A stretch of DNA of 64,000 nt. Source: Maricaulis sp. (GTDB lineage: Bacteria > Pseudomonadota > Alphaproteobacteria > Caulobacterales > Maricaulaceae). Numbering within the stretch: the first letter of the stretch is position 1; every line of letters begins with the position of its first letter. The position numbers and the translations under genes are program-made. This document shows positions 1-64,000 of the stretch, one piece after another. Where the stretch lies: assembly GCF_017643475.1 (NCBI RefSeq), contig NZ_JAEPNI010000001.1, positions 124,001 through 188,000 of the forward strand, read 5' to 3'. The notes beneath the pieces were generated by a model. The model did no database searches and was not told the DNA's origin. It was given only the letters and a program-made list of their open reading frames with translations.

Positions 1-120
1 AAGGACATGCCAGACCGCCGCATGCCGGGGCAGCCAGCGCACGTCCCCAAATCCCAACGGCCGCGCAAAAGCGTCCATCAATCCGATGGTCAGCAGAAGG
101 AGAACAAGAAATCGACGCAT
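1..120 (-). CDS. Secreted or membrane protein, 3' end outside window
   Basis: Only the first 40 codons lie in the window, and the frame is still open at base 1. The product begins with MRRFLVLLLLTIGLMDAFA, a basic N-terminus followed by a leucine-rich core, as expected for a signal peptide or a first membrane anchor. The next residues (RPLGFGDVRWLPRHAAVW) do not identify a family. It lies 94 bases downstream of the retropepsin-like gene on the same strand and may be co-transcribed with it. The start is a choice: a GGGGGTG stretch upstream is only a weak ribosome binding site. The function is unknown. Confidence 0.45.
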   Translation of the reverse strand, partial: MRRFLVLLLLTIGLMDAFARPLGFGDVRWLPRHAAVWHVL

Positions 121-214
121 GCCAGCACCCCCAGTCAGGGCGATGCTGACACGTGCTATCCGGGGCCGCTAGCGGGACGGCGGGTTCGGCTGTCCACCAT
201 CCGGTCGTACCTAC

Positions 215-1111
215 CTAGCCCTCCGAGCTGATGATCAGCTGGCTGTTGGCGCGATCGAAGATGATGCGGCGGTCTTCGAACATGGGCAGGCCCATGAACA
301 TCGCCGGGGTGTCGCCATGACCGAGCATTCGGAAGACCGCGCTGTCCATATAGGTAACATGAACATCGTCGAGCCTCAGATTTCCCATGCCCAGATCGAT
401 ATCGCTGATAATCGGCGCGCGAACTTGTTCACCCGAAAAACCACGCAGGCGGCGGGTCTCGTCGAACTCATCGTCCTCGCTATAGCCAAGCGCCTCGAAG
501 CTCGGGGCATTGATCACATGGTGAGCGGCGCCCAGATCTAGAATGGCGTGCGCTTCAACCCCGCTGATGCTCACCGGAAAGGTCGCAAATCCGACTTCGT
601 TGAGCTCGTAGTCAGCGCGGCTCCAACCCGTCGTAACAGCCGAGAAATCCGCGTCTGCGTCGTAGAGGACAAAGCGGTTGTCGGCGAAATCGAACTCTAC
701 GCCATAGGCGTTGAGCAGGTCCGCACCGAGCATGCCATAGGTCCGGAAACGCGCCAGGCCACGGGAAAGACCGGCCGGCCCCTCAACGACACGCACATCG
801 CTGACACTGGCCTCGTCGACGCGCAATTCCTCGAGATTGTAGAAATAGCTCTCCTGCGGACCGGAAGCGCCCTGCACCGTCACACTGTCCGACGGCTCAA
901 GGTCCAGCTCTTCGATCAGGCTGTCGAACACAACACTGGTCTGCGCGCCGGTGTCCACGACAAAGGCGTAAGGCCCCTGCCCATTGACCTCGACATCGAT
1001 AATGATGTGGCCGCTGCGACCGAACCGGATGTCTTCTTCAGCCAGAACCAGCGGCTCGCTCGCCAGAACGGACGTGGCGCTCAACACCGCCGCAATGCCC
1101 AACCCAAACAT
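215..1111 (-). CDS. Secreted retropepsin-like aspartic protease (clan AA)
   Basis: The 298-residue protein has an N-terminal signal peptide (about residues 1-18) followed by two similar halves, each built around an aspartic-protease-like strand. The first half carries VVDTGAQTSVV (Asp53-Thr-Gly). The second carries ILDLGAAHHVI (Asp192-Leu-Gly), so the second loop lacks the usual Thr or Ser. Bacterial members of this family are single-chain periplasmic proteins with a pepsin-like pseudo-duplication; few substrates are known. A GGAGG seven bases before ATG 1111 supports the start. Whether it is an active protease is uncertain because of the DLG substitution. Confidence 0.75.
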   Translation of the reverse strand: MFGLGIAAVLSATSVLASEPLVLAEEDIRFGRSGHIIIDVEVNGQGPYAFVVDTGAQTSVVFDSLIEELDLEPSDSVTVQGASGPQESYFYNLEELRVDEASVSDVRVVEGPAGLSRGLARFRTYGMLGADLLNAYGVEFDFADNRFVLYDADADFSAVTTGWSRADYELNEVGFATFPVSISGVEAHAILDLGAAHHVINAPSFEALGYSEDDEFDETRRLRGFSGEQVRAPIISDIDLGMGNLRLDDVHVTYMDSAVFRMLGHGDTPAMFMGLPMFEDRRIIFDRANSQLIISSEG

Positions 1112-1211
1112 TCTAAACCTCCATAATGGTCACGACATCTATCGCATGCACGGGCGGCCAGTGCATCTGAAGGTGCAGTCATGTCGAGGTCAGGCTGGGT
1201 TAATCCAACAG

Positions 1212-1246
1212 ACAGAAAACCCGGCCACCATCAGGCAGCCGGGTCT
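1212..1246 (-). terminator. Intrinsic terminator after gyrB
   Basis: On the minus strand ACCCGGC (1238-1244) pairs with GCCGGGT (1219-1225) around a 12-base loop and is followed by TTTTC. It sits 30 bases past the gyrB stop and matches the family-independent rule of a GC stem followed by a T run. The T run is short, so read-through into the protease gene is possible. Confidence 0.6.
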
Positions 1247-1272
1247 CGAAAATCCTGTCATGCAAGGCGGGT

Positions 1273-3795
<2,523 letters not shown>

Positions 3796-3810
3796 CTATC
3801 CCCCGCCGCG

Positions 3811-4308
3811 ATGAAAAAAGTGAATGTGTTGATGGGGGCGACCGTCGCTCTCACACTCGTCACGACCGCACCGGTCCTGGCGAGCCGCTCCGAACCCGGT
3901 TCGGATGATTGCCAGAACAGCGCTGCCCTGACGGCTGACGAAGCCCGGGTCTGCGCCAATTTCCACAACATGGTCGAAGATGCCCGCCGCCTCGATGCCG
4001 ATGCGGTGCTGAAGCATTTCTGGGCTGACGGCTTCTCGGCTGCGCTGGCCGGAGAGCTGGTCCGGGACTTCCCGGGCTGGGCCGATGGATATCGCGCCTT
4101 GCTTGCCACCACCGAAAGCCTGGATCGGGTCGACTTCCCGCAGGTTGTCGTTCGCACCATCGCGGAGGATACCATCCTCCTGCTCAACACCTATGACCAG
4201 CGCGTGGTCCTGCAATCGGGAGACGTGCTGGAGCCAACCGGCTATGGCACCCAGGTCTGGGTTCGACGCCAGAGCGAGTGGCGCATTGTCCACATTGCAG
4301 GAGAATAG
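3811..4308 (+). CDS. Secreted NTF2-fold (SnoaL-like) protein
   Basis: The 165-residue product starts with a signal peptide (MKKVNVLMGATVALTLVTT) and then about 135 residues resembling the nuclear-transport-factor-2 / SnoaL fold: helical N-terminus, an FWADGF segment, and a terminal strand GTQVWVRRQSEWRIVHIAG that is typical of DUF4440-like proteins. These folds act as small-ligand pockets or as enzymes, and the activity cannot be told from sequence. It is divergent from gyrB and converges on the LysE gene with only three bases between stops. No good ribosome binding site precedes ATG 3811. It resembles in general plan the three tandem proteins at 39-41 kb. Confidence 0.7.
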   Translation: MKKVNVLMGATVALTLVTTAPVLASRSEPGSDDCQNSAALTADEARVCANFHNMVEDARRLDADAVLKHFWADGFSAALAGELVRDFPGWADGYRALLATTESLDRVDFPQVVVRTIAEDTILLLNTYDQRVVLQSGDVLEPTGYGTQVWVRRQSEWRIVHIAGE

Positions 4309-4311
4309 GCG

Positions 4312-4962
4312 CTAGCGCGTCAGCAAGAGCAGGGCGATCCCGGCCAGAACACAGCCTGTGGCGATGTCGGCAATCCTGCGGATCTCCGGACGCTGGATCC
4401 AGTGACGGGCCCGATGCGAGCCGCCGATATAGATCAGGCCTGCAGGGATCGCCATCACCGCCATGGTGATCAACATCAAGACATAATCCACCGGCCCGAT
4501 CGCATCGATCGCGAAAAAGGCCGGTACAAAACCCAGATAGAAGGCAATCGGCTTGGGATTGGACAGCGGCATCGCCACTCCGGCGACATAAGCCGCCACA
4601 AGTCCGCGTTTCGAGCCGGCCGGGAAATCCAGCGCCTTGCGTTCACCCGTCCAGGCCGTGCGAAAGGCCCTGTAGGCCAGCCATCCGATATAACCGCCGC
4701 CAATCAGTTTCGCAGCGAGCATGAAATTCGCGAGGGACTCTGGTGGTGCGGCACCCGTAAGACCATCCGAAACGACGGCGAGACCGCTGACCGCAAGCGT
4801 CAGCCAGAACATGTCACCGGTCAGGATGCCACCCCAGTAAACGGATGCATTGACCGGGCCGGCATCCAGCGTGCGGGAAACCGTGACAGCAATGCCCGGT
4901 CCCGGCGTCACAAAAAGCAGCAACAGAGCTCCTGCGAACAGGGCGAGGGATTGCGCCGTCAT
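4312..4962 (-). CDS. LysE/RhtB family amino-acid exporter
   Basis: This 216-residue protein is an inner-membrane exporter of the LysE superfamily, which expels amino acids or derivatives. About six hydrophobic segments are visible, and the N-terminal LFVTPGPGIAVTVSRTLDAG is the family signature (PGPG plus following glycines). A mid-protein SKRGLVAAYVAGVAMPLSNPK loop is also typical (family GxxxxxxNPK). Its ATG overlaps the stop of the upstream TetR gene by four bases (ATGA), so the two are translationally coupled and the regulator probably controls its own exporter. The substrate is unknown. Confidence 0.85.
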   Translation of the reverse strand: MTAQSLALFAGALLLLFVTPGPGIAVTVSRTLDAGPVNASVYWGGILTGDMFWLTLAVSGLAVVSDGLTGAAPPESLANFMLAAKLIGGGYIGWLAYRAFRTAWTGERKALDFPAGSKRGLVAAYVAGVAMPLSNPKPIAFYLGFVPAFFAIDAIGPVDYVLMLITMAVMAIPAGLIYIGGSHRARHWIQRPEIRRIADIATGCVLAGIALLLLTR

Positions 4963-5612
4963 TTCGCATCTTCCGTGACCAGGTAGCCATATGCAAAGTC
5001 CGCGATGGCACGGACAAAGTCCTCATCCGACACCGTCATCATCGCAGCGACACCATGGGCGCCATATAGGCCCCGCTCAGCCAGCGCTGTGTTGAAGTGA
5101 TAGGCCATCATCTGGCCCGCCTCTTCCGGATCACGTCGCACCTCATTGGGGAAGGCGTGTACCAATGCCTCATAACCCTTGGCCCCGGCTTCCAGCAGAT
5201 CATCCCATTCATCGCCGATCAGATCCGGCCGCAGCCGGGAATAAAGATGGGCCGCTGCGATGATGTGTTTCTGCTCCTGCATGAAGGTCCAGGACTTCTC
5301 GGCAATCTGGCGCAGCACAGCGCGCAGGCCGCCACTGGGATCCACCTCGATACCGCCGGCCTCGCCATGCAGTTCATCCAGCCGCGAGCGATAGATCTCG
5401 AACAGGACCGGGATGAAGGCGTCCTTGTTTTCAAAGCGTCGATAGACCGTGCCTACAGCCAGTCCCGCCTCCTTGGCGATTTCGGCCACAGTGATGTTTT
5501 CAAACGTCTTTTTGCGCAGACAACGCTCCAGCGACGCCACCAGCTTGTCACGGGTGGCACGCGATCGCGATTGCAGGGCCGGGCGGGCGCCTTGACTCAC
5601 TTCATTCTCCAT
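4959..5612 (-). CDS. TetR family transcriptional regulator
   Basis: The 217-residue protein has an N-terminal TetR helix-turn-helix (about residues 20-65; VAEIAKEAGLAVGTVYRRFENKD) and an all-helical ligand domain. TetR proteins are dimeric repressors released by a small ligand. It is the first gene of a two-gene operon with the LysE exporter. A near-perfect 28-bp palindrome begins four bases upstream of its start codon and lies between it and the divergent CPBP gene, so autoregulation and possibly control of the divergent gene are likely. Confidence 0.9.
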   Translation of the reverse strand: MENEVSQGARPALQSRSRATRDKLVASLERCLRKKTFENITVAEIAKEAGLAVGTVYRRFENKDAFIPVLFEIYRSRLDELHGEAGGIEVDPSGGLRAVLRQIAEKSWTFMQEQKHIIAAAHLYSRLRPDLIGDEWDDLLEAGAKGYEALVHAFPNEVRRDPEEAGQMMAYHFNTALAERGLYGAHGVAAMMTVSDEDFVRAIADFAYGYLVTEDAK

Positions 5613-5616
5613 CCTA

Positions 5617-5644
5617 TATGTGAACGCGAATTCGCATTCACATA
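5617..5644. promoter_or_regulatory. 28-bp palindromic operator, probably for the adjacent TetR
   Basis: The arms 5617-5630 (TATGTGAACGCGAA) and 5631-5644 (TTCGCATTCACATA) pair at 13 of 14 positions with no spacer. An additional half-site-like TTCGCATTTCAAT follows at 5650-5662. Location just before the TetR start is typical of an autoregulatory operator; the divergent CPBP gene starts 55 bases away on the other side. Confidence 0.7.
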
Positions 5645-5699
5645 ATAGTTTCGCATTTCAATCCCGCCGCAGCAAGGCGCGAACTGGAAAGGTAATCAC

Positions 5700-6458
5700 A
5701 TGAACACGGTTTTCACCTGGATTTCGCAGGAACCCGCCCTGGCAGCCGGCCTCGCTGCCATCGCCATCCTCTTCATCAACAATTATCTCTCCGAGGGACG
5801 CGAGAAGGCCCGCATCCAGAGCGGTGTCGAGGGCGCCCGCCTGAAGGTCTACAACAAGGTGATCGTGCATCTCTGGCTGCTGACCGCGGTGACAGCAGGC
5901 GTTTGGCTGATGTCCGGTCGCGATGCCGGCTCGCTGGGCCTGGGCCTGGGCGTGGATGGATGGCGCAGCTGGCTGGCCTGGGGCCTGACCGCCGCGGGCG
6001 CGATGTATTTCATCTGGACGGTCATGACGATGGCGTTTTCGGCCAAATCTCGCGACAGTATCCGCAAACAGATCGGCGATGCTGGCGATCTCGACCTCAT
6101 CCGCCCGGAAAACGAGGCAGAATACCGTCGTTTTCACTGGGTTGCCCTGACGGCCGGCATTACCGAGGAAATCATCTTCCGCGGCTTCCTGATCGGCGTT
6201 TTCGCCCTGTGGATGCCGGTCCCGGCGGCTGCAGCGCTGGCCGTTGTGATCTTCATTCTTGGCCACGCCTATCAGGGCGTAGCCGGCATGTTGCGGATCG
6301 TGCCGATCTCGATAGGCTTGACCCTGGTCTTCCTGCTGAGCGGATCGCTGTGGCCCGGCATCATCCTGCATGCGCTGGCCGATCTTGTCGGCGGCGCTGT
6401 GTTCCAGATCCTCAACGCCAATGAGGAAGAGGACCAGGCTGCCGCAGCGACGGCCTGA
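5700..6458 (+). CDS. CPBP family intramembrane glutamic protease
   Basis: The 252-residue polytopic membrane protein carries the three CPBP (Abi/Rce1-like) motifs: EEIIFRGF (EExxxR), FILGHAYQG (FxxxH) and HALADLVGG. These residues form the intramembrane catalytic site of CAAX-type glutamic proteases. The bacterial substrates are mostly unknown, and roles in bacteriocin immunity and peptide maturation are known for some members. A GGAAAGG eight bases before ATG 5700 supports the start. The gene is divergent from the TetR-LysE operon and its stop abuts that of recF (TGATCA). Confidence 0.85.
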   Translation: MNTVFTWISQEPALAAGLAAIAILFINNYLSEGREKARIQSGVEGARLKVYNKVIVHLWLLTAVTAGVWLMSGRDAGSLGLGLGVDGWRSWLAWGLTAAGAMYFIWTVMTMAFSAKSRDSIRKQIGDAGDLDLIRPENEAEYRRFHWVALTAGITEEIIFRGFLIGVFALWMPVPAAAALAVVIFILGHAYQGVAGMLRIVPISIGLTLVFLLSGSLWPGIILHALADLVGGAVFQILNANEEEDQAAAATA

Positions 6459-7628
6459 TCAAGCAGCACTCACCAGGCCCGGTGCGATCTCGAAATACTG
6501 GGCCTGGTCTGCAAAGGGTTCAAACAGAACCCGCTCCACACCGGTCAGCCAGGCCTGGCTGCCGGTGGCCAGGATTTCGCGGCTCAACCCCTCCCGACGC
6601 GCCGCATCAAGGTGCGCGCAGGCCTCATCGAACAGCAGGAGCGGCACCAGCCCGGCCCGACGCGAAAGGACCCTGGCCTGGGCGAGCGTCAGGGTCAGGA
6701 TCAGCGCCTTCTGCTCGCCCGTCGAGCAATCGCCTGCCGGCTGGTCCTTCTCCCGGTGGGCCGCCAGGAGCTCGGTCCGGTGGGGACCCGCGGTCAAAGT
6801 TCGCCCGGCCGCCGCATCACGGCTACGACCATTGCGCAGGGCTTCGGCAAACCGGTCCTCGACTTCCCCGATCTTCATCCCGTCGGCCAGATCACTCTCA
6901 ACCGCGCCATCCAGTGAAAGATTCGCCTTTGGGAAAACACCTTCGGGGCGCACATCAATCTCGGCCTGAAGACGGATCAAGGCATCAAGACGTGCCGCCG
7001 CCATGGCGACACCATGACCAGCCATCTCCATTTCCAGCGCCTTCAGCCAACTGTCATCGGGCCGACCATCATCGAGCAGTTTCTGGCGTCTGGTGCGCAG
7101 TTTTTCATAGGCATTTGCCGCCTCGCCAAGCGCGGGGTCGGCAGCATAGACAAGCCGGTCGAAGAATTTCAGACGATCTGCCCGCGGCCCCGCAAACAAC
7201 CTGTCCTGGGCCGGTGTGAGCCAGATCATCGGCATCATGCGTGCCAGTTCGTTGATCGTCGCAGGTTGACCTTCCAGTCGACATTCCCGTCGCGCACCTT
7301 CACGTGCACCAACCCCGAGACGGAAAATATCTCCACGGCTCTCCAGCTCGGCATAGACACCCCAGACTGCAGCCGGCTGGCCGGCCTCCTTGCGGGCGAC
7401 CTGGTCGGCCCCGGCAGAGCGCAGCCCCTTGCCTGGTGCAAAAAAGGAAATGGCTTCCAGCAGATTGGTTTTGCCCGATCCGTTGGAGCCGTAAAGCGCC
7501 AGCGGGCGCTGGTCCAGCTCCAGGTCGAGCGAACCATAGGAGCGATAATCCGTCAGCCGCAAACGACGAACCGCCGCAGGCGGAACCTGCGGCGGCTGGT
7601 AAGTCATGTCGGATAGATTCGCCGTCAC
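6459..7628 (-). CDS. recF: DNA replication and repair protein RecF
   Basis: RecF is an SMC/ABC-type ATPase that loads RecA on gapped DNA together with RecO and RecR. The 389 residues show the Walker A GSNGSGKTNLLEA near residue 50, the signature STGEQKALILTLTLAQA, and the Walker B/D-loop LLLFDEACAHLDAARREG. The first codon is GTG at 7628, whose bases overlap the dnaN stop (GTGA), so the gene is translationally coupled to dnaN; an ATG at 7607 is the alternative start. Confidence 0.96.
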   Translation of the reverse strand: MTANLSDMTYQPPQVPPAAVRRLRLTDYRSYGSLDLELDQRPLALYGSNGSGKTNLLEAISFFAPGKGLRSAGADQVARKEAGQPAAVWGVYAELESRGDIFRLGVGAREGARRECRLEGQPATINELARMMPMIWLTPAQDRLFAGPRADRLKFFDRLVYAADPALGEAANAYEKLRTRRQKLLDDGRPDDSWLKALEMEMAGHGVAMAAARLDALIRLQAEIDVRPEGVFPKANLSLDGAVESDLADGMKIGEVEDRFAEALRNGRSRDAAAGRTLTAGPHRTELLAAHREKDQPAGDCSTGEQKALILTLTLAQARVLSRRAGLVPLLLFDEACAHLDAARREGLSREILATGSQAWLTGVERVLFEPFADQAQYFEIAPGLVSAA

Positions 7629-8743
7629 ACGCGCAGCGGCATCAGCACGTAAAGCGCATCCGCATCGCCGCTATCGGTCACCAGGGCCGGAGAAGCACTG
7701 TCGGCGAAGTGGAAAAGCGCTTCATCGCCCTCGATCTGGGATGCCACGTCCAGCATGTAGCGGGCATTGAAACCGATGGCGAAACCCTCATCCTTGTAGG
7801 ATACAGCGAGTTCTTCCTCGGCCTGGCCGCTCTCCGGATTGTTCACCGCCAGCGTCAGGCTGTCAGCACCAAGCGAGAGTTTCACGGAACGGGATTTCTC
7901 GACAGAGATCGTCGCGACACGATCCACCGCCTCGGCAAAACGCTTGTTCTCGACCGACATGGTGCGGGTGTTACCGCGCGGGATCACACGCTCATAATCC
8001 GGGAAGGCACCATCAATCAGCTTGGATGTCAGCGTGGCATTGCCCAGCTTGAAGCGGATCTTGCCTTCGGAAACCGAAACCTCCACTTCGTCATCTGCAT
8101 CCTCGAGCAGGCGACGAACTTCCTGGACCGTCTTGCGCGGCACGATAACGCCCGGCATGCCGTCAGCGCCTTCCGGCAGGTCAATCTCGGACAGAGCCAG
8201 GCGAACACCATCGGTCGCGACAGCGCGCAGGGTCTTGCGACCATCCGTGTCAGCGGCGTGCAGATGGATACCGTTGAGATAATAACGCGTCTCTTCGGTA
8301 GAGATCGCGAAACGGGTCTTGTCGATCAGGCGAACCAGATCGGAACCGGATACGGTGAAACGATGCTCCAGCGCCTCGGATGGCATCACCGGGAAATCAC
8401 CCGGCGGCAGCGAAGGCAGGGAGAAGTTCGAGCGACCAGCCTTCAGCGAGATGCGCGGATCCGAACCACTCATCTCCAGCGTCACGTCAGCGCCGTCCGG
8501 CAGTTTGCGAGCAATGTCATAGAGCGTATGCGCCGGCGCCGTGAACAGGCCTTCGCCATCACTCGTCGCTTCAGTCACTTCAAGGATTTCAATGTCGAGA
8601 TCGGTCGCGGCGAAACTCACGCCATCCGGACCCGCAGAAATCAGAACGTTGGACAGGATCGGGATCGTATTTCGCTTTTCGACCACGGCCTGCACGTGAC
8701 CCAGTGCTTTAAGGAGCGCGCCTCGCTCGATTGTCAGCTTCAT
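7625..8743 (-). CDS. dnaN: DNA polymerase III beta sliding clamp
   Basis: DnaN is the ring-shaped processivity clamp of the replicative polymerase. The 372-residue length and three-domain layout fit. The N-terminus MKLTIERGALLKALGHVQAV and the end YVLMPLRV (the family's conserved C-terminal MPMR/L type tail) are diagnostic. ATG 8743 is chosen from homology; the open frame extends 19 codons upstream with no family similarity. It sits between dnaA and recF, and shares an overlapping stop/start with recF. Confidence 0.97.
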   Translation of the reverse strand: MKLTIERGALLKALGHVQAVVEKRNTIPILSNVLISAGPDGVSFAATDLDIEILEVTEATSDGEGLFTAPAHTLYDIARKLPDGADVTLEMSGSDPRISLKAGRSNFSLPSLPPGDFPVMPSEALEHRFTVSGSDLVRLIDKTRFAISTEETRYYLNGIHLHAADTDGRKTLRAVATDGVRLALSEIDLPEGADGMPGVIVPRKTVQEVRRLLEDADDEVEVSVSEGKIRFKLGNATLTSKLIDGAFPDYERVIPRGNTRTMSVENKRFAEAVDRVATISVEKSRSVKLSLGADSLTLAVNNPESGQAEEELAVSYKDEGFAIGFNARYMLDVASQIEGDEALFHFADSASPALVTDSGDADALYVLMPLRV

Positions 8744-8830
8744 GTCTCGTTCCGCTATCAGCGTCAGTAAGGCAGTGTCGCGAAAACAAATCAGCGACAC
8801 CGAATAAGGTGGGGTGGAAGAGGATACATG

Positions 8831-8869
8831 AAAAAGCGCAACCGCAAGAACTTTATCCAGCGGTTACGC
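8831..8869 (-). terminator. Intrinsic terminator after dnaA
   Basis: On the minus strand GCGTAACCGC (8860-8869) pairs with GCGGTTGCGC (8836-8845), ten pairs including one G-U, around a 14-base loop, and five Ts follow (8831-8835). It begins 13 bases past the dnaA stop and would separate dnaA from dnaN transcription. Confidence 0.65.
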
Positions 8870-8881
8870 AAAATTTTCGTG

Positions 8882-10291
8882 TCAGATACCGCGCAGGGAA
8901 CGCGTCAGCGTATCGACATCCTGGGCGATCGGGTCGCCGGACTCGAGCATGGAAGTCACCTTGTTGACCGCATGGATGACCGTGGAGTGGTCGCGACCGC
9001 CAAAACGGCGACCGATATCCGGCAGCGAACGCGTGGTCATCGTCTTGGACAGATACATGGCCACATGGCGCGGACGCACAACGGACTGGGTCCGGCGTTT
9101 CGAACAGATGTCCGCGGCCGTCACCCCGAAATGTGTCGCCACAGCCTTCTGGATCTCGTCGACCGTCAGGCGTTTCTCGGACGTCAGCGACAAGTCGCGC
9201 AGCGCACTGGTCACAGCATCCATCGTGACCGGCAGCCCCAGCAGGGCCGTGCGACAGATGACATTATTGAGCACGCCTTCCAGCTCACGGGCGCTGGACG
9301 TGATGCGCGCCGCCAGGAAATCACGAACAGCCTCAGAAACATCCAGTGCCGGATAGTGACACTTTGCCTGGGCGATCTTGCAGTCCAGGATCTGGCGACG
9401 CAGGTCCAGGTCCGGCTTGGCGAGCGGACAGGACAGGCCGCCGATCAGCAGCGAACGCAGGCGACTATCGCTCATCGGCAAATCCGATGGCGGCCGGTGC
9501 GACGCCAGCACGACCTGTTTGTTCTCGGCGATCAGCGCGGCGATCGTGTGCAGGAACTCATCCTCTGTCTTCGGCTTGCCGGCGATGAAGTGGACATCAT
9601 CAATCAGGAGACAATCGACACTGCGGATCGTCTCCTTGAACTTGATGGTGTCACGCTCCTTCATGGCGGTGACAAAACCGGAGAGGAATTCCTCGGCCGT
9701 CAGATAGAGCGCCTTGCGGCCGGGCATGTTCTGCTGAACAGCGGAACAGACGGCGTGCATGAGGTGCGTCTTTCCAACACCATAATCGCCATAGAAGAAG
9801 ACCGGATTGAAGGGCGGACTGGAGGCCGAGACCATGGTGCGCGCTGCAGCAGCCGCGACTTCATTGGCCGGACCCACGCGGAAACTGTCGAAGGTGAAAC
9901 GAGGTTCGACCTGATCGGCGACCGCCGCTCTCTTTTCGACCGATTTCCTGCTCGACTCCGCGACCACCGGTTGAGCCTCGGCCTGACCGTCGGCCAGGAT
10001 CTGGATCTCGGTAAAGTCGGAATCCATTTCGGCCCAAAGTCCGCGAATTCTGGCACCCGCATGATCCTCGACCCAGTCGCGATTGAACGTGCTCGGAGCG
10101 AGAACAATAACGGCACCGGATTGCGAGCGACGGACGCGCAGACGCGCAATCTCTTGAGAATAAAGAGCGTCCCCAAACTCGTCTCTCAGGGTCGCTCGAA
10201 TTTTACGCCAAACAGTCGAAATTGCGTCTGCTTCCAGGGTCTCGAATACAACCGGATTTGCTTCTGCAACAGCAATATTATTCAACGCCAT
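8882..10291 (-). CDS. dnaA: Chromosomal replication initiator DnaA
   Basis: DnaA is the AAA+ ATPase that melts oriC and loads the helicase. The 469 residues contain domain I, a short linker, Walker A GDYGVGKTHLMHAV near residue 170, Walker B CLLIDDVHFIAGK, and the C-terminal duplex-binding helix-turn-helix signature GGRDHSTVIHAVNKV. ATG 10291 is preceded by only a weak ribosome binding site and by a small CCTGC/GCAGG hairpin at 10315-10330. It lies between rpsT and dnaN as in Caulobacter. Its long upstream region carries a GANTC cluster. Confidence 0.97.
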   Translation of the reverse strand: MALNNIAVAEANPVVFETLEADAISTVWRKIRATLRDEFGDALYSQEIARLRVRRSQSGAVIVLAPSTFNRDWVEDHAGARIRGLWAEMDSDFTEIQILADGQAEAQPVVAESSRKSVEKRAAVADQVEPRFTFDSFRVGPANEVAAAAARTMVSASSPPFNPVFFYGDYGVGKTHLMHAVCSAVQQNMPGRKALYLTAEEFLSGFVTAMKERDTIKFKETIRSVDCLLIDDVHFIAGKPKTEDEFLHTIAALIAENKQVVLASHRPPSDLPMSDSRLRSLLIGGLSCPLAKPDLDLRRQILDCKIAQAKCHYPALDVSEAVRDFLAARITSSARELEGVLNNVICRTALLGLPVTMDAVTSALRDLSLTSEKRLTVDEIQKAVATHFGVTAADICSKRRTQSVVRPRHVAMYLSKTMTTRSLPDIGRRFGGRDHSTVIHAVNKVTSMLESGDPIAQDVDTLTRSLRGI

Positions 10292-10718
10292 CTTTGGTCA
10301 CACTTCTCGCGTATCCTGCATCGAGGCAGGCGTCAGGTGTTTGTTTTTTATGGCTTAATTCCCCCCTACCCAGCTGCTGCTATTCGCGCGCTGGCACCGG
10401 ATAATCCTCCGCCTGGGAATGGTCGCCCTCAGAAGTCGCAAGGTTACGCTTTGGGAGTTGTCGGTCAACTTCATTTCGCTCCTGATTCAGGAGATTCTTC
10501 GCTTGACACGGGAAATCCGTGACCGGACTGAAGCTTGACCCGTGTGGCAGATTTGTAACTCAGCGAAGAGTGCATTTTTACTGCCTGAATCGCCCCCGAA
10601 TCCCGTCTGCGCGGAGTCATTTTCTGCCAGATCAAGACCTCCGTACTCAGACAAATATTTTTATTTCTGACGCACCTCGTCACATCGCTAATTTAATATG
10701 ATCGGATTTCGCACGCAC
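10292..10718. other. dnaA upstream region, no gene
   Basis: This 427-base stretch between dnaA and the rpsT terminator has no convincing coding frame. It contains a GANTC cluster, a 15-bp palindrome (10479-10493), an inverted repeat CACGG-5-CCGTG (10506-10520), and an imperfect direct repeat CTTGACACGGG / CTTGACCCGTG (10502-10512 and 10533-10543). I found no exact DnaA box here, so it is read as the dnaA promoter and leader, not as oriC. Confidence 0.6.
10484..10618. promoter_or_regulatory. Cluster of five GANTC (CcrM-type) sites upstream of dnaA
   Basis: GANTC occurs at 10484-10488, 10493-10497, 10587-10591, 10598-10602 and 10614-10618. The first is at the centre of a perfect 15-bp palindrome (10479-10493). 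GANTC is the CcrM methylation site in alphaproteobacteria, and methylation state of the dnaA promoter controls dnaA transcription in Caulobacter. Function here is inference from that precedent. Confidence 0.55.
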
Positions 10719-10755
10719 AAAAAAAATACGCCCGGGACGCGAGTCCCGGGCGTAT
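10719..10755 (-). terminator. Strong intrinsic terminator after rpsT
   Basis: A perfect 13-bp stem (10726-10738 with 10743-10755), a GCGA/TCGC tetraloop and a run of eight Ts on the minus strand (10719-10726). It ends rpsT transcription 26 bases past its stop and isolates the dnaA promoter. Confidence 0.93.
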
Positions 10756-10780
10756 TGGAATTTGTGACCTCAGAAGAGGC

Positions 10781-11047
10781 TTAGGCAGTCATCGACTTCA
10801 CACGAGCTGCGAGGCGCGAAACCTTGCGGGAACCAGTGTTCTTGTGAAAGACGCCTTTGCCAACGGCACGCATCATTTCAGACTCAGCAGAGACCAGAGC
10901 GGTCTTGGCTGCGGCCTGATCGCCAGAAGCAATCGCCAGCTCCACCTTTTTAACGAAGGTACGAACGCGGGAGCGACGTGCCTTGTTGACGGCGGTGCGG
11001 CGCGCAATTTTGCGAACCATCTTCTTGGCCGAGGATGTGTTGGCCAT
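10781..11047 (-). CDS. rpsT: 30S ribosomal protein S20
   Basis: The 88-residue, strongly basic protein matches S20 in size and pattern ([20 protein letters not shown] at the N-terminus; [20 protein letters not shown] near the end). S20 binds 16S rRNA helices 9 and 44 early in 30S assembly. It sits alone between its own promoter and a strong terminator, upstream of dnaA, as in other alphaproteobacteria. Confidence 0.96.
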
Positions 11048-11105
11048 GGATAAACCTCATAAAACGGCTGAGCCCGTCTGGCCCAGCAAAATCCGTGAGC
11101 GGCGG

Positions 11106-11134
11106 CGTATAGGCCCTAGAGCTGCTGCCGTCAA
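11106..11134 (-). promoter_or_regulatory. Likely sigma-70 promoter of rpsT
   Basis: On the minus strand TTGACG (11129-11134) and TATACG (11106-11111) are separated by 17 bases, close to the TTGACA-17-TATAAT consensus. Transcription would start about 50 bases upstream of the rpsT ATG. Confidence 0.65.
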
Positions 11135-11155
11135 CCGTTTGAACCGCTGTTTTAC

Positions 11156-11932
11156 CTAGCGGTGTTTGAAATGTGCAGCTCGCTTCTCCGCGAATGCTGC
11201 CATGCCCTCACTCTGATCCTCCAGCGCAAACTGAGACTGGAAGACACGACGCTCGAAACGAATGCCCTCTGTGAGGCCCATTTCGTAGGATTGATTGATC
11301 GTTTCCTTAGTCATCATGGCAATCGGCAGGGACTTGGACGCGATCGTCTCTGCAGCTTCCATGGCAACATCGAGCATGTCGTCGGCAGGGACTACACGGG
11401 AAACCAGGCCCGCGCGTTCAGCTTCCTCAGCATCCATCATGCGGCCGGTCAGGCACATATCCATGGCCTTGGCCTTGCCAACGGCGCGCGGCAGGCGCTG
11501 CGTACCACCGGCACCCGGCATGACACCGAGATTGATTTCCGGCTGACCAAACTTGGCCGTTTCCGATGCGATGATGAAATCGCACATCATGGCGATCTCG
11601 CAGCCACCACCCAGTGCATAGCCCGAAACAGCTGCAATGATCGGCTTGCGGAAGCGTGCGACGGATTCCCAGGTCTCGGCGAACGGGTCGTGCGCGTAGA
11701 GGCCGGCGAAGTCACGGGACTGCAGCTCCTTGATGTCGGCGCCAGCGGCAAAGGCCTTCTTGGAACCGGTCAGGATCACGCAACCGATCTCGGCATCGCG
11801 CTCGAACTCACCAAGGGCAGCGGTCAGCTCGGTGGTCAGCTCGTCGCACAGCGCGTTGAGAGCCTCCGGGCGATCGAGCGTGATAACGCCGACGCGGCCT
11901 TCGGTTTTAACTTGGATCGTCTTGTATGCCAT
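11156..11932 (-). CDS. Enoyl-CoA hydratase (crotonase family)
   Basis: The 258-residue protein hydrates trans-2-enoyl-CoA in beta-oxidation. Both catalytic glutamates are present, in [11 protein letters not shown] and in [20 protein letters not shown], and the oxyanion-hole segment [13 protein letters not shown] is intact. The same gene occupies the position between mutM and rpsT in Caulobacter. It is the minus-strand gene downstream of mutM, with a 127-base gap that may hold its own promoter. The substrate chain length cannot be read from sequence. Confidence 0.92.
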
Positions 11933-12059
11933 TGAGGCACTCCATTTGACGGCGCGCCCCGGGGCGCAGAGAAAACCGCGCCGCTATAGCGCAGTGAACT
12001 AGCGGGGTCGATACACAATGCCCCGAAAGAGTCAGCTTTAATATTCCCGCCAGTGAACG

Positions 12060-12923
12060 CTAACGTTGGCATCGCCCGCAATAGAAGGTGGATCGACCGG
12101 ATTGCACGATCCGGCGGATCTCGCCTTCGCAGCCCTCTGTCACGCAGGCTTCTCCCTCGCGGCCATAGGCCCGGAAACTGTGCTGGAAATAACCTAGCGC
12201 CCCGTCAGCAGACGCAAAGTCCCGAAGTGTTGAACCGCCGGCATTGATCGCGTCGATAATGACCTGGCGGATCGCTGCTGTCAGACGCTCCGCGCGCTCC
12301 CCGCGGATGGTGCGGGCCTCGCGCCTCGGGCTGATGCGGGAACGGTGCAACGCCTCGCAAACATAGATATTGCCCAGCCCGGCGATGATGGCCTGGTCAA
12401 GCAGGGCCGCCTTGATCGGTGTCCGCCGGCCTTCCAGGGCAGACATGAGGTAGGGCGCCGAGAAATCATTGGCATTGGGCTCGGGTCCGAGATCCTTGAG
12501 GAAGCTCACCTCATTCTCCCGCGCTGTCTCGAACAAAACCATGAAACCAAACCGCCTAGGGTCATTGTAACGGACCGTCACGCCACCCTCGATCTGGAAG
12601 ACGCAATGATCATGTGCCGGATTGGCGGGCGCTGCATGCACGAAATCGCCGGGCTGCTCGTGCACTTCATCGGCCTCGATGGAGAAACGACCGGTCATGC
12701 CCAGATGCACCAGCAATGTCTGAGCATTGTCGAACCGCACCAGCAGGTATTTCGCGCGCCGGTCCAGCCTTTCGATGCGCGCGCCGGAAAGGGCTTCTGC
12801 CATGTTCTCGGGAAAGGGAAAGCGCAGATCAGCACGGTTCAGCATCACCTGCTGCACGCGGCGACCGGACATGGCGGGCTCGAGACCGCGGCGGACCGTT
12901 TCAACTTCAGGAAGCTCGGGCAT
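12060..12923 (-). CDS. mutM: Formamidopyrimidine-DNA glycosylase (Fpg)
   Basis: MutM excises 8-oxoguanine and ring-opened purines and nicks the strand. The N-terminal catalytic proline lies in PELPEVETVRRGLEP, the H2TH segment is around ALLDQAIIAGLGNIYV, and the C-terminus carries the zinc finger cysteines (CVTEGCEG, then FYCGRCQR). The 287-residue length is normal. It is divergent from ubiE. Confidence 0.96.
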   Translation of the reverse strand: MPELPEVETVRRGLEPAMSGRRVQQVMLNRADLRFPFPENMAEALSGARIERLDRRAKYLLVRFDNAQTLLVHLGMTGRFSIEADEVHEQPGDFVHAAPANPAHDHCVFQIEGGVTVRYNDPRRFGFMVLFETARENEVSFLKDLGPEPNANDFSAPYLMSALEGRRTPIKAALLDQAIIAGLGNIYVCEALHRSRISPRREARTIRGERAERLTAAIRQVIIDAINAGGSTLRDFASADGALGYFQHSFRAYGREGEACVTEGCEGEIRRIVQSGRSTFYCGRCQR

Positions 12924-13008
12924 GGACGTTCCTCATGACACTGCGTGCGGCGATTGGTGACAGCTGACTTGCTGGCGCTTGGGGCACACTTGTCCTATTT
13001 ATCGCGCC

Positions 13009-13791
13009 ATGACCCAGACGCAATCCGACGACAAAGTCTCCTTCGGTTTCAAGGATGTTGCCCGCGAGGACAAGGCTGGCCTTGTCCGCGGTGTCTTCGA
13101 CAAGTCCGCACGCCGTTATGACCTGATGAATGACCTGATGTCCGTCGGTGTGCACCGCGCCTGGAAAGACATGGTCATGACGCGCGCCAACCCCCAGCCG
13201 GGCGAGACCCATCTCGATGTGGCGGGCGGCACCGGCGATCTGGCCCGCAGCTTCCTGACCAAGGCCGACCGCGCCGGTAAGCGCCGCGGCGCCGGGGCCC
13301 CGGCCAAGGCGATCGTTCTGGATATCAATGAGCAGATGCTGCGCGCCGGCGTGAAACGCGGCCTCTCGACCGAACATGACGGTCGCATCGACTGGGTGAC
13401 CGGCAATGCTGAATGCCTGCCGCTGCCGGACCGGCATGTGGACTGCGTGACCATTTCCACCGGCATCCGCAACGTGACCAATCGCGATGCCGCGCTGAAG
13501 GAGATGCGCCGGGTGCTCAAACCGGGTGGACGTTTCCTGTGCCTGGAATTCACCCGTCCAACCAGCCGCGCCTGGGAAAAGATCTACGACGCCTGGTCTT
13601 TCAACGTGATGCCGGAGCTCGGCGCCCTCGTCGCCAAGGACCGTGAGAGCTATCAATACCTGGTGGAATCCATTCGTCGCTTCCCCGACCAGGAGAGCTT
13701 CAAGGCGGAAATCGAGGCGGCCGGCTTCCGCGAGGTCAGCTACACGAATTTCTCCGGTGGTATCGCTGCCCTGCATGTCGGCTGGCGCTAG
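13009..13791 (+). CDS. ubiE: Ubiquinone biosynthesis C-methyltransferase UbiE
   Basis: UbiE methylates the demethylated ring intermediate using S-adenosylmethionine in ubiquinone synthesis. The 260-residue protein carries the SAM motif [11 protein letters not shown], the UbiE signatures [17 protein letters not shown] and [17 protein letters not shown], and the end [17 protein letters not shown] 13009 is chosen from homology; a possible earlier ATG at 12979 adds ten residues of no family similarity. There is no clear ribosome binding site. It starts a plus-strand run of ubiE and ubiB. Confidence 0.95.
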
Positions 13792-13878
13792 GACCGTGGC
13801 CTCTGCTGGCCGGGACGCTCTGTCCGCGACTTCACGCCGCCCTCGCCAAGTGCGCAAAGGCGCTCTAAACCTCGCCCC

Positions 13879-15417
13879 ATGATCTCGTCTCTCATGTCAT
13901 TCCTGCGCCTGATCCGCGCTGTCTTCGTGCTGGCGCGCCATGACGCTGTCCTGCCGCGTGAATACCAGTCCATGCACCCGCCCATGGCACGCGTGCTGGG
14001 TCAGGTCTCGCGCCTGTTCGCCATTCGCGACCGCGCCGACAATCCCGGTGAGCGATTGGCACGTGCACTGGAGAAGCTGGGCCCCTCCTACGTCAAATTC
14101 GGCCAGGTCCTCGCCACGCGCGGAGACCTGATCGGTGAGCGTTTTGCCCGCGGCCTCGCGCGCCTGCAGGACAAGATGCCGGCCTTTGACGAGGACGAGG
14201 CCCGCGCGGTGATCGCCCGCGAGCTTGGCGCCCCGGCAGACGAGATCTTCGAGGAATTCGGCCCCGCAGTCGCGGCCGCGTCCATCGCCCAGGTGCACAA
14301 GGCAAAACTGGCCGATGGCCGCTGGGTCGCGGTCAAGATCGTGCGTCCGGGCATTGCCGACCGCATCGCCAGGGACATTCGCACGCTGACGCTTGGTGCG
14401 AGTTTGTCGGAGAGATTTGCCCCCGCCAGCAAACGCCTGGAACCAAAACTCTTCGTCGAGACGGTCGCGCGCTCCCTGCAGCTGGAAACGGATCTGCGCC
14501 TGGAGGCAGCGGCCGGCTCCGAGCTGTCGGAAGCTGCCAGCGCCGTCAGTCATTATCGCATCCCGTCCGTCGAATGGCCGCTATCGACCAAGAGCGTGCT
14601 GACAACCCAGTGGATCGACGGCATCGCCCTGAGCAATGACGCGGCCCTGAAGGACAGCAGCATCGACCGCAGGGCGCTCGCCACGACACTGACCCGCGCC
14701 TTCCTGGGCACCGCCCTGCATCGCGGCGTGTTTCACGCGGACATGCATGCCGGCAATCTCTTTGCCAGCGAGGACGGCACGCTGTGGGCTGTCGATTTCG
14801 GCATTATGGGCCGGATCGGCCGCGCCGAACGGCGTTTCCTGGCGCTGATCCTGCACGGCTTCCTGACCCGGAATTACAAGGCAGCTGCAGAGGCGCACTT
14901 TGCCGCGGGTTATGTTCCGGCCGATCATTCAGTTGACGATTTCGCCAGCGCCCTGCGCGCCGTGGGCGAACCGATCTTCGGCAAGAATGCCGACGAAGTG
15001 CCAATGTCGCGCGTGCTGTTGCAGCTGTTCGAGATCACCGACCTGTTCGACATGCGCCTGCGCCCCGAACTGGTGATGCTGCAAAAGACCATGGTCCAGT
15101 GCGAGGGCGTCGCCCGCTCGCTGGATCCACAGCACGACATGTGGGGCGCCTCAGCTCCCGTGGTCGAGGAATGGATGAAACGCGAGCTGGGACCGGAAGG
15201 CCGTGCCCGCGATTTCGCCGAAGATGTCAGCCGCCTCTATGGTGCCGCCCGCAAACTACCAGACGCCATCGAGGATTGGGCCGAGGTGGGGCGCAAGCTG
15301 AAAGCCGGTGAGCTGAAACTGGGCGGCGGGCCGCGCTTGCGTCCCTGGTTCCTGCGCCTGGCCTGGCTGGCTGGCGCGGCGGCAGCCGGAGCTGCCGCCA
15401 TGGCCATGCTCGGCTAG
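13879..15417 (+). CDS. ubiB: Ubiquinone biosynthesis atypical kinase UbiB
   Basis: UbiB is an ABC1/ADCK-family atypical kinase/ATPase on the membrane face needed for coenzyme Q synthesis. The 512 residues contain the KxGQ segment YVKFGQVLATRGDL, the alanine-rich nucleotide loop AAASIAQVHKAKL, the lysine in WVAVKIVRPG, and the catalytic FHADMHAGNLF and VDFGIMGR. The C-terminus is a hydrophobic anchor (WFLRLAWLAGAAAAGAAAMA). It follows ubiE at 87 bases. Its stop codon overlaps that of the convergent MAPEG gene in a shared CTAG. Confidence 0.95.
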   Translation: MISSLMSFLRLIRAVFVLARHDAVLPREYQSMHPPMARVLGQVSRLFAIRDRADNPGERLARALEKLGPSYVKFGQVLATRGDLIGERFARGLARLQDKMPAFDEDEARAVIARELGAPADEIFEEFGPAVAAASIAQVHKAKLADGRWVAVKIVRPGIADRIARDIRTLTLGASLSERFAPASKRLEPKLFVETVARSLQLETDLRLEAAAGSELSEAASAVSHYRIPSVEWPLSTKSVLTTQWIDGIALSNDAALKDSSIDRRALATTLTRAFLGTALHRGVFHADMHAGNLFASEDGTLWAVDFGIMGRIGRAERRFLALILHGFLTRNYKAAAEAHFAAGYVPADHSVDDFASALRAVGEPIFGKNADEVPMSRVLLQLFEITDLFDMRLRPELVMLQKTMVQCEGVARSLDPQHDMWGASAPVVEEWMKRELGPEGRARDFAEDVSRLYGAARKLPDAIEDWAEVGRKLKAGELKLGGGPRLRPWFLRLAWLAGAAAAGAAAMAMLG

Positions 15418-15833
15418 ACCGCGTGTAGCGCCAGCACAAAACGCACCCACATCGCCGCCAGGATCAGGAAACCGATCCGGTGCGTCAGGAAACGCAGGGC
15501 CATGTTGTTGATGCTCACATGCACTGCCGTGTGGGCGAAACGCGTGCCAACAAAGACCCAGGCGAGGGTAACCTGCAGGCTGTCGATCGTATCCGGCGTG
15601 ACGGCCTGGAACAGGACCAGCACATAAAACAGGATCGGCAGCTCGAACAGGTTGGCGAGATTGCGCCCCCAATTGCCCAGCCAGTCCGGCGGCGGCGTTC
15701 CGGCCTTGGTCAGCGAATATTCCTCGCTCAACTGGCCTTTCGACTTCGCGATAACGCCAAAAATCGTCAGCATCAGATAAACAAAAAGTGTCAGCAGAGC
15801 GAGCGCCGACGCGGCCAGGATCATGTGTATCAT
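15414..15833 (-). CDS. MAPEG family membrane protein
   Basis: The 139-residue protein has four hydrophobic segments and the MAPEG pattern (N-terminal helix, GNWGRNLANLFELPILFYV, then WVFVGTRFAHTAVHV). The eukaryotic family contains glutathione transferases and leukotriene synthases; bacterial members are mostly uncharacterised. I chose ATG 15833 because GGGGAGGG lies five bases upstream; a further ATG at 15851 would add six residues. It converges on ubiB with a four-base overlap of stops. Confidence 0.82.
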   Translation of the reverse strand: MIHMILAASALALLTLFVYLMLTIFGVIAKSKGQLSEEYSLTKAGTPPPDWLGNWGRNLANLFELPILFYVLVLFQAVTPDTIDSLQVTLAWVFVGTRFAHTAVHVSINNMALRFLTHRIGFLILAAMWVRFVLALHAV

Positions 15834-15941
15834 AAAGCCCTCCCCAGGCATTGAAGCGCCAAGGCTAGCCCGTTTCGCCTGCTTGTCGAGACGTTCAGGG
15901 CTTGGGATTGGCGCAGCGAACCGCTAGGTAGAGACAGAACA

Positions 15942-16499
15942 GTGAAAGGTCCGGGCGTGACAGACAAACGCGTGCTCTTGATCATCGGCGGCGGCATCGC
16001 TGCCTACAAGTCCCTGGAATTGATCCGCGAACTCTCGCGCCGGTCGATTGCCTCGCGCTGCATCCTGACCAAGTCCGGGGCGGAATTCGTGACGCCGTTG
16101 AGCGTTTCTGCCCTGTCCGGCGACAAGGTCTATGGCGATCTGTTTGACCTCACCGACGAAGCGGAAATGGGCCATATCGAACTCTCCCGGTCCGCGGATC
16201 TCGTCGTGGTCTCTCCGGCCACCGCTGACCTGATGGCCAAGGCCGCCAACGGGCTGGCCAATGATCTCGCCTCCACCACATTGCTGGCCACGGACAAGCC
16301 GGTGCTGATGGCGCCTGCCATGAATGTGCGCATGTGGGAACACCCGGCCACCCAGCGAAATCTGGCGACGCTCAGGGGTGATGGCGTACATTTTGTCGGT
16401 CCTGACGAAGGCGACATGGCCTGTGGCGAATTCGGCCCGGGGCGCCTGGCAGAACCGCCGGTGATTGCCGATGCCATCGAGGCCCTGCTGAATGACTAG
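15942..16499 (+). CDS. coaC: Phosphopantothenoylcysteine decarboxylase (CoaC domain, separate gene)
   Basis: This flavoprotein decarboxylates 4'-phosphopantothenoylcysteine in coenzyme A synthesis. The 185 residues contain the FMN-binding GGGIAAYKSLELIREL, the PATADLMAKAANGLANDLAS segment, the PAMNVRMWEHPA (PxMNxxMW) motif, and the catalytic cysteine in ACGEFGPGRL. In most bacteria CoaC is fused to CoaB, but here a TAG ends it and coaB starts eight bases earlier in another frame. The start is GTG 15942 or GTG 15957; homology does not decide. Confidence 0.93.
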   Translation: MKGPGVTDKRVLLIIGGGIAAYKSLELIRELSRRSIASRCILTKSGAEFVTPLSVSALSGDKVYGDLFDLTDEAEMGHIELSRSADLVVVSPATADLMAKAANGLANDLASTTLLATDKPVLMAPAMNVRMWEHPATQRNLATLRGDGVHFVGPDEGDMACGEFGPGRLAEPPVIADAIEALLND

Positions 16500-17151
16500 C
16501 CCGCTTGCCGGACGCCGCATCGTCATGACAGCCGGCCCGACGCTGGAAGCGATCGACCCGGTACGCTTCATTTCCAACCGTTCCTCGGGCAAACAGGGTT
16601 ATGCCCTCGCATCAGCCTGCGCCGAGCTGGGCGCGGAGGTCGTCCTGGTCTCGGGCCCGACCGCGCTGAATGATCCGGCGGGTGTCGAAACTGTCCGCAT
16701 CGAAAGCGCCCGCGACATGCTCGCCGCCGTCGAAACGGCCCTGCCTGCCGATGTCTTCATCGCCGTTGCCGCGGTCGCAGACTGGCGACCGGCAGAAGCG
16801 CACGACCGGAAAATCAAGGGCAACAAAGGCGAGATGGGTTCCCTGGCCCTGGTGGAAAATCCCGACATTCTCAAGACCATCAGCCAGCGCAAAGATGAAC
16901 GCCCCGGCCTGGTGATCGGTTTTGCTGCCGAGACCCATGAAGTCGAGGACCACGCCCGCCAGAAACTGGCCCGCAAGGGCTGTGACTGGATCGTCGCCAA
17001 TGATGTTTCCGGCGATGTGATGGGAGGCGACGAGAACGCTATCGCGATCGTTTCCAGTGATGATGTGTGGCGGTCCCAGCGCGCTTCCAAACCGGAAATC
17101 GCGGGACTGATCGCGCAACGCATTGCCCAGGCCGTCGTGGAAACCTGCTGA
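16492..17151 (+). CDS. coaB: Phosphopantothenate-cysteine ligase (CoaB domain, separate gene)
   Basis: CoaB couples phosphopantothenate and cysteine with a nucleotide triphosphate (CTP in bacteria). The 219 residues carry AGPTLEAIDPVRFISNRSSG, AAVADWRP, the IKGNKG lysine segment, GFAAETHE, and NDVSGDVMGGDENAI, so every usual CoaB motif is present. The start ATG at 16492 lies inside coaC (ATGACTAG holds both the start and the coaC stop), with GAGG ten bases upstream. This argues for a coupled natural split. A sequencing error joining the two cannot be fully excluded, but each product is complete. Confidence 0.92.
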   Translation: MTSPLAGRRIVMTAGPTLEAIDPVRFISNRSSGKQGYALASACAELGAEVVLVSGPTALNDPAGVETVRIESARDMLAAVETALPADVFIAVAAVADWRPAEAHDRKIKGNKGEMGSLALVENPDILKTISQRKDERPGLVIGFAAETHEVEDHARQKLARKGCDWIVANDVSGDVMGGDENAIAIVSSDDVWRSQRASKPEIAGLIAQRIAQAVVETC

Positions 17152-17211
17152 TCAAGACTGGCCAGAAGGTGCAAAACTGGCTTTCCTGCGCCCGTGACGA
17201 GGGAGCACGCC

Positions 17212-17661
17212 ATGAACACTGTCGACGTACGCATCAAGCCGCTGGAAAACTATGAAGGCCTGGAGCTTCCGGTCTATGAGACCGCGCAATCAGCCGGCAT
17301 GGATCTGCGCGCCGCAGTGGCGGAGGACGTCGCTATCCCGCCCGGTGAATGGCGGTTGATCCCGGTGGGTATCGCCATCGCCCTGCCCGCCGGTTTTGAA
17401 GCCCAGGTCCGCCCGCGCTCCGGCCTGGCGGCAAAACACGGCATTTCCTGCGTGAATACGCCCGGCACGATCGACGCGGATTATCGCGGCGAGATCAAGG
17501 TCAATCTGATCAATCACGGCAAGGTCGAATTCAACGTCAAGCGCGGCGACCGCATCGCACAGATGATCGTCGCCCCGGTCACCCAGGCGGTTTGGCAGGT
17601 TGCTGAAACCCTGGATGAGACCGAGCGTGGCTCGGGTGGTTTCGGGTCCACAGGCGTGTAG
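17212..17661 (+). CDS. dut: dUTP diphosphatase
   Basis: Dut hydrolyses dUTP to dUMP, protecting DNA from uracil. The 149-residue homotrimer type shows all five motifs: [17 protein letters not shown], the Tyr loop [27 protein letters not shown], and the terminal [10 protein letters not shown] arm. ATG 17212 has a GAGGGAG about eight bases upstream. The final 107 bases (17555-17661) are repeated, with changes, at 18203-18300 beyond the next gene. Confidence 0.96.
17555..17661 (+). repeat. Left copy of dut 3' end repeat
   Basis: The last 107 bases of dut recur at 18203-18300. The copies differ by one 9-base in-frame deletion (CCGGTCACC missing in the right copy) and six third-position substitutions that are all synonymous. 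The two flank a DUF4279 gene. See the pseudogene at 18203. Confidence 0.9.
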
Positions 17662-17760
17662 GGAACAGCCCGAGCGGCCGAGGACCATCGTCGTCATTCT
17701 CGGCGGCTGCGCCGAGCGTTGTCTCTCGACGGCATTGTTCGAGGAGCAGGATAACCCCAA

Positions 17761-18168
17761 ATGTCTCAGTCCGCAGCTTCACTTCACGTGATCGGCAATG
17801 ATCTCGACCCTGAAGAAGTCACCCGCTTGCTCGGGGTAGATCCAACATCTGCAGAAGCGAAGGGCGATCGCGTCGAAATGCCCTCGGGCAAGCTGAGGAT
17901 CGCCAAAACGGGTCATTGGCGCTTCAAGATAGATCGGCGATCTCCGGCGGATCTGGATGGGCAGATATCCGAGTTGTTTTCGGTGACAAGTCAGGATCTC
18001 GATGACTGGACAACACTGAGAAAACGTTTCGTCATCCGAGTCTTTTGTGGACTTATGATGTCAGATTGTAACGAAGGACTTCCTCTGACCGCCCTCACGA
18101 TCCAAGCCCTGGCCGAACGCGGAGCAGAGATCGACTTCGACCTGTATGCCCCCGACACTGAGAGCTAA
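17761..18168 (+). CDS. DUF4279 domain protein
   Basis: The 135-residue product resembles DUF4279: N-terminal strand SLHVIGNDLDPEEVTRLLGVDP and the later GHWRFKID pattern. The family's function is unknown, and it is often found in scattered, mobile contexts. A GGAGCAGGATAACCCCAA leader precedes ATG 17761. It is the only gene between two copies of the dut 3' end, and its coding sequence looks lower in GC than its neighbours. It may have been acquired with the right-hand dut fragment. Confidence 0.7.
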   Translation: MSQSAASLHVIGNDLDPEEVTRLLGVDPTSAEAKGDRVEMPSGKLRIAKTGHWRFKIDRRSPADLDGQISELFSVTSQDLDDWTTLRKRFVIRVFCGLMMSDCNEGLPLTALTIQALAERGAEIDFDLYAPDTES

Positions 18169-18202
18169 GCCGTGAGCTGCTCCACGCCGCTTCCAAAGAA
18201 AG

Positions 18203-18300
18203 TCGCACAGATGATCGTCGCCCAGGCCGTCTGGCAGGTTGCTGAAACCCTGGACGAGACCGAACGTGGTTCGGGAGGTTTCGGGTCCACAGGCGTGTAG
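18203..18300 (+). pseudogene. Second dut 3' end, 5'-truncated
   Basis: This 98-base segment encodes the last 32 residues of dUTPase and the stop, without three residues (Pro-Val-Thr) of the true gene. All six base differences from the real dut are synonymous (A, V, D, E, G, G codons), so it was under purifying selection as part of a functional dut before being stranded here. It lies in the same reading frame as the DUF4279 gene but beyond that gene's TAA stop. No start or upstream dut sequence is present. Confidence 0.8.
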
Positions 18301-18320
18301 ACCCGAAATCCTGAATCTGC

Positions 18321-18818
18321 CTAGCGCTCTGCGCGACAGGTGCCCTGATAATTATATCCGGCGATGGTGCCGTCTGGGTCCAGTGCAATGCGGGTTGTAC
18401 AGACTTCCGCGCCGCGCGATCGCGTCGCCGTTATGCCATTGCCGGTATTGGTAGAACCACCAACCGGAGCCCGGGTCGATCCGCTGCCGCTGGATGCCCC
18501 GCCGCTCGGCGGTGTGCCGGAACTCTGGCTGGTTGCCGGAACGACCGTTGCATTGTCGCTTTCATAGGCAAAGGAGCCGCTCGCACTGCCATCCACGTCG
18601 TCCGAGGCCGTTCCAGCGCCGTTGCGATCATCAGAGCGCGACTGGAAGGTCCAGATCTCGCCACCGCCCTCACGCAGGCTCCGCTGCGACGGCATGCCCA
18701 GCATGCTCACCGCCGCGCGATAATCCTGTCCGACAAGTGTATCCAACTGAGTGTCATAGGCCGGATTGCTCCCAGCCTGAGCGGTCGACGCCAACAGCGC
18801 CGCTGTAAGTCCCAGCAT
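18321..18818 (-). CDS. Secreted protein with Ser/Gly/Thr-rich linker, unknown function
   Basis: I do not recognise a family. The 165 residues begin with a short signal peptide (MLGLTAALLASTAQA). A folded-looking region (about 20-60; DTLVGQDYRAAVSMLGMPSQ) resembles the small SmpA/BamE-like sequence pattern only loosely. A low-complexity Ser/Gly/Thr stretch follows (about 75-120), and then a C-terminal segment with two cysteines, CTTRIALDPDG and YQGTCRAER, which could form one disulfide. GAGGA upstream of ATG 18818 supports the start. It is close to the dut fragment but on the opposite strand. Confidence 0.7.
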   Translation of the reverse strand: MLGLTAALLASTAQAGSNPAYDTQLDTLVGQDYRAAVSMLGMPSQRSLREGGGEIWTFQSRSDDRNGAGTASDDVDGSASGSFAYESDNATVVPATSQSSGTPPSGGASSGSGSTRAPVGGSTNTGNGITATRSRGAEVCTTRIALDPDGTIAGYNYQGTCRAER

Positions 18819-19019
18819 GATTTTCCTCTAAGATTTCTTCTGCGATCTTCAATTGATAGAGCGCAGCCCGGGTCGAATCCTGTTGAAATCATTACTGGTT
18901 GGTAATCTTGGGGTGCGTGGGGGACACCGGGTTGCAAAGTCCCTGTGGTCGGCCACGACGTAGACAGGCTTTATGCCGCCTCGGCCTGCCCGTCGCAGCC
19001 ATGATCCCGAGGACCCAGC

Positions 19020-20156
19020 ATGATGACCAGCACACTCAGACAATCCGTTCATCGCCTTTCGATTGGCCTGGCCAGCGCAGCCTGCCTGCTCGCGGCGCCC
19101 GCCGCCTGGGCCCAGACCTCCAATGACGCGACGCTCGCTGCACTGGCGGAGGATACGCGTGACAGCTGGGGCAGCCCGGCTGTCGGATTGATGCAATTGC
19201 GCGAAGGAGAGGTCCATATCGGTGTCGCAGGACTGCGTGATGTCAGCGACACGGCGGAGGTCTCCACGGACGATCTCTGGCACCTCGGTTCAAACACCAA
19301 GTCGATGACGGCGACCCTTGTTGCCCGTCTGGCTGAGAGTGGTGTGATCAGCTGGGACGACACGGTCAGCCAGCATCTCGGCGAACATCTGGAGCTCATT
19401 GATCCGGGGTTTCACGACGTCACCTTCCGGCACCTGCTGAGCCATCATTCCGGGGCGCCGGCCAATATCGGCCAAGCCTATATGATGATGTTCGCGCTGG
19501 AGCGTGAGGGCGGTCGCCCGCTTCCGGAACAACGGCTGAGTTATGCGGGTCATATCCTGGCCCTGCCGCCTGAAAGCGAGCCGGGTTCGACCTATCTCTA
19601 TTCCAACGCCGGCTATGTCATCGCTGGCGCCATGCTCGAACAGGCGACGGGGGAAGCCTGGGAAGTCCTCATCGAACGCGAAGTCATGACCCCGCTGGGC
19701 ATTGATGATTTCGGATTTGGTGCGCCGGGCTCCACGGAAGTGATCGATCAACCACGCGGCCATCTCGATGGTTCACATGGCAATCCGGCGGCCATGTCCG
19801 GCCCGACCGCCGACAATCCGCCAGTGCTTGGCCCGGCCGGTACCATGCACATGTCACTGCCCGACTACGCGCTCTACCTCCAGGCCCATATCGATGGCGG
19901 CCGCGGGGTCGAGACAGGTTTCCTGAGCCAGGAAAGCTGGGACATCCTCCACACAAGGCCGTTCGAAGCCGGTTATGCGATGGGCTGGGGTCTGGGCTCT
20001 GACGAACTCCAGCACTCCGGCTCCAACAGGATGTGGCTGATGCATACGGTGATTGTGCCGGAACAACAGATGGGCGCGGTCATCGCCATGAACCGCATGC
20101 GCACGGGAAACGCCGGCGCACTCCTGCGGGAAATCGCGACAACAGCGCGGGACTAA
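19020..20156 (+). CDS. Secreted serine hydrolase, class C beta-lactamase fold
   Basis: The 378-residue protein has a signal peptide (residues 1-31, ending AAWAQ) followed by a beta-lactamase-related domain. The catalytic SxxK is GSNTKSM, the YxN motif is YLYSNAGYV, and the HSG motif is LQHSGSNR. The family includes esterases, D-aminopeptidases and penicillin-binding proteins; substrate is not predictable, and it is not evidence of antibiotic resistance. GAGGA seven bases before ATG 19020 supports the start. Its TAA overlaps the stop of the convergent helicase by two bases. Confidence 0.87.
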   Translation: MMTSTLRQSVHRLSIGLASAACLLAAPAAWAQTSNDATLAALAEDTRDSWGSPAVGLMQLREGEVHIGVAGLRDVSDTAEVSTDDLWHLGSNTKSMTATLVARLAESGVISWDDTVSQHLGEHLELIDPGFHDVTFRHLLSHHSGAPANIGQAYMMMFALEREGGRPLPEQRLSYAGHILALPPESEPGSTYLYSNAGYVIAGAMLEQATGEAWEVLIEREVMTPLGIDDFGFGAPGSTEVIDQPRGHLDGSHGNPAAMSGPTADNPPVLGPAGTMHMSLPDYALYLQAHIDGGRGVETGFLSQESWDILHTRPFEAGYAMGWGLGSDELQHSGSNRMWLMHTVIVPEQQMGAVIAMNRMRTGNAGALLREIATTARD

Positions 20157-21451
20157 CCCAGGCTGATCGGCGCCGGGTCGCAGAAACTGCGCACATCGAA
20201 GATCCGCGGGTCGGAGATGATATCGCCCGGCGTCAGGGGGCGGGACAGCTCTAGGCCTTCCAGGGAGCGCGCGCGTGACAGGGCGACATAGGCCTGACCG
20301 TGGGCGAACAGACGACGGGCGAGGTCCAGATACACATTGTCCAGGGTCAGACCCTGGGCCTTGTGAATCGTCATCGCCCAGGCGAGCCGCAGGGGATACT
20401 GGGTGAAACTGCCGGCAGTTGTCTTGGTCAGCGCCTGCGCTGCCGCATCAAAGGCATAGGCATTGCGCTCCCATTTCTGCGGTTCGATGGCATAGATGTT
20501 CTCGCCGATGCGCACGCGCACGGCTTTCTCGTCAAACCCCTCAACCTCCCCCAGCGTGCCATTGACCCAGCGCCCCTGAGGATCGTTGCGGGTCAGCATG
20601 ACGCGCGCGCCGATCTTGAGGACCAGCGGGTCCTCGACCGGGAAGAGGCGCGGATCGAACTGACCCTCGACCTTGCCCTCATAGGTGCGTTCCGGTGTCG
20701 CCAACCCCTGGATGCGCGCCTGGTTGATGCGGAAGGCGGCCTCATTGGTCGAGGTCAGCACGATATGGCTGAGACTGGCTTCAAGGCCCGACCGCCCGGT
20801 CACCCGGTCATTCAGATCGGCGGCCTCGTCGGAGGTCAGATCCCCGTCGCGCACGGCGTTGAGGATGTTGATGAAATACTCGTCGGTCTGGCGAAACACC
20901 TGTTCCAGCTCGACCAGGGTAAAACCGGCATCGCGGAAGGGCGTCGGGTGGAAGAAGAACGGCCCGCCATGTTTGGCTTCCAGATACTCCGCCTCGGCGC
21001 CCTGGATAACCGGCGGCAATTGCGCCAGATCCCCGACCAGGATCACCTGTACCCCGCCAAACGGCTCGTCCCGTTCCCGGTTGAGGCGCAGGGATTTGTC
21101 GATCGCCCACATCATGTCCGAGCGCACCATGGAGATCTCGTCGATCACCAGGGTTTCCAGCGCCTGCACCACCCGGCGGTGACGCACCTTGCGGATATCG
21201 CGCGCCTCGATCAGGCGCGGCGGGAAGTGGAAGAAAGAGTGGATGGTCTGACCACCGGCCTGCATGGCCGCGACACCCGTTGGCGCCAGCACAGCCGCCC
21301 GGCTGCCCGCCCGGCGCAGGAATTCGCGCATCAACGTCGTCTTGCCGGTACCCGCTCGCCCGGTCAGGAAGACATTGGGCCGCTGTTCGAACAGGTATTC
21401 GATCAGACGGGTCTGGTGCTGGGAGAGTTGCGGCGCAGGTAGTGTGGACAT
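20153..21451 (-). CDS. PIF1-like superfamily 1B DNA helicase
   Basis: This is a 432-residue ATP-dependent helicase of the PIF1/RecD2 group. Visible motifs are Walker A FLTGRAGTGKTTLMREFL, motif II LVIDEISMVRSDMM, motif III GDLAQLPPV, and motifs V and VI IHKAQGLTLDNVYL and AYVALSRARSLEGL. PIF1 helicases unwind 5'-3' and help resolve G-quadruplexes and stalled forks, but the bacterial role is poorly known. ATG 21451 is chosen; the frame extends 17 codons upstream to another ATG. No ribosome binding site is visible. Confidence 0.9.
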   Translation of the reverse strand: MSTLPAPQLSQHQTRLIEYLFEQRPNVFLTGRAGTGKTTLMREFLRRAGSRAAVLAPTGVAAMQAGGQTIHSFFHFPPRLIEARDIRKVRHRRVVQALETLVIDEISMVRSDMMWAIDKSLRLNRERDEPFGGVQVILVGDLAQLPPVIQGAEAEYLEAKHGGPFFFHPTPFRDAGFTLVELEQVFRQTDEYFINILNAVRDGDLTSDEAADLNDRVTGRSGLEASLSHIVLTSTNEAAFRINQARIQGLATPERTYEGKVEGQFDPRLFPVEDPLVLKIGARVMLTRNDPQGRWVNGTLGEVEGFDEKAVRVRIGENIYAIEPQKWERNAYAFDAAAQALTKTTAGSFTQYPLRLAWAMTIHKAQGLTLDNVYLDLARRLFAHGQAYVALSRARSLEGLELSRPLTPGDIISDPRIFDVRSFCDPAPISLG

Positions 21452-21817
21452 GGACGCAAACTGCGCGGGTTCGGCCAAACTTGAAAGAGACCAATGCGGC
21501 ACGCCGCGTGGATAGCGGAAAACTTATCCACACCACCCCGGCCAGCCCCATAATGCGTCTCATCCGGATCGGGGAGGCGTCGGCCGCGCAATCGACGGTC
21601 CGGGTGGGTGGCGATCGACGGATCACCGGCGAAGACAGATGGCGGGCTCCGCCCAGAAGTCCATCCGAGTCAGCAGGCTGCCCGCGGAACACCACAGGTA
21701 CCGCCTCTTTCATCTGAAACACGTCCGGTGTTCCGCATCCTCCCCACATCTCCAGCGCGAGGGCGTCTGGAGCTTCCGGTGCTTGATCTCGCGCGCGATA
21801 TTCTCCACCTCTTGTCC
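21452..21817. other. Hairpin-rich intergenic region upstream of moeB
   Basis: No gene is supported in these 366 bases. It holds an exact TTATCCACA (21524-21532, the DnaA-box consensus), a GGCGG-GCT-CCGCC hairpin near 21641, a perfect 10-bp inverted repeat GCGGAACACC / GGTGTTCCGC (21684-21693 and 21727-21736, 33 bases apart), and a CTCCAG/CTGGAG hairpin (21750-21772). It could be a structured leader of moeB or a degenerate element. I do not recognise a known riboswitch. Confidence 0.45.
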
Positions 21818-22555
21818 ATGAGCATTGATGTCGAACGTTATGCACGCCATCTCGTCCTGCGCGAGATTGGCGGGCCGGGCCAGCAAGCCCTTGCCCGGGC
21901 CGATATCGGAATTGTCGGCGCGGGAGGGCTGGGATCACCCGCAGCGCTGTATCTGGCCGCCGCAGGCGTCGGCAGACTGCGCCTGGTTGATCCGGACGTA
22001 GTCAGCCTGTCAAACCTCCAGCGCCAGGTCCTCTTTCAGTCAGACGATGTGGGCAAGCCAAAGGTCGAGCGCGCCTCAGACCACCTCAACGCGCTGAACC
22101 CGGCCCTTCAGGTCGACACGCACGCCGTCGGCATTGACGACAGCAATGCCTCCGAGCTTCTGCAGGGTTGCGATCTAGTGCTGGATGGCTGTGACAATTT
22201 CCCGACCCGTTTCGCAGTGGACAAGGCCAGCCGGGCGCTCGGCATCCCGCTGGTCTCCGGCGCTGTGGGGCGCTGGGATGGCCAGCTCGGCGTGTTCAAT
22301 CACACACCTGCATCGCCGTGTTACCGCTGCTGGGTCCCGGCGCCACCACCGGACGCGGAAACCTGCGCTGCGGTCGGCATCGTCGGCGCCCTGACCGGTA
22401 TCATCGGCTCGATGATGGCGCTGGAGGCGATCAAGCTCGTATGCGAGGCGGGAGACAGCCTGGATGGCCGCATGATGCTGTTTGACGGCCTGTCGATGAC
22501 CAGCCGAACCGTCAAGCTGACCAGGGATCCTGCCTGTTGTGGGTGTGGCAACTAG
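21818..22555 (+). CDS. moeB: MoeB/ThiF family adenylyltransferase
   Basis: The 245-residue E1-like enzyme adenylates the C-terminal glycine of a small sulfur-carrier protein (MoaD in molybdopterin synthesis, ThiS in thiamine). The nucleotide loop GAGGLGSPAALYLAAAGVG, the NLQRQVLF arginine segment, the catalytic cysteine region ETCAAVGIVG, and zinc cysteines in CYRCW and CCGCG are all present. MoeB versus ThiF cannot be decided without a partner gene nearby. ATG 21818 (MSIDVERYARHLVL) is where homologues begin; no ribosome binding site is evident. Confidence 0.88.
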   Translation: MSIDVERYARHLVLREIGGPGQQALARADIGIVGAGGLGSPAALYLAAAGVGRLRLVDPDVVSLSNLQRQVLFQSDDVGKPKVERASDHLNALNPALQVDTHAVGIDDSNASELLQGCDLVLDGCDNFPTRFAVDKASRALGIPLVSGAVGRWDGQLGVFNHTPASPCYRCWVPAPPPDAETCAAVGIVGALTGIIGSMMALEAIKLVCEAGDSLDGRMMLFDGLSMTSRTVKLTRDPACCGCGN

Positions 22556-22755
22556 CGCTTGGCTGTCAATTGCAGCCCGGCGCCAATCGCCACGCCCGGC
22601 AAGATGCCGAAGAGCAAGCCAAGCAGCATGTTTCCGGTGCTCAGGGAGATAATAACCCAGAGGAAGAGGCCAATACCCGCCCCGGCCGCAAAACCGAGGG
22701 GTTTGGGCATGCCGGTGCGCTTTTTCGGGGCGGGCGTGGGGTCTGTCTCAGTCAT
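22552..22755 (-). CDS. Small two-helix membrane protein
   Basis: The 67 residues hold two hydrophobic helices (GFAAGAGIGLFLWVIISLST and LLGLLFGILPGVAIGAGLQL) with glycine-zipper-like spacing and a charged N-terminus. No family is recognised. Its TAG overlaps the moeB stop in a convergent arrangement. Codon pattern and length are consistent with a real small gene, but there is no direct evidence for expression. Confidence 0.6.
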   Translation of the reverse strand: MTETDPTPAPKKRTGMPKPLGFAAGAGIGLFLWVIISLSTGNMLLGLLFGILPGVAIGAGLQLTAKR

Positions 22756-22833
22756 GAGCCAGACCCTATCCGGCCAAACCTCTCGGGACTCTGATTATCC
22801 CTTTAAATTCCTGACAGGAATCTGACGCGCCAG

Positions 22834-23724
22834 TTATCGCGCCGTGGCGTCATAATAGAGGGTGTCGACCATGCGCTCAGTGGTGATGAACGCCCAGTTC
22901 CAGTCCTCGTGATAGTCCGCCAGCGGCTCGGCAGCCCGCACCGCCTCGAGATCCGCACCACCTTCAACCAGGCTGCGAACGCGGAAGGAAGTCTCGCGAA
23001 GCATATCGATCGACCGCATCAGATCTTCACGGGTCGACATCGGGCCGTGGCCCGGAATGATGCGGGTATCGTCGGATGCCATCTCATAAGCCGCTTCCAT
23101 CGCAGCCAGATAGCCATCGACCGTGCCGCCACCATTGAGATCAATGAAGGGGAACATGCCGGAAAAGAAGATATCGCCCATGTGCAGGATATCGGCTTCG
23201 CGGAAATAGACGATCGCATCGCCATCGGTATGCGCCGCCGGCAGGTGGCTGACCTCGACCGTCTGACCATTCATGTGGAAGGTCAGGTCATCACCGAAGG
23301 TGAGGATCGGCAAGGTCGCTTCCTGGATCCAGGTCTGCGGGGATTCTGCCAGGCGCGAGCGGATGTTGTGGTGGGCGGCGACCGTCGCGCCACGCTCGGC
23401 AAAATGCGCGTTACCGCCAGCATGGTCACCGTGATAGTGCGTGTTGACGATGAAACGGGGAGCATCATCTCCAGCGAGCTCCACGACAGCCCCCTCGATC
23501 AAGGCTCCTGTATTGGGCAGCTGATCATCGATCAGGACCGCGCCATCCTCACCAACCAACAGACCGAGATTGCCGGCAATGCCGGTCGAAAGCATGAAAA
23601 TGCCGTCGCCCAACTCGGTTGTCTCTACGGTGATCTCGTTATCCTGGGCGACCGCATCCGTGCCGCCAATACTTGCAGCGGCCAGGGCAGCTGCCACACC
23701 TGTAATCGCCAAGCGAAAACCCAT
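22834..23724 (-). CDS. Secreted MBL-fold metallohydrolase
   Basis: The 296-residue protein has a signal peptide (cleavage near AVAQ) and a metallo-beta-lactamase fold with the metal motif NTHYHGDHAGGNAHF (HxHxDH), a further histidine in PAAHTDGDAIVYF and another in IPGHGPMSTRED. That layout is typical of dinuclear zinc or iron hydrolases. Its substrate is unknown; many periplasmic members are annotated as beta-lactamase-like but serve other roles. GGAGGG four bases before ATG 23724 supports the start. Confidence 0.86.
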   Translation of the reverse strand: MGFRLAITGVAAALAAASIGGTDAVAQDNEITVETTELGDGIFMLSTGIAGNLGLLVGEDGAVLIDDQLPNTGALIEGAVVELAGDDAPRFIVNTHYHGDHAGGNAHFAERGATVAAHHNIRSRLAESPQTWIQEATLPILTFGDDLTFHMNGQTVEVSHLPAAHTDGDAIVYFREADILHMGDIFFSGMFPFIDLNGGGTVDGYLAAMEAAYEMASDDTRIIPGHGPMSTREDLMRSIDMLRETSFRVRSLVEGGADLEAVRAAEPLADYHEDWNWAFITTERMVDTLYYDATAR

Positions 23725-23735
23725 TGTTCCCTCCG

Positions 23736-23978
23736 TTAGTCTGCCGATCCTCCGTCGGCGTCCTCTTGGGATATAGGTGGCTCATCGGAATTTGCATCAT
23801 CACCATCGTGTGAATCTACGGGCTCACCGAGGGCAAGCGCCCAGATAAGCGACAGGGCTGCGCCCATGCCCACGCCAAGAGCCACATTGCCCATAGCCGT
23901 GCCGAGCGCGATTCCAGTACCGATTCCAAGAGCGATACCAACACCCCAGTTTGGTTTGCGCTTTGCCATCTTCGCCAT
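23736..23978 (-). CDS. Glycine-zipper membrane miniprotein
   Basis: The 80-residue protein has one glycine/alanine-rich segment (about 11-42) with GIALGIGTGIALGTAMGN followed by a hydrophobic stretch and an acidic, polar tail (about 53-80). The repeated small-residue spacing resembles glycine-zipper helices that pack or oligomerise in membranes. GGAGG seven bases before ATG 23978 is a good ribosome binding site. It is 11 bases upstream of the MBL gene on the same strand and is probably co-transcribed with it. Function is unknown. Confidence 0.7.
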   Translation of the reverse strand: MAKMAKRKPNWGVGIALGIGTGIALGTAMGNVALGVGMGAALSLIWALALGEPVDSHDGDDANSDEPPISQEDADGGSAD

Positions 23979-24057
23979 TTCAATCCTCCAGATCAGCCGA
24001 CGAATTTACCCGGCGTTCACCCTGTTCGGGCAGAGGGAATAGGTAAGGGAGTTTACC

Positions 24058-24618
24058 ATGTTTCGACTGACCGCCTGTATCGCCGCTCTTGCTGTCTCCG
24101 CAGCGACCCACGCCCAGACGCGTGACACCGATACACCGTCCGGTCAGCCGGTGCCGCGTTTTGTCAGCCTCAAGTTTGACGTCGCCAATGGTCGCTCCGG
24201 CCCCTCCCAGGCGCATCCGATCGCCTGGCGCTACCTGCGTTCCGGCCTGCCCATGGAAGTCATCGCGGAAACCCAGGACTGGCGCCGGGTACGTGATCCG
24301 GAGGGCGAAGTCACCTGGATGCACCGCTCCATCCTGTCCGGCCGGCGTTCCGTCTTCACCGCGCAGGAGACCGAGCTCCGCGCCCGTGCTGAAGACGATG
24401 CCCCGCTGGAAGCCATTGCAGATGCCGGAGTTGTCCTGTCTCTGGAACGCTGCCGCTCCGGCTGGTGCCGCGTCGAGGGCCAAGGCTATCGCGGATGGGT
24501 CGATGCGAGCCATCTTTGGGGCGTATATAGCGAAGAACGTGGCGGCGATAATGCTGCAGATGCTAACGGCATCCCCAACTTGAGCGCCACTCTCACGCGT
24601 GATACCGCTCTGCGTTAA
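24058..24618 (+). CDS. Secreted bacterial SH3-domain protein
   Basis: The 186-residue product has a signal peptide (cleavage near THAQ) and two SH3b-like repeats: residues about 34-95 ([20 protein letters not shown] and [17 protein letters not shown]) and about 100-160 ([20 protein letters not shown] and [18 protein letters not shown]). SH3b repeats commonly bind peptidoglycan or other cell-wall ligands. AAGGGAG upstream of ATG 24058 supports the start. It precedes the fab genes but is separated by 86 bases. Confidence 0.85.
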
Positions 24619-24704
24619 GTCCCCGGTTCGCTTCACGACCGGGCCCCATTTCCCAGCCCGGTGAGCGCCCGTGCCGCTCCCCTGCGGCGCAACTGAATGG
24701 CTAC

Positions 24705-25223
24705 ATGACTGAACGCCAAAGCTCCTTCAGCTACGAAGACCTGATCGCCTCCTCTGACGGCCGCATGTGGGGCGAGGGCCGCTCCAAGCTACCGGCGCCG
24801 CCGATGCTGATGATGGACCGCATCACAACGATCAATGATGACGGTGGCGAGCATGGCAAGGGCTATATCGAGGCGGAACTCGACATCAAGAAAGACCTCT
24901 GGTTCTTCGATTGCCACTTCAAGGGCGATCCGGTGATGCCGGGCTGCCTGGGCCTCGACGCCATGTGGCAGCTGACCGGCTTTTTCCTGTGCTGGGGTGG
25001 TAGCCCTGGCCTGGGTCGCGCCCTAGGTGTGGGGGAGGTCAAATTCACGGGCCAGATCACGCCGGAGACCAAGCTGGTAAAATATGTGATCCATTTCAAA
25101 CGCGTCATCCGCCGCAAGCTGATCATGGCCATCTCCGATGGTCATGTCGAAGCGGACGGAAAGATTATCTACACTGCCAAGGACATGCGCGTCGGTCTGT
25201 TCCAGCCCGGCGAAATGGCCTGA
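24705..25223 (+). CDS. fabA: 3-hydroxydecanoyl-ACP dehydratase/isomerase FabA
   Basis: FabA dehydrates 3-hydroxydecanoyl-ACP and isomerises the trans-2 to the cis-3 double bond, the entry to unsaturated fatty acids. The 172 residues match FabA in length and carry the catalytic histidine in [20 protein letters not shown] and the downstream aspartate of the same motif. It is the first gene of fabA-fabB-fabI, the alphaproteobacterial order. Confidence 0.96.
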
Positions 25224-25238
25224 TCGAGGAGTTGGACT

Positions 25239-26453
25239 ATGCGTCGTGTCGTAATCACGGGTCTGGGCGTTATCTCGCCCATTGGTAACAACGCTGCCGA
25301 AGTCACGCAGTCCCTCAAGGACGGCAAGAGCGGCATCGGTCGCATGGAGAGCTTCGCCGAACACGGCTTCAAGTGTCAGGTCGGTGGCAAGCCGTCGATC
25401 GATCCGGCCGAGCATGTCGACAAGCGGGTCTATCGTTTCATGTCGGAAGGCGCTGGCTGGAACTACATGGCCATGGAACAGGCCATCGAGGATGCCGGCC
25501 TGCCGGAAGGCGATATCTCTCACGAGCGCACCGGCATTATCATGGGCTCTGGCGGTCCGTCCGCCGGCACCATTGTCAGCGCTGCCGACGTGACCCGCGA
25601 AAAGGGCCCGCGCCGCATTGGACCGTTTGCGGTTCCCAAGGCGATGAGCTCGACAGCGTCAGCCACCCTGGCCACGCCGTTCAAGATCCTGGGCGTGAAC
25701 TATTCCATCACCTCTGCCTGCACCACCTCACTGCACTGTATCGGCGCCGCTGCCGAGCAGATCCAATGGGGCAAGCAGGACGTCATGTTCGCGGGCGGTT
25801 GCGAGGAGATCCACTGGGCCCTCTCCAACCTGTTCGACGCGATGGGCGCCATGTCCACGAAATACAATGACACGCCGACCGAAGCCTCGCGTGCCTTCGA
25901 CAAGGACCGAGACGGTTTTGTCGGTGGTGCCGGCGCCGGTGTCGTCATCCTCGAGGAATACGAGCGGGCCAAGAAGCGCGGCGCACCGATCTATGCGGAG
26001 ATCACCGGTTATGGCGCCACCTCCGACGGTTACGACATGGTCGCCCCGTCCGGCGAAGGCGCTGTGCGCTCGATGAAACTGGCGATGGAAACCGTCAACG
26101 GTCCGATCGACTATCTCAACCCGCACGCCACGGCGACTCCGGTTGGCGACATCAAGGAAATGGAAGCGGTCAAGCAGGTCTTCGGCGACAATGCGCCAAT
26201 GATCTCCGGCACCAAGTCAATGACGGGTCACTCCCTGGGCGCCGCCGGCGTTCACGAAGCGATCTACACGCTGTTGATGATGAAGAACGACTTTGTCGCG
26301 CCGTCCATCAACGTCTTCGACATGGACCCGGACATTGCCGCGCTCAACCTGCCGATCGTCACCGAGGCGCGTGATGCCGACCTCAAGACGACCATGTCGA
26401 ACTCCTTCGGCTTTGGCGGCACGAACGGCACGGTTGTCTTCCAGAAAGTCTAA
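25239..26453 (+). CDS. fabB: 3-oxoacyl-ACP synthase I FabB
   Basis: FabB condenses malonyl-ACP with medium and cis-unsaturated acyl-ACP and, with FabA, sets the unsaturated fatty acid level. The 404 residues show the catalytic cysteine in [16 protein letters not shown] and the two histidines in [11 protein letters not shown] and [12 protein letters not shown]. The GAGGAG ten bases before ATG 25239 is good. It follows fabA after 15 bases and is part of one operon. Confidence 0.96.
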
Positions 26454-26483
26454 TCCTGCACGAATTTCAAAAAGGGGAATCCC

Positions 26484-27299
26484 ATGGCGGATACCGTTTT
26501 TCCATCTGGTGAATTGATGAAGGGCAAGCGCGGGCTTGTCATGGGCGTGGCGAACAAGAACTCGATCGCCTGGGGCATTGCCCAGCAGCTTGCTGCACAG
26601 GGCGCCGAGCTGGCTTTCTCCTATCAGGACGAAGCCCTGGAGCGCCGCGTTCGTCCGCTGGTTGAGAGCCTGCCGGGCAATCCGACCATGGTTCAGGCCG
26701 ACGTCACCGACGACGCCTCCATGGATGCCTGCTTCAACACCATCAAGGACCAGTGGGGCACGATGGACTTCCTCGTTCACGCCATCGCATTTGCGGGCAA
26801 GGACGAGCTGGTCGGCTCCTTCACCGAGAATACCTCCCGCGAAGGCTGGCGCCGCGCAATGGAAATCTCGGCCTTCTCCTTTGTCGACGCCGGCAAGCGG
26901 GCCTCGCACCTGATGCCCAATGGCGGCTCCATGGTCACCCTGACCTATCTCGGCGCTGAACGTGTTGTTCCGTCCTACAATGTCATGGGTGTCGCCAAGG
27001 CCGCGCTGGAAGCCTCCACGCGCTACATGGCCCGCGACCTCGGCCCGAGCGGCATCCGCGTCAACGCGCTGTCTGCCGGCCCGATGCGCACCCTTGCGAT
27101 GGCCGGCATTTCCGGCGGCAAGTCGCTGATGAAAACCGGTCGTGAATGGTCGATGATGAAGGAAGACACCAAGATGGAAGGTGTGGCCGGCGCCGCGCTC
27201 TACCTGCTGTCTGATCTCGGCTTCTCCTGCACGGGCGAGACCCTGCACGTCGATGCCGGCTTCCACGCCGTGGCCGTGCCGAGCACGGACGACGACTAA
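26484..27299 (+). CDS. fabI: Enoyl-ACP reductase FabI
   Basis: FabI reduces trans-2-enoyl-ACP with NADH in the last step of each elongation round. The 271-residue SDR-type protein carries the Gly-rich GVANKNSIAWGIAQQL start of the FabI fold and the catalytic YNVMGVAKAAL (Tyr-x6-Lys). It ends the fabA-fabB-fabI operon, and an intrinsic terminator follows its stop. Confidence 0.96.
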   Translation: MADTVFPSGELMKGKRGLVMGVANKNSIAWGIAQQLAAQGAELAFSYQDEALERRVRPLVESLPGNPTMVQADVTDDASMDACFNTIKDQWGTMDFLVHAIAFAGKDELVGSFTENTSREGWRRAMEISAFSFVDAGKRASHLMPNGGSMVTLTYLGAERVVPSYNVMGVAKAALEASTRYMARDLGPSGIRVNALSAGPMRTLAMAGISGGKSLMKTGREWSMMKEDTKMEGVAGAALYLLSDLGFSCTGETLHVDAGFHAVAVPSTDDD

Positions 27300-27320
27300 G
27301 TCTCGAGCTCAGCTCAATAG

Positions 27321-27356
27321 AAAACCCGCCAGATCGCTCCGGCGGGTTTTTTGTTT
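27321..27356 (+). terminator. Bidirectional terminator after fabI
   Basis: AAAACCCGCC (27321-27330) pairs with GGCGGGTTTT (27341-27350), followed by TTTTTTG on the plus strand. The A run on the left gives Ts on the minus strand, so it can also end the convergent S9 peptidase gene whose stop lies at 27373. Confidence 0.85.
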
Positions 27357-27372
27357 CCAAGCTGGAGCTGGC

Positions 27373-29805
27373 CTACTCCGTTTCGCCCTCACCCATCGGA
27401 TTCTCTTCCGGCTTCACCCAGCGGTCGAGCCAGTCGATGCTTTCTGCCAGCACGTGCAGCACGCTCTCGCGAGAGCGATAGCCGTGGCTTTCATAGGGCA
27501 GCATGACCAGGCGGGCCGTGCCGGCATTGCCCTTTACAGCCGCGAACATGCGTTCGGACTGCATCGGGAAAGTGCCGGAATTATTGTCCATCTGGCCGTG
27601 GATCATCAGCATCGGCTCGTTGATATCGTCCGCATGCATGAAGGGGCTGAGCTCGAAATAGGTTTCCGGCGCCGCCCAGAAAGTCCGGCGCTCGGCCTGG
27701 AAGCCGAACGGTGTCAGGGTGCGGTTATAGGCACCTGAACGCGCGATACCGGCGCGGAAGATATCCGATGCAGCCAGCAGGTGCGCGGTCATGAAGGCGC
27801 CATAGGAGTGACCGGCAATGGCCAGGCGCTCGCCATCGCCAAAACCCATCTCGACCGTGACATCACGCGCAGCCTCGGCCGACAGGACCAGCTGGTCGAT
27901 GAAAGTGTCATTCACCGTTTCCGGATCATCACCCACGATCGGCATGGTCGCGTTTTCCAGCAGTGCATAACCCTGGGTGACCATGAAGCGCGGGCTGGTG
28001 CCGGCGACACGCGTGAACTCGTAGGGAGAACCGGAAACCTGGCCCGCCGTGGAGGCGTCATTGTATTCCAGCGGATAACCCCAGACGAGCACGGGAAGGG
28101 TGTCGCCTTCCTCGTAATCTGCCGGCAGGTAGAGCGTTGCAGACAGCGGTACGCCGTCCTCGCGCTCATAGGTGATCAGCTGTCGGGAGATGTCATTGAG
28201 CTGCGGGTGCGGGTTTTCGAAGTCGGTGATCTGCTCGACCTCGCCATCGCGGTGCCACCGTACATTCTCCGGCGTGACCGGATCTTCCCAGGAGGTCAGG
28301 AAGGAGGAACCATCGGCCTCGATCGCGCCGATGACTTCCTCATAATTCTCACCGGAATTGCGCCACAACTCCTCGAACTCGAACGTCTCGACACTCATCC
28401 GGCGCAGGAAAGGGCGATCGCCCTCGGGCGTGGCACCGTCACCCGCATAAAGGATATGCCCCTCATGCACGTCGACGACCGTGCGGCCAAATTCGTTGCG
28501 CGTGGTCAGGGGCGTGCCCGGATTGGCGTATTGGTCCTGCAGGCTGCGCTCTTCGGCGAGGCGCGGCTCGGCACCACCCTCTTCAAAATCGATCAACCAG
28601 CGACGGATAACGCGCGTATCACGGTCATATTCGACTGCGAAACCTGTCTCGCCCATATCGGTGAACTGGGTACCGTAATAACGATCCTCGGTGCGGAATA
28701 CCTCACGCGGTTCGCCATTGAACGGCGCTTCCAGCGCCCAGACACTGTCACGTTCTTCAGCCTCGGCGCGCGGGTCACCGCCATCAAGAGCCTCGGCCCA
28801 GGTGAGCTGTGCAGGGTGGCTGTCCTGCCACTCGACGCTGCGGCGGCCTGTGATGACACCACCGATCGGCGTGCTGTCGGCGATCGGCTGTTCGGCGATC
28901 TGGGCAACAAGACGGCCGCGTGTATCCACCACCGTCGTCCGGTCCGCGAAACGCGACCACGGCACCTGGTAGGAGAAGGGGCGTGTCATCTCGCCAACAA
29001 GAATGTAGTCACCGTTCGGGGACGGGTCCGCCATGTAGAAGAGACCGGGCTCGCCGATCATACGCGGACGTCCGCCGTCCGCATCAACCAGCGCCAGCTG
29101 GGACGTTGCCAGCCAGGCAAACAGGTCTGCATCCGGCTGATCCTGCAGAAGGTCCTGATAGGTCCGCACCGGCGCTTCATAACCGGAAGCTTCCTGCGTC
29201 ACCGGGCCAACCGGCACGCGCGGACGCTCCGGCATGGTACCGCGATCCGGATCAACGAGATTGACCAGCAAACGCTCGCCATCCGGCATCCAGCGGAAGG
29301 GCGTGAAGACGGCGTTGAGGCCTTCATCGACGATCTCACGGGCACGACCACGGCGCACATCGAGAACCCACAGCGAAATCTGGTCATTGCGGGTGATGGC
29401 AAAAGCCACTTTCGAACCATCCGGTGACCAGGTCACCCGGGAGATGCCCGCATCATCCGGCAAACGCACATCACGGACTTCCTGGGTATCCAGATCCATG
29501 ATCGACAGGCCGATCACGGTGCGCGGACCATGGCGCCCATTCGTCGCCGCATCCAGGCGCATACCGGCCAGGCGCTCCATCGGACGCGCCATTTCGGAAA
29601 CCGGCGGCAGGGCCTCGCGGTGCATCAACAGGATGGTGTCGCGGGCCGGGGAGAGCGAGCTGAAAGGCGCAGGTGCGGCATCCACGATATCGACAATCTC
29701 CTGCGGTGGCAGGCGATAGGGCTCCTGGGCGACCGCCTGGCCGAGCACCAGAATACCGGCGATCGGGGCCAGGGCGGCCCCGATCAGGTGAGTTTTCTTG
29801 AACAT
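27373..29805 (-). CDS. Secreted S9 family prolyl oligopeptidase
   Basis: The 810-residue protein has a signal peptide (cleavage near AVAQ), a long beta-propeller-like region and a C-terminal alpha/beta-hydrolase. The catalytic serine lies in AGHSYGAFMTAHLL (GxSxG), the aspartate probably in HGQMDNNSGTFPMQS, and the histidine in YESHGYRSRESVLH. It resembles glutamyl/alanyl or dipeptidyl peptidases (S9C), which digest peptides in the periplasm. I chose ATG 29805 because GGGGAG is six bases upstream; ATG 29811 is adjacent to that site. Confidence 0.9.
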   Translation of the reverse strand: MFKKTHLIGAALAPIAGILVLGQAVAQEPYRLPPQEIVDIVDAAPAPFSSLSPARDTILLMHREALPPVSEMARPMERLAGMRLDAATNGRHGPRTVIGLSIMDLDTQEVRDVRLPDDAGISRVTWSPDGSKVAFAITRNDQISLWVLDVRRGRAREIVDEGLNAVFTPFRWMPDGERLLVNLVDPDRGTMPERPRVPVGPVTQEASGYEAPVRTYQDLLQDQPDADLFAWLATSQLALVDADGGRPRMIGEPGLFYMADPSPNGDYILVGEMTRPFSYQVPWSRFADRTTVVDTRGRLVAQIAEQPIADSTPIGGVITGRRSVEWQDSHPAQLTWAEALDGGDPRAEAEERDSVWALEAPFNGEPREVFRTEDRYYGTQFTDMGETGFAVEYDRDTRVIRRWLIDFEEGGAEPRLAEERSLQDQYANPGTPLTTRNEFGRTVVDVHEGHILYAGDGATPEGDRPFLRRMSVETFEFEELWRNSGENYEEVIGAIEADGSSFLTSWEDPVTPENVRWHRDGEVEQITDFENPHPQLNDISRQLITYEREDGVPLSATLYLPADYEEGDTLPVLVWGYPLEYNDASTAGQVSGSPYEFTRVAGTSPRFMVTQGYALLENATMPIVGDDPETVNDTFIDQLVLSAEAARDVTVEMGFGDGERLAIAGHSYGAFMTAHLLAASDIFRAGIARSGAYNRTLTPFGFQAERRTFWAAPETYFELSPFMHADDINEPMLMIHGQMDNNSGTFPMQSERMFAAVKGNAGTARLVMLPYESHGYRSRESVLHVLAESIDWLDRWVKPEENPMGEGETE

Positions 29806-29837
29806 GAGCATCTCCCCAACATGAGTTGGGGGAGAGG

Positions 29838-31046
29838 CTAATGGGTTTGCGGCGCAGGTCGAGCCTTGGTGGATTGCTTTTCTGTAAGCTTTAGGCCCAT
29901 GACCGGACGCAAGAAGGGTATGCGGCGTATAATTTCAAAGCCGACCGCACAGCCACCGGCGGTGATGACCACCAACAAGACGAATTCCGTCCACACGCCC
30001 AGACCCAGGTCTGACAGGGCGTATCCAGCCACAACCGTGATCGTCTGGTGCAGGATGTAATAGGGGAAGATCGCCTCGGTCAGATAACGGCGCACCGGAC
30101 CATCACCGGTCAGATAGATCCGGGCCAGACCGACCAGGCTGAGGATGATCGTCCAGGAAAAGACGATACGACTGATACGGGCCGTCCACAGCCAGGCCTG
30201 GTTCTCAACGGCTGGTTCCCAGTTGGAATAAGTCCAGAAGAGGAAGATTGCGGCCGTCACCGTGATGACGCCGGCCACGGGCAGGATGCGATCGATCGCC
30301 CGCCAGAACCCGTCATTCTTGGCCAGTACATAGCCAAGCAAGACCATGGTGAGCGACCGCGCATGATTGGCCCAGTCATTGAGCAGGTCGTGCGTCGTCG
30401 GGAAGTCCGGTGCCAGGGTGAAACGGATCACCAGCAGCGGAATCAGCGGCACCAGGATCACCAGCGAGGCGGCAAATCCGTTGCTCGCCGTCAGCCGGCC
30501 GGCTGCCAGCATTGCCGAACTGTCCGCCAGACGCCGCAGAAGCGGGAAGAGCGGGGCCAGGAGCAGCGAGTAGACAAACAGATAGACAACGTACCAGAGA
30601 TGGTTCCAGGTCGGCGTATGAATGGACCACGGACCGTCCCACTCAAAGGCATAGCCCCGGTAGAAATTCACCAATCCGGGCGCAATCTCACCGGCCGAAC
30701 GCAATTCCACATAGGTCTGTGGTGCAACCACGACATACATGCCGAACAGGATGACCGGGAAAAGCCGCCAACTGCGATCTGCCGCGAAACGCGCACTGCC
30801 CAGCTTGTCAGACAGAAAACGGATCGCCACACCGGAGACCAGGAAGAGCAAGGGCAGCCGCCAGGGGCTGGACAGCCACATCAACGGCTCCATCGCGTCG
30901 TTTGCGCCCAGGCTCTTGGCGTGCCAGCCCTCCGTGTTGAAGAACATGCCGATGTGGTAAAAGATCAAAAGCCCAAACGCGATGATCCTCAGCCAGTCGA
31001 GATCATATCGCCGTGTGAACTGGGCATTGGGGTTGGCACCGGACAT
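29838..31046 (-). CDS. Acyltransferase-3 family membrane protein
   Basis: The 402-residue protein has about ten transmembrane segments and the family N-terminus RRYDLDWLRIIAFGLLIFYH, with the HTPTWNHLWYVVYLF segment carrying a conserved histidine region. Acyltransferase-3 enzymes O-acylate sugars or glucans at the membrane (for example OpgC-type). The gene is divergent from a LytTR regulator, a pairing seen in related bacteria. AGGAGG ahead of ATG 31046 supports the start. The acceptor is unknown. Confidence 0.85.
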   Translation of the reverse strand: MSGANPNAQFTRRYDLDWLRIIAFGLLIFYHIGMFFNTEGWHAKSLGANDAMEPLMWLSSPWRLPLLFLVSGVAIRFLSDKLGSARFAADRSWRLFPVILFGMYVVVAPQTYVELRSAGEIAPGLVNFYRGYAFEWDGPWSIHTPTWNHLWYVVYLFVYSLLLAPLFPLLRRLADSSAMLAAGRLTASNGFAASLVILVPLIPLLVIRFTLAPDFPTTHDLLNDWANHARSLTMVLLGYVLAKNDGFWRAIDRILPVAGVITVTAAIFLFWTYSNWEPAVENQAWLWTARISRIVFSWTIILSLVGLARIYLTGDGPVRRYLTEAIFPYYILHQTITVVAGYALSDLGLGVWTEFVLLVVITAGGCAVGFEIIRRIPFLRPVMGLKLTEKQSTKARPAPQTH

Positions 31047-31078
31047 TGTTTCCTCCTGGTCAGCACTCTACCCCATCT

Positions 31079-31103
31079 TCTTCGCGGATGTCCCTCGCGA
31101 AGA
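31079..31103. promoter_or_regulatory. Inverted repeat between acyltransferase and LytTR genes
   Basis: TCTTCGCG (31079-31086) and CGCGAAGA (31096-31103) are perfect inverted arms with a nine-base spacer, in the divergent promoter region. It is a candidate operator; the neighbouring LytTR regulator is an obvious but unproven partner. Confidence 0.45.
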
Positions 31104-31230
31104 CGATACGTGTGGGTCCGCAGGTGGCTCTACGGGGCGAGTGACAACGGGTCCGGGACAAGCGGCGGCGAGACGGGACGAACGACAGACACCCGCTTGA
31201 AACCCGCCCGGGCATGGGCATGATCGCGGG

Positions 31231-32088
31231 ATGGAAAACCGCGAATACAATCTTGAACAGGATGCCGAGCGAAGACTGCGCCTGACCGCAATGATTGCGG
31301 TTTTTTCGCTGACCCTGATCATGATGACGCTCAATGCATCCTCTCTGTTGATGGAGGCATCACGAGATGGGCGCGAAATCAATCCGCTTTTCCCCTGGCT
31401 GAGCGAAGGCACCAGCGCCTTTTACATCCTGGTTCTGTTTTTTGGTCTTTTGTGGCTGGAACGCCGCTTCCCGATCGAACGCGGCACATGGCGCCGAAAT
31501 CTTGTCGTGCATGCCGGCGCGGCACTGGTGTGGTCAAGCCTGCACATCCTGGCCATGGGCCTGACACGGGAAGCGATTTACCCGGCCCTGCTAGGCTGGG
31601 ACTACCGGTTTTTCTCCTACCCGGGTCCGTTCGAGGTCTTCCTCTACGAGCTGCGCAAGGACCTCGTGACCTACACACTGCAGCTGATGACGCTAACCGC
31701 TCTGCGCACCATTGAATGGCACCGTATGGAAGCCGCCGCGGCCCGGCGCGATGCGCGCGAAACCCAGCGCCTGACACTGAAATGCGGCGGCAGAATCATG
31801 CATCTGGAAGCGATGAATTTCCTGACGGCGAAGGCGGCCGGGAACTATGTTGAGATCGAATTCCAGACCGGCTCCCACCTCGCCCGCATCACCCTGGCCG
31901 AGCTGCAGAACCAGCTGGTGGAAGCCCGTGTTGATGCGGTTCGCTGCCATCGCTCCTGGCTGGTTAACCGGGCCCAGATCCGGGAAATTCGCCCAACGGG
32001 CGAAGGTGATGTCGAAATCACACTGGACAGTGGCCGGCAAGTGCCGGGAAGCCGACGCTATCGTGATCAACTCAAACGCGCGAACTAG
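31231..32088 (+). CDS. Membrane-anchored LytTR transcriptional regulator
   Basis: The 285-residue protein has an N-terminal membrane region with about four hydrophobic helices (residues about 18-160) and a C-terminal LytTR DNA-binding domain (about 180-283), recognised by LEAMNFLTAKAAGNYVEIEF, VRCHRSWLVN and the final PGSRRYRDQLKRAN. There is no receiver domain, so it probably senses a membrane signal directly. It is divergent from the acyltransferase gene and upstream of the porin. Its target is likely one or both. Confidence 0.87.
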   Translation: MENREYNLEQDAERRLRLTAMIAVFSLTLIMMTLNASSLLMEASRDGREINPLFPWLSEGTSAFYILVLFFGLLWLERRFPIERGTWRRNLVVHAGAALVWSSLHILAMGLTREAIYPALLGWDYRFFSYPGPFEVFLYELRKDLVTYTLQLMTLTALRTIEWHRMEAAAARRDARETQRLTLKCGGRIMHLEAMNFLTAKAAGNYVEIEFQTGSHLARITLAELQNQLVEARVDAVRCHRSWLVNRAQIREIRPTGEGDVEITLDSGRQVPGSRRYRDQLKRAN

Positions 32089-32198
32089 TACCATGCTAAC
32101 TGATTGCACGAGGGCACCCGATCTGGAATACCTGCTTGCATTCCCGGCGGCGGTGGAGGGGGTCCGCGCACCCGCCAATTGACGGACAGGACAGTAAG

Positions 32199-33749
32199 AT
32201 GAACAAGACACTCTTGATCGCGGGTGCAAGCATGCTTGCGCTCAGCCTTTCTTCCGGTGCCGCTCTGGCATCGGATCCGCAAACCGATGCGCGCATCGCC
32301 GAACTGGAAGACCGCATCGCGCAGCTGGAAGAAACCAATCGCCGCCTGCTGGAATATCTGGAAAGCCAGCAACAGCCGCAGGGCGCACCGCATCACTCCG
32401 GCCCCTCCTCACATCATCAACGTTCCCACGCTCCGGCAGCCACGCAGACACCGGCGCCGCAGCAACATGCGTCCCATCACGCTGATCACCATGGCGAGAA
32501 CGCGACAGGCGGTTATGTGGGTCTCAGCTCGGAATACAGCTTCCGCATGCTCGATCACGCCGAAAACGTGAACAATCGCCAACTGATCATGTTGCAGGCG
32601 ATGCAGAATGGCGAGCTGAACAACCGTGTCACCCTGGGCGGTGGCCTGACAGTGCTGGCCAACTACCAGCGCTCCAATTCCGACACCAAGTTTGGTTGGT
32701 TGATGCGCCACCCGACATCCAACAACCAGATTGGCGAAGAAGTATCGGAGTTTGTGGTGCACGCCGCATCGCTGCAAACGACGGCACGCTTCTCCGACAA
32801 TATCACTGGCTATCTGGAACTTCTCTACAACCCGGAGCAGAGCTTTGGCTCGGGCACCATCACCGACCTAAATCGCAACCAGATCCAGATGCGCAAGGCC
32901 TATGTCCTGTTCGGCAATCTGGATGAAACACCTTGGTATGCTGCGATCGGCAAGATGGACACGCCATTCGGCCTGCAGGACACCGTCAGCCCGTTCACCA
33001 ATTCCACCACCTGGCACGCCTTTGCAGGCCTCGCCTATGGTGGCCTGGTTGGCTACTACAATAATGGTTTCCACCTCCGGGCCATGGGCATCCAGGGCGG
33101 TTCCCAATTCCGCGCCCACAACACCTCTGTCCAGGGCACCAATGTTCCGTCCCGCGTGAACAATTTTGCGGTTGATGCGAACTACACGGCAGATCTCGGC
33201 AACGACAACACGCTGCTCGTCGGCGCCAGCTACACGCATGGCTCGACCTATTGCACGGCATTCCCGGTCCTCCACTTCAACCCGTGTGCCGACAACAATC
33301 CAGCCTATTCCGTCTACGGACGCCTGGAAGCCGGTGCCTTCACCCTGCTCGGAGAATTTGCATCCACAACCGATGTCTGGCCGGGTTCGCACAATCCGAA
33401 CGCGCCGCTCAACGTCTTTGAGGCTGTCGAGACCAGTTCCTGGGCACTGGGCGGTCGCTATGACATGGATATCGGGGCGGACAGCCCGCTGGCGTTCTCC
33501 TTCGAGTTCAGCCGTTTCACGGCGGGTGACGAAGGCTCCCCCTGGGAAGACCAGGACCAGTGGGTCGGTGGCCTGTCCTATTTCGCCACGCCGACGGTCA
33601 AACTGTTTGGTGAAGTCATTCACACGGAAGGCTGGGTTCCGCTCAACTTCCTGTCCGGTGGTACGCCGGGCATGCCGATCAATACCACATGGTCGGAAGC
33701 TGACGCCGAGACCGACGTGATCACGGTTGGTGTCCAAGCTGCTTTCTAG
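32199..33749 (+). CDS. Outer-membrane beta-barrel porin with coiled coil and His-rich linker
   Basis: The 516-residue protein has a signal peptide (about residues 1-25), a short coiled coil (30-57; ARIAELEDRIAQLEETNRRL), a histidine-rich linker (65-98, ten His) and a C-terminal barrel (about 105-516) of alternating amphipathic strands ending in the aromatic VQAAF. The layout fits the LbtU-like porin group that includes siderophore and metal porins. The His stretch could bind Zn, Cu or Fe, but this is inference. ATG 32199 is preceded by GGACAGGA. It follows the LytTR gene by 110 bases and has a terminator. Confidence 0.8.
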   Translation: MNKTLLIAGASMLALSLSSGAALASDPQTDARIAELEDRIAQLEETNRRLLEYLESQQQPQGAPHHSGPSSHHQRSHAPAATQTPAPQQHASHHADHHGENATGGYVGLSSEYSFRMLDHAENVNNRQLIMLQAMQNGELNNRVTLGGGLTVLANYQRSNSDTKFGWLMRHPTSNNQIGEEVSEFVVHAASLQTTARFSDNITGYLELLYNPEQSFGSGTITDLNRNQIQMRKAYVLFGNLDETPWYAAIGKMDTPFGLQDTVSPFTNSTTWHAFAGLAYGGLVGYYNNGFHLRAMGIQGGSQFRAHNTSVQGTNVPSRVNNFAVDANYTADLGNDNTLLVGASYTHGSTYCTAFPVLHFNPCADNNPAYSVYGRLEAGAFTLLGEFASTTDVWPGSHNPNAPLNVFEAVETSSWALGGRYDMDIGADSPLAFSFEFSRFTAGDEGSPWEDQDQWVGGLSYFATPTVKLFGEVIHTEGWVPLNFLSGGTPGMPINTTWSEADAETDVITVGVQAAF

Positions 33750-33771
33750 TGCGGCGGGTAGCCGTTTAGCG

Positions 33772-33806
33772 ACCCCCGCCGGATATCTCCGGCGGGGGTT
33801 CTTTTT
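33772..33806 (+). terminator. Terminator after the porin gene
   Basis: ACCCCCGCCGGA (33772-33783) pairs with TCCGGCGGGGGT (33788-33799) around TATC, followed by TCTTTTTG. A typical strong intrinsic terminator 22 bases past the stop. Confidence 0.9.
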
Positions 33807-33814
33807 GCCGCAAA

Positions 33815-33850
33815 GAAAAACCCCGCCAGCATGAGCCAACGGGGTTTTCT
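33815..33850 (-). terminator. Terminator after pnp
   Basis: On the minus strand AAAACCCCG (33840-33848) pairs with CGGGGTTTT (33817-33825), and T-rich sequence follows. It lies about 30 bases past the pnp stop and is separate from the porin terminator. Confidence 0.75.
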
Positions 33851-33879
33851 CAATCCTGAAGCGGAAAGCTGGAAGCGGC

Positions 33880-36018
33880 TTACGCCTCTTCGGAAGCTTC
33901 CTCGTCCTTCTTGACTTCTTCACCAGATTCCTGGTCGACGACCTTCATGGACAGGCGAACCTTGCCACGATCATCAAAGCCGAGAAGCTTCACGAAGACC
34001 TCGTCACCTTCGGAGACGACGTCAGACGGGTGCTTCACACGCTCATTCTTCATCTGAGAGACGTGCACGAGGCCGTCTTTCGGTCCGAAGAAGTTCACGA
34101 AGGCACCAAAGTCCATGACCTTGACGACCTTGCCCTTGTAGATCTGGCCTTCTTCCGGCTCAGCCGTCAGACCGTGGATCCAGTCGCGGGCTGCCTTGAT
34201 CGAAGCTGCATCGGAAGATGCGATCTTGATCACGCCGTCATCATTGATGTCGACCTTGGCACCGGTGGTTTCCACGATCTCGCGGATCACCTTGCCGCCA
34301 GAACCGATAACGTCACGGATCTTGTCGGTCGGGATCTGCATGGTCTCGATACGCGGTGCGAACTCGCCGAGTTCCTCACGCGCCGTGTCGAGCGCCTTGG
34401 CCATCTCGTCAAGGATGTGCATACGCCCACCCTTGGCCTGGTCCAGGGCCGTTTCCATGATCTCCTTGGTGATACCGGCGATCTTGATGTCCATCTGCAG
34501 CGATGTGACACCTTCAGACGTACCGGCAACCTTGAAGTCCATGTCACCGAGGTGATCTTCATCACCCAGGATGTCGGACAGGACAGCAACGCCTTCCGGA
34601 TCCTTGATCAGGCCCATGGCGATACCGGAAACCGGACGCGTGATCGGAACACCCGCATCCATCATGGCCAGGGATGCACCACACACGGTCGCCATGGAGG
34701 ACGAACCGTTGGACTCGGTGATCTCGGACACGAGACGGATGGTGTACGGGAAGTCTTCGGCACCCGGAATAACTGCGCGGACTGCGCGCCATGCCAGCTT
34801 GCCGTGACCGATTTCACGACGGCCCGGAGCCAGGCGGAACGAGGTTTCGCCGACAGAGTAGGGCGGGAAATTGTAGTGGAGCATGAAGCGCTCCTTGTAC
34901 GTTCCCGTCAGATCGTCGATGAACTGCTCGTCGTCACCCGTACCCAGGGTCGCAACGACCATGGCCTGGGTTTCGCCACGCGTGAACAGGGCAGAACCGT
35001 GCGTACGCGGCAGGATACCGGCTTCAGAGACGATGGAGCGAACCTGGTCGAGGGAACGACCGTCGATACGCTTGCCGGTCTTGATGATGCCACCGCGAAC
35101 AACGGAAGCTTCAACAGACTTGAGCACGTCCTTGAGAACGGTCTCTTCGATACCGTCTTGGTTTTCCTCGGTCTGCAGCAGGGCTGCAACAGCCTTTTCC
35201 TTCGCTTCGCCAACCGCAGCGTAACGCTCGGTTTTCTCAACGATGGTGTAAGCCTTGGCGATGTCATCACCGACCAGTTCGCGAACCTTGGCTTCTTCGG
35301 CGGAATGATCTTCCGGCTCGTAGTCCCACGGCTCCTTGGCGGCTTTTTCAGCCAGGCGGATGATGGCGTCGAGCACCGGCTGGAAAGCCTCGTGACCGGC
35401 AACAACCGCACCCAGCATGATTTCCTCGGACAGCTCTTTCGCTTCCGATTCAACCATCATCACGGCGTCAGCCGTACCAGCAACAACGAGGTCGAGATCG
35501 CTCTCGGCCATTTCGTCAACCTGCGGGTTGATGACGTATTCGCCATCGATATAACCAACGCGAGCAGCGCCGATCGGGCCCATGAACGGCAGGCCGGACA
35601 GGCACAGAGCCGCAGATGCGCCAACCATGCCGACAACATCCGGGTCATTTTCCATGTCGTGGGACAGAACCGTGATCATGACCTGGACTTCGTTCTTGAA
35701 GCCTTTCACGAACAGCGGGCGGATCGGACGGTCGATGAGACGAGACGTCAGCGTCTCTTTCTCGGTCGGGCGACCTTCGCGTTTAAAAAAGCCACCAGGA
35801 ATCTTACCGGCGGCGAAGTATTTCTCTTGGTAGTTGACGGTCAGCGGGAAGAAATCAGCCCCCGGCTTGACCTGTTTGACGCCTACGGCGGTGGCGAGAA
35901 CCGTGGTCTCGCCATAGGTCACCATGACCGCGCCGTCTGCCTGTCGGGCGACCCGCCCGGTTTCGATGGTGAGTGGGCGACCCGCCCACTCAATCGTTTC
36001 TTTTTGGATATCGAACAT
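33880..36018 (-). CDS. pnp: Polynucleotide phosphorylase
   Basis: PNPase is the trimeric 3'-5' phosphorolytic exoribonuclease of the RNA degradosome. The 712 residues show two RNase PH domains separated by an alpha domain, a KH domain (near 560-620; [20 protein letters not shown]) and an S1 domain (near 625-695; [20 protein letters not shown]). The tail is acidic ([13 protein letters not shown]). It is the last gene of the rimP-pnp block and follows rpsO. Confidence 0.97.
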
Positions 36019-36047
36019 ATCGTCTTTCGTACGGATAATGTCGCGGA

Positions 36048-36317
36048 TTAGCGGCGCAGACCGAGCTTCTCGATGATTGCCTTGTAACGCGCTTCGTCTT
36101 TCTTCTTCAGATAGTCGAGAAGGCGACGGCGCTGAGAGACCATTTTAAGAAGGCCGCGACGGGAATGGTTGTCCTTCTTGTGGGTCTTGAAGTGTTCGGT
36201 GAGGTTGGAAATACGCTCGGACAGGATAGCAACCTGTACTTCCGGCGAACCGGTATCGGCATTGCCACGGGCGTGTTCAGAAATAAGAGCAGTCTTGCGC
36301 TCAGCTTCAATCGACAT
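36048..36317 (-). CDS. rpsO: 30S ribosomal protein S15
   Basis: The 89-residue basic protein has the S15 pattern: [20 protein letters not shown] and [21 protein letters not shown]15 binds the 16S rRNA three-way junction and orders the central platform. CTAGGAG eight bases before ATG 36317 is a good ribosome binding site. It lies between truB and pnp, the usual order; 29 bases separate it from pnp. Confidence 0.97.
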
Positions 36318-36343
36318 CGGGATCTCCTAGTAGTCGTGTGACC

Positions 36344-37300
36344 CTATGGGGTCAGATTAAAAACACGCGAGGGCTGGAACTGCCCGGCCTTCGCTTCGCC
36401 CAGTGCTACTGCGATTCCGTTGTTCTCGGCGAGAACCAGGAAGGTGCAATCCTTGCCCGCAATCGACAGCGGGCGTCGTTGCTCCTTCAGTTCTTGCGCA
36501 ATACGCGGGAGCAGGACGATTGAGCGTCCTTGCTTCAGTTGGAAAGTCTCGTCGTCGGTCACGGCCAGTGCCGGGATGTCGTCCAGCGCGGTCTGAACCG
36601 GGAGCAAGGCTTCCGAAGCGGCGCCCTTATGGGCCATTTCTTCCAGTTCGTCCAGCTTTATGGACTCCTCCTCCAGGAAGGATCCCACCTCGGTCCGGCG
36701 CAGCTCAACAATATGACCTTCTGTATCGAGCGCATGTCCAAGATCACGCGCCAGAGAGCGCACATAGGCGCCCTTGCCACACCGCATCTCGAAAACCGCC
36801 TCATCAGCGCTGCGAACCTCGATAAGCTTCAGGGATTCAATGTAAATCGGGCGCGGCTCAAGCTCCACCGTCTCCCCGTCACGCGCCAGGTCATAGGCAC
36901 GCTCGCCATCGACCTTGATGGCGGAATAGGCCGGCGGGATCTGTTCGATATCGCCGATGAACTGATCAAGCACGGATTCAATATGATCCCGCTCCGGGCG
37001 AACCTCGGACATCGCAATCACCTTGCCCTCTGCATCCAGCGTGTCGGTCCGCTCGCCCCAGCGCACGGTAAAGCGATAGGCCTTCTCACCCTCCATGGCG
37101 AAGGGCACCGTCTTGGTCGCCTCGCCCAGCGCAATCGGCAGGATGCCGGTCGCCAGTGGATCAAGCGTGCCGGCATGACCAGCCTTGTTCGCGTTGAACA
37201 GGCGTCGAACAGCCGAAACCGCCTGCGTGGAGGTCATGTCATACGGTTTGTCGAGGATGACCCAGCCGTGGATCGCCAGGCCCTTTTTGCGTCGCCCCAT
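36344..37300 (-). CDS. truB: tRNA pseudouridine(55) synthase TruB
   Basis: TruB forms pseudouridine at position 55 in the T loop of nearly all tRNAs. The 318-residue protein carries the catalytic aspartate in [20 protein letters not shown] and the N-terminal [19 protein letters not shown] chose ATG 37300 ([12 protein letters not shown]) because homology starts there; the open frame extends 43 codons further upstream without family similarity. It precedes rpsO. Confidence 0.95.
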
Positions 37301-37490
37301 GAGGATACCTTTTCTCTTCTGGTTCTCATGCCGGGGATCGGACCCGGCCAAGCAAGTCGCGCTGTTTATTGGATCACGAGGCTGACCGCAAGCGCCTGAG
37401 CCGCTCGGCTGGAAAAAGTCGCCACTCACGGAATCCGGCTTGTTCTGACAAAGCCGGACAGACTAGGAGTTGGAGGCTAGGAGAAACTGT

Positions 37491-38840
37491 ATGATTCGCA
37501 TCGCACTGCTTGCCGTTCTGAGCGCCCTGACCTCGACTGCGGCCCTTGCCCAGGATCCCGATATCAGCGCGCGTCTGCGTGCCTATTTCGAGCCACTGGA
37601 AGCCAGCCGCGATTTTTCCGGTGTGATCGCCGTGCGCCGGGGCGATGAACTGATCAGTTATGAGCGTTTCGGCTACGCGAACTGGGAGACGGGTACTCAA
37701 TTCACACCGCAGACCGCCTTCCCGGTCGGATCGGTCACCAAAAGCCTGACCGCAGGTCTGATCATTCGAATGAACGGCGAAGGTCAGCTGAACCTGGATG
37801 CGCCAGTCCGCCAGTACATTCCCGACCTCGATCCGGCATTTACGGCCAGCGTCTTCGATGTGCTGATGCACCGCTCAGGCCTGCCGCGCGACTTTTCTCC
37901 GGGAGCCCTGACAGACAGCCGCTCCCACACAGTCATCCAATGGCTGAATGACACGCATGCTTTCGAACCGGGTCCGCATGATGAGAGTTATTCCAATGTC
38001 GGCTACAGCCTGCTCGCCATTGTCGCCGAACGCGCCGGCCATGGCAGGTTCGAGACTCTGGTGACGATGGAATTGCTGTCGCCGCTGGGCATGACCTCAA
38101 GCCGCCTCTCGCGCGAGCGCCGGGAACTGGATGTCACCGGTTACGCACCGGGCCCGCTGCCGCTGGATCTGCGCGCACCCATGGTGGACGAACCGGGCTT
38201 TGGTGCTGGCGGGCTGATCACCACGGTCGATGATCTGATGCGGCTGGCCACGGCGGTGGCCTCCCGGGAGCTGGATTTGTTCCAACCGGACGGAAGCCTG
38301 ATCGGGAGCTTCTCGGTCCGTACACTGGGCGAAGAGGTGATCTACACCATACAGGGCAGTGTGCCGGGCTATTCCGGAGGGGTATCCATCATTCCCGCGC
38401 GCGAACTTGTCATCGCCTATTCGACCAATATCGAGTCCTATTCGAACTGGGGAATCCGCGACGTACTGCACCGGCTGGTGCTGGATGAAGCCGTCATTCC
38501 GGCAGCTGTCCGTCAGCCCACCTACGAACTGGCCGACAGTCATCGCGCATTGATCGGAACATATGAAAGCACCGGATTTGGCCCGGTCGAGATCTCGGAA
38601 GCGGAAGACGGGCTGGCCTTCACGCTTCTAGAGGGGGGCTGGAGTTTTTACCTGACCCCTCAGCCGGACGGGGCGGTCCTGTGGCGGACATTCAATATCC
38701 ATCTCGCCCCGACACGTGACGAAACGGGCCTGTTGACGGCGCTGACCGCGACACAACGGATGATCGGGCAGCAGACCGAAATCTCACGCTGGGCACGCGA
38801 CATGCCGCCAATGCCTGAAACAGAGACGGCGGAAGACTAG
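37491..38840 (+). CDS. Secreted serine hydrolase, beta-lactamase-related
   Basis: The 449-residue product has a signal peptide (cleavage near ALAQ) and a beta-lactamase-type domain with SxxK in VGSVTKSLTAGL, YxN in SYSNVGYSL and a late PGYSGG segment. After about residue 340 there is an extra C-terminal domain (ELADSHRALIGTYESTGFGP) that resembles the small lipocalin-like tail common in this family. GGAG eight bases before ATG 37491 supports the start. It lies on the plus strand between minus-strand rbfA and truB, its stop overlapping that of rbfA. Confidence 0.87.
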   Translation: MIRIALLAVLSALTSTAALAQDPDISARLRAYFEPLEASRDFSGVIAVRRGDELISYERFGYANWETGTQFTPQTAFPVGSVTKSLTAGLIIRMNGEGQLNLDAPVRQYIPDLDPAFTASVFDVLMHRSGLPRDFSPGALTDSRSHTVIQWLNDTHAFEPGPHDESYSNVGYSLLAIVAERAGHGRFETLVTMELLSPLGMTSSRLSRERRELDVTGYAPGPLPLDLRAPMVDEPGFGAGGLITTVDDLMRLATAVASRELDLFQPDGSLIGSFSVRTLGEEVIYTIQGSVPGYSGGVSIIPARELVIAYSTNIESYSNWGIRDVLHRLVLDEAVIPAAVRQPTYELADSHRALIGTYESTGFGPVEISEAEDGLAFTLLEGGWSFYLTPQPDGAVLWRTFNIHLAPTRDETGLLTALTATQRMIGQQTEISRWARDMPPMPETETAED

Positions 38841-39250
38841 TCCCGGTCTTCCTCATCCTCATTGCGCAGGTCCTGGGTCACTTCCGGACGTGACAGCAAT
38901 GCATCGACCTGGCTGGCCGTATCGAAACTGTTGTCGGCGTGGAAGTGCAATTCCGGCGTGAACTTCATGTCGATCTGACGTCCAAGGCGACCGCGCAGGA
39001 AACCGGCAGTCTTGTTGAGCGCGGAGGCCAGCGCCTTGGCATCACCCTGACCGAGCGGGGCGACATAGACCTTGGCCGAGCGCAGATCCGGGCTGGGACG
39101 CACTTCAGTGACCGAGATCAAAACAGACTCCAGGGCAGGGTCGCGCAGGCCCTCACGGGCGAGAATATCGACCAGGGCATGACGGATCAGCTCGCCAGCG
39201 CGCAACTGCCGCTGTGAGGGGCCTTTGGAATTGTCGAAACGTTTTGCCAT
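38837..39250 (-). CDS. rbfA: 30S ribosome-binding factor RbfA
   Basis: RbfA binds the 30S subunit during late 16S maturation. The 137-residue protein has the single KH-like fold signature RAGELIRHALVDILAREGLR, then SVLISVTEVRPSPDLRSAKV and the ELHFHADNSFDTASQVDALL end. I chose ATG 39250 (MAKRFDNSKGPSQRQL) from homology; the earlier ATG at 39271 adds seven residues. It is normally adjacent to infB, but here three plus-strand NTF2-fold genes intervene. Confidence 0.94.
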   Translation of the reverse strand: MAKRFDNSKGPSQRQLRAGELIRHALVDILAREGLRDPALESVLISVTEVRPSPDLRSAKVYVAPLGQGDAKALASALNKTAGFLRGRLGRQIDMKFTPELHFHADNSFDTASQVDALLSRPEVTQDLRNEDEEDRD

Positions 39251-39426
39251 GTCACATGCGCCTTCCTGCAAGGCGCGCGGGTTTACGCCTGCCAGCGCCC
39301 GGATGCAAGTCCGGGCATGGAGAACATCCCTCCAAGAGCGTCATTCGTCCCTTGCCGCGGGGCGATCACTGGCCTTGGCCTCGGCAGCGCGATTTATGCG
39401 CGGGACGTTTCTCAAGGAGTTCCCCA

Positions 39427-39921
39427 ATGGACTTGATCACCATCGCCAGCCTGTCTGCAGTCATCATCGCTCAGGACGCCCAACCCGCCAAGCGGAGCGA
39501 AGCCGAACGCATCGCGCGCGACTACATGGCCGCCTATTCACAGGTCGACCTGGAACGCATGCAGAGCTTTCTCGCCGATGATGCTGTGTTCGAGGACCGC
39601 ACGGCCCTGGGCGAAGGCGTCGGCCCCGACGGCCTGTCCTACGACAACAGTGCGTCAGTTATGGAGATGCTGAACCAGTTCCGCGCCACCTATAACCCCA
39701 TCGAGCTCGGCTTTGCCTGGGACACTGTGTTCGAGAGCAATGGACGGGTGATTTTCTCCGGACATGTAAATGCGCTCTACCCGACCCAGGACGTCACGCA
39801 GAACTTCCGCTGGCGGGCTGAACAGGTGACCGTGATCACAGTACGGGATGGCCACGTTGTCCGGCACCAGGACTTCGCAAGCTACGCCAATCCGCAGCGC
39901 GAAATGGTCCCGGCAGACTGA
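39427..39921 (+). CDS. NTF2-fold (SnoaL-like) secreted protein, tandem copy A
   Basis: The 164-residue protein has a short hydrophobic leader (ITIASLSAVIIAQ), then an NTF2-like domain with RIARDYMAAYSQVDLERMQS and FLADDAVFEDRT, a central strand SNGRVIFSGHVN and a terminal VTVITVRDGHVVRHQDF. Related folds serve as small-ligand isomerases or hydratases, or as ligand pockets. AAGGAG eight bases before ATG 39427 supports the start. It is the first of three tandem paralogue-like genes inserted between infB and rbfA. Confidence 0.75.
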   Translation: MDLITIASLSAVIIAQDAQPAKRSEAERIARDYMAAYSQVDLERMQSFLADDAVFEDRTALGEGVGPDGLSYDNSASVMEMLNQFRATYNPIELGFAWDTVFESNGRVIFSGHVNALYPTQDVTQNFRWRAEQVTVITVRDGHVVRHQDFASYANPQREMVPAD

Positions 39922-40098
39922 ACGGTAAACGCCAAGTCACTGCTATTTCGGCCCATTTTCATCTCATTCATCCCTCGCAAGACACCACTCATCCCTTCAG
40001 GGCCTTCAGGCGCTTTTCTCTCGGGGATGGATGGGTAGAAGGGTTGGGACGCGGCGGCGAGGGGCTACCGCAAAGCCAGTTGGCGAGTAAAAAGTTTG

Positions 40099-40557
40099 AT
40101 GCTCAACCTGCTCACACTGACGACGATATTGCTGACCAGCACGGTGGTCCGGACGGACCAGCCGGCGGACAGCATGGATGTCGCCCGGGCCTATATCAGT
40201 GCCTATGAACAGCAGGACTTTGACAGTATGCGCGGCCTGATGGCCGATGATGCCGTCTTCATCGACCCGACCTCGTTTGACCTGGCGTTTGTACAAACAC
40301 CCATTCACTGGACCTGGCCGGATGAAATCCTCAACGGAATTTCCGCCTGGAATGTGGCTCGGGGCGAACACCACATCGATCGTGTTTATGAAGCGGCCGG
40401 TCGCGTTGTTTTCTACGCGACCTCGGAGGGAGAACGTGGTTTCCGCTACCCGATCATCACCATCGTGACCATGGAGGACGGACTCGTGACCGAACACCGC
40501 GACTATACCGGTTTCAATGAGATGACACCGCTGCCGGTAGAGGGAGGGACGCAATGA
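40099..40557 (+). CDS. NTF2-fold secreted protein, tandem copy B
   Basis: The 152-residue product carries a hydrophobic leader (about residues 1-17) and the same family pattern as copy A: MDVARAYISAYEQQDFDSMR, LMADDAVFIDPT and the end TIVTMEDGLVTEHRDYTGF. The start is ATG 40099; a TTG three bases earlier would also be in frame. The ribosome binding site is poor. Its last four bases (ATGA) overlap the start of copy C, so the two are translationally coupled. A 177-base gap separates it from copy A. Confidence 0.72.
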   Translation: MLNLLTLTTILLTSTVVRTDQPADSMDVARAYISAYEQQDFDSMRGLMADDAVFIDPTSFDLAFVQTPIHWTWPDEILNGISAWNVARGEHHIDRVYEAAGRVVFYATSEGERGFRYPIITIVTMEDGLVTEHRDYTGFNEMTPLPVEGGTQ

Positions 40558-41051
40558 CCCTGCGCCTCGCACTCTGCCTCTCCGGCCTGGTATTTTCCGG
40601 TTCGGCCCTGGCTCAGGAGCCGGCCGAGATCGCCCGCGACTATTTCCACGCCTATACGGTGATGGATGTGGAACGCATGAATGAGCTACTGGCTGACGAA
40701 GCGGTGTTTTCCGATCGCGGCAGTTTCAACGTCCAGGGTGGGCCCTACCACTATGAGGGCAAGGAGGCGATCACCGCCGCCCTGACCACTTTCCATGACC
40801 AATATGGTCTATACGCGCTGAATTACGACCTGGAAATCGACCACGAAGCTTCCGGTCAGGCCGTGTTCGGCGGTGCAGTTGAAGCCCGTTGGCGTTTGCC
40901 TGACGGACGCGATCGGGTCTGGCGCGGCGACGTCGTCACCACGGTTCGCGTGCGTGACGGACAAGTTATCGAACATCTCGACATGCCCGACTATCTGGGT
41001 GGCGAGATGAGCATTGAGGAGGTTACTGAGGCTGCCCCGGCAGCTCAGTAA
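40554..41051 (+). CDS. NTF2-fold secreted protein, tandem copy C
   Basis: The 165 residues start with a clear signal peptide (cleavage near ALAQ) followed by the shared pattern EIARDYFHAYTVMDVERMNE, LLADEAVFSDRG, and VTTVRVRDGQVIEHLDMPDY. Copies A and C are the most alike at the N-terminal domain; copy B is more divergent. Start and stop are coupled to copy B through ATGA. A short terminator follows at 41061. No substrate is known. Confidence 0.75.
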   Translation: MTLRLALCLSGLVFSGSALAQEPAEIARDYFHAYTVMDVERMNELLADEAVFSDRGSFNVQGGPYHYEGKEAITAALTTFHDQYGLYALNYDLEIDHEASGQAVFGGAVEARWRLPDGRDRVWRGDVVTTVRVRDGQVIEHLDMPDYLGGEMSIEEVTEAAPAAQ

Positions 41052-41060
41052 TGGATCGAG

Positions 41061-41078
41061 GGCCTGTGAGGCCTTTTT
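41061..41078 (+). terminator. Terminator after the NTF2-fold genes
   Basis: GGCCT (41061-41065) pairs with AGGCC (41069-41073) around GTG, followed by five Ts. The stem is short (extended by G-U and A-T pairs), but it lies nine bases past the stop. Confidence 0.55.
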
Positions 41079-41180
41079 CAGCCCGAGCACTCCTGGCTGA
41101 TCAGGTCTTCGATCCACTATGACTTTCACGGAATATCCCCCTCGAGCAGACATCCCTCTCGAGTCTAACGTGAAAGACAC

Positions 41181-41216
41181 AAAAGGGCGGCCCAGCGGGT
41201 CGCCCTCCCTTGTTTC
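41181..41216 (-). terminator. Second terminator downstream of infB
   Basis: Bases 41185-41193 (GGGCGGCCC) pair with 41197-41205 (GGGTCGCCC) around AGC with one G-U pair. On the minus strand TTTTG follows, so it could back up the infB terminator. A T-rich stretch also follows on the plus strand. Confidence 0.5.
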
Positions 41217-41250
41217 CGGGCCCGGATTTTGCAGGCCCTGTCGGCGCAAG

Positions 41251-41281
41251 AAAAAAGGCGGCTCCTTGGAGCCGCCTTTTT
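41251..41281 (-). terminator. Terminator after infB
   Basis: A perfect 14-bp stem (41252-41265 with 41268-41281) around TT with AAAAA and TTTTT ends, so it works on either strand. It lies 21 bases past the infB stop. Confidence 0.93.
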
Positions 41282-41301
41282 CCATGATCATTGGATCAGG
41301 G

Positions 41302-43902
41302 TCAGTCTTCCAGCTTGCGAGCCACTTCGATGACCTCGAAACACTCGATCTGATCGCCCTTCTGGATGTCGTCATAGTTCTCGAAGGCCATACCGCACTC
41401 GGTGCCGGCACGAACTTCCGGAACCTCGTCCTTGAAGCGCTTGAGCGTCTTGAGATTGCCTTCGTGGATGACCGTGTCGTCGCGCAGCAGGCGCACGCCA
41501 CAGCCGCGCTTGACCACGCCTTCCGTGACACGACAACCGCCGACCTTGCCGACCTTGGTAATGTTGAAGACTTCCAGGATCTCGGCGTAACCGATGAACT
41601 CCTCGCGCTTCTCGGGCGCGAGCATGCCTTCCATTGTGCCGCGAACATCGTCGATCACATCATAGATGACCGAGTAGTAGCGGATTTCCACGCCTTCCTG
41701 TTCCGCCAGATCGCGTGCCTGTTTATTCGCACGAACATTGAACGCAAAGATCGGGGCGCCGGACGACTTGGCGAGCAGGACGTCACTCTCATTCACACCA
41801 CCCGGGGCAGAGTGAATGACACGAGCGCGAACCTCGTCATTGCCGATTTTCTCGAGCGACTGCTTGATTGCCTCGGCCGAGCCCTGCACATCCGCCTTCA
41901 CCAGGAGCGGCATTTCCTGGACCTGGTCCTGCTTGAGGCGGGCCATCATCTGCTCGAGCGATGCCGTGGCACCACCACCGACAATGCCGGCACCATCGCG
42001 GGCCTTGCGCTGGCGATACTCCGCCAGTTCACGGGCACGGGCCTCGTTTTCGACGACAGCAAAGACCTCACCCGGCTCCGGCGCACCGTCCAGGCCGAGA
42101 ATCTCGGCCGGAACCGACGGACCGGCGTCAGACAATTGCTGGCCACGCTCGTTCACCAGGGCGCGGACACGGCCCCACTGCGTGCCGGCAACAACAATGT
42201 CACCGCGCTTCAGCGTTCCGCGACGGACGAGAACCGTTGCAACCGGGCCGCGGCCCTTGTCGACCTGGCTCTCGATCACCACGCCTTCGGCGGCGCGTTC
42301 CGGATTGGCTTTCAGGTCGAGCATTTCGGCCTGCAGCGTGATCGCCTCGGTCAGCTCTTCCAGACCCGTGCGCTTGAGCGCGGATACCGGAACAGACATC
42401 GTCTCACCGGACATGGCTTCCACGATAACCTCGTGCTGAAGCAGGTCGGTCAGGACGCGGTTCGGATCACTGTCCGGCTTGTCGCACTTGTTGACCGCTA
42501 CGATCATCGGCGTGCCGGCAGCCTTGGCGTGATTGATGGCTTCCACGGTCTGCGGCATGACGGAGTCATCTGCAGCCACCACCAGGATGACCAGGTCGGT
42601 CGCCATCGCACCACGCGAACGCATGGCGGAGAAGGCGGCGTGGCCCGGCGTGTCCAGGAAGGTGATCTTGTCGCCGGAGGCGAGCTGAACCTGGTAGGCA
42701 CCAATGTGCTGGGTGATGCCACCGGCCTCGCCCGATACAACATCGGTTGAGCGCAGGGCATCCAGCAGCGAGGTCTTGCCGTGGTCGACGTGACCCATGA
42801 CGGCCACGACCGGCGGACGACCCACCTTGCTGTCAGCCGGATCATCGTCAGCGATGAAGCCTTCCTCGACATCAGCCTCGGAGACACGTTTCACGATGTG
42901 ACCGAATTCCTCGACCACCAGCTCGGCGGTGTCAGCGTCCAGAATATCGTTCTGGCGCACCATCTGGCCCTGCTTCATGAGCAGTTTGATCACGTCGACA
43001 GAACGCTCGGCCATACGGTTGGCGAGGTCGGCAACGCTGATCGCCTCGGGGACGATGACTTCGCGTTCGATCTTCTCGCGGCCGGTGCCCGGATCAAGAC
43101 GACGCTGCTTCTCGCGTTCACGTGCACGACGCACGGACGCCAGGGAGCGCTGACGCTCTTCATCCCCGTCCAGAATATTCTGGATGGTGAGCTTGCCACG
43201 ACGGCGATTGTCATTCTTGTTGCGCTGAGGCTGTGCCTTGTTGGCAGCACCAGGACCGGTGGCGCCCGCGCCACCCTTGCGCTTGACGCGACCACCCATG
43301 GCTTCCAGAGCGGATTCCTGGGCTGCGCGGTCCGGCGTAGCGGGGGCATCCGGCTTCTTGCGGGCCGGAGTGTCTTTCTTGGCCGGCGCTGACTTGCGGC
43401 GGGTTTCCTCTTCCTGGGCCCGACGCGCCTCGTCCGCCTTCATCGCTGCTTCCGCTTCAGCCGCACGGCGCGCTTCCTCTTCGCGCTGCTTGGCTTCCTC
43501 GGCTTCGCGAGCCTGGCGTTCACGCTGTTCTTCCAGCGCTTTCTTCTCTTCAGCCGCACGACGGGAACGATCCTCGTCGTCCTGCTTTTTCTTGGCTTCT
43601 CGCTCGGCTGCTTCAGCGCGAGCACGCTGAATGGCGCGCTGGCGAGCGATCAGTTCTTCCTCGGACAGGCCGAGCTGACGCGCTTTCGCTGCGAGGGTAT
43701 TCTCAGATTTCGCCTTGCCGCCCGCAGACTTGCCCTGCGGCGCCGCAGCGTCCTTGCCAGCCGGTGCGACACGCTTGCGTTTCTTTTCAACAACGACCGC
43801 CTTGGACCGGCCACGTGCAAAGCTCTGCTGCACGGTGCCCGATCCCGGACGTTTAAGAGAAAGCGGCCGGCGGCCGGAATTGTTGTCGTCTGTGTCGCTC
43901 AT
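41302..43902 (-). CDS. infB: Translation initiation factor IF-2
   Basis: IF-2 is the GTPase that places fMet-tRNA on the 30S subunit and joins the subunits. The 866-residue protein has a long N-terminal basic, Ala/Arg/Glu-rich region (about 1-250) and the GTPase motifs [36 protein letters not shown], and [13 protein letters not shown], followed by domains II-IV. It follows rnpM (ylxR) and is followed in the usual order by rbfA, here after a three-gene plus-strand insertion. Confidence 0.97.
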
Positions 43903-44034
43903 ACGAGCCTTCCAATCGGCTTTTGTTCTGCGGGCACTTCCGGTAGCCGATGGCCGGAAAGCCGCACTGATCCAACTCGAGCCCGGAGCAAAGTCGCGCT
44001 AAACTAGCGGCCTTCGCCCCGGATTCAACCTTTG

Positions 44035-44646
44035 TCACCGGGATGACGTCTCCTGGGCCCAGGGGCCTTCCAGGGAACGAAATCCCGACAATTTCCTGGC
44101 GAACTCCGAAAACGTGTCCGAATGGACACCTTTCGGCAGCACGCCGTGAACAACTGGACCACGTCCGGTCGCCAGTCCGAGTTCCTCCGCCGTGAAGCAA
44201 CCCAGAACCGGGATCTCGTCCCACATGGAGCGTGCCAGCCCGTCGAGCTTGCGGCGACCATCCGCCGCGCCATCGCTCGCCTCGATCCGCCAAACCGGTT
44301 CATTCGCCTGGAGCGAAATGCGCACCGCGTCGGATCCAAGGGCCAGATTGCCGGCTCGCCGGGCAAGGCCCAACAGCTTCAGCAACCGCTCGCTCAAAAG
44401 GCGCTCAAACTGATCAGCCAGGTCTTGCGGTGCCTGCACCGCCTTGCCTGCCGACCGATTGAACAGCCCTTTCTTGCGGGCCAAATCGACCGCCTCCCGA
44501 GTGGGCGAGATCCACATCCCGCGCCCGGGGAGTTTGGCGCTGACATCCGGAACCAGCAGATCATCCGGTGCAACAGCAATCCGGAGCAGCTGAGTCTCAT
44601 CCAGTATATCACCGGTGACGAGACATTTCTTTTCCCGACGCGCCAT
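44035..44646 (-). CDS. rnpM: RNase P modulator RnpM (YlxR) with C-terminal L7Ae-like extension
   Basis: The first ~90 residues are the YlxR fold (CLVTGDILDETQLLRIAV, LPGRGMWISPTREAVDLA, KKGLFNRSAG), a small RNA-binding domain shown in Gram-positives to modulate RNase P. A second part (about 95-203; LLGLARRAGNLALGSDAV) resembles the L7Ae-like ribosomal protein family, a common alphaproteobacterial fusion. It is in the nusA-infB operon. Function in this organism is by analogy. Confidence 0.9.
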   Translation of the reverse strand: MARREKKCLVTGDILDETQLLRIAVAPDDLLVPDVSAKLPGRGMWISPTREAVDLARKKGLFNRSAGKAVQAPQDLADQFERLLSERLLKLLGLARRAGNLALGSDAVRISLQANEPVWRIEASDGAADGRRKLDGLARSMWDEIPVLGCFTAEELGLATGRGPVVHGVLPKGVHSDTFSEFARKLSGFRSLEGPWAQETSSR

Positions 44647-44670
44647 ACGGCCGACCTCCGTTCAGTCCAG

Positions 44671-46380
44671 CTATTCCTCCTCTTCCTCGGCCAGCGGCTC
44701 GCTGAGATCGAGGCCCAGAGCCTCCGCTTCAGCATCCAGCGCAGCCAGATCCATTTCGGAGATGTCGAGCTCGCCCCCCGGGGCTTCCTCGACAGCTTCT
44801 TCCTCGACTTCGTGTACCGGCAGGTCTTCCTCGGAAATCCAGCCCGCAACGACGCGTGCACGCATGATCATCATTTCGGCGTCGTCCGCAGACAGGTTAT
44901 GATCTTCAAGGATACCCGGCTCGCGGACACGCTCGCCGTTCTTGGTTTCGAACCAGCCGCGCAGGTCATCGGTCACCAGGCCAGCCAGGTCCTCGACTGT
45001 CTTGACGTCGTTTTCACCGAACTTGACCGCCATGCCCAGATCGACACCTTCGATCTCCAGCACACCGTCTTCGACACCCAGCTCCTTGCGCTTGGCATCC
45101 TGCTCGGCAGCCAGGCGGTCCAGATAGTCGCGCGCACGCGCCTGGATTTCGACAGCGGTATCGTCGTCAAAGCCTTCGATAACAGCGATCTCACCCAGAT
45201 CCACATAGGCGATCTCGTCAACATCGGAGAAGCCTTCGGTCGCCAGCAATTGGGCAATGACCTCGTCAACATCAAGAGCTTCGGTGAACAACTTGGTGCG
45301 CTCAGCGAATTCTTTCTGGCGACGTTCGGATTCTTCTTCCTCGGTCAGGATATCGATGGACCAGCCGGTCAGCTGTGATGCCAGGCGGACATTCTGGCCG
45401 CGGCGACCGATCGCCAGGGATAGCTGCTCGTCGGGAACGACAACCTCGATACGCTGGTCTTCTTCGTCGAGGACGACCTTGGCCACTTCCGCAGGCTGAA
45501 GAGCGTTGACGATGAAATTCGCCGGCTCGTCAGACCAGGGAATAATGTCGATTTTCTCACCAGCCAGTTCGGAAACAACCGCCTGCACGCGCGAACCACG
45601 CATCCCCACACAGGCACCGACCGGGTCGATGGAACCGTCATTGGAGATCACGGCGATCTTGGCGCGGCTGCCCGGGTCACGAGCAACGGACGGGATCTCG
45701 ATAATGCCTTCATAGACTTCAGGAACTTCCTGGGCGAACAGGGCCGCCATGAAGTCCGGATGCGCGCGCGACAGGAAAATTTGCGGGCCGCGGACTTCCT
45801 CACGGACGTCATAGATGAAGGCACGAACGCGCTCATTGTTCTGCAGGTTCTCGCGCGGGATACCGTCGGCGCGGCGGATGATACCTTCGGCGCGGCCGAG
45901 GTCGACAATGACATTGCCGTATTCGACGCGCTTGACGATACCGTTGACGATCTCGCCAACACGATCCTTGTACTCTTCGAACTGACGCTGGCGTTCAGCT
46001 TCGCGGACTTTCTGCGTGATGACCTGTTTGGCGGTCTGGGAGGCTACCCGGCCGAACTCGATCGGCGGCAGCTCGTCAGAAAACACCGTTCCGATTTCAG
46101 CATCGGCGTCAATTTTCTGACCCTCGGCGAGCGTGAGCTCCTGGTTCTCGTTCTCGACTTCCTCGACAACCGTCATATTCCGAGTAAGGGACAGCTCACC
46201 CGTCTTGTTGTCGATCTTGGCGCGAATGTCGTTCTCGGCGCCGTAGCGTGAACGCGCAGCCTTCTGGATAGCTTCCTCGATCGCTTCGATCACGATCGAC
46301 TCGTCGATATTCTTCTCTGTCGCCAAGGCACGGGCGATGTGGAGAAGCTCCAGACGGTTGTGGCTGACACCAATGCTCAT
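44671..46380 (-). CDS. nusA: Transcription termination/antitermination factor NusA
   Basis: NusA binds RNA polymerase and nascent RNA to control pausing, termination and antitermination. The 569 residues have the N-terminal domain ([20 protein letters not shown]), the S1 domain, two KH domains ([18 protein letters not shown] and [18 protein letters not shown]), and C-terminal acidic helical repeats ([20 protein letters not shown]-like). I chose ATG 46380 ([13 protein letters not shown]) with GGAG upstream; an earlier ATG at 46428 overlaps rimP. It follows rimP and precedes rnpM. Confidence 0.96.
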
Positions 46381-46411
46381 CGGATGATCTCCGTGATGGT
46401 CCGCTGCGACA

Positions 46412-46951
46412 TTATTCGTCTCCTTCATTCGGCGCCGTTTCTTTCTTGGCGCGCGCTTTCAAGTCCGCCTCGATCAAGGCGTCCGTCAAAACCAGTTTGG
46501 CCTCCGCGATCCAGTCAAACGGGATCAGCGTGGTGTGTTCCTCGCCCTCCATGTCCAGGAGAACGTCATTTTCCTCGACACCGGCGAGCATTCCGCGGAA
46601 GCGTTTGCGGCCCTCGGCCAGGCGATCCAGCTCGATCTTGGCCTCGTAACCTTCCCAGCGCACGAAATGGCGCGGATCGGTCAGCGGGCGGTCGATACCG
46701 GGCGAGGAGATTTCCAGGTCGTATTCGCCGGAAACCGGATCCTCGACTTCAAATACATCGGAGAGGGCACGCGACAGGCGCGCGCAATCGTCCACATCGA
46801 CACCCTTGCCGTCGAGACGATCCGTCATGATCTGCAGGCGCGGGCGTTTGCCGCTCATCACGCGAACACGAACCACTTCCAGGCCGAGCTCCTCGGCAAG
46901 AGGTTCAGCCAGGTCCAGGATCCGGGCATCTTGTGGCGTCTTGGTTTTCAA
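46412..46951 (-). CDS. rimP: Ribosome maturation factor RimP
   Basis: RimP promotes late 30S maturation. The 179-residue protein has the two-domain pattern PLAEELGLEVVRVRV, LDGKGVDVDDCARLSRALSD and VSGEYDLEISSPGIDRPL. The start is TTG 46951, with GGAG five bases upstream; no ATG precedes the family N-terminus. It is the first gene of the rimP-nusA-rnpM-infB operon. A terminator-like hairpin ends 18 bases before this start (see 46969). Confidence 0.92.
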   Translation of the reverse strand: MKTKTPQDARILDLAEPLAEELGLEVVRVRVMSGKRPRLQIMTDRLDGKGVDVDDCARLSRALSDVFEVEDPVSGEYDLEISSPGIDRPLTDPRHFVRWEGYEAKIELDRLAEGRKRFRGMLAGVEENDVLLDMEGEEHTTLIPFDWIAEAKLVLTDALIEADLKARAKKETAPNEGDE

Positions 46952-46968
46952 AACAGCTCCGCAGAAAC

Positions 46969-46998
46969 AAAAAGAGCGGCCGCCGAAAGCGACCGCTC
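46969..46998 (-). promoter_or_regulatory. Terminator-like attenuator hairpin in the rimP leader
   Basis: On the minus strand GAGCGGTCGC pairs with GCGGCCGCTC (46974-46998, one G-U or mismatch in the middle) and five Ts follow (46969-46973). It lies between the likely promoter (47039-47066) and the rimP start, with no gene upstream that it could terminate on that strand. This is the layout of a leader attenuator for the rimP-nusA operon. Confidence 0.65.
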
Positions 46999-47038
46999 GA
47001 ATGCATCATCCAATGCAATCGAACATCTGATTGGCGTT

Positions 47039-47066
47039 GTATACTCCTGTCGAGGACGGTTTGCAA
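47039..47066 (-). promoter_or_regulatory. Candidate promoter of the rimP-nusA operon
   Basis: On the minus strand TTGCAA (47061-47066) and TATACA (47039-47044) are 16 bases apart. Transcripts would start near 47032 and pass through the hairpin at 46969-46998 before rimP. Confidence 0.5.
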
Positions 47067-47180
47067 GGTGCGAAGTCGGCTCGATTGGGGAGCTGGCCTG
47101 CACCCTCGGCCTTGGCGCCACGCCGCGCTGCCGTTTTCATGGGCAAAAGCCAACGCTTCAACAGCTTATCTACTCGCTTC

Positions 47181-47235
47181 TAACTATGTATAACATGATG
47201 CTAGTATATATTCATATATTTTGTTAGTTACGAGT
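47181..47235 (+). promoter_or_regulatory. AT-rich promoter region of the AAA ATPase gene
   Basis: Only 13 of these 55 bases are G or C, in a window that is otherwise strongly GC-rich. It contains overlapping TATA-like boxes (TATAAC, TATATT). It ends at the ATG of the ATPase gene. The composition is typical of acquired DNA or a nucleoid-protein-silenced promoter. Confidence 0.55.
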
Positions 47236-48408
47236 ATGGATCCTGTTCGAAATCCGTTTGCACCCGGCGCCGGGTCACAGCCGCCAGAGCTCGCAGGGCG
47301 CCAGGACATCATCTCCAGCGCCGATATCGCTTTGCAGCGTGTGCTTCTGGGTCGGCATGACCGCTCGCAGATCCTGCTCGGGCTAAGGGGCACCGGCAAG
47401 ACGGTATTGCTCAACACAATCGAGCGAATGGCAGAAGATCACGGACACGCAACCTCTTTTGTGGAAGCGCCGGAACACCACAGTCTCGCACAGCTTCTCT
47501 ACCCGAAAATTCACCGTGTGCTGCGCACATTCTCCCTTGTGGAAAGCGCCCGCGCAGCCGCCCATACGGCGATGAAGGCTCTGCAGTCCTTCGCAGGTAC
47601 GTTCAAGATCGAAATCGGTGATTTTTCCCTGTCAGTGGATTCCGAGCCGGGCGTTGCGGACAGCGGGGTGTTGAGTGACGACATTACCGACCTTTTCCTG
47701 CGTGTTGGTGAAACGGCCCGGCATGCGGCGCGCGGCTGGACCCTGCTGATTGATGAAGTTCAGTATCTTGAAGAGAAGGAACTGAGCGCTCTGATCGTCG
47801 CCCTGCACAGGATCAACCAGAAACGCCTGCCGGTACTCCTGTTCGGTGCTGGCCTGCCACAACTCGCAGCTCTCTCCGGTGATGCCAAATCGTACGCCGA
47901 GCGACTGTTTGATTTTCCGGAAACCGGGCCGTTATCGCCCGAGGCGACCCGAAATGCGATCCGGCAACCCATTCTGAGCGAGGGTGAAAACATCACGGAC
48001 GCGGCGCTGGACCTGGTAGTCGAGGAGACCGGTGGCTACCCCTATTTCCTGCAGGAATGGGGTTATCAGGCCTGGAATTGTGCGGCGGCGTCCCCCATCA
48101 CGCCGGGCGACATAGAAACCGCCAACACAGCTGCACTCAAACGCCTGGACAACGGCTTCTTCCGAGTTCGCTATGACCGGCTTACGCCCAAGGAAAAGGA
48201 ATATGTTCGCGCCATGGCCAGCCTGGGCCCGGATCCGATCCGCTCCATCGATGTGGCGAAAACCTTGGGAGAAACCGCGCAAGCGCTCGGCCCCCGGCGT
48301 GCCCAGATCATCAACAAGGGCATGATCTACAGCCCGGCACACGGCAAACTCGCCTTCACCGTCCCGATGTTCGGCGATTACCTGCACCGGCGGGATGCCG
48401 ACAACTAG
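47236..48408 (+). CDS. Stand-alone AAA ATPase, unknown function
   Basis: The 390-residue protein has a P-loop [17 protein letters not shown] (about residues 51-67) and Walker [19 protein letters not shown] (about 175-192), and the C-terminal half is helical, ending with a winged-helix-like ATPase_2/Orc1-type pattern ([14 protein letters not shown]). It belongs to the widespread archaeal-type/ATP-binding family whose members are often linked to mobile or defence genes; no partner is seen here. The start is ATG 47236. It sits on the plus strand between minus-strand trmB and rimP with an AT-rich promoter, so recent acquisition is plausible. Confidence 0.75.
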
Positions 48409-49091
48409 CGCCGCACCCAGTCCATGAAGACAGGCGCGCAATCGCCGAGATTTTTGGACTCGTAACGCGTGCGTATGTGGTCCGGTGGCGGGACTCGCCA
48501 GTCATCGGCTGCACTGGCCTGCCAGACAAAACGCTCATCCTGTTCGAACTCGATCATGCAATGATCGGCATAGGATTTTACATCCGTCGCAATACGCAGC
48601 TTGCCGCCCGGCTTGAGAATGCGGGCAAAATCATCGCGGGTGGATTGCTGGACAAAACGGCGCTTGGCGTGGCGTTTCTTGTGCCAGGGATCCGGGAAGA
48701 GCAGGAAGATCCGGTCCAGGCTGTCATTTTTAAATCGCGGAAGCACTTCGCGGGCATCGCCACGGTGCAGGCAGACATTCTCCAGCCCCCTCTCCTCGCG
48801 ATAGGTCAGCGCCTTGGCGACGCCGTTGAGGAAGGGCTCGATGCCGATATATCCGGTCTCACGATTGCGGTCGGCCTGGCCGGCAAGATGCTCGCCGCCG
48901 CCAAAGCCGATTTCCAGCACGTGCGAGCGCATTCCGGGCAGCATTTGCGCAGCGTCCATCTCGCCCTCGGCCGGCAGGTCAATGCTCGGCAGGACATTGT
49001 CCACCAGCCCCTGCTGGCGCGCGGACAGGGGTTTGCCCTGCGCGCGGCCAAACAGCCGGAAATCCGGTCGATCTGTTTCCTGTTTCGTCAT
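48405..49091 (-). CDS. trmB: tRNA (guanine-N7)-methyltransferase TrmB
   Basis: TrmB forms m7G46 in the variable loop of tRNAs. The 228-residue protein has the SAM-binding [16 protein letters not shown] and the TrmB signature [17 protein letters not shown] followed by the conserved Thr/Tyr segment at the end ([16 protein letters not shown]). It converges with the AAA ATPase gene at a four-base overlap and follows the XRE regulator. In several alphaproteobacteria metK lies between the two; here it does not. Confidence 0.95.
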
Positions 49092-49131
49092 GGCGGGGCG
49101 TTTAGCGGCTTTTCAGCCGCAAATCACCCCT

Positions 49132-49572
49132 TCAGCGCGCCATTTCCTCTTCGCTCGCCAGTGTGCGTACCAGTTCAAGCACGCGGCGACGAACCTTGGC
49201 GTCCTTGATGCGGGAGAAACTCTCCGCCAGGGACACGCCATCAGAGCTTTGAATGAAGTCATAGACAATCGGCGTCTGGTCACCTTCGGCCATGGCGCTG
49301 ATTGTCGATTTCTCGTTCAAGCCCTCGAAGAAGAATTGCACCGGCACCTCCAAAACACGCGACAGACGATACAGCCTGCTCGCTCCGACACGGTTCGCAC
49401 CGCGTTCGTATTTCTGGACCTGCTGGAAAGTCACACCGAGCTCATCACCCAGTTTTTCCTGGCTCATCCGGAGCAATTGTCGGCGGAGACGAATTCTGGA
49501 ACCGACGTGAACGTCTACGGGGTTGGGACCCCGAGGGCTGACCTTTTTCTCGATCGTGTCACCCTGCAACAT
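49132..49572 (-). CDS. XRE family transcriptional regulator
   Basis: The 146-residue protein has a Cro/CI helix-turn-helix near residues 23-75 (VGSRIRLRRQLLRMSQEKLG, FQQVQKYERGANRVGASRL) and a C-terminal region with FFFEGLNEK and later charged helices. Related alphaproteobacterial regulators sit next to lnt. I chose ATG 49572 because AGAGG lies eight bases upstream; GTG 49581 is in frame but poorly placed. The target is unknown. Confidence 0.88.
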   Translation of the reverse strand: MLQGDTIEKKVSPRGPNPVDVHVGSRIRLRRQLLRMSQEKLGDELGVTFQQVQKYERGANRVGASRLYRLSRVLEVPVQFFFEGLNEKSTISAMAEGDQTPIVYDFIQSSDGVSLAESFSRIKDAKVRRRVLELVRTLASEEEMAR

Positions 49573-49636
49573 GCGTCTCACCTCTCTTTCGGACTGCTGA
49601 GCACAACCCGTGCTTGGCAGTATAACAGAGTTCAGG

Positions 49637-51244
49637 TCAGGGCTGCGAGATTTTTTGTTTTTTAATAAAACGTAACTTTTGCACTGCGAGCCCGGCGAAA
49701 ACGCCTAACACCATGAGCCAGAACAATAAATCACCATACAGTGAGTAGGGCGTCGGTGCGAGCGCTCGCGGCAATGTGACGTCGAACGCGCCCTCCTGGT
49801 CCGGCGCGATCATCACCGGCATGCGCCCCAGCGGATCCACCACCCCGGAAAAACCGCGAGAGGCCGACCGAATGAGCGGAATGCCAGCCTCGATACTGCG
49901 ATAGCGCGACTGCACCAGATGCTGGCGAGGGCCCGAGGTGTCACCAAACCATGCATCATTGGAGAGGTTGAAAAACCATTCCGGCCGTTCGGATGTGGAC
50001 TGCCAGAAATGCGGGAAGATCGCCTCGTAACAGATCAATGGCATCATCGGCGGCAATCCCGGGATTTCCGCCACGATCGCACGGGGGCCCGGCGTGAATT
50101 GCAGGCGTGCAAACTCGTCAAACCCGATCGCCGAGATCAACGAAGCCATCGGGATCGTCTCGCCGAACGGGACCAGCAAGACCTTGTCATAGAGCGCGTC
50201 GACCGACAGCTCACCGCCCTGGAAACGCATCGCCGCAAGAGAATTGTGGTACACGACCTCCTCGCCAGCCCGCGCCCGGCGATTGATGCCGGCAATCAGG
50301 GCTGGACCGTCATTCAGTGCAGCACCCAGTCGCGACAGTGTCTGGCCGTCTTCCAGCATGTAGATCGGCAGGGCGCCCTCGGGCCACAGCACATGGGTCA
50401 CTTCGTCCAGACCGGGCTGGCGGGTCAGTGACATGTACCGATCACGGGCGACATGCTCGCCGTCATCGCCCCATTTCTCGGCCTGGGTGATGTTGGAATG
50501 GGCGATCCGCAGGCGCACATCCTGCACATCTGGCACGGTCGTACTCAGCAGACGCAAACCGCCCGCGAAGAAGAGAACACACAAAAGCGCAAAACCGGAA
50601 AGGGCCGGAAGCAATCGGCGCGGGCCCAACCCCCGGGTCGCCAGCATGGCCGGAGCGGCGAACATCAACAGTGTCAGAAAACTCAGACCATAAACGCCCA
50701 GCCAGGACGCCGACTGGCTGACCGCTCCACCCGCTGACCAGGTATAAGCCGGGAGATTCCAAGGCAGGCCACTGAAGATATGGCTGCGCAACCATTCGGT
50801 CAGCGCAAAGATCGCGGCAAAGCTGAGCACCCGCCATTCGGTATTCTGGGCAAAACGCGCGTAGATCGCTCCGGCAATTCCCCAGAACACTGCCAGCATG
50901 GCAGCGAACAGAGGCAGGGCGATCGGCACCAGGGCCGCAAATTCCGGACCCCGATTGATAAAGGCAAAGCCAACCCAGAAAGTACCGGCCAGAAAATAGC
51001 CCATACCAAAGACGAGGCCGGTAACAAACCCACCACGCAAGGGTTTGGGTCCACGTCGTGCACCATCAAGTCGCCAGAGCAAAACTGCCAGACTGACGAT
51101 CCAGACCGGCCAGATATGATAGGGTGCCAGGGCGAGCACAGCGAGCATTCCAGCCAGGAAACTCGCCACCAGCCCACGCCATCCATCCAGATGCCGTAGC
51201 CGGACACGCCAGGTCCAGGGCTGAAATCTGCGCTCGATCTGCAA
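49637..51244 (-). CDS. lnt: Apolipoprotein N-acyltransferase
   Basis: Lnt adds the third acyl chain to the diacylated N-terminal cysteine of lipoproteins at the inner membrane. The 535 residues have about seven N-terminal membrane segments and a C-terminal nitrilase domain with LWPEGALPIYML (catalytic Glu), KVLLVPFGE (Lys) and CYEAIFPHFWQ (Cys). The start is TTG 51244, with GGAG five bases upstream and the corC stop two bases before; coupling is likely. No ATG precedes the first membrane segment. Confidence 0.94.
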   Translation of the reverse strand: MQIERRFQPWTWRVRLRHLDGWRGLVASFLAGMLAVLALAPYHIWPVWIVSLAVLLWRLDGARRGPKPLRGGFVTGLVFGMGYFLAGTFWVGFAFINRGPEFAALVPIALPLFAAMLAVFWGIAGAIYARFAQNTEWRVLSFAAIFALTEWLRSHIFSGLPWNLPAYTWSAGGAVSQSASWLGVYGLSFLTLLMFAAPAMLATRGLGPRRLLPALSGFALLCVLFFAGGLRLLSTTVPDVQDVRLRIAHSNITQAEKWGDDGEHVARDRYMSLTRQPGLDEVTHVLWPEGALPIYMLEDGQTLSRLGAALNDGPALIAGINRRARAGEEVVYHNSLAAMRFQGGELSVDALYDKVLLVPFGETIPMASLISAIGFDEFARLQFTPGPRAIVAEIPGLPPMMPLICYEAIFPHFWQSTSERPEWFFNLSNDAWFGDTSGPRQHLVQSRYRSIEAGIPLIRSASRGFSGVVDPLGRMPVMIAPDQEGAFDVTLPRALAPTPYSLYGDLLFWLMVLGVFAGLAVQKLRFIKKQKISQP

Positions 51245-51246
51245 GT

Positions 51247-52101
51247 TTACTCCGCCATGCCTGATTTCCCGGCGCGGGCCGTGCGTACGCGCATGCGGCG
51301 GATACGACGCTGATCCGCCTCAAGCACCTCAAATTCATAGCCGGTGGCGTGGCGGATCACTTCACCACGCTCGGGGATCCGACCGGCAATGGTGAAGACC
51401 AGCCCCCCAAGGCTGTCGACATCATCATCCTCGTCGTCCGCAGCGATTTCCTCGCCGACAACCCGTTCAAACTCGTCGATTTCCGCCCGGGCGTCCACAT
51501 CCCACACACCAGGTGCGCGCACACGGATCAGCGGCGAATCATCCTCGTCGTGCTCGTCCTCGATCTCCCCGACGATGGGCTCGATCAGGTCCTCAAGCGT
51601 GACCAGACCGTCAGTGCCGCCATATTCATCGACCACCAGGGCCATGTGCATGCGACGTGCCTGCATGCGGCGCAACAGGTCACCGGCCTTCATCGAGGGT
51701 GGCGCGTAGAGAAGTGGACGATGGATATCTGACAGGACTTCCTGCTCGGCCCAGCCTTCGGGACGGCGGCCATCCTCGGACGGAGTCAGATGGCTGACCA
51801 CATCCTTGATGTGAACCACTCCGATCGGGTCATCAAGCGTCTCGCGATAGACCGGCAGACGCGAGTGCGAGGCCGCCGAGAAGGCTCCCGCCAGCTCCCC
51901 CAGCTGTGTCGCTATCTCGACACCGATAATGTCGGCGCGTGGAACCATGACATCGGCCACGCGCAGCTCTTCCAGCGCGTCAGGCTTGATCACATAGGAC
52001 TGGGAGGATTTCGCTTTTTCGTCCGCGGCAGAGCTGGAGCCGTTGAATATCGAGCGGAGCCAGGATTTCTCGCTACCGCTCGGACTGGAGCCATCACTCA
52101 T
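51247..52101 (-). CDS. CorC/HlyC family CBS-domain protein
   Basis: The 284-residue protein has two CBS domains (about 65-190; VADVMVPRADIIGVEIATQL, ALVVDEYGGTDGLVTLEDLI) and a C-terminal CorC_HlyC domain (about 200-275). It is associated with magnesium/cobalt or other transport and with lnt operons, but has no transmembrane segment of its own here. Its ATG overlaps the ybeY stop by four bases. Confidence 0.92.
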   Translation of the reverse strand: MSDGSSPSGSEKSWLRSIFNGSSSAADEKAKSSQSYVIKPDALEELRVADVMVPRADIIGVEIATQLGELAGAFSAASHSRLPVYRETLDDPIGVVHIKDVVSHLTPSEDGRRPEGWAEQEVLSDIHRPLLYAPPSMKAGDLLRRMQARRMHMALVVDEYGGTDGLVTLEDLIEPIVGEIEDEHDEDDSPLIRVRAPGVWDVDARAEIDEFERVVGEEIAADDEDDDVDSLGGLVFTIAGRIPERGEVIRHATGYEFEVLEADQRRIRRMRVRTARAGKSGMAE

Positions 52102-52580
52102 TCTATAGTGCCCTCATGGGTCGTTCCGTCGAGCGAGTAGGGATCTGCAATCCCCAGGCGCGCCAGCGCCCGCCGCTCAATGCCTTCCATTTCTTCCGCT
52201 TCTGCATCGGTCAGATGATCATAACCCTGAAGGTGTAAAAATCCATGCACAATCAGGTGGCTGAGATGATTTTCGATGCTGATGCCCTTGTCAGTCGCTT
52301 CACGCTCGACCACGCCCCAGGCCAGGGCTATGTCGCCCAGCTGGTTGTCCGCGCCTTCAATGGCGGGAAAGGACAACACATTGGTCGGTCCCTGCTTGCC
52401 ACGAAAGCGCTCATTCATCTCGGCGACGGGATCATTGCCTGTCAGAAGAACCGCTACCACGCCGGGATGACCCTCTCCGATCTCGGCGAGCGAGGCTTCC
52501 AGACAGGATTGAACGCGCTGTGCCTTGCCCTTCAGGGCATTCCAACTGTCATCCTCGACGATGACATCAACTGCGTTCAT
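52098..52580 (-). CDS. ybeY: Endoribonuclease YbeY
   Basis: YbeY is a metal-dependent RNase required for 16S rRNA 3' maturation and stress resistance. The 160-residue protein carries the zinc motif HLIVHGFLHLQGYDHLTDAE (HGxLHxxGYDH). Its start overlaps the phoH stop (ATGA), and its own stop overlaps the corC start. Confidence 0.95.
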   Translation of the reverse strand: MNAVDVIVEDDSWNALKGKAQRVQSCLEASLAEIGEGHPGVVAVLLTGNDPVAEMNERFRGKQGPTNVLSFPAIEGADNQLGDIALAWGVVEREATDKGISIENHLSHLIVHGFLHLQGYDHLTDAEAEEMEGIERRALARLGIADPYSLDGTTHEGTIE

Positions 52581-53599
52581 GAGCTTTCGCGCGGAGATTT
52601 GGCCGCATCCTCTTCATAGGCCGCCACGATACGGGCCACGAGGTCATGACGAACGACATCATTGCGATCAAAGGTGATCGTCGCGACACCCTTGGTCCTG
52701 GCCAGGATGGACAGGGCGTGGGGCAGGCCGGAAGGGTCACGCGGATGCAGGTCGCACTGGCTCGGATCGCCCGTCACCGCCATGCGGGAGCCTTCACCCA
52801 GGCGGGTCAGTACCATCTGCATCTGCGCGCGTGACGTGTTCTGGGCCTCGTCAACGACGATGAAGGCCCGGTTGAGCGTGCGGCCGCGCATGAAGGCGAT
52901 CGGCGCCACCTCGATGCGGCCGTCCTCACGCATCTTTTCCAGCTGGCTGCGCCCCAGCGTATCCGCCAGAGCATCCCAGACCGGGAGCAGATAGGGGTCG
53001 ACCTTTTCGGTCAGATCGCCGGGCAGAAAGCCCAGCTTTTCGCCCGCCTCAACGGCCGGGCGTGTGATGATCAGCTTCTCGACCCTGCGCTGGACCAGTA
53101 ACGAGGCGCCATAGGCCACGGCCAGCAGCGTCTTGCCGGTTCCGGCGGGACCGACACCGAAAATCAGGTCATAGGCCTTCTCGTTCTTGAGCGCGCGCAC
53201 ATAGGTGCGCTGGCCTTCGGTGCGGGCAATCAGACTGGAACCGCGCGGCACGCGGATGACACCATCATCCTCGGCACCGCTCTCCTCGTCGTCGCGCGTG
53301 CGCAAGGCCGCCCGTACAGCCGCCTCGTCACAGGTCAGGCCGTGCTCCAGGCTGGCATAAAGGCGCCGCAAAACGCGTTTGGCTTCGTCGCGGGCCTCGG
53401 CAGAATCGCCACTGATGACGATCTGGCCGGCGCCCGGCGCACTGAGCCGTACATCCAGCTCTTCCTCGATCAGGATGAGAAAGCGGTCACCCGGACCGGC
53501 AATCGCACGGACGCGGTCCTTGTCATCCAGATGCAGGGTTTCGGAAGCCTGGCGGCGGGGCCGGGCTGCACGTTTACGAGACGTCGGTTGGCTGCTCAC
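52577..53599 (-). CDS. PhoH-like ATPase
   Basis: The 340-residue protein has the P-loop [19 protein letters not shown] and the Walker B / motif [20 protein letters not shown], then TGDPSQCDL. PhoH proteins are RNA helicase-like ATPases, often coupled to ybeY in rRNA or RNA processing. It starts at GTG 53599, whose bases overlap the miaB stop (GTGA), and it overlaps ybeY downstream. The name is by family, not a proven phosphate-starvation role. Confidence 0.92.
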
Positions 53600-54966
53600 G
53601 CGGCGCTTTGCTCCGAGGTTACAAGAATACCGGAGAGAGCATTGCGGCTGGCGCCCTCAATCCGGACATTTCCGATCTTGCCGATCATATCAGCTGGCGC
53701 CTCGACATGCACGGCCTGCAGATAGGGACTGCGACCATGCAGCTGGCCGTCCAGGCGACCAGGACGCTCGAACAGGACTGGCAGGGTCTGTCCGATCTGG
53801 CTTTCGTTGAAAGCGACCTGCTGTTCGTTCAACAGTGCCTGCAGGGCCAGGAGACGCTCGGTCTTCACCTCTTCAGCGACCTGGTTAAACATCGCCGCGC
53901 CCGGCGTGCCGGGACGTTTGGAGTATTTGAACGAGAAGCAGGAGGCGTAGTTCACATCGCGCACGAGCTGCATCGTCGCCTCGAAATCCTTGTCCGTCTC
54001 ACCCGGGAAGCCGACGATCATGTCGCCGGAGATCGCGATATCGGGACGCGCCGCGCGCAGACGCTCGATAATCGCCAGGTATTCTTCCGCCGTGTGCTGG
54101 CGGTTCATGGCCTTGAGGATCTTGTCCGACCCAGCCTGTACCGGCAGGTGGAAATACGGCATCAGCTTAGGCGTGTCGGCAAAGGCGTTGATGAGATCAT
54201 CATCCATGTCACGCGGATGGCTGGTGGTGAAACGAATGCGCTCGATACCGCCAATCAGCGCCAGATGACGCACCAGCTGGCCCAGTCCCCACGGGCCGTC
54301 AGCCTCGCTGCCCGCCGGCGCCTCGCCGTGGAAAGCGTTGACGTTCTGGCCCAGCAGGGTGACTTCACGCACACCCTTGGCCGCCAGTGCGCGGACCTCG
54401 GCAACGATCTGGTCAACCGGACGCGACCACTCGGCGCCACGCGTGTACGGCACGACACAGAAGGTGCAGAACTTGTCACAGCCTTCCTGCACGGTGACAA
54501 AGGCCGTGTAGCCATCGACCTGGCGGTCATTGCCCAGCTGGTCGAACTTGTCCTCGACCTCGAATTCGGTGTCCAGCGCCTCGCCGCGCGCGCGATGCGT
54601 CTTGGCGATCAGCTCGGGAAGCTTGTGATAGGTCTGCGGGCCGACGACCAGATCCACGACCGGCGCGCGTTTCATGATCTCCGCGCCTTCCGCCTGGGCG
54701 ACACAGCCGGCCACAGCGATGGTCATGCCACCCTCGTCGGCCTTGGCCTCTTTCAGCGGGCGCAGGCGACCAAGCTCGGAATACACCTTCTCTGCCGCCT
54801 TCTCACGAATGTGACAGGTGTTCAGGATCACAAGATCAGCGCCATCAGGCTGCTCGGCCGGCTCATAGCCGAGCGGGTGCAGAACATCCTTCATCCTCTC
54901 GGAGTCATAGACATTCATCTGGCAGCCATAGGTCTTGATAAACAGGCGTTTACGCGCGTCGCTCAT
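53596..54966 (-). CDS. miaB: tRNA-2-methylthio-N6-dimethylallyladenosine synthase MiaB
   Basis: MiaB is a radical SAM methylthiotransferase that converts i6A37 to ms2i6A37. The 456 residues carry the UPF0004 cysteines ([32 protein letters not shown]), the radical [18 protein letters not shown], and a C-terminal TRAM domain. It is the first gene of the miaB-phoH-ybeY-corC-lnt run, each coupled by stop/start overlaps. Confidence 0.96.
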
Positions 54967-55053
54967 TCGAATTCGTCAATCCAGCAGCCTTCGACCCTGT
55001 GCCGAAGAGGCCGGGGTTATGCTTGAAAACCCCTTGCAGGGCAAGAGGAGTGG

Positions 55054-56337
55054 CTATTCCGCCTCGCGTGGGGAGACGGGAGAGGGTTCATTCTCCGGCG
55101 TCGTCTCATTGGCACTGCCGTCATCCTTGCGGCGGGCGCCGAGGGCGATGACCAGCGCAAGACCCGTGAGCACCGATGCCAGCATGAAGGGCGCGCCCGG
55201 AAATTCGACCGGAGCTCCTTCGCCTGAAAAGCCAGCAAAAATCCGAGACATGACCAGCGGGCCAATGACCATGGACAGGCTTTGCAGGCTAGTCATGGCA
55301 CCCTGCAACTCGCCCTGGGCGTTCGGTGGCACGATACGCGACATCACGCCTTGCAGTGCGGGCTGGCCGATACCGCCGATCGCTCCGGCAATGATCACCG
55401 GATAGACCATCCATCCCTCGGTGATGAGACCATAGGCGGCGTAACCTATAATTCCCAGCAGCAGGGACATCGTAATTGCCCGCCACTCACCCAGCCTGGG
55501 CACCAGTACACGCGTCAAACCGCCCTGAACGATGGCCGCCGTTATACCGACAACCATGAGCGAGAACCCGATATCTCCGGCATCCCAGTCGAACTTGTAG
55601 GCGGTGTAATAGGACCAGATCGCCGGGAACACCGCATGCCCGAGCAGCATCAGCGATACCGCGAAGATGAGGCTGAAAACGGCCGGGTATTTGCGGATCT
55701 GGATGAGAGCGCCGAACGGGTTGGCACGCTTCCAGTCAAACTTGCGTCGGTTTTCCGGCGCCAGGGTCTCCGGCAGAACAATCAAGCCATAAACCAGGTT
55801 CAGCCCGGCCAGGATCGCAGCCGCGAAGAAAGGCGCACGCGGGCCATAAAGGTCGCCCAGAATACCGCCAACCGCGGGGCCGATTATGAAGCCCAGACCA
55901 AAAGCGGCGCCGATCATCCCGAACCGACCAGCCCGTTTCTCGGGAGGCGTTATATCGGCGATATAGGCGTTGGCCGTGGAATAACTTGCGCCGAAAATTC
56001 CTGCCAGAAGACGACCGACGACAAGCATCCAGAAAAAGGGCGCAAAGCCCATGATCGCATAGTCGATCGTGAAACCGGCAAGAGCTGCCAACAGCACCGG
56101 CTTGCGCCCGAAACGGTCCGACAGGGCGCCCACAATCGGCGCAAAGATGAACTGGGTCAGCGCATAGGTCATCATCAACCACGCGCCGAGCACGGCCGCG
56201 TCATCCGCACCGAGTCCGGTCAGCTCGTTGATGAGCTCGGGCATCACTGGAATGATCAGGCCGAAACCGATCATATCGATCAGCACGGTGATGAAGATGA
56301 ATGTGATGGCGTGCTTGCCGGGCTGGCGCGCGGACAT
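55054..56337 (-). CDS. TetA-type major facilitator drug/H+ antiporter
   Basis: The 427-residue protein has twelve hydrophobic segments and the MFS motif [16 protein letters not shown] after helix 2 and [20 protein letters not shown] in helix 5, as in drug-H+ antiporters of the tetracycline resistance group. It lies between fur and miaB in a position where related genomes join these two directly, so it looks inserted. Its actual substrate is not predictable. Confidence 0.85.
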
Positions 56338-56360
56338 GGTGTCCCCTTGGAAACTCGCGC

Positions 56361-56780
56361 CTACTCCTCAGCGCTGGAGAGGGGTACGCCGTAAAGCTCG
56401 AGACGGTGATCGACAAGCTTGTAGCCCAGCTTGCGAGCGATCGCTTCCTGCAGTCGCTCGATCTCGTCATTCACAAATTCCACGACTTCACCGGACTTTA
56501 GGTCGATCAGGTGGTCATGATGGTCGTCCCCGACCTCTTCATAACGCGACCTTCCGTCGCGGAAGTCGTGGCGCTCGATAATGCCCGCTTCTTCGAACAG
56601 GCGGACCGTGCGGTAGACGGTGGCCAGGGAGATGCGCGGATCCTCGGCGGCCGCCCGGCGGTGCAGCTCTTCGGCATCGGGGTGGTCATGCGACATGGAC
56701 AGGACACGCGCGATCACGCGGCGCTGCTCCGTCATGCGAAGGCCTTTTTCGATACAGATTTTCTCGATGCGGTCCGGCAT
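56361..56780 (-). CDS. fur: Ferric uptake regulator Fur
   Basis: Fur is the iron-sensing dimeric repressor (in alphaproteobacteria also Mur-like, manganese). The 139 residues contain a winged-helix domain (TEQRRVIARVLSMSHDHPDA, ISLATVYRTVRLFEEAGII) and the metal site GDDHHDHLIDLKSGEVVEF. There is no C-terminal CxxC zinc pair. GGGGGA seven bases before ATG 56780 supports the start. It follows rimI. Confidence 0.9.
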   Translation of the reverse strand: MPDRIEKICIEKGLRMTEQRRVIARVLSMSHDHPDAEELHRRAAAEDPRISLATVYRTVRLFEEAGIIERHDFRDGRSRYEEVGDDHHDHLIDLKSGEVVEFVNDEIERLQEAIARKLGYKLVDHRLELYGVPLSSAEE

Positions 56781-56817
56781 GTTGATTCCCCCGGTTGGAT
56801 ATCGGAGTGATATTCGG

Positions 56818-57273
56818 TCACGCCCCTGTTTGTCCACGCTCCAACAGAGTTTTTCGGAAGATAAGCGCATCATCCCGGCCTCGGTAATAACGCGGGCGAC
56901 GGCCGATTTCCGAGTATCCGGCTCGGGTATAGAGCGCACGGGCAGGGTCGTTATGCTGGTTGACCTCCAGGAAGAGCGAGACGGCACCCCGGTCTGCGAC
57001 AGCCTGTTCAGCCCGCTCCAGCACGGCCAAACCGAGGCCCTTGCCACGTTCAGCCGGGTCGACGCCAACCGTCAGTATCTCCGCCTCATCAGCAGCGATC
57101 CGGACCAGAACAAGTGCGATATGACAGCCGTCACGCTGGACCGCAAAAGCCCGGGTCGATGTCATGGACAGAAGCGAGGCGAACTCGCTGGCCGGCCAGG
57201 GATGATCGAAACATTTCTCGTGCAGCGCCGCCATGCGTTCTGCGCTCTGGGCGGCGACCTGTTCGACGATCAC
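56818..57273 (-). CDS. rimI: Ribosomal protein S18-alanine N-acetyltransferase RimI
   Basis: RimI acetylates the N-terminal alanine of S18. The 151-residue GNAT protein has AEILTVGVDPAERGKGLGLA and SLFLEVNQHNDPARALYTRAG. Its start codon is GTG 57273, whose bases overlap the tsaB stop (GTGA). Placement between tsaB and fur is the common alphaproteobacterial order. Confidence 0.9.
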   Translation of the reverse strand: MIVEQVAAQSAERMAALHEKCFDHPWPASEFASLLSMTSTRAFAVQRDGCHIALVLVRIAADEAEILTVGVDPAERGKGLGLAVLERAEQAVADRGAVSLFLEVNQHNDPARALYTRAGYSEIGRRPRYYRGRDDALIFRKTLLERGQTGA

Positions 57274-57893
57274 GGATCCACTCCGCCCGGTAGCTTGGCG
57301 TCGGGCGGGCGCACATAAAAGGGCGTCGGCGGACTTTGGTCCTCGCCTGCCTGCCCAGCAACGTCCAGCAGGGCGACGAGATCAAGCTTGCCATCATCGA
57401 GGATATTCTGCCCTTCACACGCCACCAGTGCAGCACCTCCACCGGCCAGAGCGAGCCCGGCCACGCGCGCAGATGCGTCTTCGATTGAGAGCCGCTGTGC
57501 CTCGTCAGCTTCATCGCGCCAGATCTGCAGCACGACCTCCCCGCGCTTGGCGTCATGCACCGTTGCCAGCGGGCGCGTCGCGGACAGGGAATGCGCAATC
57601 ACGGCCAGGTTTGAGATGCCATAGGCCCTAGCGCCGGTCGACAGGGCTAGCCCTCGGGCAAAAGCCACACCGACACGCGTTCCGGCAAATCCACCCGGTC
57701 CGATCGTCACGCCAATGCGCTTGAGTGCACGCGGCTCCATACCCGCCTGCCTCAACGCTTCCTGCGCCATGGGTGCCAGGCGCTCGGCATGGCCGCGCCC
57801 GATTGTCTCGCTCAGGACAATGTCCTGCTGACCGTCAATGCGCAGCGCCACGGAGCATTCCGCTCCGGTCGTATCAAAAACCAGGATGGCCAT
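57270..57893 (-). CDS. tsaB: tRNA threonylcarbamoyladenosine partner protein TsaB
   Basis: TsaB is the inactive-kinase-fold partner of TsaD in t6A37 synthesis. The 207 residues have the N-terminal ILVFDTTGAECSVAL, the HAERLAPMAQEAL helix and IGPGGFAGTRVGVAFARGLA. The N-terminal methionine follows the usual start. It precedes rimI in one operon. Confidence 0.94.
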   Translation of the reverse strand: MAILVFDTTGAECSVALRIDGQQDIVLSETIGRGHAERLAPMAQEALRQAGMEPRALKRIGVTIGPGGFAGTRVGVAFARGLALSTGARAYGISNLAVIAHSLSATRPLATVHDAKRGEVVLQIWRDEADEAQRLSIEDASARVAGLALAGGGAALVACEGQNILDDGKLDLVALLDVAGQAGEDQSPPTPFYVRPPDAKLPGGVDP

Positions 57894-57932
57894 GGCGGCG
57901 GTTTAGAGGAATTCGGTGGCGCCGTCGCCTGC

Positions 57933-58496
57933 CTACTCCACCGCCTCAACGGACTGGATTTCCGGGATGTAGTGCTGGAGCAGGTTCTGGATGCCGGATT
58001 TCAGCGTCATCGTCGAAGACGGACAGCCGGAACACGCCCCACGCATTTTCAGGCGCACAACGCCCGTATCGGCCAAATAGGAGTGGAACAGAATATCACC
58101 ACCATCCTGGGCCACAGCCGGTCGCACCCGCGTATCGATCAGCTCGATGATCTCCTTGACCACTTCCGAGCTCTCACCGTCATAAACCGCGTGACCACTT
58201 TCCTCCTGCGCATCACCCAGGATCGGACGTCCGGACTGAAGCCCGTCCATGATCGCGCCCAGCAGGAAGGGCTTGATGTGGTCCCACTCCACGCCGTCGC
58301 TCTTGGTGATGGCAATGAAGTCCGCGCCCAGGAATACACCCGTTACCCCTTCGATCAGGAAGAGATCGGAGGCAAACGGCGAAACGGCGGCGTCTTCCTC
58401 ATTCTCGAATTCCCGCGATCCAGCTGGCGCGATCTCACGACCGGGCAGGAATTTCATCGTGTTCGGATTGGGTGTGGCTTCGGTCTGGATGAACAT
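57933..58496 (-). CDS. nfuA: Fe-S scaffold/biogenesis protein NfuA-like
   Basis: The 187-residue protein has an N-terminal Nfu domain (MFIQTEATPNPNTMKFLPGR) and a C-terminal NifU-like domain with the cluster-binding GACSGCPSSTMTL. Nfu proteins bind 4Fe-4S clusters and pass them to target enzymes. It is separated from tsaB by 39 bases and is likely in the same transcript. Confidence 0.92.
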   Translation of the reverse strand: MFIQTEATPNPNTMKFLPGREIAPAGSREFENEEDAAVSPFASDLFLIEGVTGVFLGADFIAITKSDGVEWDHIKPFLLGAIMDGLQSGRPILGDAQEESGHAVYDGESSEVVKEIIELIDTRVRPAVAQDGGDILFHSYLADTGVVRLKMRGACSGCPSSTMTLKSGIQNLLQHYIPEIQSVEAVE

Positions 58497-58563
58497 GGCA
58501 GGTCTCCTTGGCCATCACTTGGCGGTAACGGACAAAAACTTCAACCTCAGGAGCTGCAGGGGC

Positions 58564-59040
58564 TCAGGTCAGGGCGTCGATTTCCTCACACGCCATATCC
58601 CCTGGGACGACGGTTACAGGCACATTGCGTTCGGAGAACAAACCCTTGCCTCGTGCCAGCGCAGAAACCAGCGGTCCCGGCCCTTCACTCGAGCGCGACG
58701 CCCCCAGGATCAACAGCGATATTTCCGGATCCTCAAATAGCAGCTCGGACAGGACCTTGGAGCGATCCCCTTCACGCAACAGCAATTCCGGACGCTCGCC
58801 GGTGACGGCTTCCGCATCTTCGGCCATGGATTCCAGCAAGGTCTCGGCTGCGGCCTCGGATTCCCGTTTCGCTGTTTCAGCAACGCCGATCCAGTGATTG
58901 AAGTCGGAAGGTTCATACGCCGCCAGGACAGTGACCTTGGCGCCGGTCTTGAAGGCGCGGCGGGCGGCAAAGTACAGCGCTGTGCGCGCTTCCGGGCTTT
59001 CATCCGCCACGACCAGGAATTTGCGTGTTCGATTTGGCAT
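58564..59040 (-). CDS. Universal stress protein (UspA family)
   Basis: The 158-residue protein has the Usp fold: the N-terminal KFLVVADESPEARTALYFA, then VTVLAAYEPSDFN, and the late ILGASRSSEGPGPLVSALA that resembles the G-x2-G-x9-G loop of ATP-binding members. Its role is uncertain. It is divergent from the next gene and upstream of nfuA at 67 bases. Confidence 0.85.
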   Translation of the reverse strand: MPNRTRKFLVVADESPEARTALYFAARRAFKTGAKVTVLAAYEPSDFNHWIGVAETAKRESEAAAETLLESMAEDAEAVTGERPELLLREGDRSKVLSELLFEDPEISLLILGASRSSEGPGPLVSALARGKGLFSERNVPVTVVPGDMACEEIDALT

Positions 59041-59115
59041 GCCGTACGACTGTGGCGAGTTTCACGCGACTCGTCCAGTAATTGCTGCTAAGTCGCTAGA
59101 AAAGGAGAGGATTCA

Positions 59116-59724
59116 ATGAGCTCTGTGCGGCATCCCGACCGGCGAAATCTGGGCACCCGGCCAACACTGACCTGGCTGGAAGAGAATGCCCTGGTGCAAA
59201 CGCTGGAGGATGGCACGCCCGTTCACAGCTTCGCGCTCGCTGACATCCGCCAGGTGCGCCTGGCAGCGGAAATGGCAGGACAGACCTCCCAGGTCGTATT
59301 GCGCATCACCAATAGCGCTGGCGAGGAGATGGTGTTTGGCTCGATGACCTTTGTCTCGGCGGGTGTGTTCCGGGGTGAATACGAGACGTTCCGCGCCCTG
59401 CTTACCGGATTGCACGAAGCGCTTCTGCCCCACCGGGAACAGGTTGAGTTCGTCGAAGGCCAGTCGATGGCCTTCATGATCACAATGTTCATCCTGGGAG
59501 CCCTCATCGCCGTTATGGGCGTTGTTTTCTTCGTGGTGCTCTTCTTGTTGCAGGAAAATGCCTATGGCCTCTTTCTTGTCCCTGTCACGCTGATGGGTGG
59601 TGGGTTGATGCGCATGTTCTGGCCCCGCGGGCCACAGGCCTATAACCCGGAAAAATACCTGGCCGAGAACCAGTTCGACGCCCCCAGGGCCGAGGCTGGC
59701 ACGGACGACGCTTCTCAGGACTGA
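59116..59724 (+). CDS. Two-helix membrane protein of unknown function
   Basis: No family is recognised. The 202 residues have a soluble N-terminal region (about 1-115) with PVHSFALADIRQVRLAAEMA, suggesting a PH-like fold but not proven. A first hydrophobic helix (about 118-145) and a second (about 150-170) follow, and then a tail. GGAG upstream of ATG 59116 supports the start. The gene overlaps the stop of the convergent TetR by ten bases. Confidence 0.75.
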   Translation: MSSVRHPDRRNLGTRPTLTWLEENALVQTLEDGTPVHSFALADIRQVRLAAEMAGQTSQVVLRITNSAGEEMVFGSMTFVSAGVFRGEYETFRALLTGLHEALLPHREQVEFVEGQSMAFMITMFILGALIAVMGVVFFVVLFLLQENAYGLFLVPVTLMGGGLMRMFWPRGPQAYNPEKYLAENQFDAPRAEAGTDDASQD

Positions 59725-60266
59725 GACAGACCGGTGATCAGCCGGTCCAGCAACCGGCCAACCCGCCGGAAATCCGCTTCACCGCTCTTCGGGAACAGCC
59801 CGGGATAGGCCAGAAACACGGCGTATTCGATAGCGGCCAGATCGCGGGCAGCCTGCGTGTCCATTCCGTTCTCCATTCGGTTGAGCTCGGCAAGGTAATC
59901 CAGCCGGCGATTATCCACCCGCGCCAGCACAACACGCGCCTGATCATCACTTGCCGCCCAGCGCCGGATCTCCGCCTCGACGCGCATGTCCAGCTTCGAC
60001 GTCAACGCGCTGAGCCTGTGACGTCGCTCCAGAGCGCCTTCGCCAGCTGCATCCGCAGCGTCGATCAGGGCTAGAGTGTGACTGTGTTCCCAGTGCTCGA
60101 GCAGGGTCTCGCTGTAGACCTTCTGGTCCGCGAAATGGTGATAGAACGACCCTCGCGTCACCCCCGCACGTTTGCACAGACGGCTTATGCGCAGGCCGGC
60201 CGGCCCTTCGCGCCCCAGCTGGGCCAGCCCGGTCTCCAGCCAGTCTTCACGCGAAATCCTGGTCAT
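59715..60266 (-). CDS. TetR family regulator
   Basis: The 183-residue protein has a TetR helix-turn-helix (SRLCKRAGVTRGSFYHHFADQ) and a helical C-terminal domain. I chose ATG 60266 (MTRISREDWLETG), whose bases overlap the stop of the upstream membrane gene (ATGA); the frame extends 36 codons upstream without family similarity. It is the second gene of an operon with a four-helix membrane protein, and a long palindrome precedes that operon, so autoregulation is likely. Confidence 0.87.
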   Translation of the reverse strand: MTRISREDWLETGLAQLGREGPAGLRISRLCKRAGVTRGSFYHHFADQKVYSETLLEHWEHSHTLALIDAADAAGEGALERRHRLSALTSKLDMRVEAEIRRWAASDDQARVVLARVDNRRLDYLAELNRMENGMDTQAARDLAAIEYAVFLAYPGLFPKSGEADFRRVGRLLDRLITGLSQS

Positions 60267-60637
60267 GCCTGCAACAATCCCGGCATGGCCAACGCGACTA
60301 TCGGAATGAAAAACACAAACTGGGGATGACGGCTCGCCTTGAGCCTGTGACGGGCATTCATGGCAAAATTCCACACTGCGATGGCCGCGGCCAGCCCCAC
60401 CATCACGATGGCCACATCACGCCCGCCCGGGTTCAGCCCGGCATAGGCCAGGCCGATGGCCATCGCGGCCAGGGCGATGGTGACAATGTGCCAGCAGAAA
60501 TAGTGCGTGAACTTGACCAGTGAGTTGATCTCGCCGGTTTCCAGCAGGGGTTTGGCCACCTGTCGGCCCCCCACAAAGAAATGCACCAGTGTTGTCAGGG
60601 CCGCGAGCGCCGCGGCAGCAATCAGCCAGTTATTCAT
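60263..60637 (-). CDS. Four-helix membrane protein of unknown function
   Basis: The 124 residues contain four hydrophobic segments (residues about 3-20, 44-66, 74-92 and 105-122) and no soluble domain. No family is recognised. It is the first gene of an operon with a TetR regulator, whose start overlaps its stop. A GAGGGTGAG stretch just before ATG 60637 is a good ribosome binding site. The operon probably senses or expels a small molecule, but there is no known substrate. Confidence 0.78.
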   Translation of the reverse strand: MNNWLIAAAALAALTTLVHFFVGGRQVAKPLLETGEINSLVKFTHYFCWHIVTIALAAMAIGLAYAGLNPGGRDVAIVMVGLAAAIAVWNFAMNARHRLKASRHPQFVFFIPIVALAMPGLLQA

Positions 60638-60642
60638 CTCAC

Positions 60643-60674
60643 CCTCAAATCATACCATGCGGTATGTTTTGAGG
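60643..60674. promoter_or_regulatory. 32-bp palindromic operator, probably for the TetR operon
   Basis: Arms CCTCAAAtCATACC (60643-60656) and GGTATGtTTTGAGG (60661-60674) pair at 13 of 14 positions around ATGC. It includes a TATGAT -10-like box on the minus strand, five bases upstream of the ribosome binding site. CATACC-N4-GGTATG is a common TetR-type operator core. Confidence 0.75.
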
Positions 60675-60675
60675 T

Positions 60676-60706
60676 AAAAACAATCCGCGCTCAATGGCGC
60701 GGATTG
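60676..60706 (-). terminator. Terminator after the PCuAC gene
   Basis: On the minus strand CAATCCGCGC (60697-60706) pairs with GCGCGGATTG (60681-60690), ten perfect pairs, and five Ts follow. It sits just past the PCuAC stop and directly before the TetR operator. Confidence 0.85.
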
Positions 60707-60713
60707 TCGCAGA

Positions 60714-61268
60714 TCAGTTGTCGGCGGACATGCTCGGTGGCAGGGGGCTGACCTGGAAGCTCACCTCGACCTCGCCTGCACGCTCGAAAACCAGAGTGCC
60801 GGTGGCCGTATCGCCCTCGACCACCGTCGCCAGACCAAACACCATCAGGTGATGGCCCCCCGGGGCGAAAACCATCGTCTCACCGGCCGACACATCCTGA
60901 GGACCGATGGCGCGCATCTGCATCATGCCCTCATCATTCATCGAATGACCGTGCAGCTCGACACGCTCGGCGCCGTCGATACGGGCGCTGAGAAGGCGGT
61001 CCACAGAGCCCGCGCTGAGGGCAAGCGTGAAATAGGCGGCCGTGACATCGCGGCCACCCGGGTGCGGACGCATCCAGGCTTCCTGAACGTCGATGACCGG
61101 CATGACACCATCATCGGCAAGCGGCGGAAGTTCCGCCATCTCGCTCATTTCCCCATGATGCATGTCGCCATGACCCATGGACGCGCTTTCTTCGGTGTCA
61201 GAAGGCGCGCCGCAAGCGGCAACGGACAGGCTGGCCAGCGCGGCCAGCAATACAGACGTCTTGGACAT
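60714..61268 (-). CDS. Copper chaperone PCuAC lipoprotein
   Basis: PCuAC proteins deliver copper to cytochrome oxidase in the periplasm. The 184-residue protein has a lipobox with Cys19 (SLSVAAC) and the family metal ligands VELHGHSMNDEGMMQMRAI and APGGHHLMVFGL. A short N-terminal Met/His stretch (31-44; MGHGDMHHGEMSEM) could add a second copper site. It is one base downstream of trpS on the same strand. Confidence 0.9.
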   Translation of the reverse strand: MSKTSVLLAALASLSVAACGAPSDTEESASMGHGDMHHGEMSEMAELPPLADDGVMPVIDVQEAWMRPHPGGRDVTAAYFTLALSAGSVDRLLSARIDGAERVELHGHSMNDEGMMQMRAIGPQDVSAGETMVFAPGGHHLMVFGLATVVEGDTATGTLVFERAGEVEVSFQVSPLPPSMSADN

Positions 61269-61269
61269 G

Positions 61270-62307
61270 CTATCCCCAGAACCCCATGATTTCCTTGGCT
61301 TCAGTCACGACAGGTGCCGCGATCTTGTTGGCACGTTCGGCACCGGCAGCCAGGATCCGGTCAATCTCGGTCTTGTCCTCGACCAGGCGACGATATTCGT
61401 CGGAGATCGGGGCGAGATACTGCACGGCCACGTCAGCCAGGGCAGGCTTGAAAGCGCCAAAACCCTGACCACCGAACTCGGCGAGGATATCGGCCTTGGT
61501 CTGGCCCGTCAGTGCGGCATAAATGCCAACCAGGTTATTGGCCTCGGGACGATCAGCAAGACCGGCTTCCTCGGATGGGAGCGGTTCGGGATCAGTCTTC
61601 GCCTTCTTGATCTTGCGGGCGATCTTGTCTGCGTCATCGTCCAGATTGATGCGCGAATTATCGGACACATCGGACTTGGACATCTTCGCAGAACCGTCAC
61701 GCAGGGACATGATGCGCGCGCCCGGCCCCTGGATGACCGGCTCGGTCATCGGGAAAATCGCTTCGCCATTGCCGAAATCGCGATTGAAACGCGCGGCGAT
61801 GTCGCGACACAGTTCCAGATGCTGTTTCTGGTCCTCGCCCACCGGGACATGGGTCGCCTTGTAGACCAGGATGTCGGCCGCCTGCAGGACCGGGTAGGTG
61901 AAGAGCCCTACCGAAGCGCGCTCCTTGTCCTTGCCAGCCTTGTCCTTGAACTGGGTCATGCGCTCGAGCCAGCCCAGCCGCGCCACACAATTGAAGATCC
62001 ACGCCAGCTCGGCATGGGCGGGCACTGCGGACTGGGCGAAAATCGCACTCTTTGACGGGTCCACTCCGGACGCGATGTAGGCCGCGGCGGCAGAGCGCAC
62101 AGCGTCCGGCAGGGTGGCCGGGTCGTGCGGCATGGTGACGGCGTGCAAGTCAACAACGCAATAGAAACAGTCCCAGTTTCCATCCTCCTGCAACGACACC
62201 CAGTTCTTCAGGGCACCCAGATAATTGCCAAGGTGCAGGGAACCGGTCGGCTGCATGCCGGAAAGCACGCGTTGCGGGCCAGTGTAATCGGTCGGAGTAG
62301 CACTCAT
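61270..62307 (-). CDS. trpS: Tryptophan-tRNA ligase
   Basis: TrpRS charges tRNA-Trp. The 345-residue class I enzyme has the HxGN signature [11 protein letters not shown] and the KMSKS in [12 protein letters not shown]. Ser/Gly at the N-terminus (LSGMQPTG) is typical. It lies between murJ and the PCuAC gene. Confidence 0.96.
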
Positions 62308-62386
62308 CGGATAGCCTCGTGTGGACGGAGGAAAACAGGAGCCGCGGTCTTAGCCTTGCGGGCTCCGGGTCTCAAGCGTGTTTGTG

Positions 62387-63931
62387 TCAAGAACGCTTCA
62401 GGGAAGAGGTCACATCGGAAATGCGCAGGGCACCGGTAACGATCGCGGCGATTCCATAAACAACCGCTCCCGCAGCGCTGACAGCGATAACGGCCAGTAG
62501 CGGAACGCCGAAAAAGAGCTGCGTAAGTTCCAGGCTGTAATACTGCGCCGCCCTGAGAGCTAGGCCCATGATGATGGCTGCCGCCAGAATACGCGGAAAG
62601 CGCGACATCAAACGTGCGTCCGGCTTAAACACATCGCGCCTGTGCAACGTCCAAGCCAGCAGCAGCGTATTCACCCAGCCGGCGATCGCAGTGGCGATTG
62701 CCAGGCCGACATAACGCAACGGCGTGCTAAACAGCGCCAGACCCAACGCCAAATTGACGACAACGGAGACGGTCGCGAATTTCATCGGGGTCATCGTGTC
62801 CTGGCGGGCAAAAAAGCCCGGTGCGAGCACCTTTACCAGAACAAACGCGGGCAGTCCGAGCGCAAACGGAACCAGCGCTCTGGCCACCATGATGGTATCG
62901 TTTGAATCAAACCGGGCCCGCTCAAAGAGCGCCCCGACCAAGAATTCCGGCATGGCGAGCAGCGCGGCGGCAGCTGGCAGGGTCAGCGCCATGGAAATCT
63001 CTACCGCCCGGTTCATCGCATTGGACGCACCCTCGTCATCGCCATTACGCAGGCGGGCACTCAGCGTCGGCAACAACACGACACCCATGGCAATACCAAC
63101 CACACCAAGCGGCAACTGGTAGAGACGGTCCGCGAAATAGAGCCAGGATCGGGCGCTAGCCTGGTTAGTCGCGATCGCCGAGGTCACCAGGATATTGATC
63201 TGCGTGACACCTGCCGCCACCGCGCCAGGAATCCCCAGCACAATCAGTTTTCTTACCCCAGGTGTCAGGCGCGGCAGGCGTAGCGCCAACCCGATGCCCA
63301 GCCGCTGCATGGCAGCATAGATCCAGGCCAGCTGGATGACGCCGGAAAGCGTGATGCCCCAGGTCAGATAGTAGGAAAGTTCTCGCCCACGCAGCTCACT
63401 GAAGAACATGATCCCGATCAGTGTCAGGTTCAGCAGAACCGGCGCGGCCGCAGCAACGGCAAACTTGCCGTGCGCATTCAATACCCCGGAAAACATCGCG
63501 CTGAGCGACATCATCAACAGATACGGCATGGTAATCTGCGTAAAGAGCACCGCCGTTTCGAAAATCTCCGGCTGGCCGACAAAACCCGGACCGAGGAAGA
63601 CCATCAGCCACGGCATCGCCAGTTGCGCCGCGACAACAAGGACCAGCATGGCGGTAAACAGGACGGAAGCGACCTGTCGGGCGAACTCCCTCGCCTCATC
63701 CTGGCCATCGCCCTCGAGGCGCTCGGTATAAAGCGGCACGAAGGCCGAGTTGAACGCCCCCTCAGCGAATATCCGCCGGAAGAGATTGGGAAACTGAAAG
63801 GCCTGCAGGAAGGCATCGAGCACCGAACCCGGACCGATAAAGGCCGCGAACATGATCTCGCGGACAAAACCGAGGATCCGGCTGACCATTGTGAAAAGGC
63901 CAACAACTGCAGAGGAGCGCAATAATCTCAT
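62387..63931 (-). CDS. murJ: Lipid II flippase MurJ
   Basis: MurJ flips lipid II across the inner membrane for peptidoglycan synthesis. The 514-residue polytopic protein has the MATE-like N-terminal GLFTMVSRILGFVREIMFAAFIG and the GAFNSAFVPLYTERL segment. About fourteen hydrophobic helices are present. Its ATG is four bases past the stop of an upstream gene only partly in the window, so a shared transcript is likely. In many alphaproteobacteria the preceding gene is glnD and the following one is trpS. Confidence 0.95.
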   Translation of the reverse strand: MRLLRSSAVVGLFTMVSRILGFVREIMFAAFIGPGSVLDAFLQAFQFPNLFRRIFAEGAFNSAFVPLYTERLEGDGQDEAREFARQVASVLFTAMLVLVVAAQLAMPWLMVFLGPGFVGQPEIFETAVLFTQITMPYLLMMSLSAMFSGVLNAHGKFAVAAAAPVLLNLTLIGIMFFSELRGRELSYYLTWGITLSGVIQLAWIYAAMQRLGIGLALRLPRLTPGVRKLIVLGIPGAVAAGVTQINILVTSAIATNQASARSWLYFADRLYQLPLGVVGIAMGVVLLPTLSARLRNGDDEGASNAMNRAVEISMALTLPAAAALLAMPEFLVGALFERARFDSNDTIMVARALVPFALGLPAFVLVKVLAPGFFARQDTMTPMKFATVSVVVNLALGLALFSTPLRYVGLAIATAIAGWVNTLLLAWTLHRRDVFKPDARLMSRFPRILAAAIIMGLALRAAQYYSLELTQLFFGVPLLAVIAVSAAGAVVYGIAAIVTGALRISDVTSSLKRS

Positions 63932-63935
63932 AGGC

Positions 63936-64000
63936 TTACCGCAAGAGACTCGCCGGAGCGCGCGCGATGCCGCGCTGGGCCGCCTGCGCTTCGAGTTGCG
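63936..64000 (-). CDS. 3' end of a gene upstream of murJ (glnD by position)
   Basis: Only 21 codons plus the TAA stop lie in the window, reading QLEAQAAQRGIARAPASLLR. The sequence alone does not identify a family. In many alphaproteobacteria glnD (PII uridylyltransferase) precedes murJ, and this is the only basis for the suggestion. The stop is four bases from the murJ ATG. Confidence 0.4.
   Translation of the reverse strand, partial: QLEAQAAQRGIARAPASLLR

Follow-up and report, generated by a model that had tools for sequence, protein, structure and literature searches.

The movement of genes without the enzyme of a mobile element is known and seldom documented, and the integrase-free entry of single genes is mostly inferred from population patterns. 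There are several described systems in which such movement leaves a footprint. For example, restriction-modification genes of Helicobacter pylori have been found inserted with a long target duplication (Nobusato et al., 2000, cited in PMC1643837). In homology-facilitated illegitimate recombination, one end of the incoming DNA is joined by homology and the other end illegitimately (PMC3240628), and the same process has been proposed for the T6SS immunity arrays of V. cholerae, where it would leave displaced effector ends and orphan immunity genes (PMC5361080). Likewise, hotspots without mobile elements in 80 species turn over by recombination in the flanking core genes (Oliveira et al., 2017, PMC5635113).

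The locus described here lies in a stretch of 64,000 nucleotides of Maricaulis sp. (the window), in which a gene of the DUF4279 family stands between two 3' ends of the dUTPase gene dut. It is a variant of the known kinds, to which it adds a synonymous-only test on the doubled ends and the repetition of the pattern at an independent gene; the argument from synonymous ends was not found in the literature searched, most subscription papers being outside the scope of that search. As in the long target duplication of H. pylori, an accessory gene is placed between direct repeats of a sequence of which relatives lacking the insert have one copy. However, the dut flanks differ synonymously only, the adjacent cysK gene has been lost, and the cargo is of the immunity type and not a restriction-modification gene. 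Unlike in the V. cholerae arrays, the anchor at dut would be a housekeeping gene, and neither a toxin gene nor a secretion gene was seen next to DUF4279. The hotspot model fits the 3' side of uvrD in another genus and a grpE case, both described below, but it works through double homologous crossovers, which alone leave no duplicated gene end. The gene order of the locus is dut, a cysK tip, DUF4279, a 34-nt spacer, a dut tip, a convergent secreted-protein gene on the reverse strand and a beta-lactamase-like gene, as follows.

17212..17661, plus strand: intact dut (dUTPase, 149 aa), of which 17555-17661 at the 3' end is the left copy (PF00692, E 1.9e-35)
17681..17746, plus strand: cysK-type remnant, last 22 codons, without stop codon (tblastn, blastn, tails compared)
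17761..18168, plus strand: DUF4279 gene, 135 aa (PF14106, E 8.9e-20)
18169..18202, no strand: 34-nt spacer; homology to the left copy begins only at 18203
18203..18300, plus strand: right dut 3' tip through TAG, with a 9-nt in-frame gap and six synonymous differences
18271..18314, plus strand: hairpin of the right dut tip plus the next 14 nt (fold z -4.1)
18321..18818, minus strand: secreted-protein gene, 165 aa, no Pfam match
19020..20156, plus strand: gene for a beta-lactamase-fold protein, next neighbour (PF00144)

In the sequence alignment, the last 107 nt of dut (17555-17661) are found again at 18203-18300; a single 9-nt in-frame gap removes three codons from the right copy, and there are six mismatches, all of which are synonymous third positions (GCG/GCC, GTT/GTC, GAT/GAC, GAG/GAA, GGC/GGT and GGT/GGA). 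The first-pass annotation of this DNA had reported the repeat, the gap and the six changes, and all were confirmed to the base. The homology begins within a codon and ends exactly at the TAG, and a chance match is excluded (E about 1e-31). Over bases 1-1,240,000 of contig C7 of the same genome, the sequence is confined to these two places. A search of the whole genome for dut returned one full gene and the right tip only, which rules out the suggestion that the right copy might belong to an intact second dut. A dut match is present in 18 of 19 genomes of the genus, and the second, partial match occurs in the studied genome alone. The junction between the spacer and the right tip at 18203 is abrupt; placing the homologous junction would require the donor. 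The hairpin at 18271-18314 (-24.5 kcal/mol, z -4.1, none of 200 shuffles as good) has no T-run, and the left tip has no comparable fold (z -0.6); the hairpin could be a terminator, or a scar left by fold-back.

The gene between the dut ends belongs to PF14106/DUF4279 (71.5 bits vs a cut-off of 25), a family whose members have been proposed as immunity proteins (PMC13304343). The Pfam family is the same as in that source, but no cognate toxin gene was found here beside DUF4279, its neighbours being dut, the cysK tip, the secreted-protein gene and the beta-lactamase-like gene. The gene has a GC content of 54% vs 61% in the window, and it is the sole PF14106 match in its genome. Its predicted fold is a good model (pLDDT 87), for which no solved structural relative was found, and PADLOC gave no hit. 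We infer that it is an immunity-type gene which would protect against a toxin. The family is rare, being found in 17 of 398 genomes of the order sample, 6 of 385 of the class and 14 of 398 of the phylum, samples that overlap.

Of the 18 dut loci of the genus, 16 have as the next gene after dut an intact one of 316-317 aa, which we take to be cysK; that of the relative G010 belongs to PF00291, the pyridoxal-phosphate enzyme family that holds the cysteine synthases. The two exceptions are the studied genome and G015. In the studied genome a remnant (17681-17746) lies between the left dut stop and DUF4279, with 73% amino acid identity to G010; it matches residues 295-316 by tblastn in L002, and by blastn 17683-17745 match G018 and 17690-17745 match G010. 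Three residues that are constant in all 17 intact tails compared have been changed, and the stop codon is missing. The cysK orthologue has gone from the genome, because its only matches to the CysK of G010 are 38% and 36% identical and each has its own counterpart in G010. The body of cysK is missing and the tip is present only to the left of DUF4279, so that the target region is not unchanged on both sides, and the right dut tip is followed by the secreted-protein gene and not by the ancestral neighbour cysK. With the cysK tip inside and cysK itself lost, the event was therefore not a clean insertion at the end of dut; of the insertion site proposed in the first-pass annotation, which had missed the cysK tip, the doubled dut ends stand and the clean insertion does not. 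Homologues of the secreted protein follow the end of cysK in G018, whose contig starts inside cysK, and on gene order the secreted-protein gene is to be regarded as part of an older downstream region. In G010, a beta-lactamase-fold gene follows cysK (L058). G015 (L018) has no cysK between dut and the next gene, and its sequence after the dut stop resembles that after the cysK stop of G007; there, the deletion of cysK seems to run from one stop codon to the other. An empty site had been predicted in which dut would directly precede the secreted-protein gene. The remaining 17 loci of dut in the genus do lack DUF4279, but in none of them does dut directly precede that gene; neither a donor nor this exact empty site was seen among the genus relatives, which include no conspecific strain.

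The nature of the differences between the two dut ends is of importance. Were the right tip evolving neutrally as a relic next to a dut gene under constraint, all six differences would be synonymous with a probability of 0.005-0.008 in a simple binomial model, the range being set by the transition bias assumed. Most likely, therefore, the two tips acquired their differences while each belonged to a functional dut gene in a separate lineage, and six of six synonymous differences is the pattern of a donor segment that diverged as a working allele. In contrast, the nearby cysK tip did decay. Which tip is native is another matter: the two differ little in their closeness to G010 (left 0.775, right 0.762), comparison of tip and body identity gave no signal of polarity at dut among the relatives compared, and these relatives, to which the first-pass annotation had looked for the ancestral end, do not tell the two apart.

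The genome itself is a mosaic. In one-kb pieces, its median identity to G010 is 83%, with islands of 94-99%: among the 287 pieces (of 420) with at least 800 nt aligned, 41 are at least 94% identical and 201 are at 73-88%. Ten of the islands could also be aligned to G003, to which their mean identity is 80.2% vs 73.3% in 49 further pieces. Since 4 of the 10 stay below 80% to G003, conservation does not by itself account for the islands. Recent homologous exchange between the studied and G010 lineages would be the simplest account of the mosaic. Within the window, kilobase tracts switch between about 70-88% and 94-99% identity to contig C11 of G010, and 2001-3000 is at 99.4%. The dut region stands at 84%, the baseline identity, and therefore its alleles did not come recently from the lineage of G010.

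Doubled gene ends around DUF4279 are found elsewhere. We compared 33 Pseudomonadota loci (17 from the order, 5 new in the class and 11 new in the phylum), four of which are below the Pfam cut-off (L051, L086, L134 and L135), for direct repeats of at least 80 nt and at least 80% identity in flanks of 3 kb or 1.5 kb (the flank being short in L059, L066, L085 and L130). Such repeats flank the gene in 3 of the 32 other loci (L072, L083 and L073), the repeat of L073 not being assignable to the end of a neighbour. The idea that DUF4279 is generally tied to doubled gene ends was rejected, since the remaining 29 have no such repeats. The ORF beside DUF4279 in L073 was considered as a toxin end and has no Pfam match. 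As controls, 241 mechanical ORFs, which include the remaining DUF4279 ORFs of the same loci, gave repeats in 6 cases, 3 of them DUF4279 genes and 3 other ORFs, and SMI1/KNR4 genes gave none in 30 loci drawn from 95 places listed (below these limits: L148 with 274 nt at 74%, L162 with 32 nt and L166 with 40 nt; four with a short flank). The excess for DUF4279 is suggestive, and the doubled-end pattern is recurrent, yet no rule for the family. Outside Pseudomonadota, repeats of 80 nt or more occur in 4 of 9 named loci (8 Bacillota, 1 Campylobacteraceae); as far as read, none of these repeats is the end of a housekeeping gene. In the Paenibacillus/Saccharibacillus loci L027, L028, L030, L031, L032 and L033, DUF4279 stands among single ORFs with repeats of about 100 nt (TAACATAATATTCACG...CGTGAATACAGGAACGTTA), which seem to us to resemble integron attC sites. 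Each of these 10-kb loci has between two and seven pieces that match, a few of them incomplete, and L029, L034 and L035 have none. In L067 (580-1857), a 146-nt repeat at 85% lies on either side of two ORFs.

The closest parallel is in G188 (L072), where uvrD (PF00580) is followed from its stop on by DUF4279, then by a uvrD 3' tip (154 nt, 91%) and the next gene. In the 144-nt coding part of the tip, 12 of 13 codon changes are synonymous (P 8e-5 to 6e-4), and of the 28 genomes (out of 29 in the genus) in which uvrD is matched, G188 alone has a second uvrD tip. Over 144 sites in 13 relatives, the left tip varies with the body of the gene (r 0.50), but no such relation holds for the right tip (r -0.01), as might be seen had that end come from another lineage. 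The 3' side of uvrD is a variable site in this genus: the eight following genes scanned, from 16 relatives, comprise DUF4145, Abi_alpha, SEC-C and HIRAN genes, one HNH gene below the cut-off and three genes without a match, and no recombinase is among them.

The dut locus is, in our judgment, probably the scar of homology-anchored additive recombination with DNA of a related lineage, the other end having been joined illegitimately. DNA of a related strain or species would have entered the cell by transformation, transduction or conjugation; one of its ends would have recombined by homology with the dut region of the chromosome, and the other would have been joined illegitimately at 18203. DUF4279 would thereby have come to lie between two alleles of the dut 3' end, of which one would be native and the other brought in. 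The process may have taken either of two forms. In the first, the incoming strand would have comprised the end of dut and DUF4279, and the right tip would be native; in the second, its beginning would have lain inside dut, and it would have brought in the right tip together with the sequence after it. The second is slightly favoured at uvrD, where the gene body is tracked by the left tip alone. The roles of donor and recipient, the order of events and the route of entry are what we infer. In favour of a recombination scar are the gene order, the divergence at synonymous sites only, the disappearance of cysK except for its tip, the mosaic genome and the parallel footprints at uvrD, comM and grpE. 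Against it, cysK has been lost on both sides of the insert and at least one further deletion is needed, the hairpin of the right tip is not predicted, the polarity signal is absent at dut and comes from 144 sites and 13 relatives at uvrD, and the islands of 94-99% are on average more conserved towards G003 too. The lack of a donor and of the exact empty site among the relatives, the 29 of 32 other DUF4279 loci in Pseudomonadota without such repeats, and the single-copy state of the grpE unit, which was not seen, also count against it.

An unlikely competitor is a long target duplication, in which DUF4279 would have been inserted in one step with copying of about 100 nt of dut, one flank being later exchanged for the allele of a relative. 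It finds support in grpE of the same genome. In a scan for direct repeats up to 6 kb apart over 1.24 of 3.26 Mb, 33 pairs were found, of which 24 lie within one 4,050-codon frame (377,967-390,116), one within a 952-codon frame at 662-664 kb, five are paralogues, repeated domains or motifs (595, 635, 751, 1,096 and 1,209 kb) and one, at 1,144 kb, belongs to a dispersed repeat; dut and grpE remain. The dispersed repeat, 173 nt long and with 7 matching pieces in the 1.24 Mb, flanks a 175-aa ankyrin-repeat ORF at G000:C7:1144565-1145644. At G000:C7:212109-214049, a 63-nt 3' flank of grpE (98%), which looks like it includes a terminator, lies on both sides of a single 587-aa ORF with 54% GC and no Pfam family. 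G010 carries the same insert between two identical (100%) 63-nt copies, and the insert is absent from G009 and G003, where no more than some 100-170 nt separate grpE from the next gene; in G011 the distance is some 940 nt. None of these three genomes gave a match to the 63-nt unit, whose single-copy state was therefore not seen. The near-identical flanks, with relatives that lack the insert, count in favour of a long target duplication, and a mosaic genome would ease the later exchange of a flank. However, two steps are required at dut, and cysK would be expected still to follow the right tip.

The first-pass annotation had favoured an integrative unit that targets and repairs the 3' end of dut. 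Such a unit would carry a replacement end and would have since lost its integrase. The dut homology does stop exactly at the stop codon, and an integrase origin is plausible at comM. In G480 (L083), the promoter and the first 96 nt of a comM-type gene (PF01078) are doubled around DUF4279 and one more ORF, with 13 of 80 promoter positions but 1 of 96 coding positions differing (Fisher 3e-4); in G607 (L167), a serine recombinase element with a DNA methylase lies in comM within about one codon of the G480 truncation point, and in G826 (L168) an HNH-domain gene lies further inside comM. The comM case in G480 may thus have begun with an integrase. At dut, however, such a unit is left unsupported and is improbable. 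No recombinase is present among the six neighbouring proteins scanned, as the annotation had itself observed of the integrase; the unit holds one gene, a cysK tip lies inside it with no cysK after the right tip, and the neighbour after dut is constant in 16 of 18 loci. Plasmid and phage collections match the unit only inside dut (20 records; four Erwinia phage records, 41-56 nt), and none of the 16 other order loci of DUF4279 tested has dut in its stretch (3.4-13 kb).

A tandem duplication within one chromosome, with a decaying right copy, would need no donor, and the 9-nt gap does sit on the right copy. Nevertheless it is very improbable, as none of the six differences is nonsynonymous, at the probability given above, while the adjacent cysK tip has been altered at kept residues and has lost its stop. 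The preference of the first-pass annotation for DNA from a relative over a decaying duplicate has thus held, on the six synonymous differences and on the cross-species exchange visible in the genome. An assembly artefact has next to nothing to commend it, for although this is one draft genome of 9 contigs, the locus lies within a contig of 1.48 Mb and neither DUF4279 nor the cysK tip is a copy of either flank.

A further and rather doubtful extension is that single orphan immunity or defence genes might travel integrase-free with a diverged core-gene end as a built-in homology arm, by which RecA could place the cargo at that core gene in any related strain, the dut and uvrD tips then being arms and not by-products. 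A doubled core-gene end that differs only synonymously is a readable scar, which can be searched for in any genome and which suggests that one flank arrived as a working allele from another lineage. Its recurrence around DUF4279 at dut, at uvrD and, in another form, at comM, and around another gene at grpE, makes the process testable.
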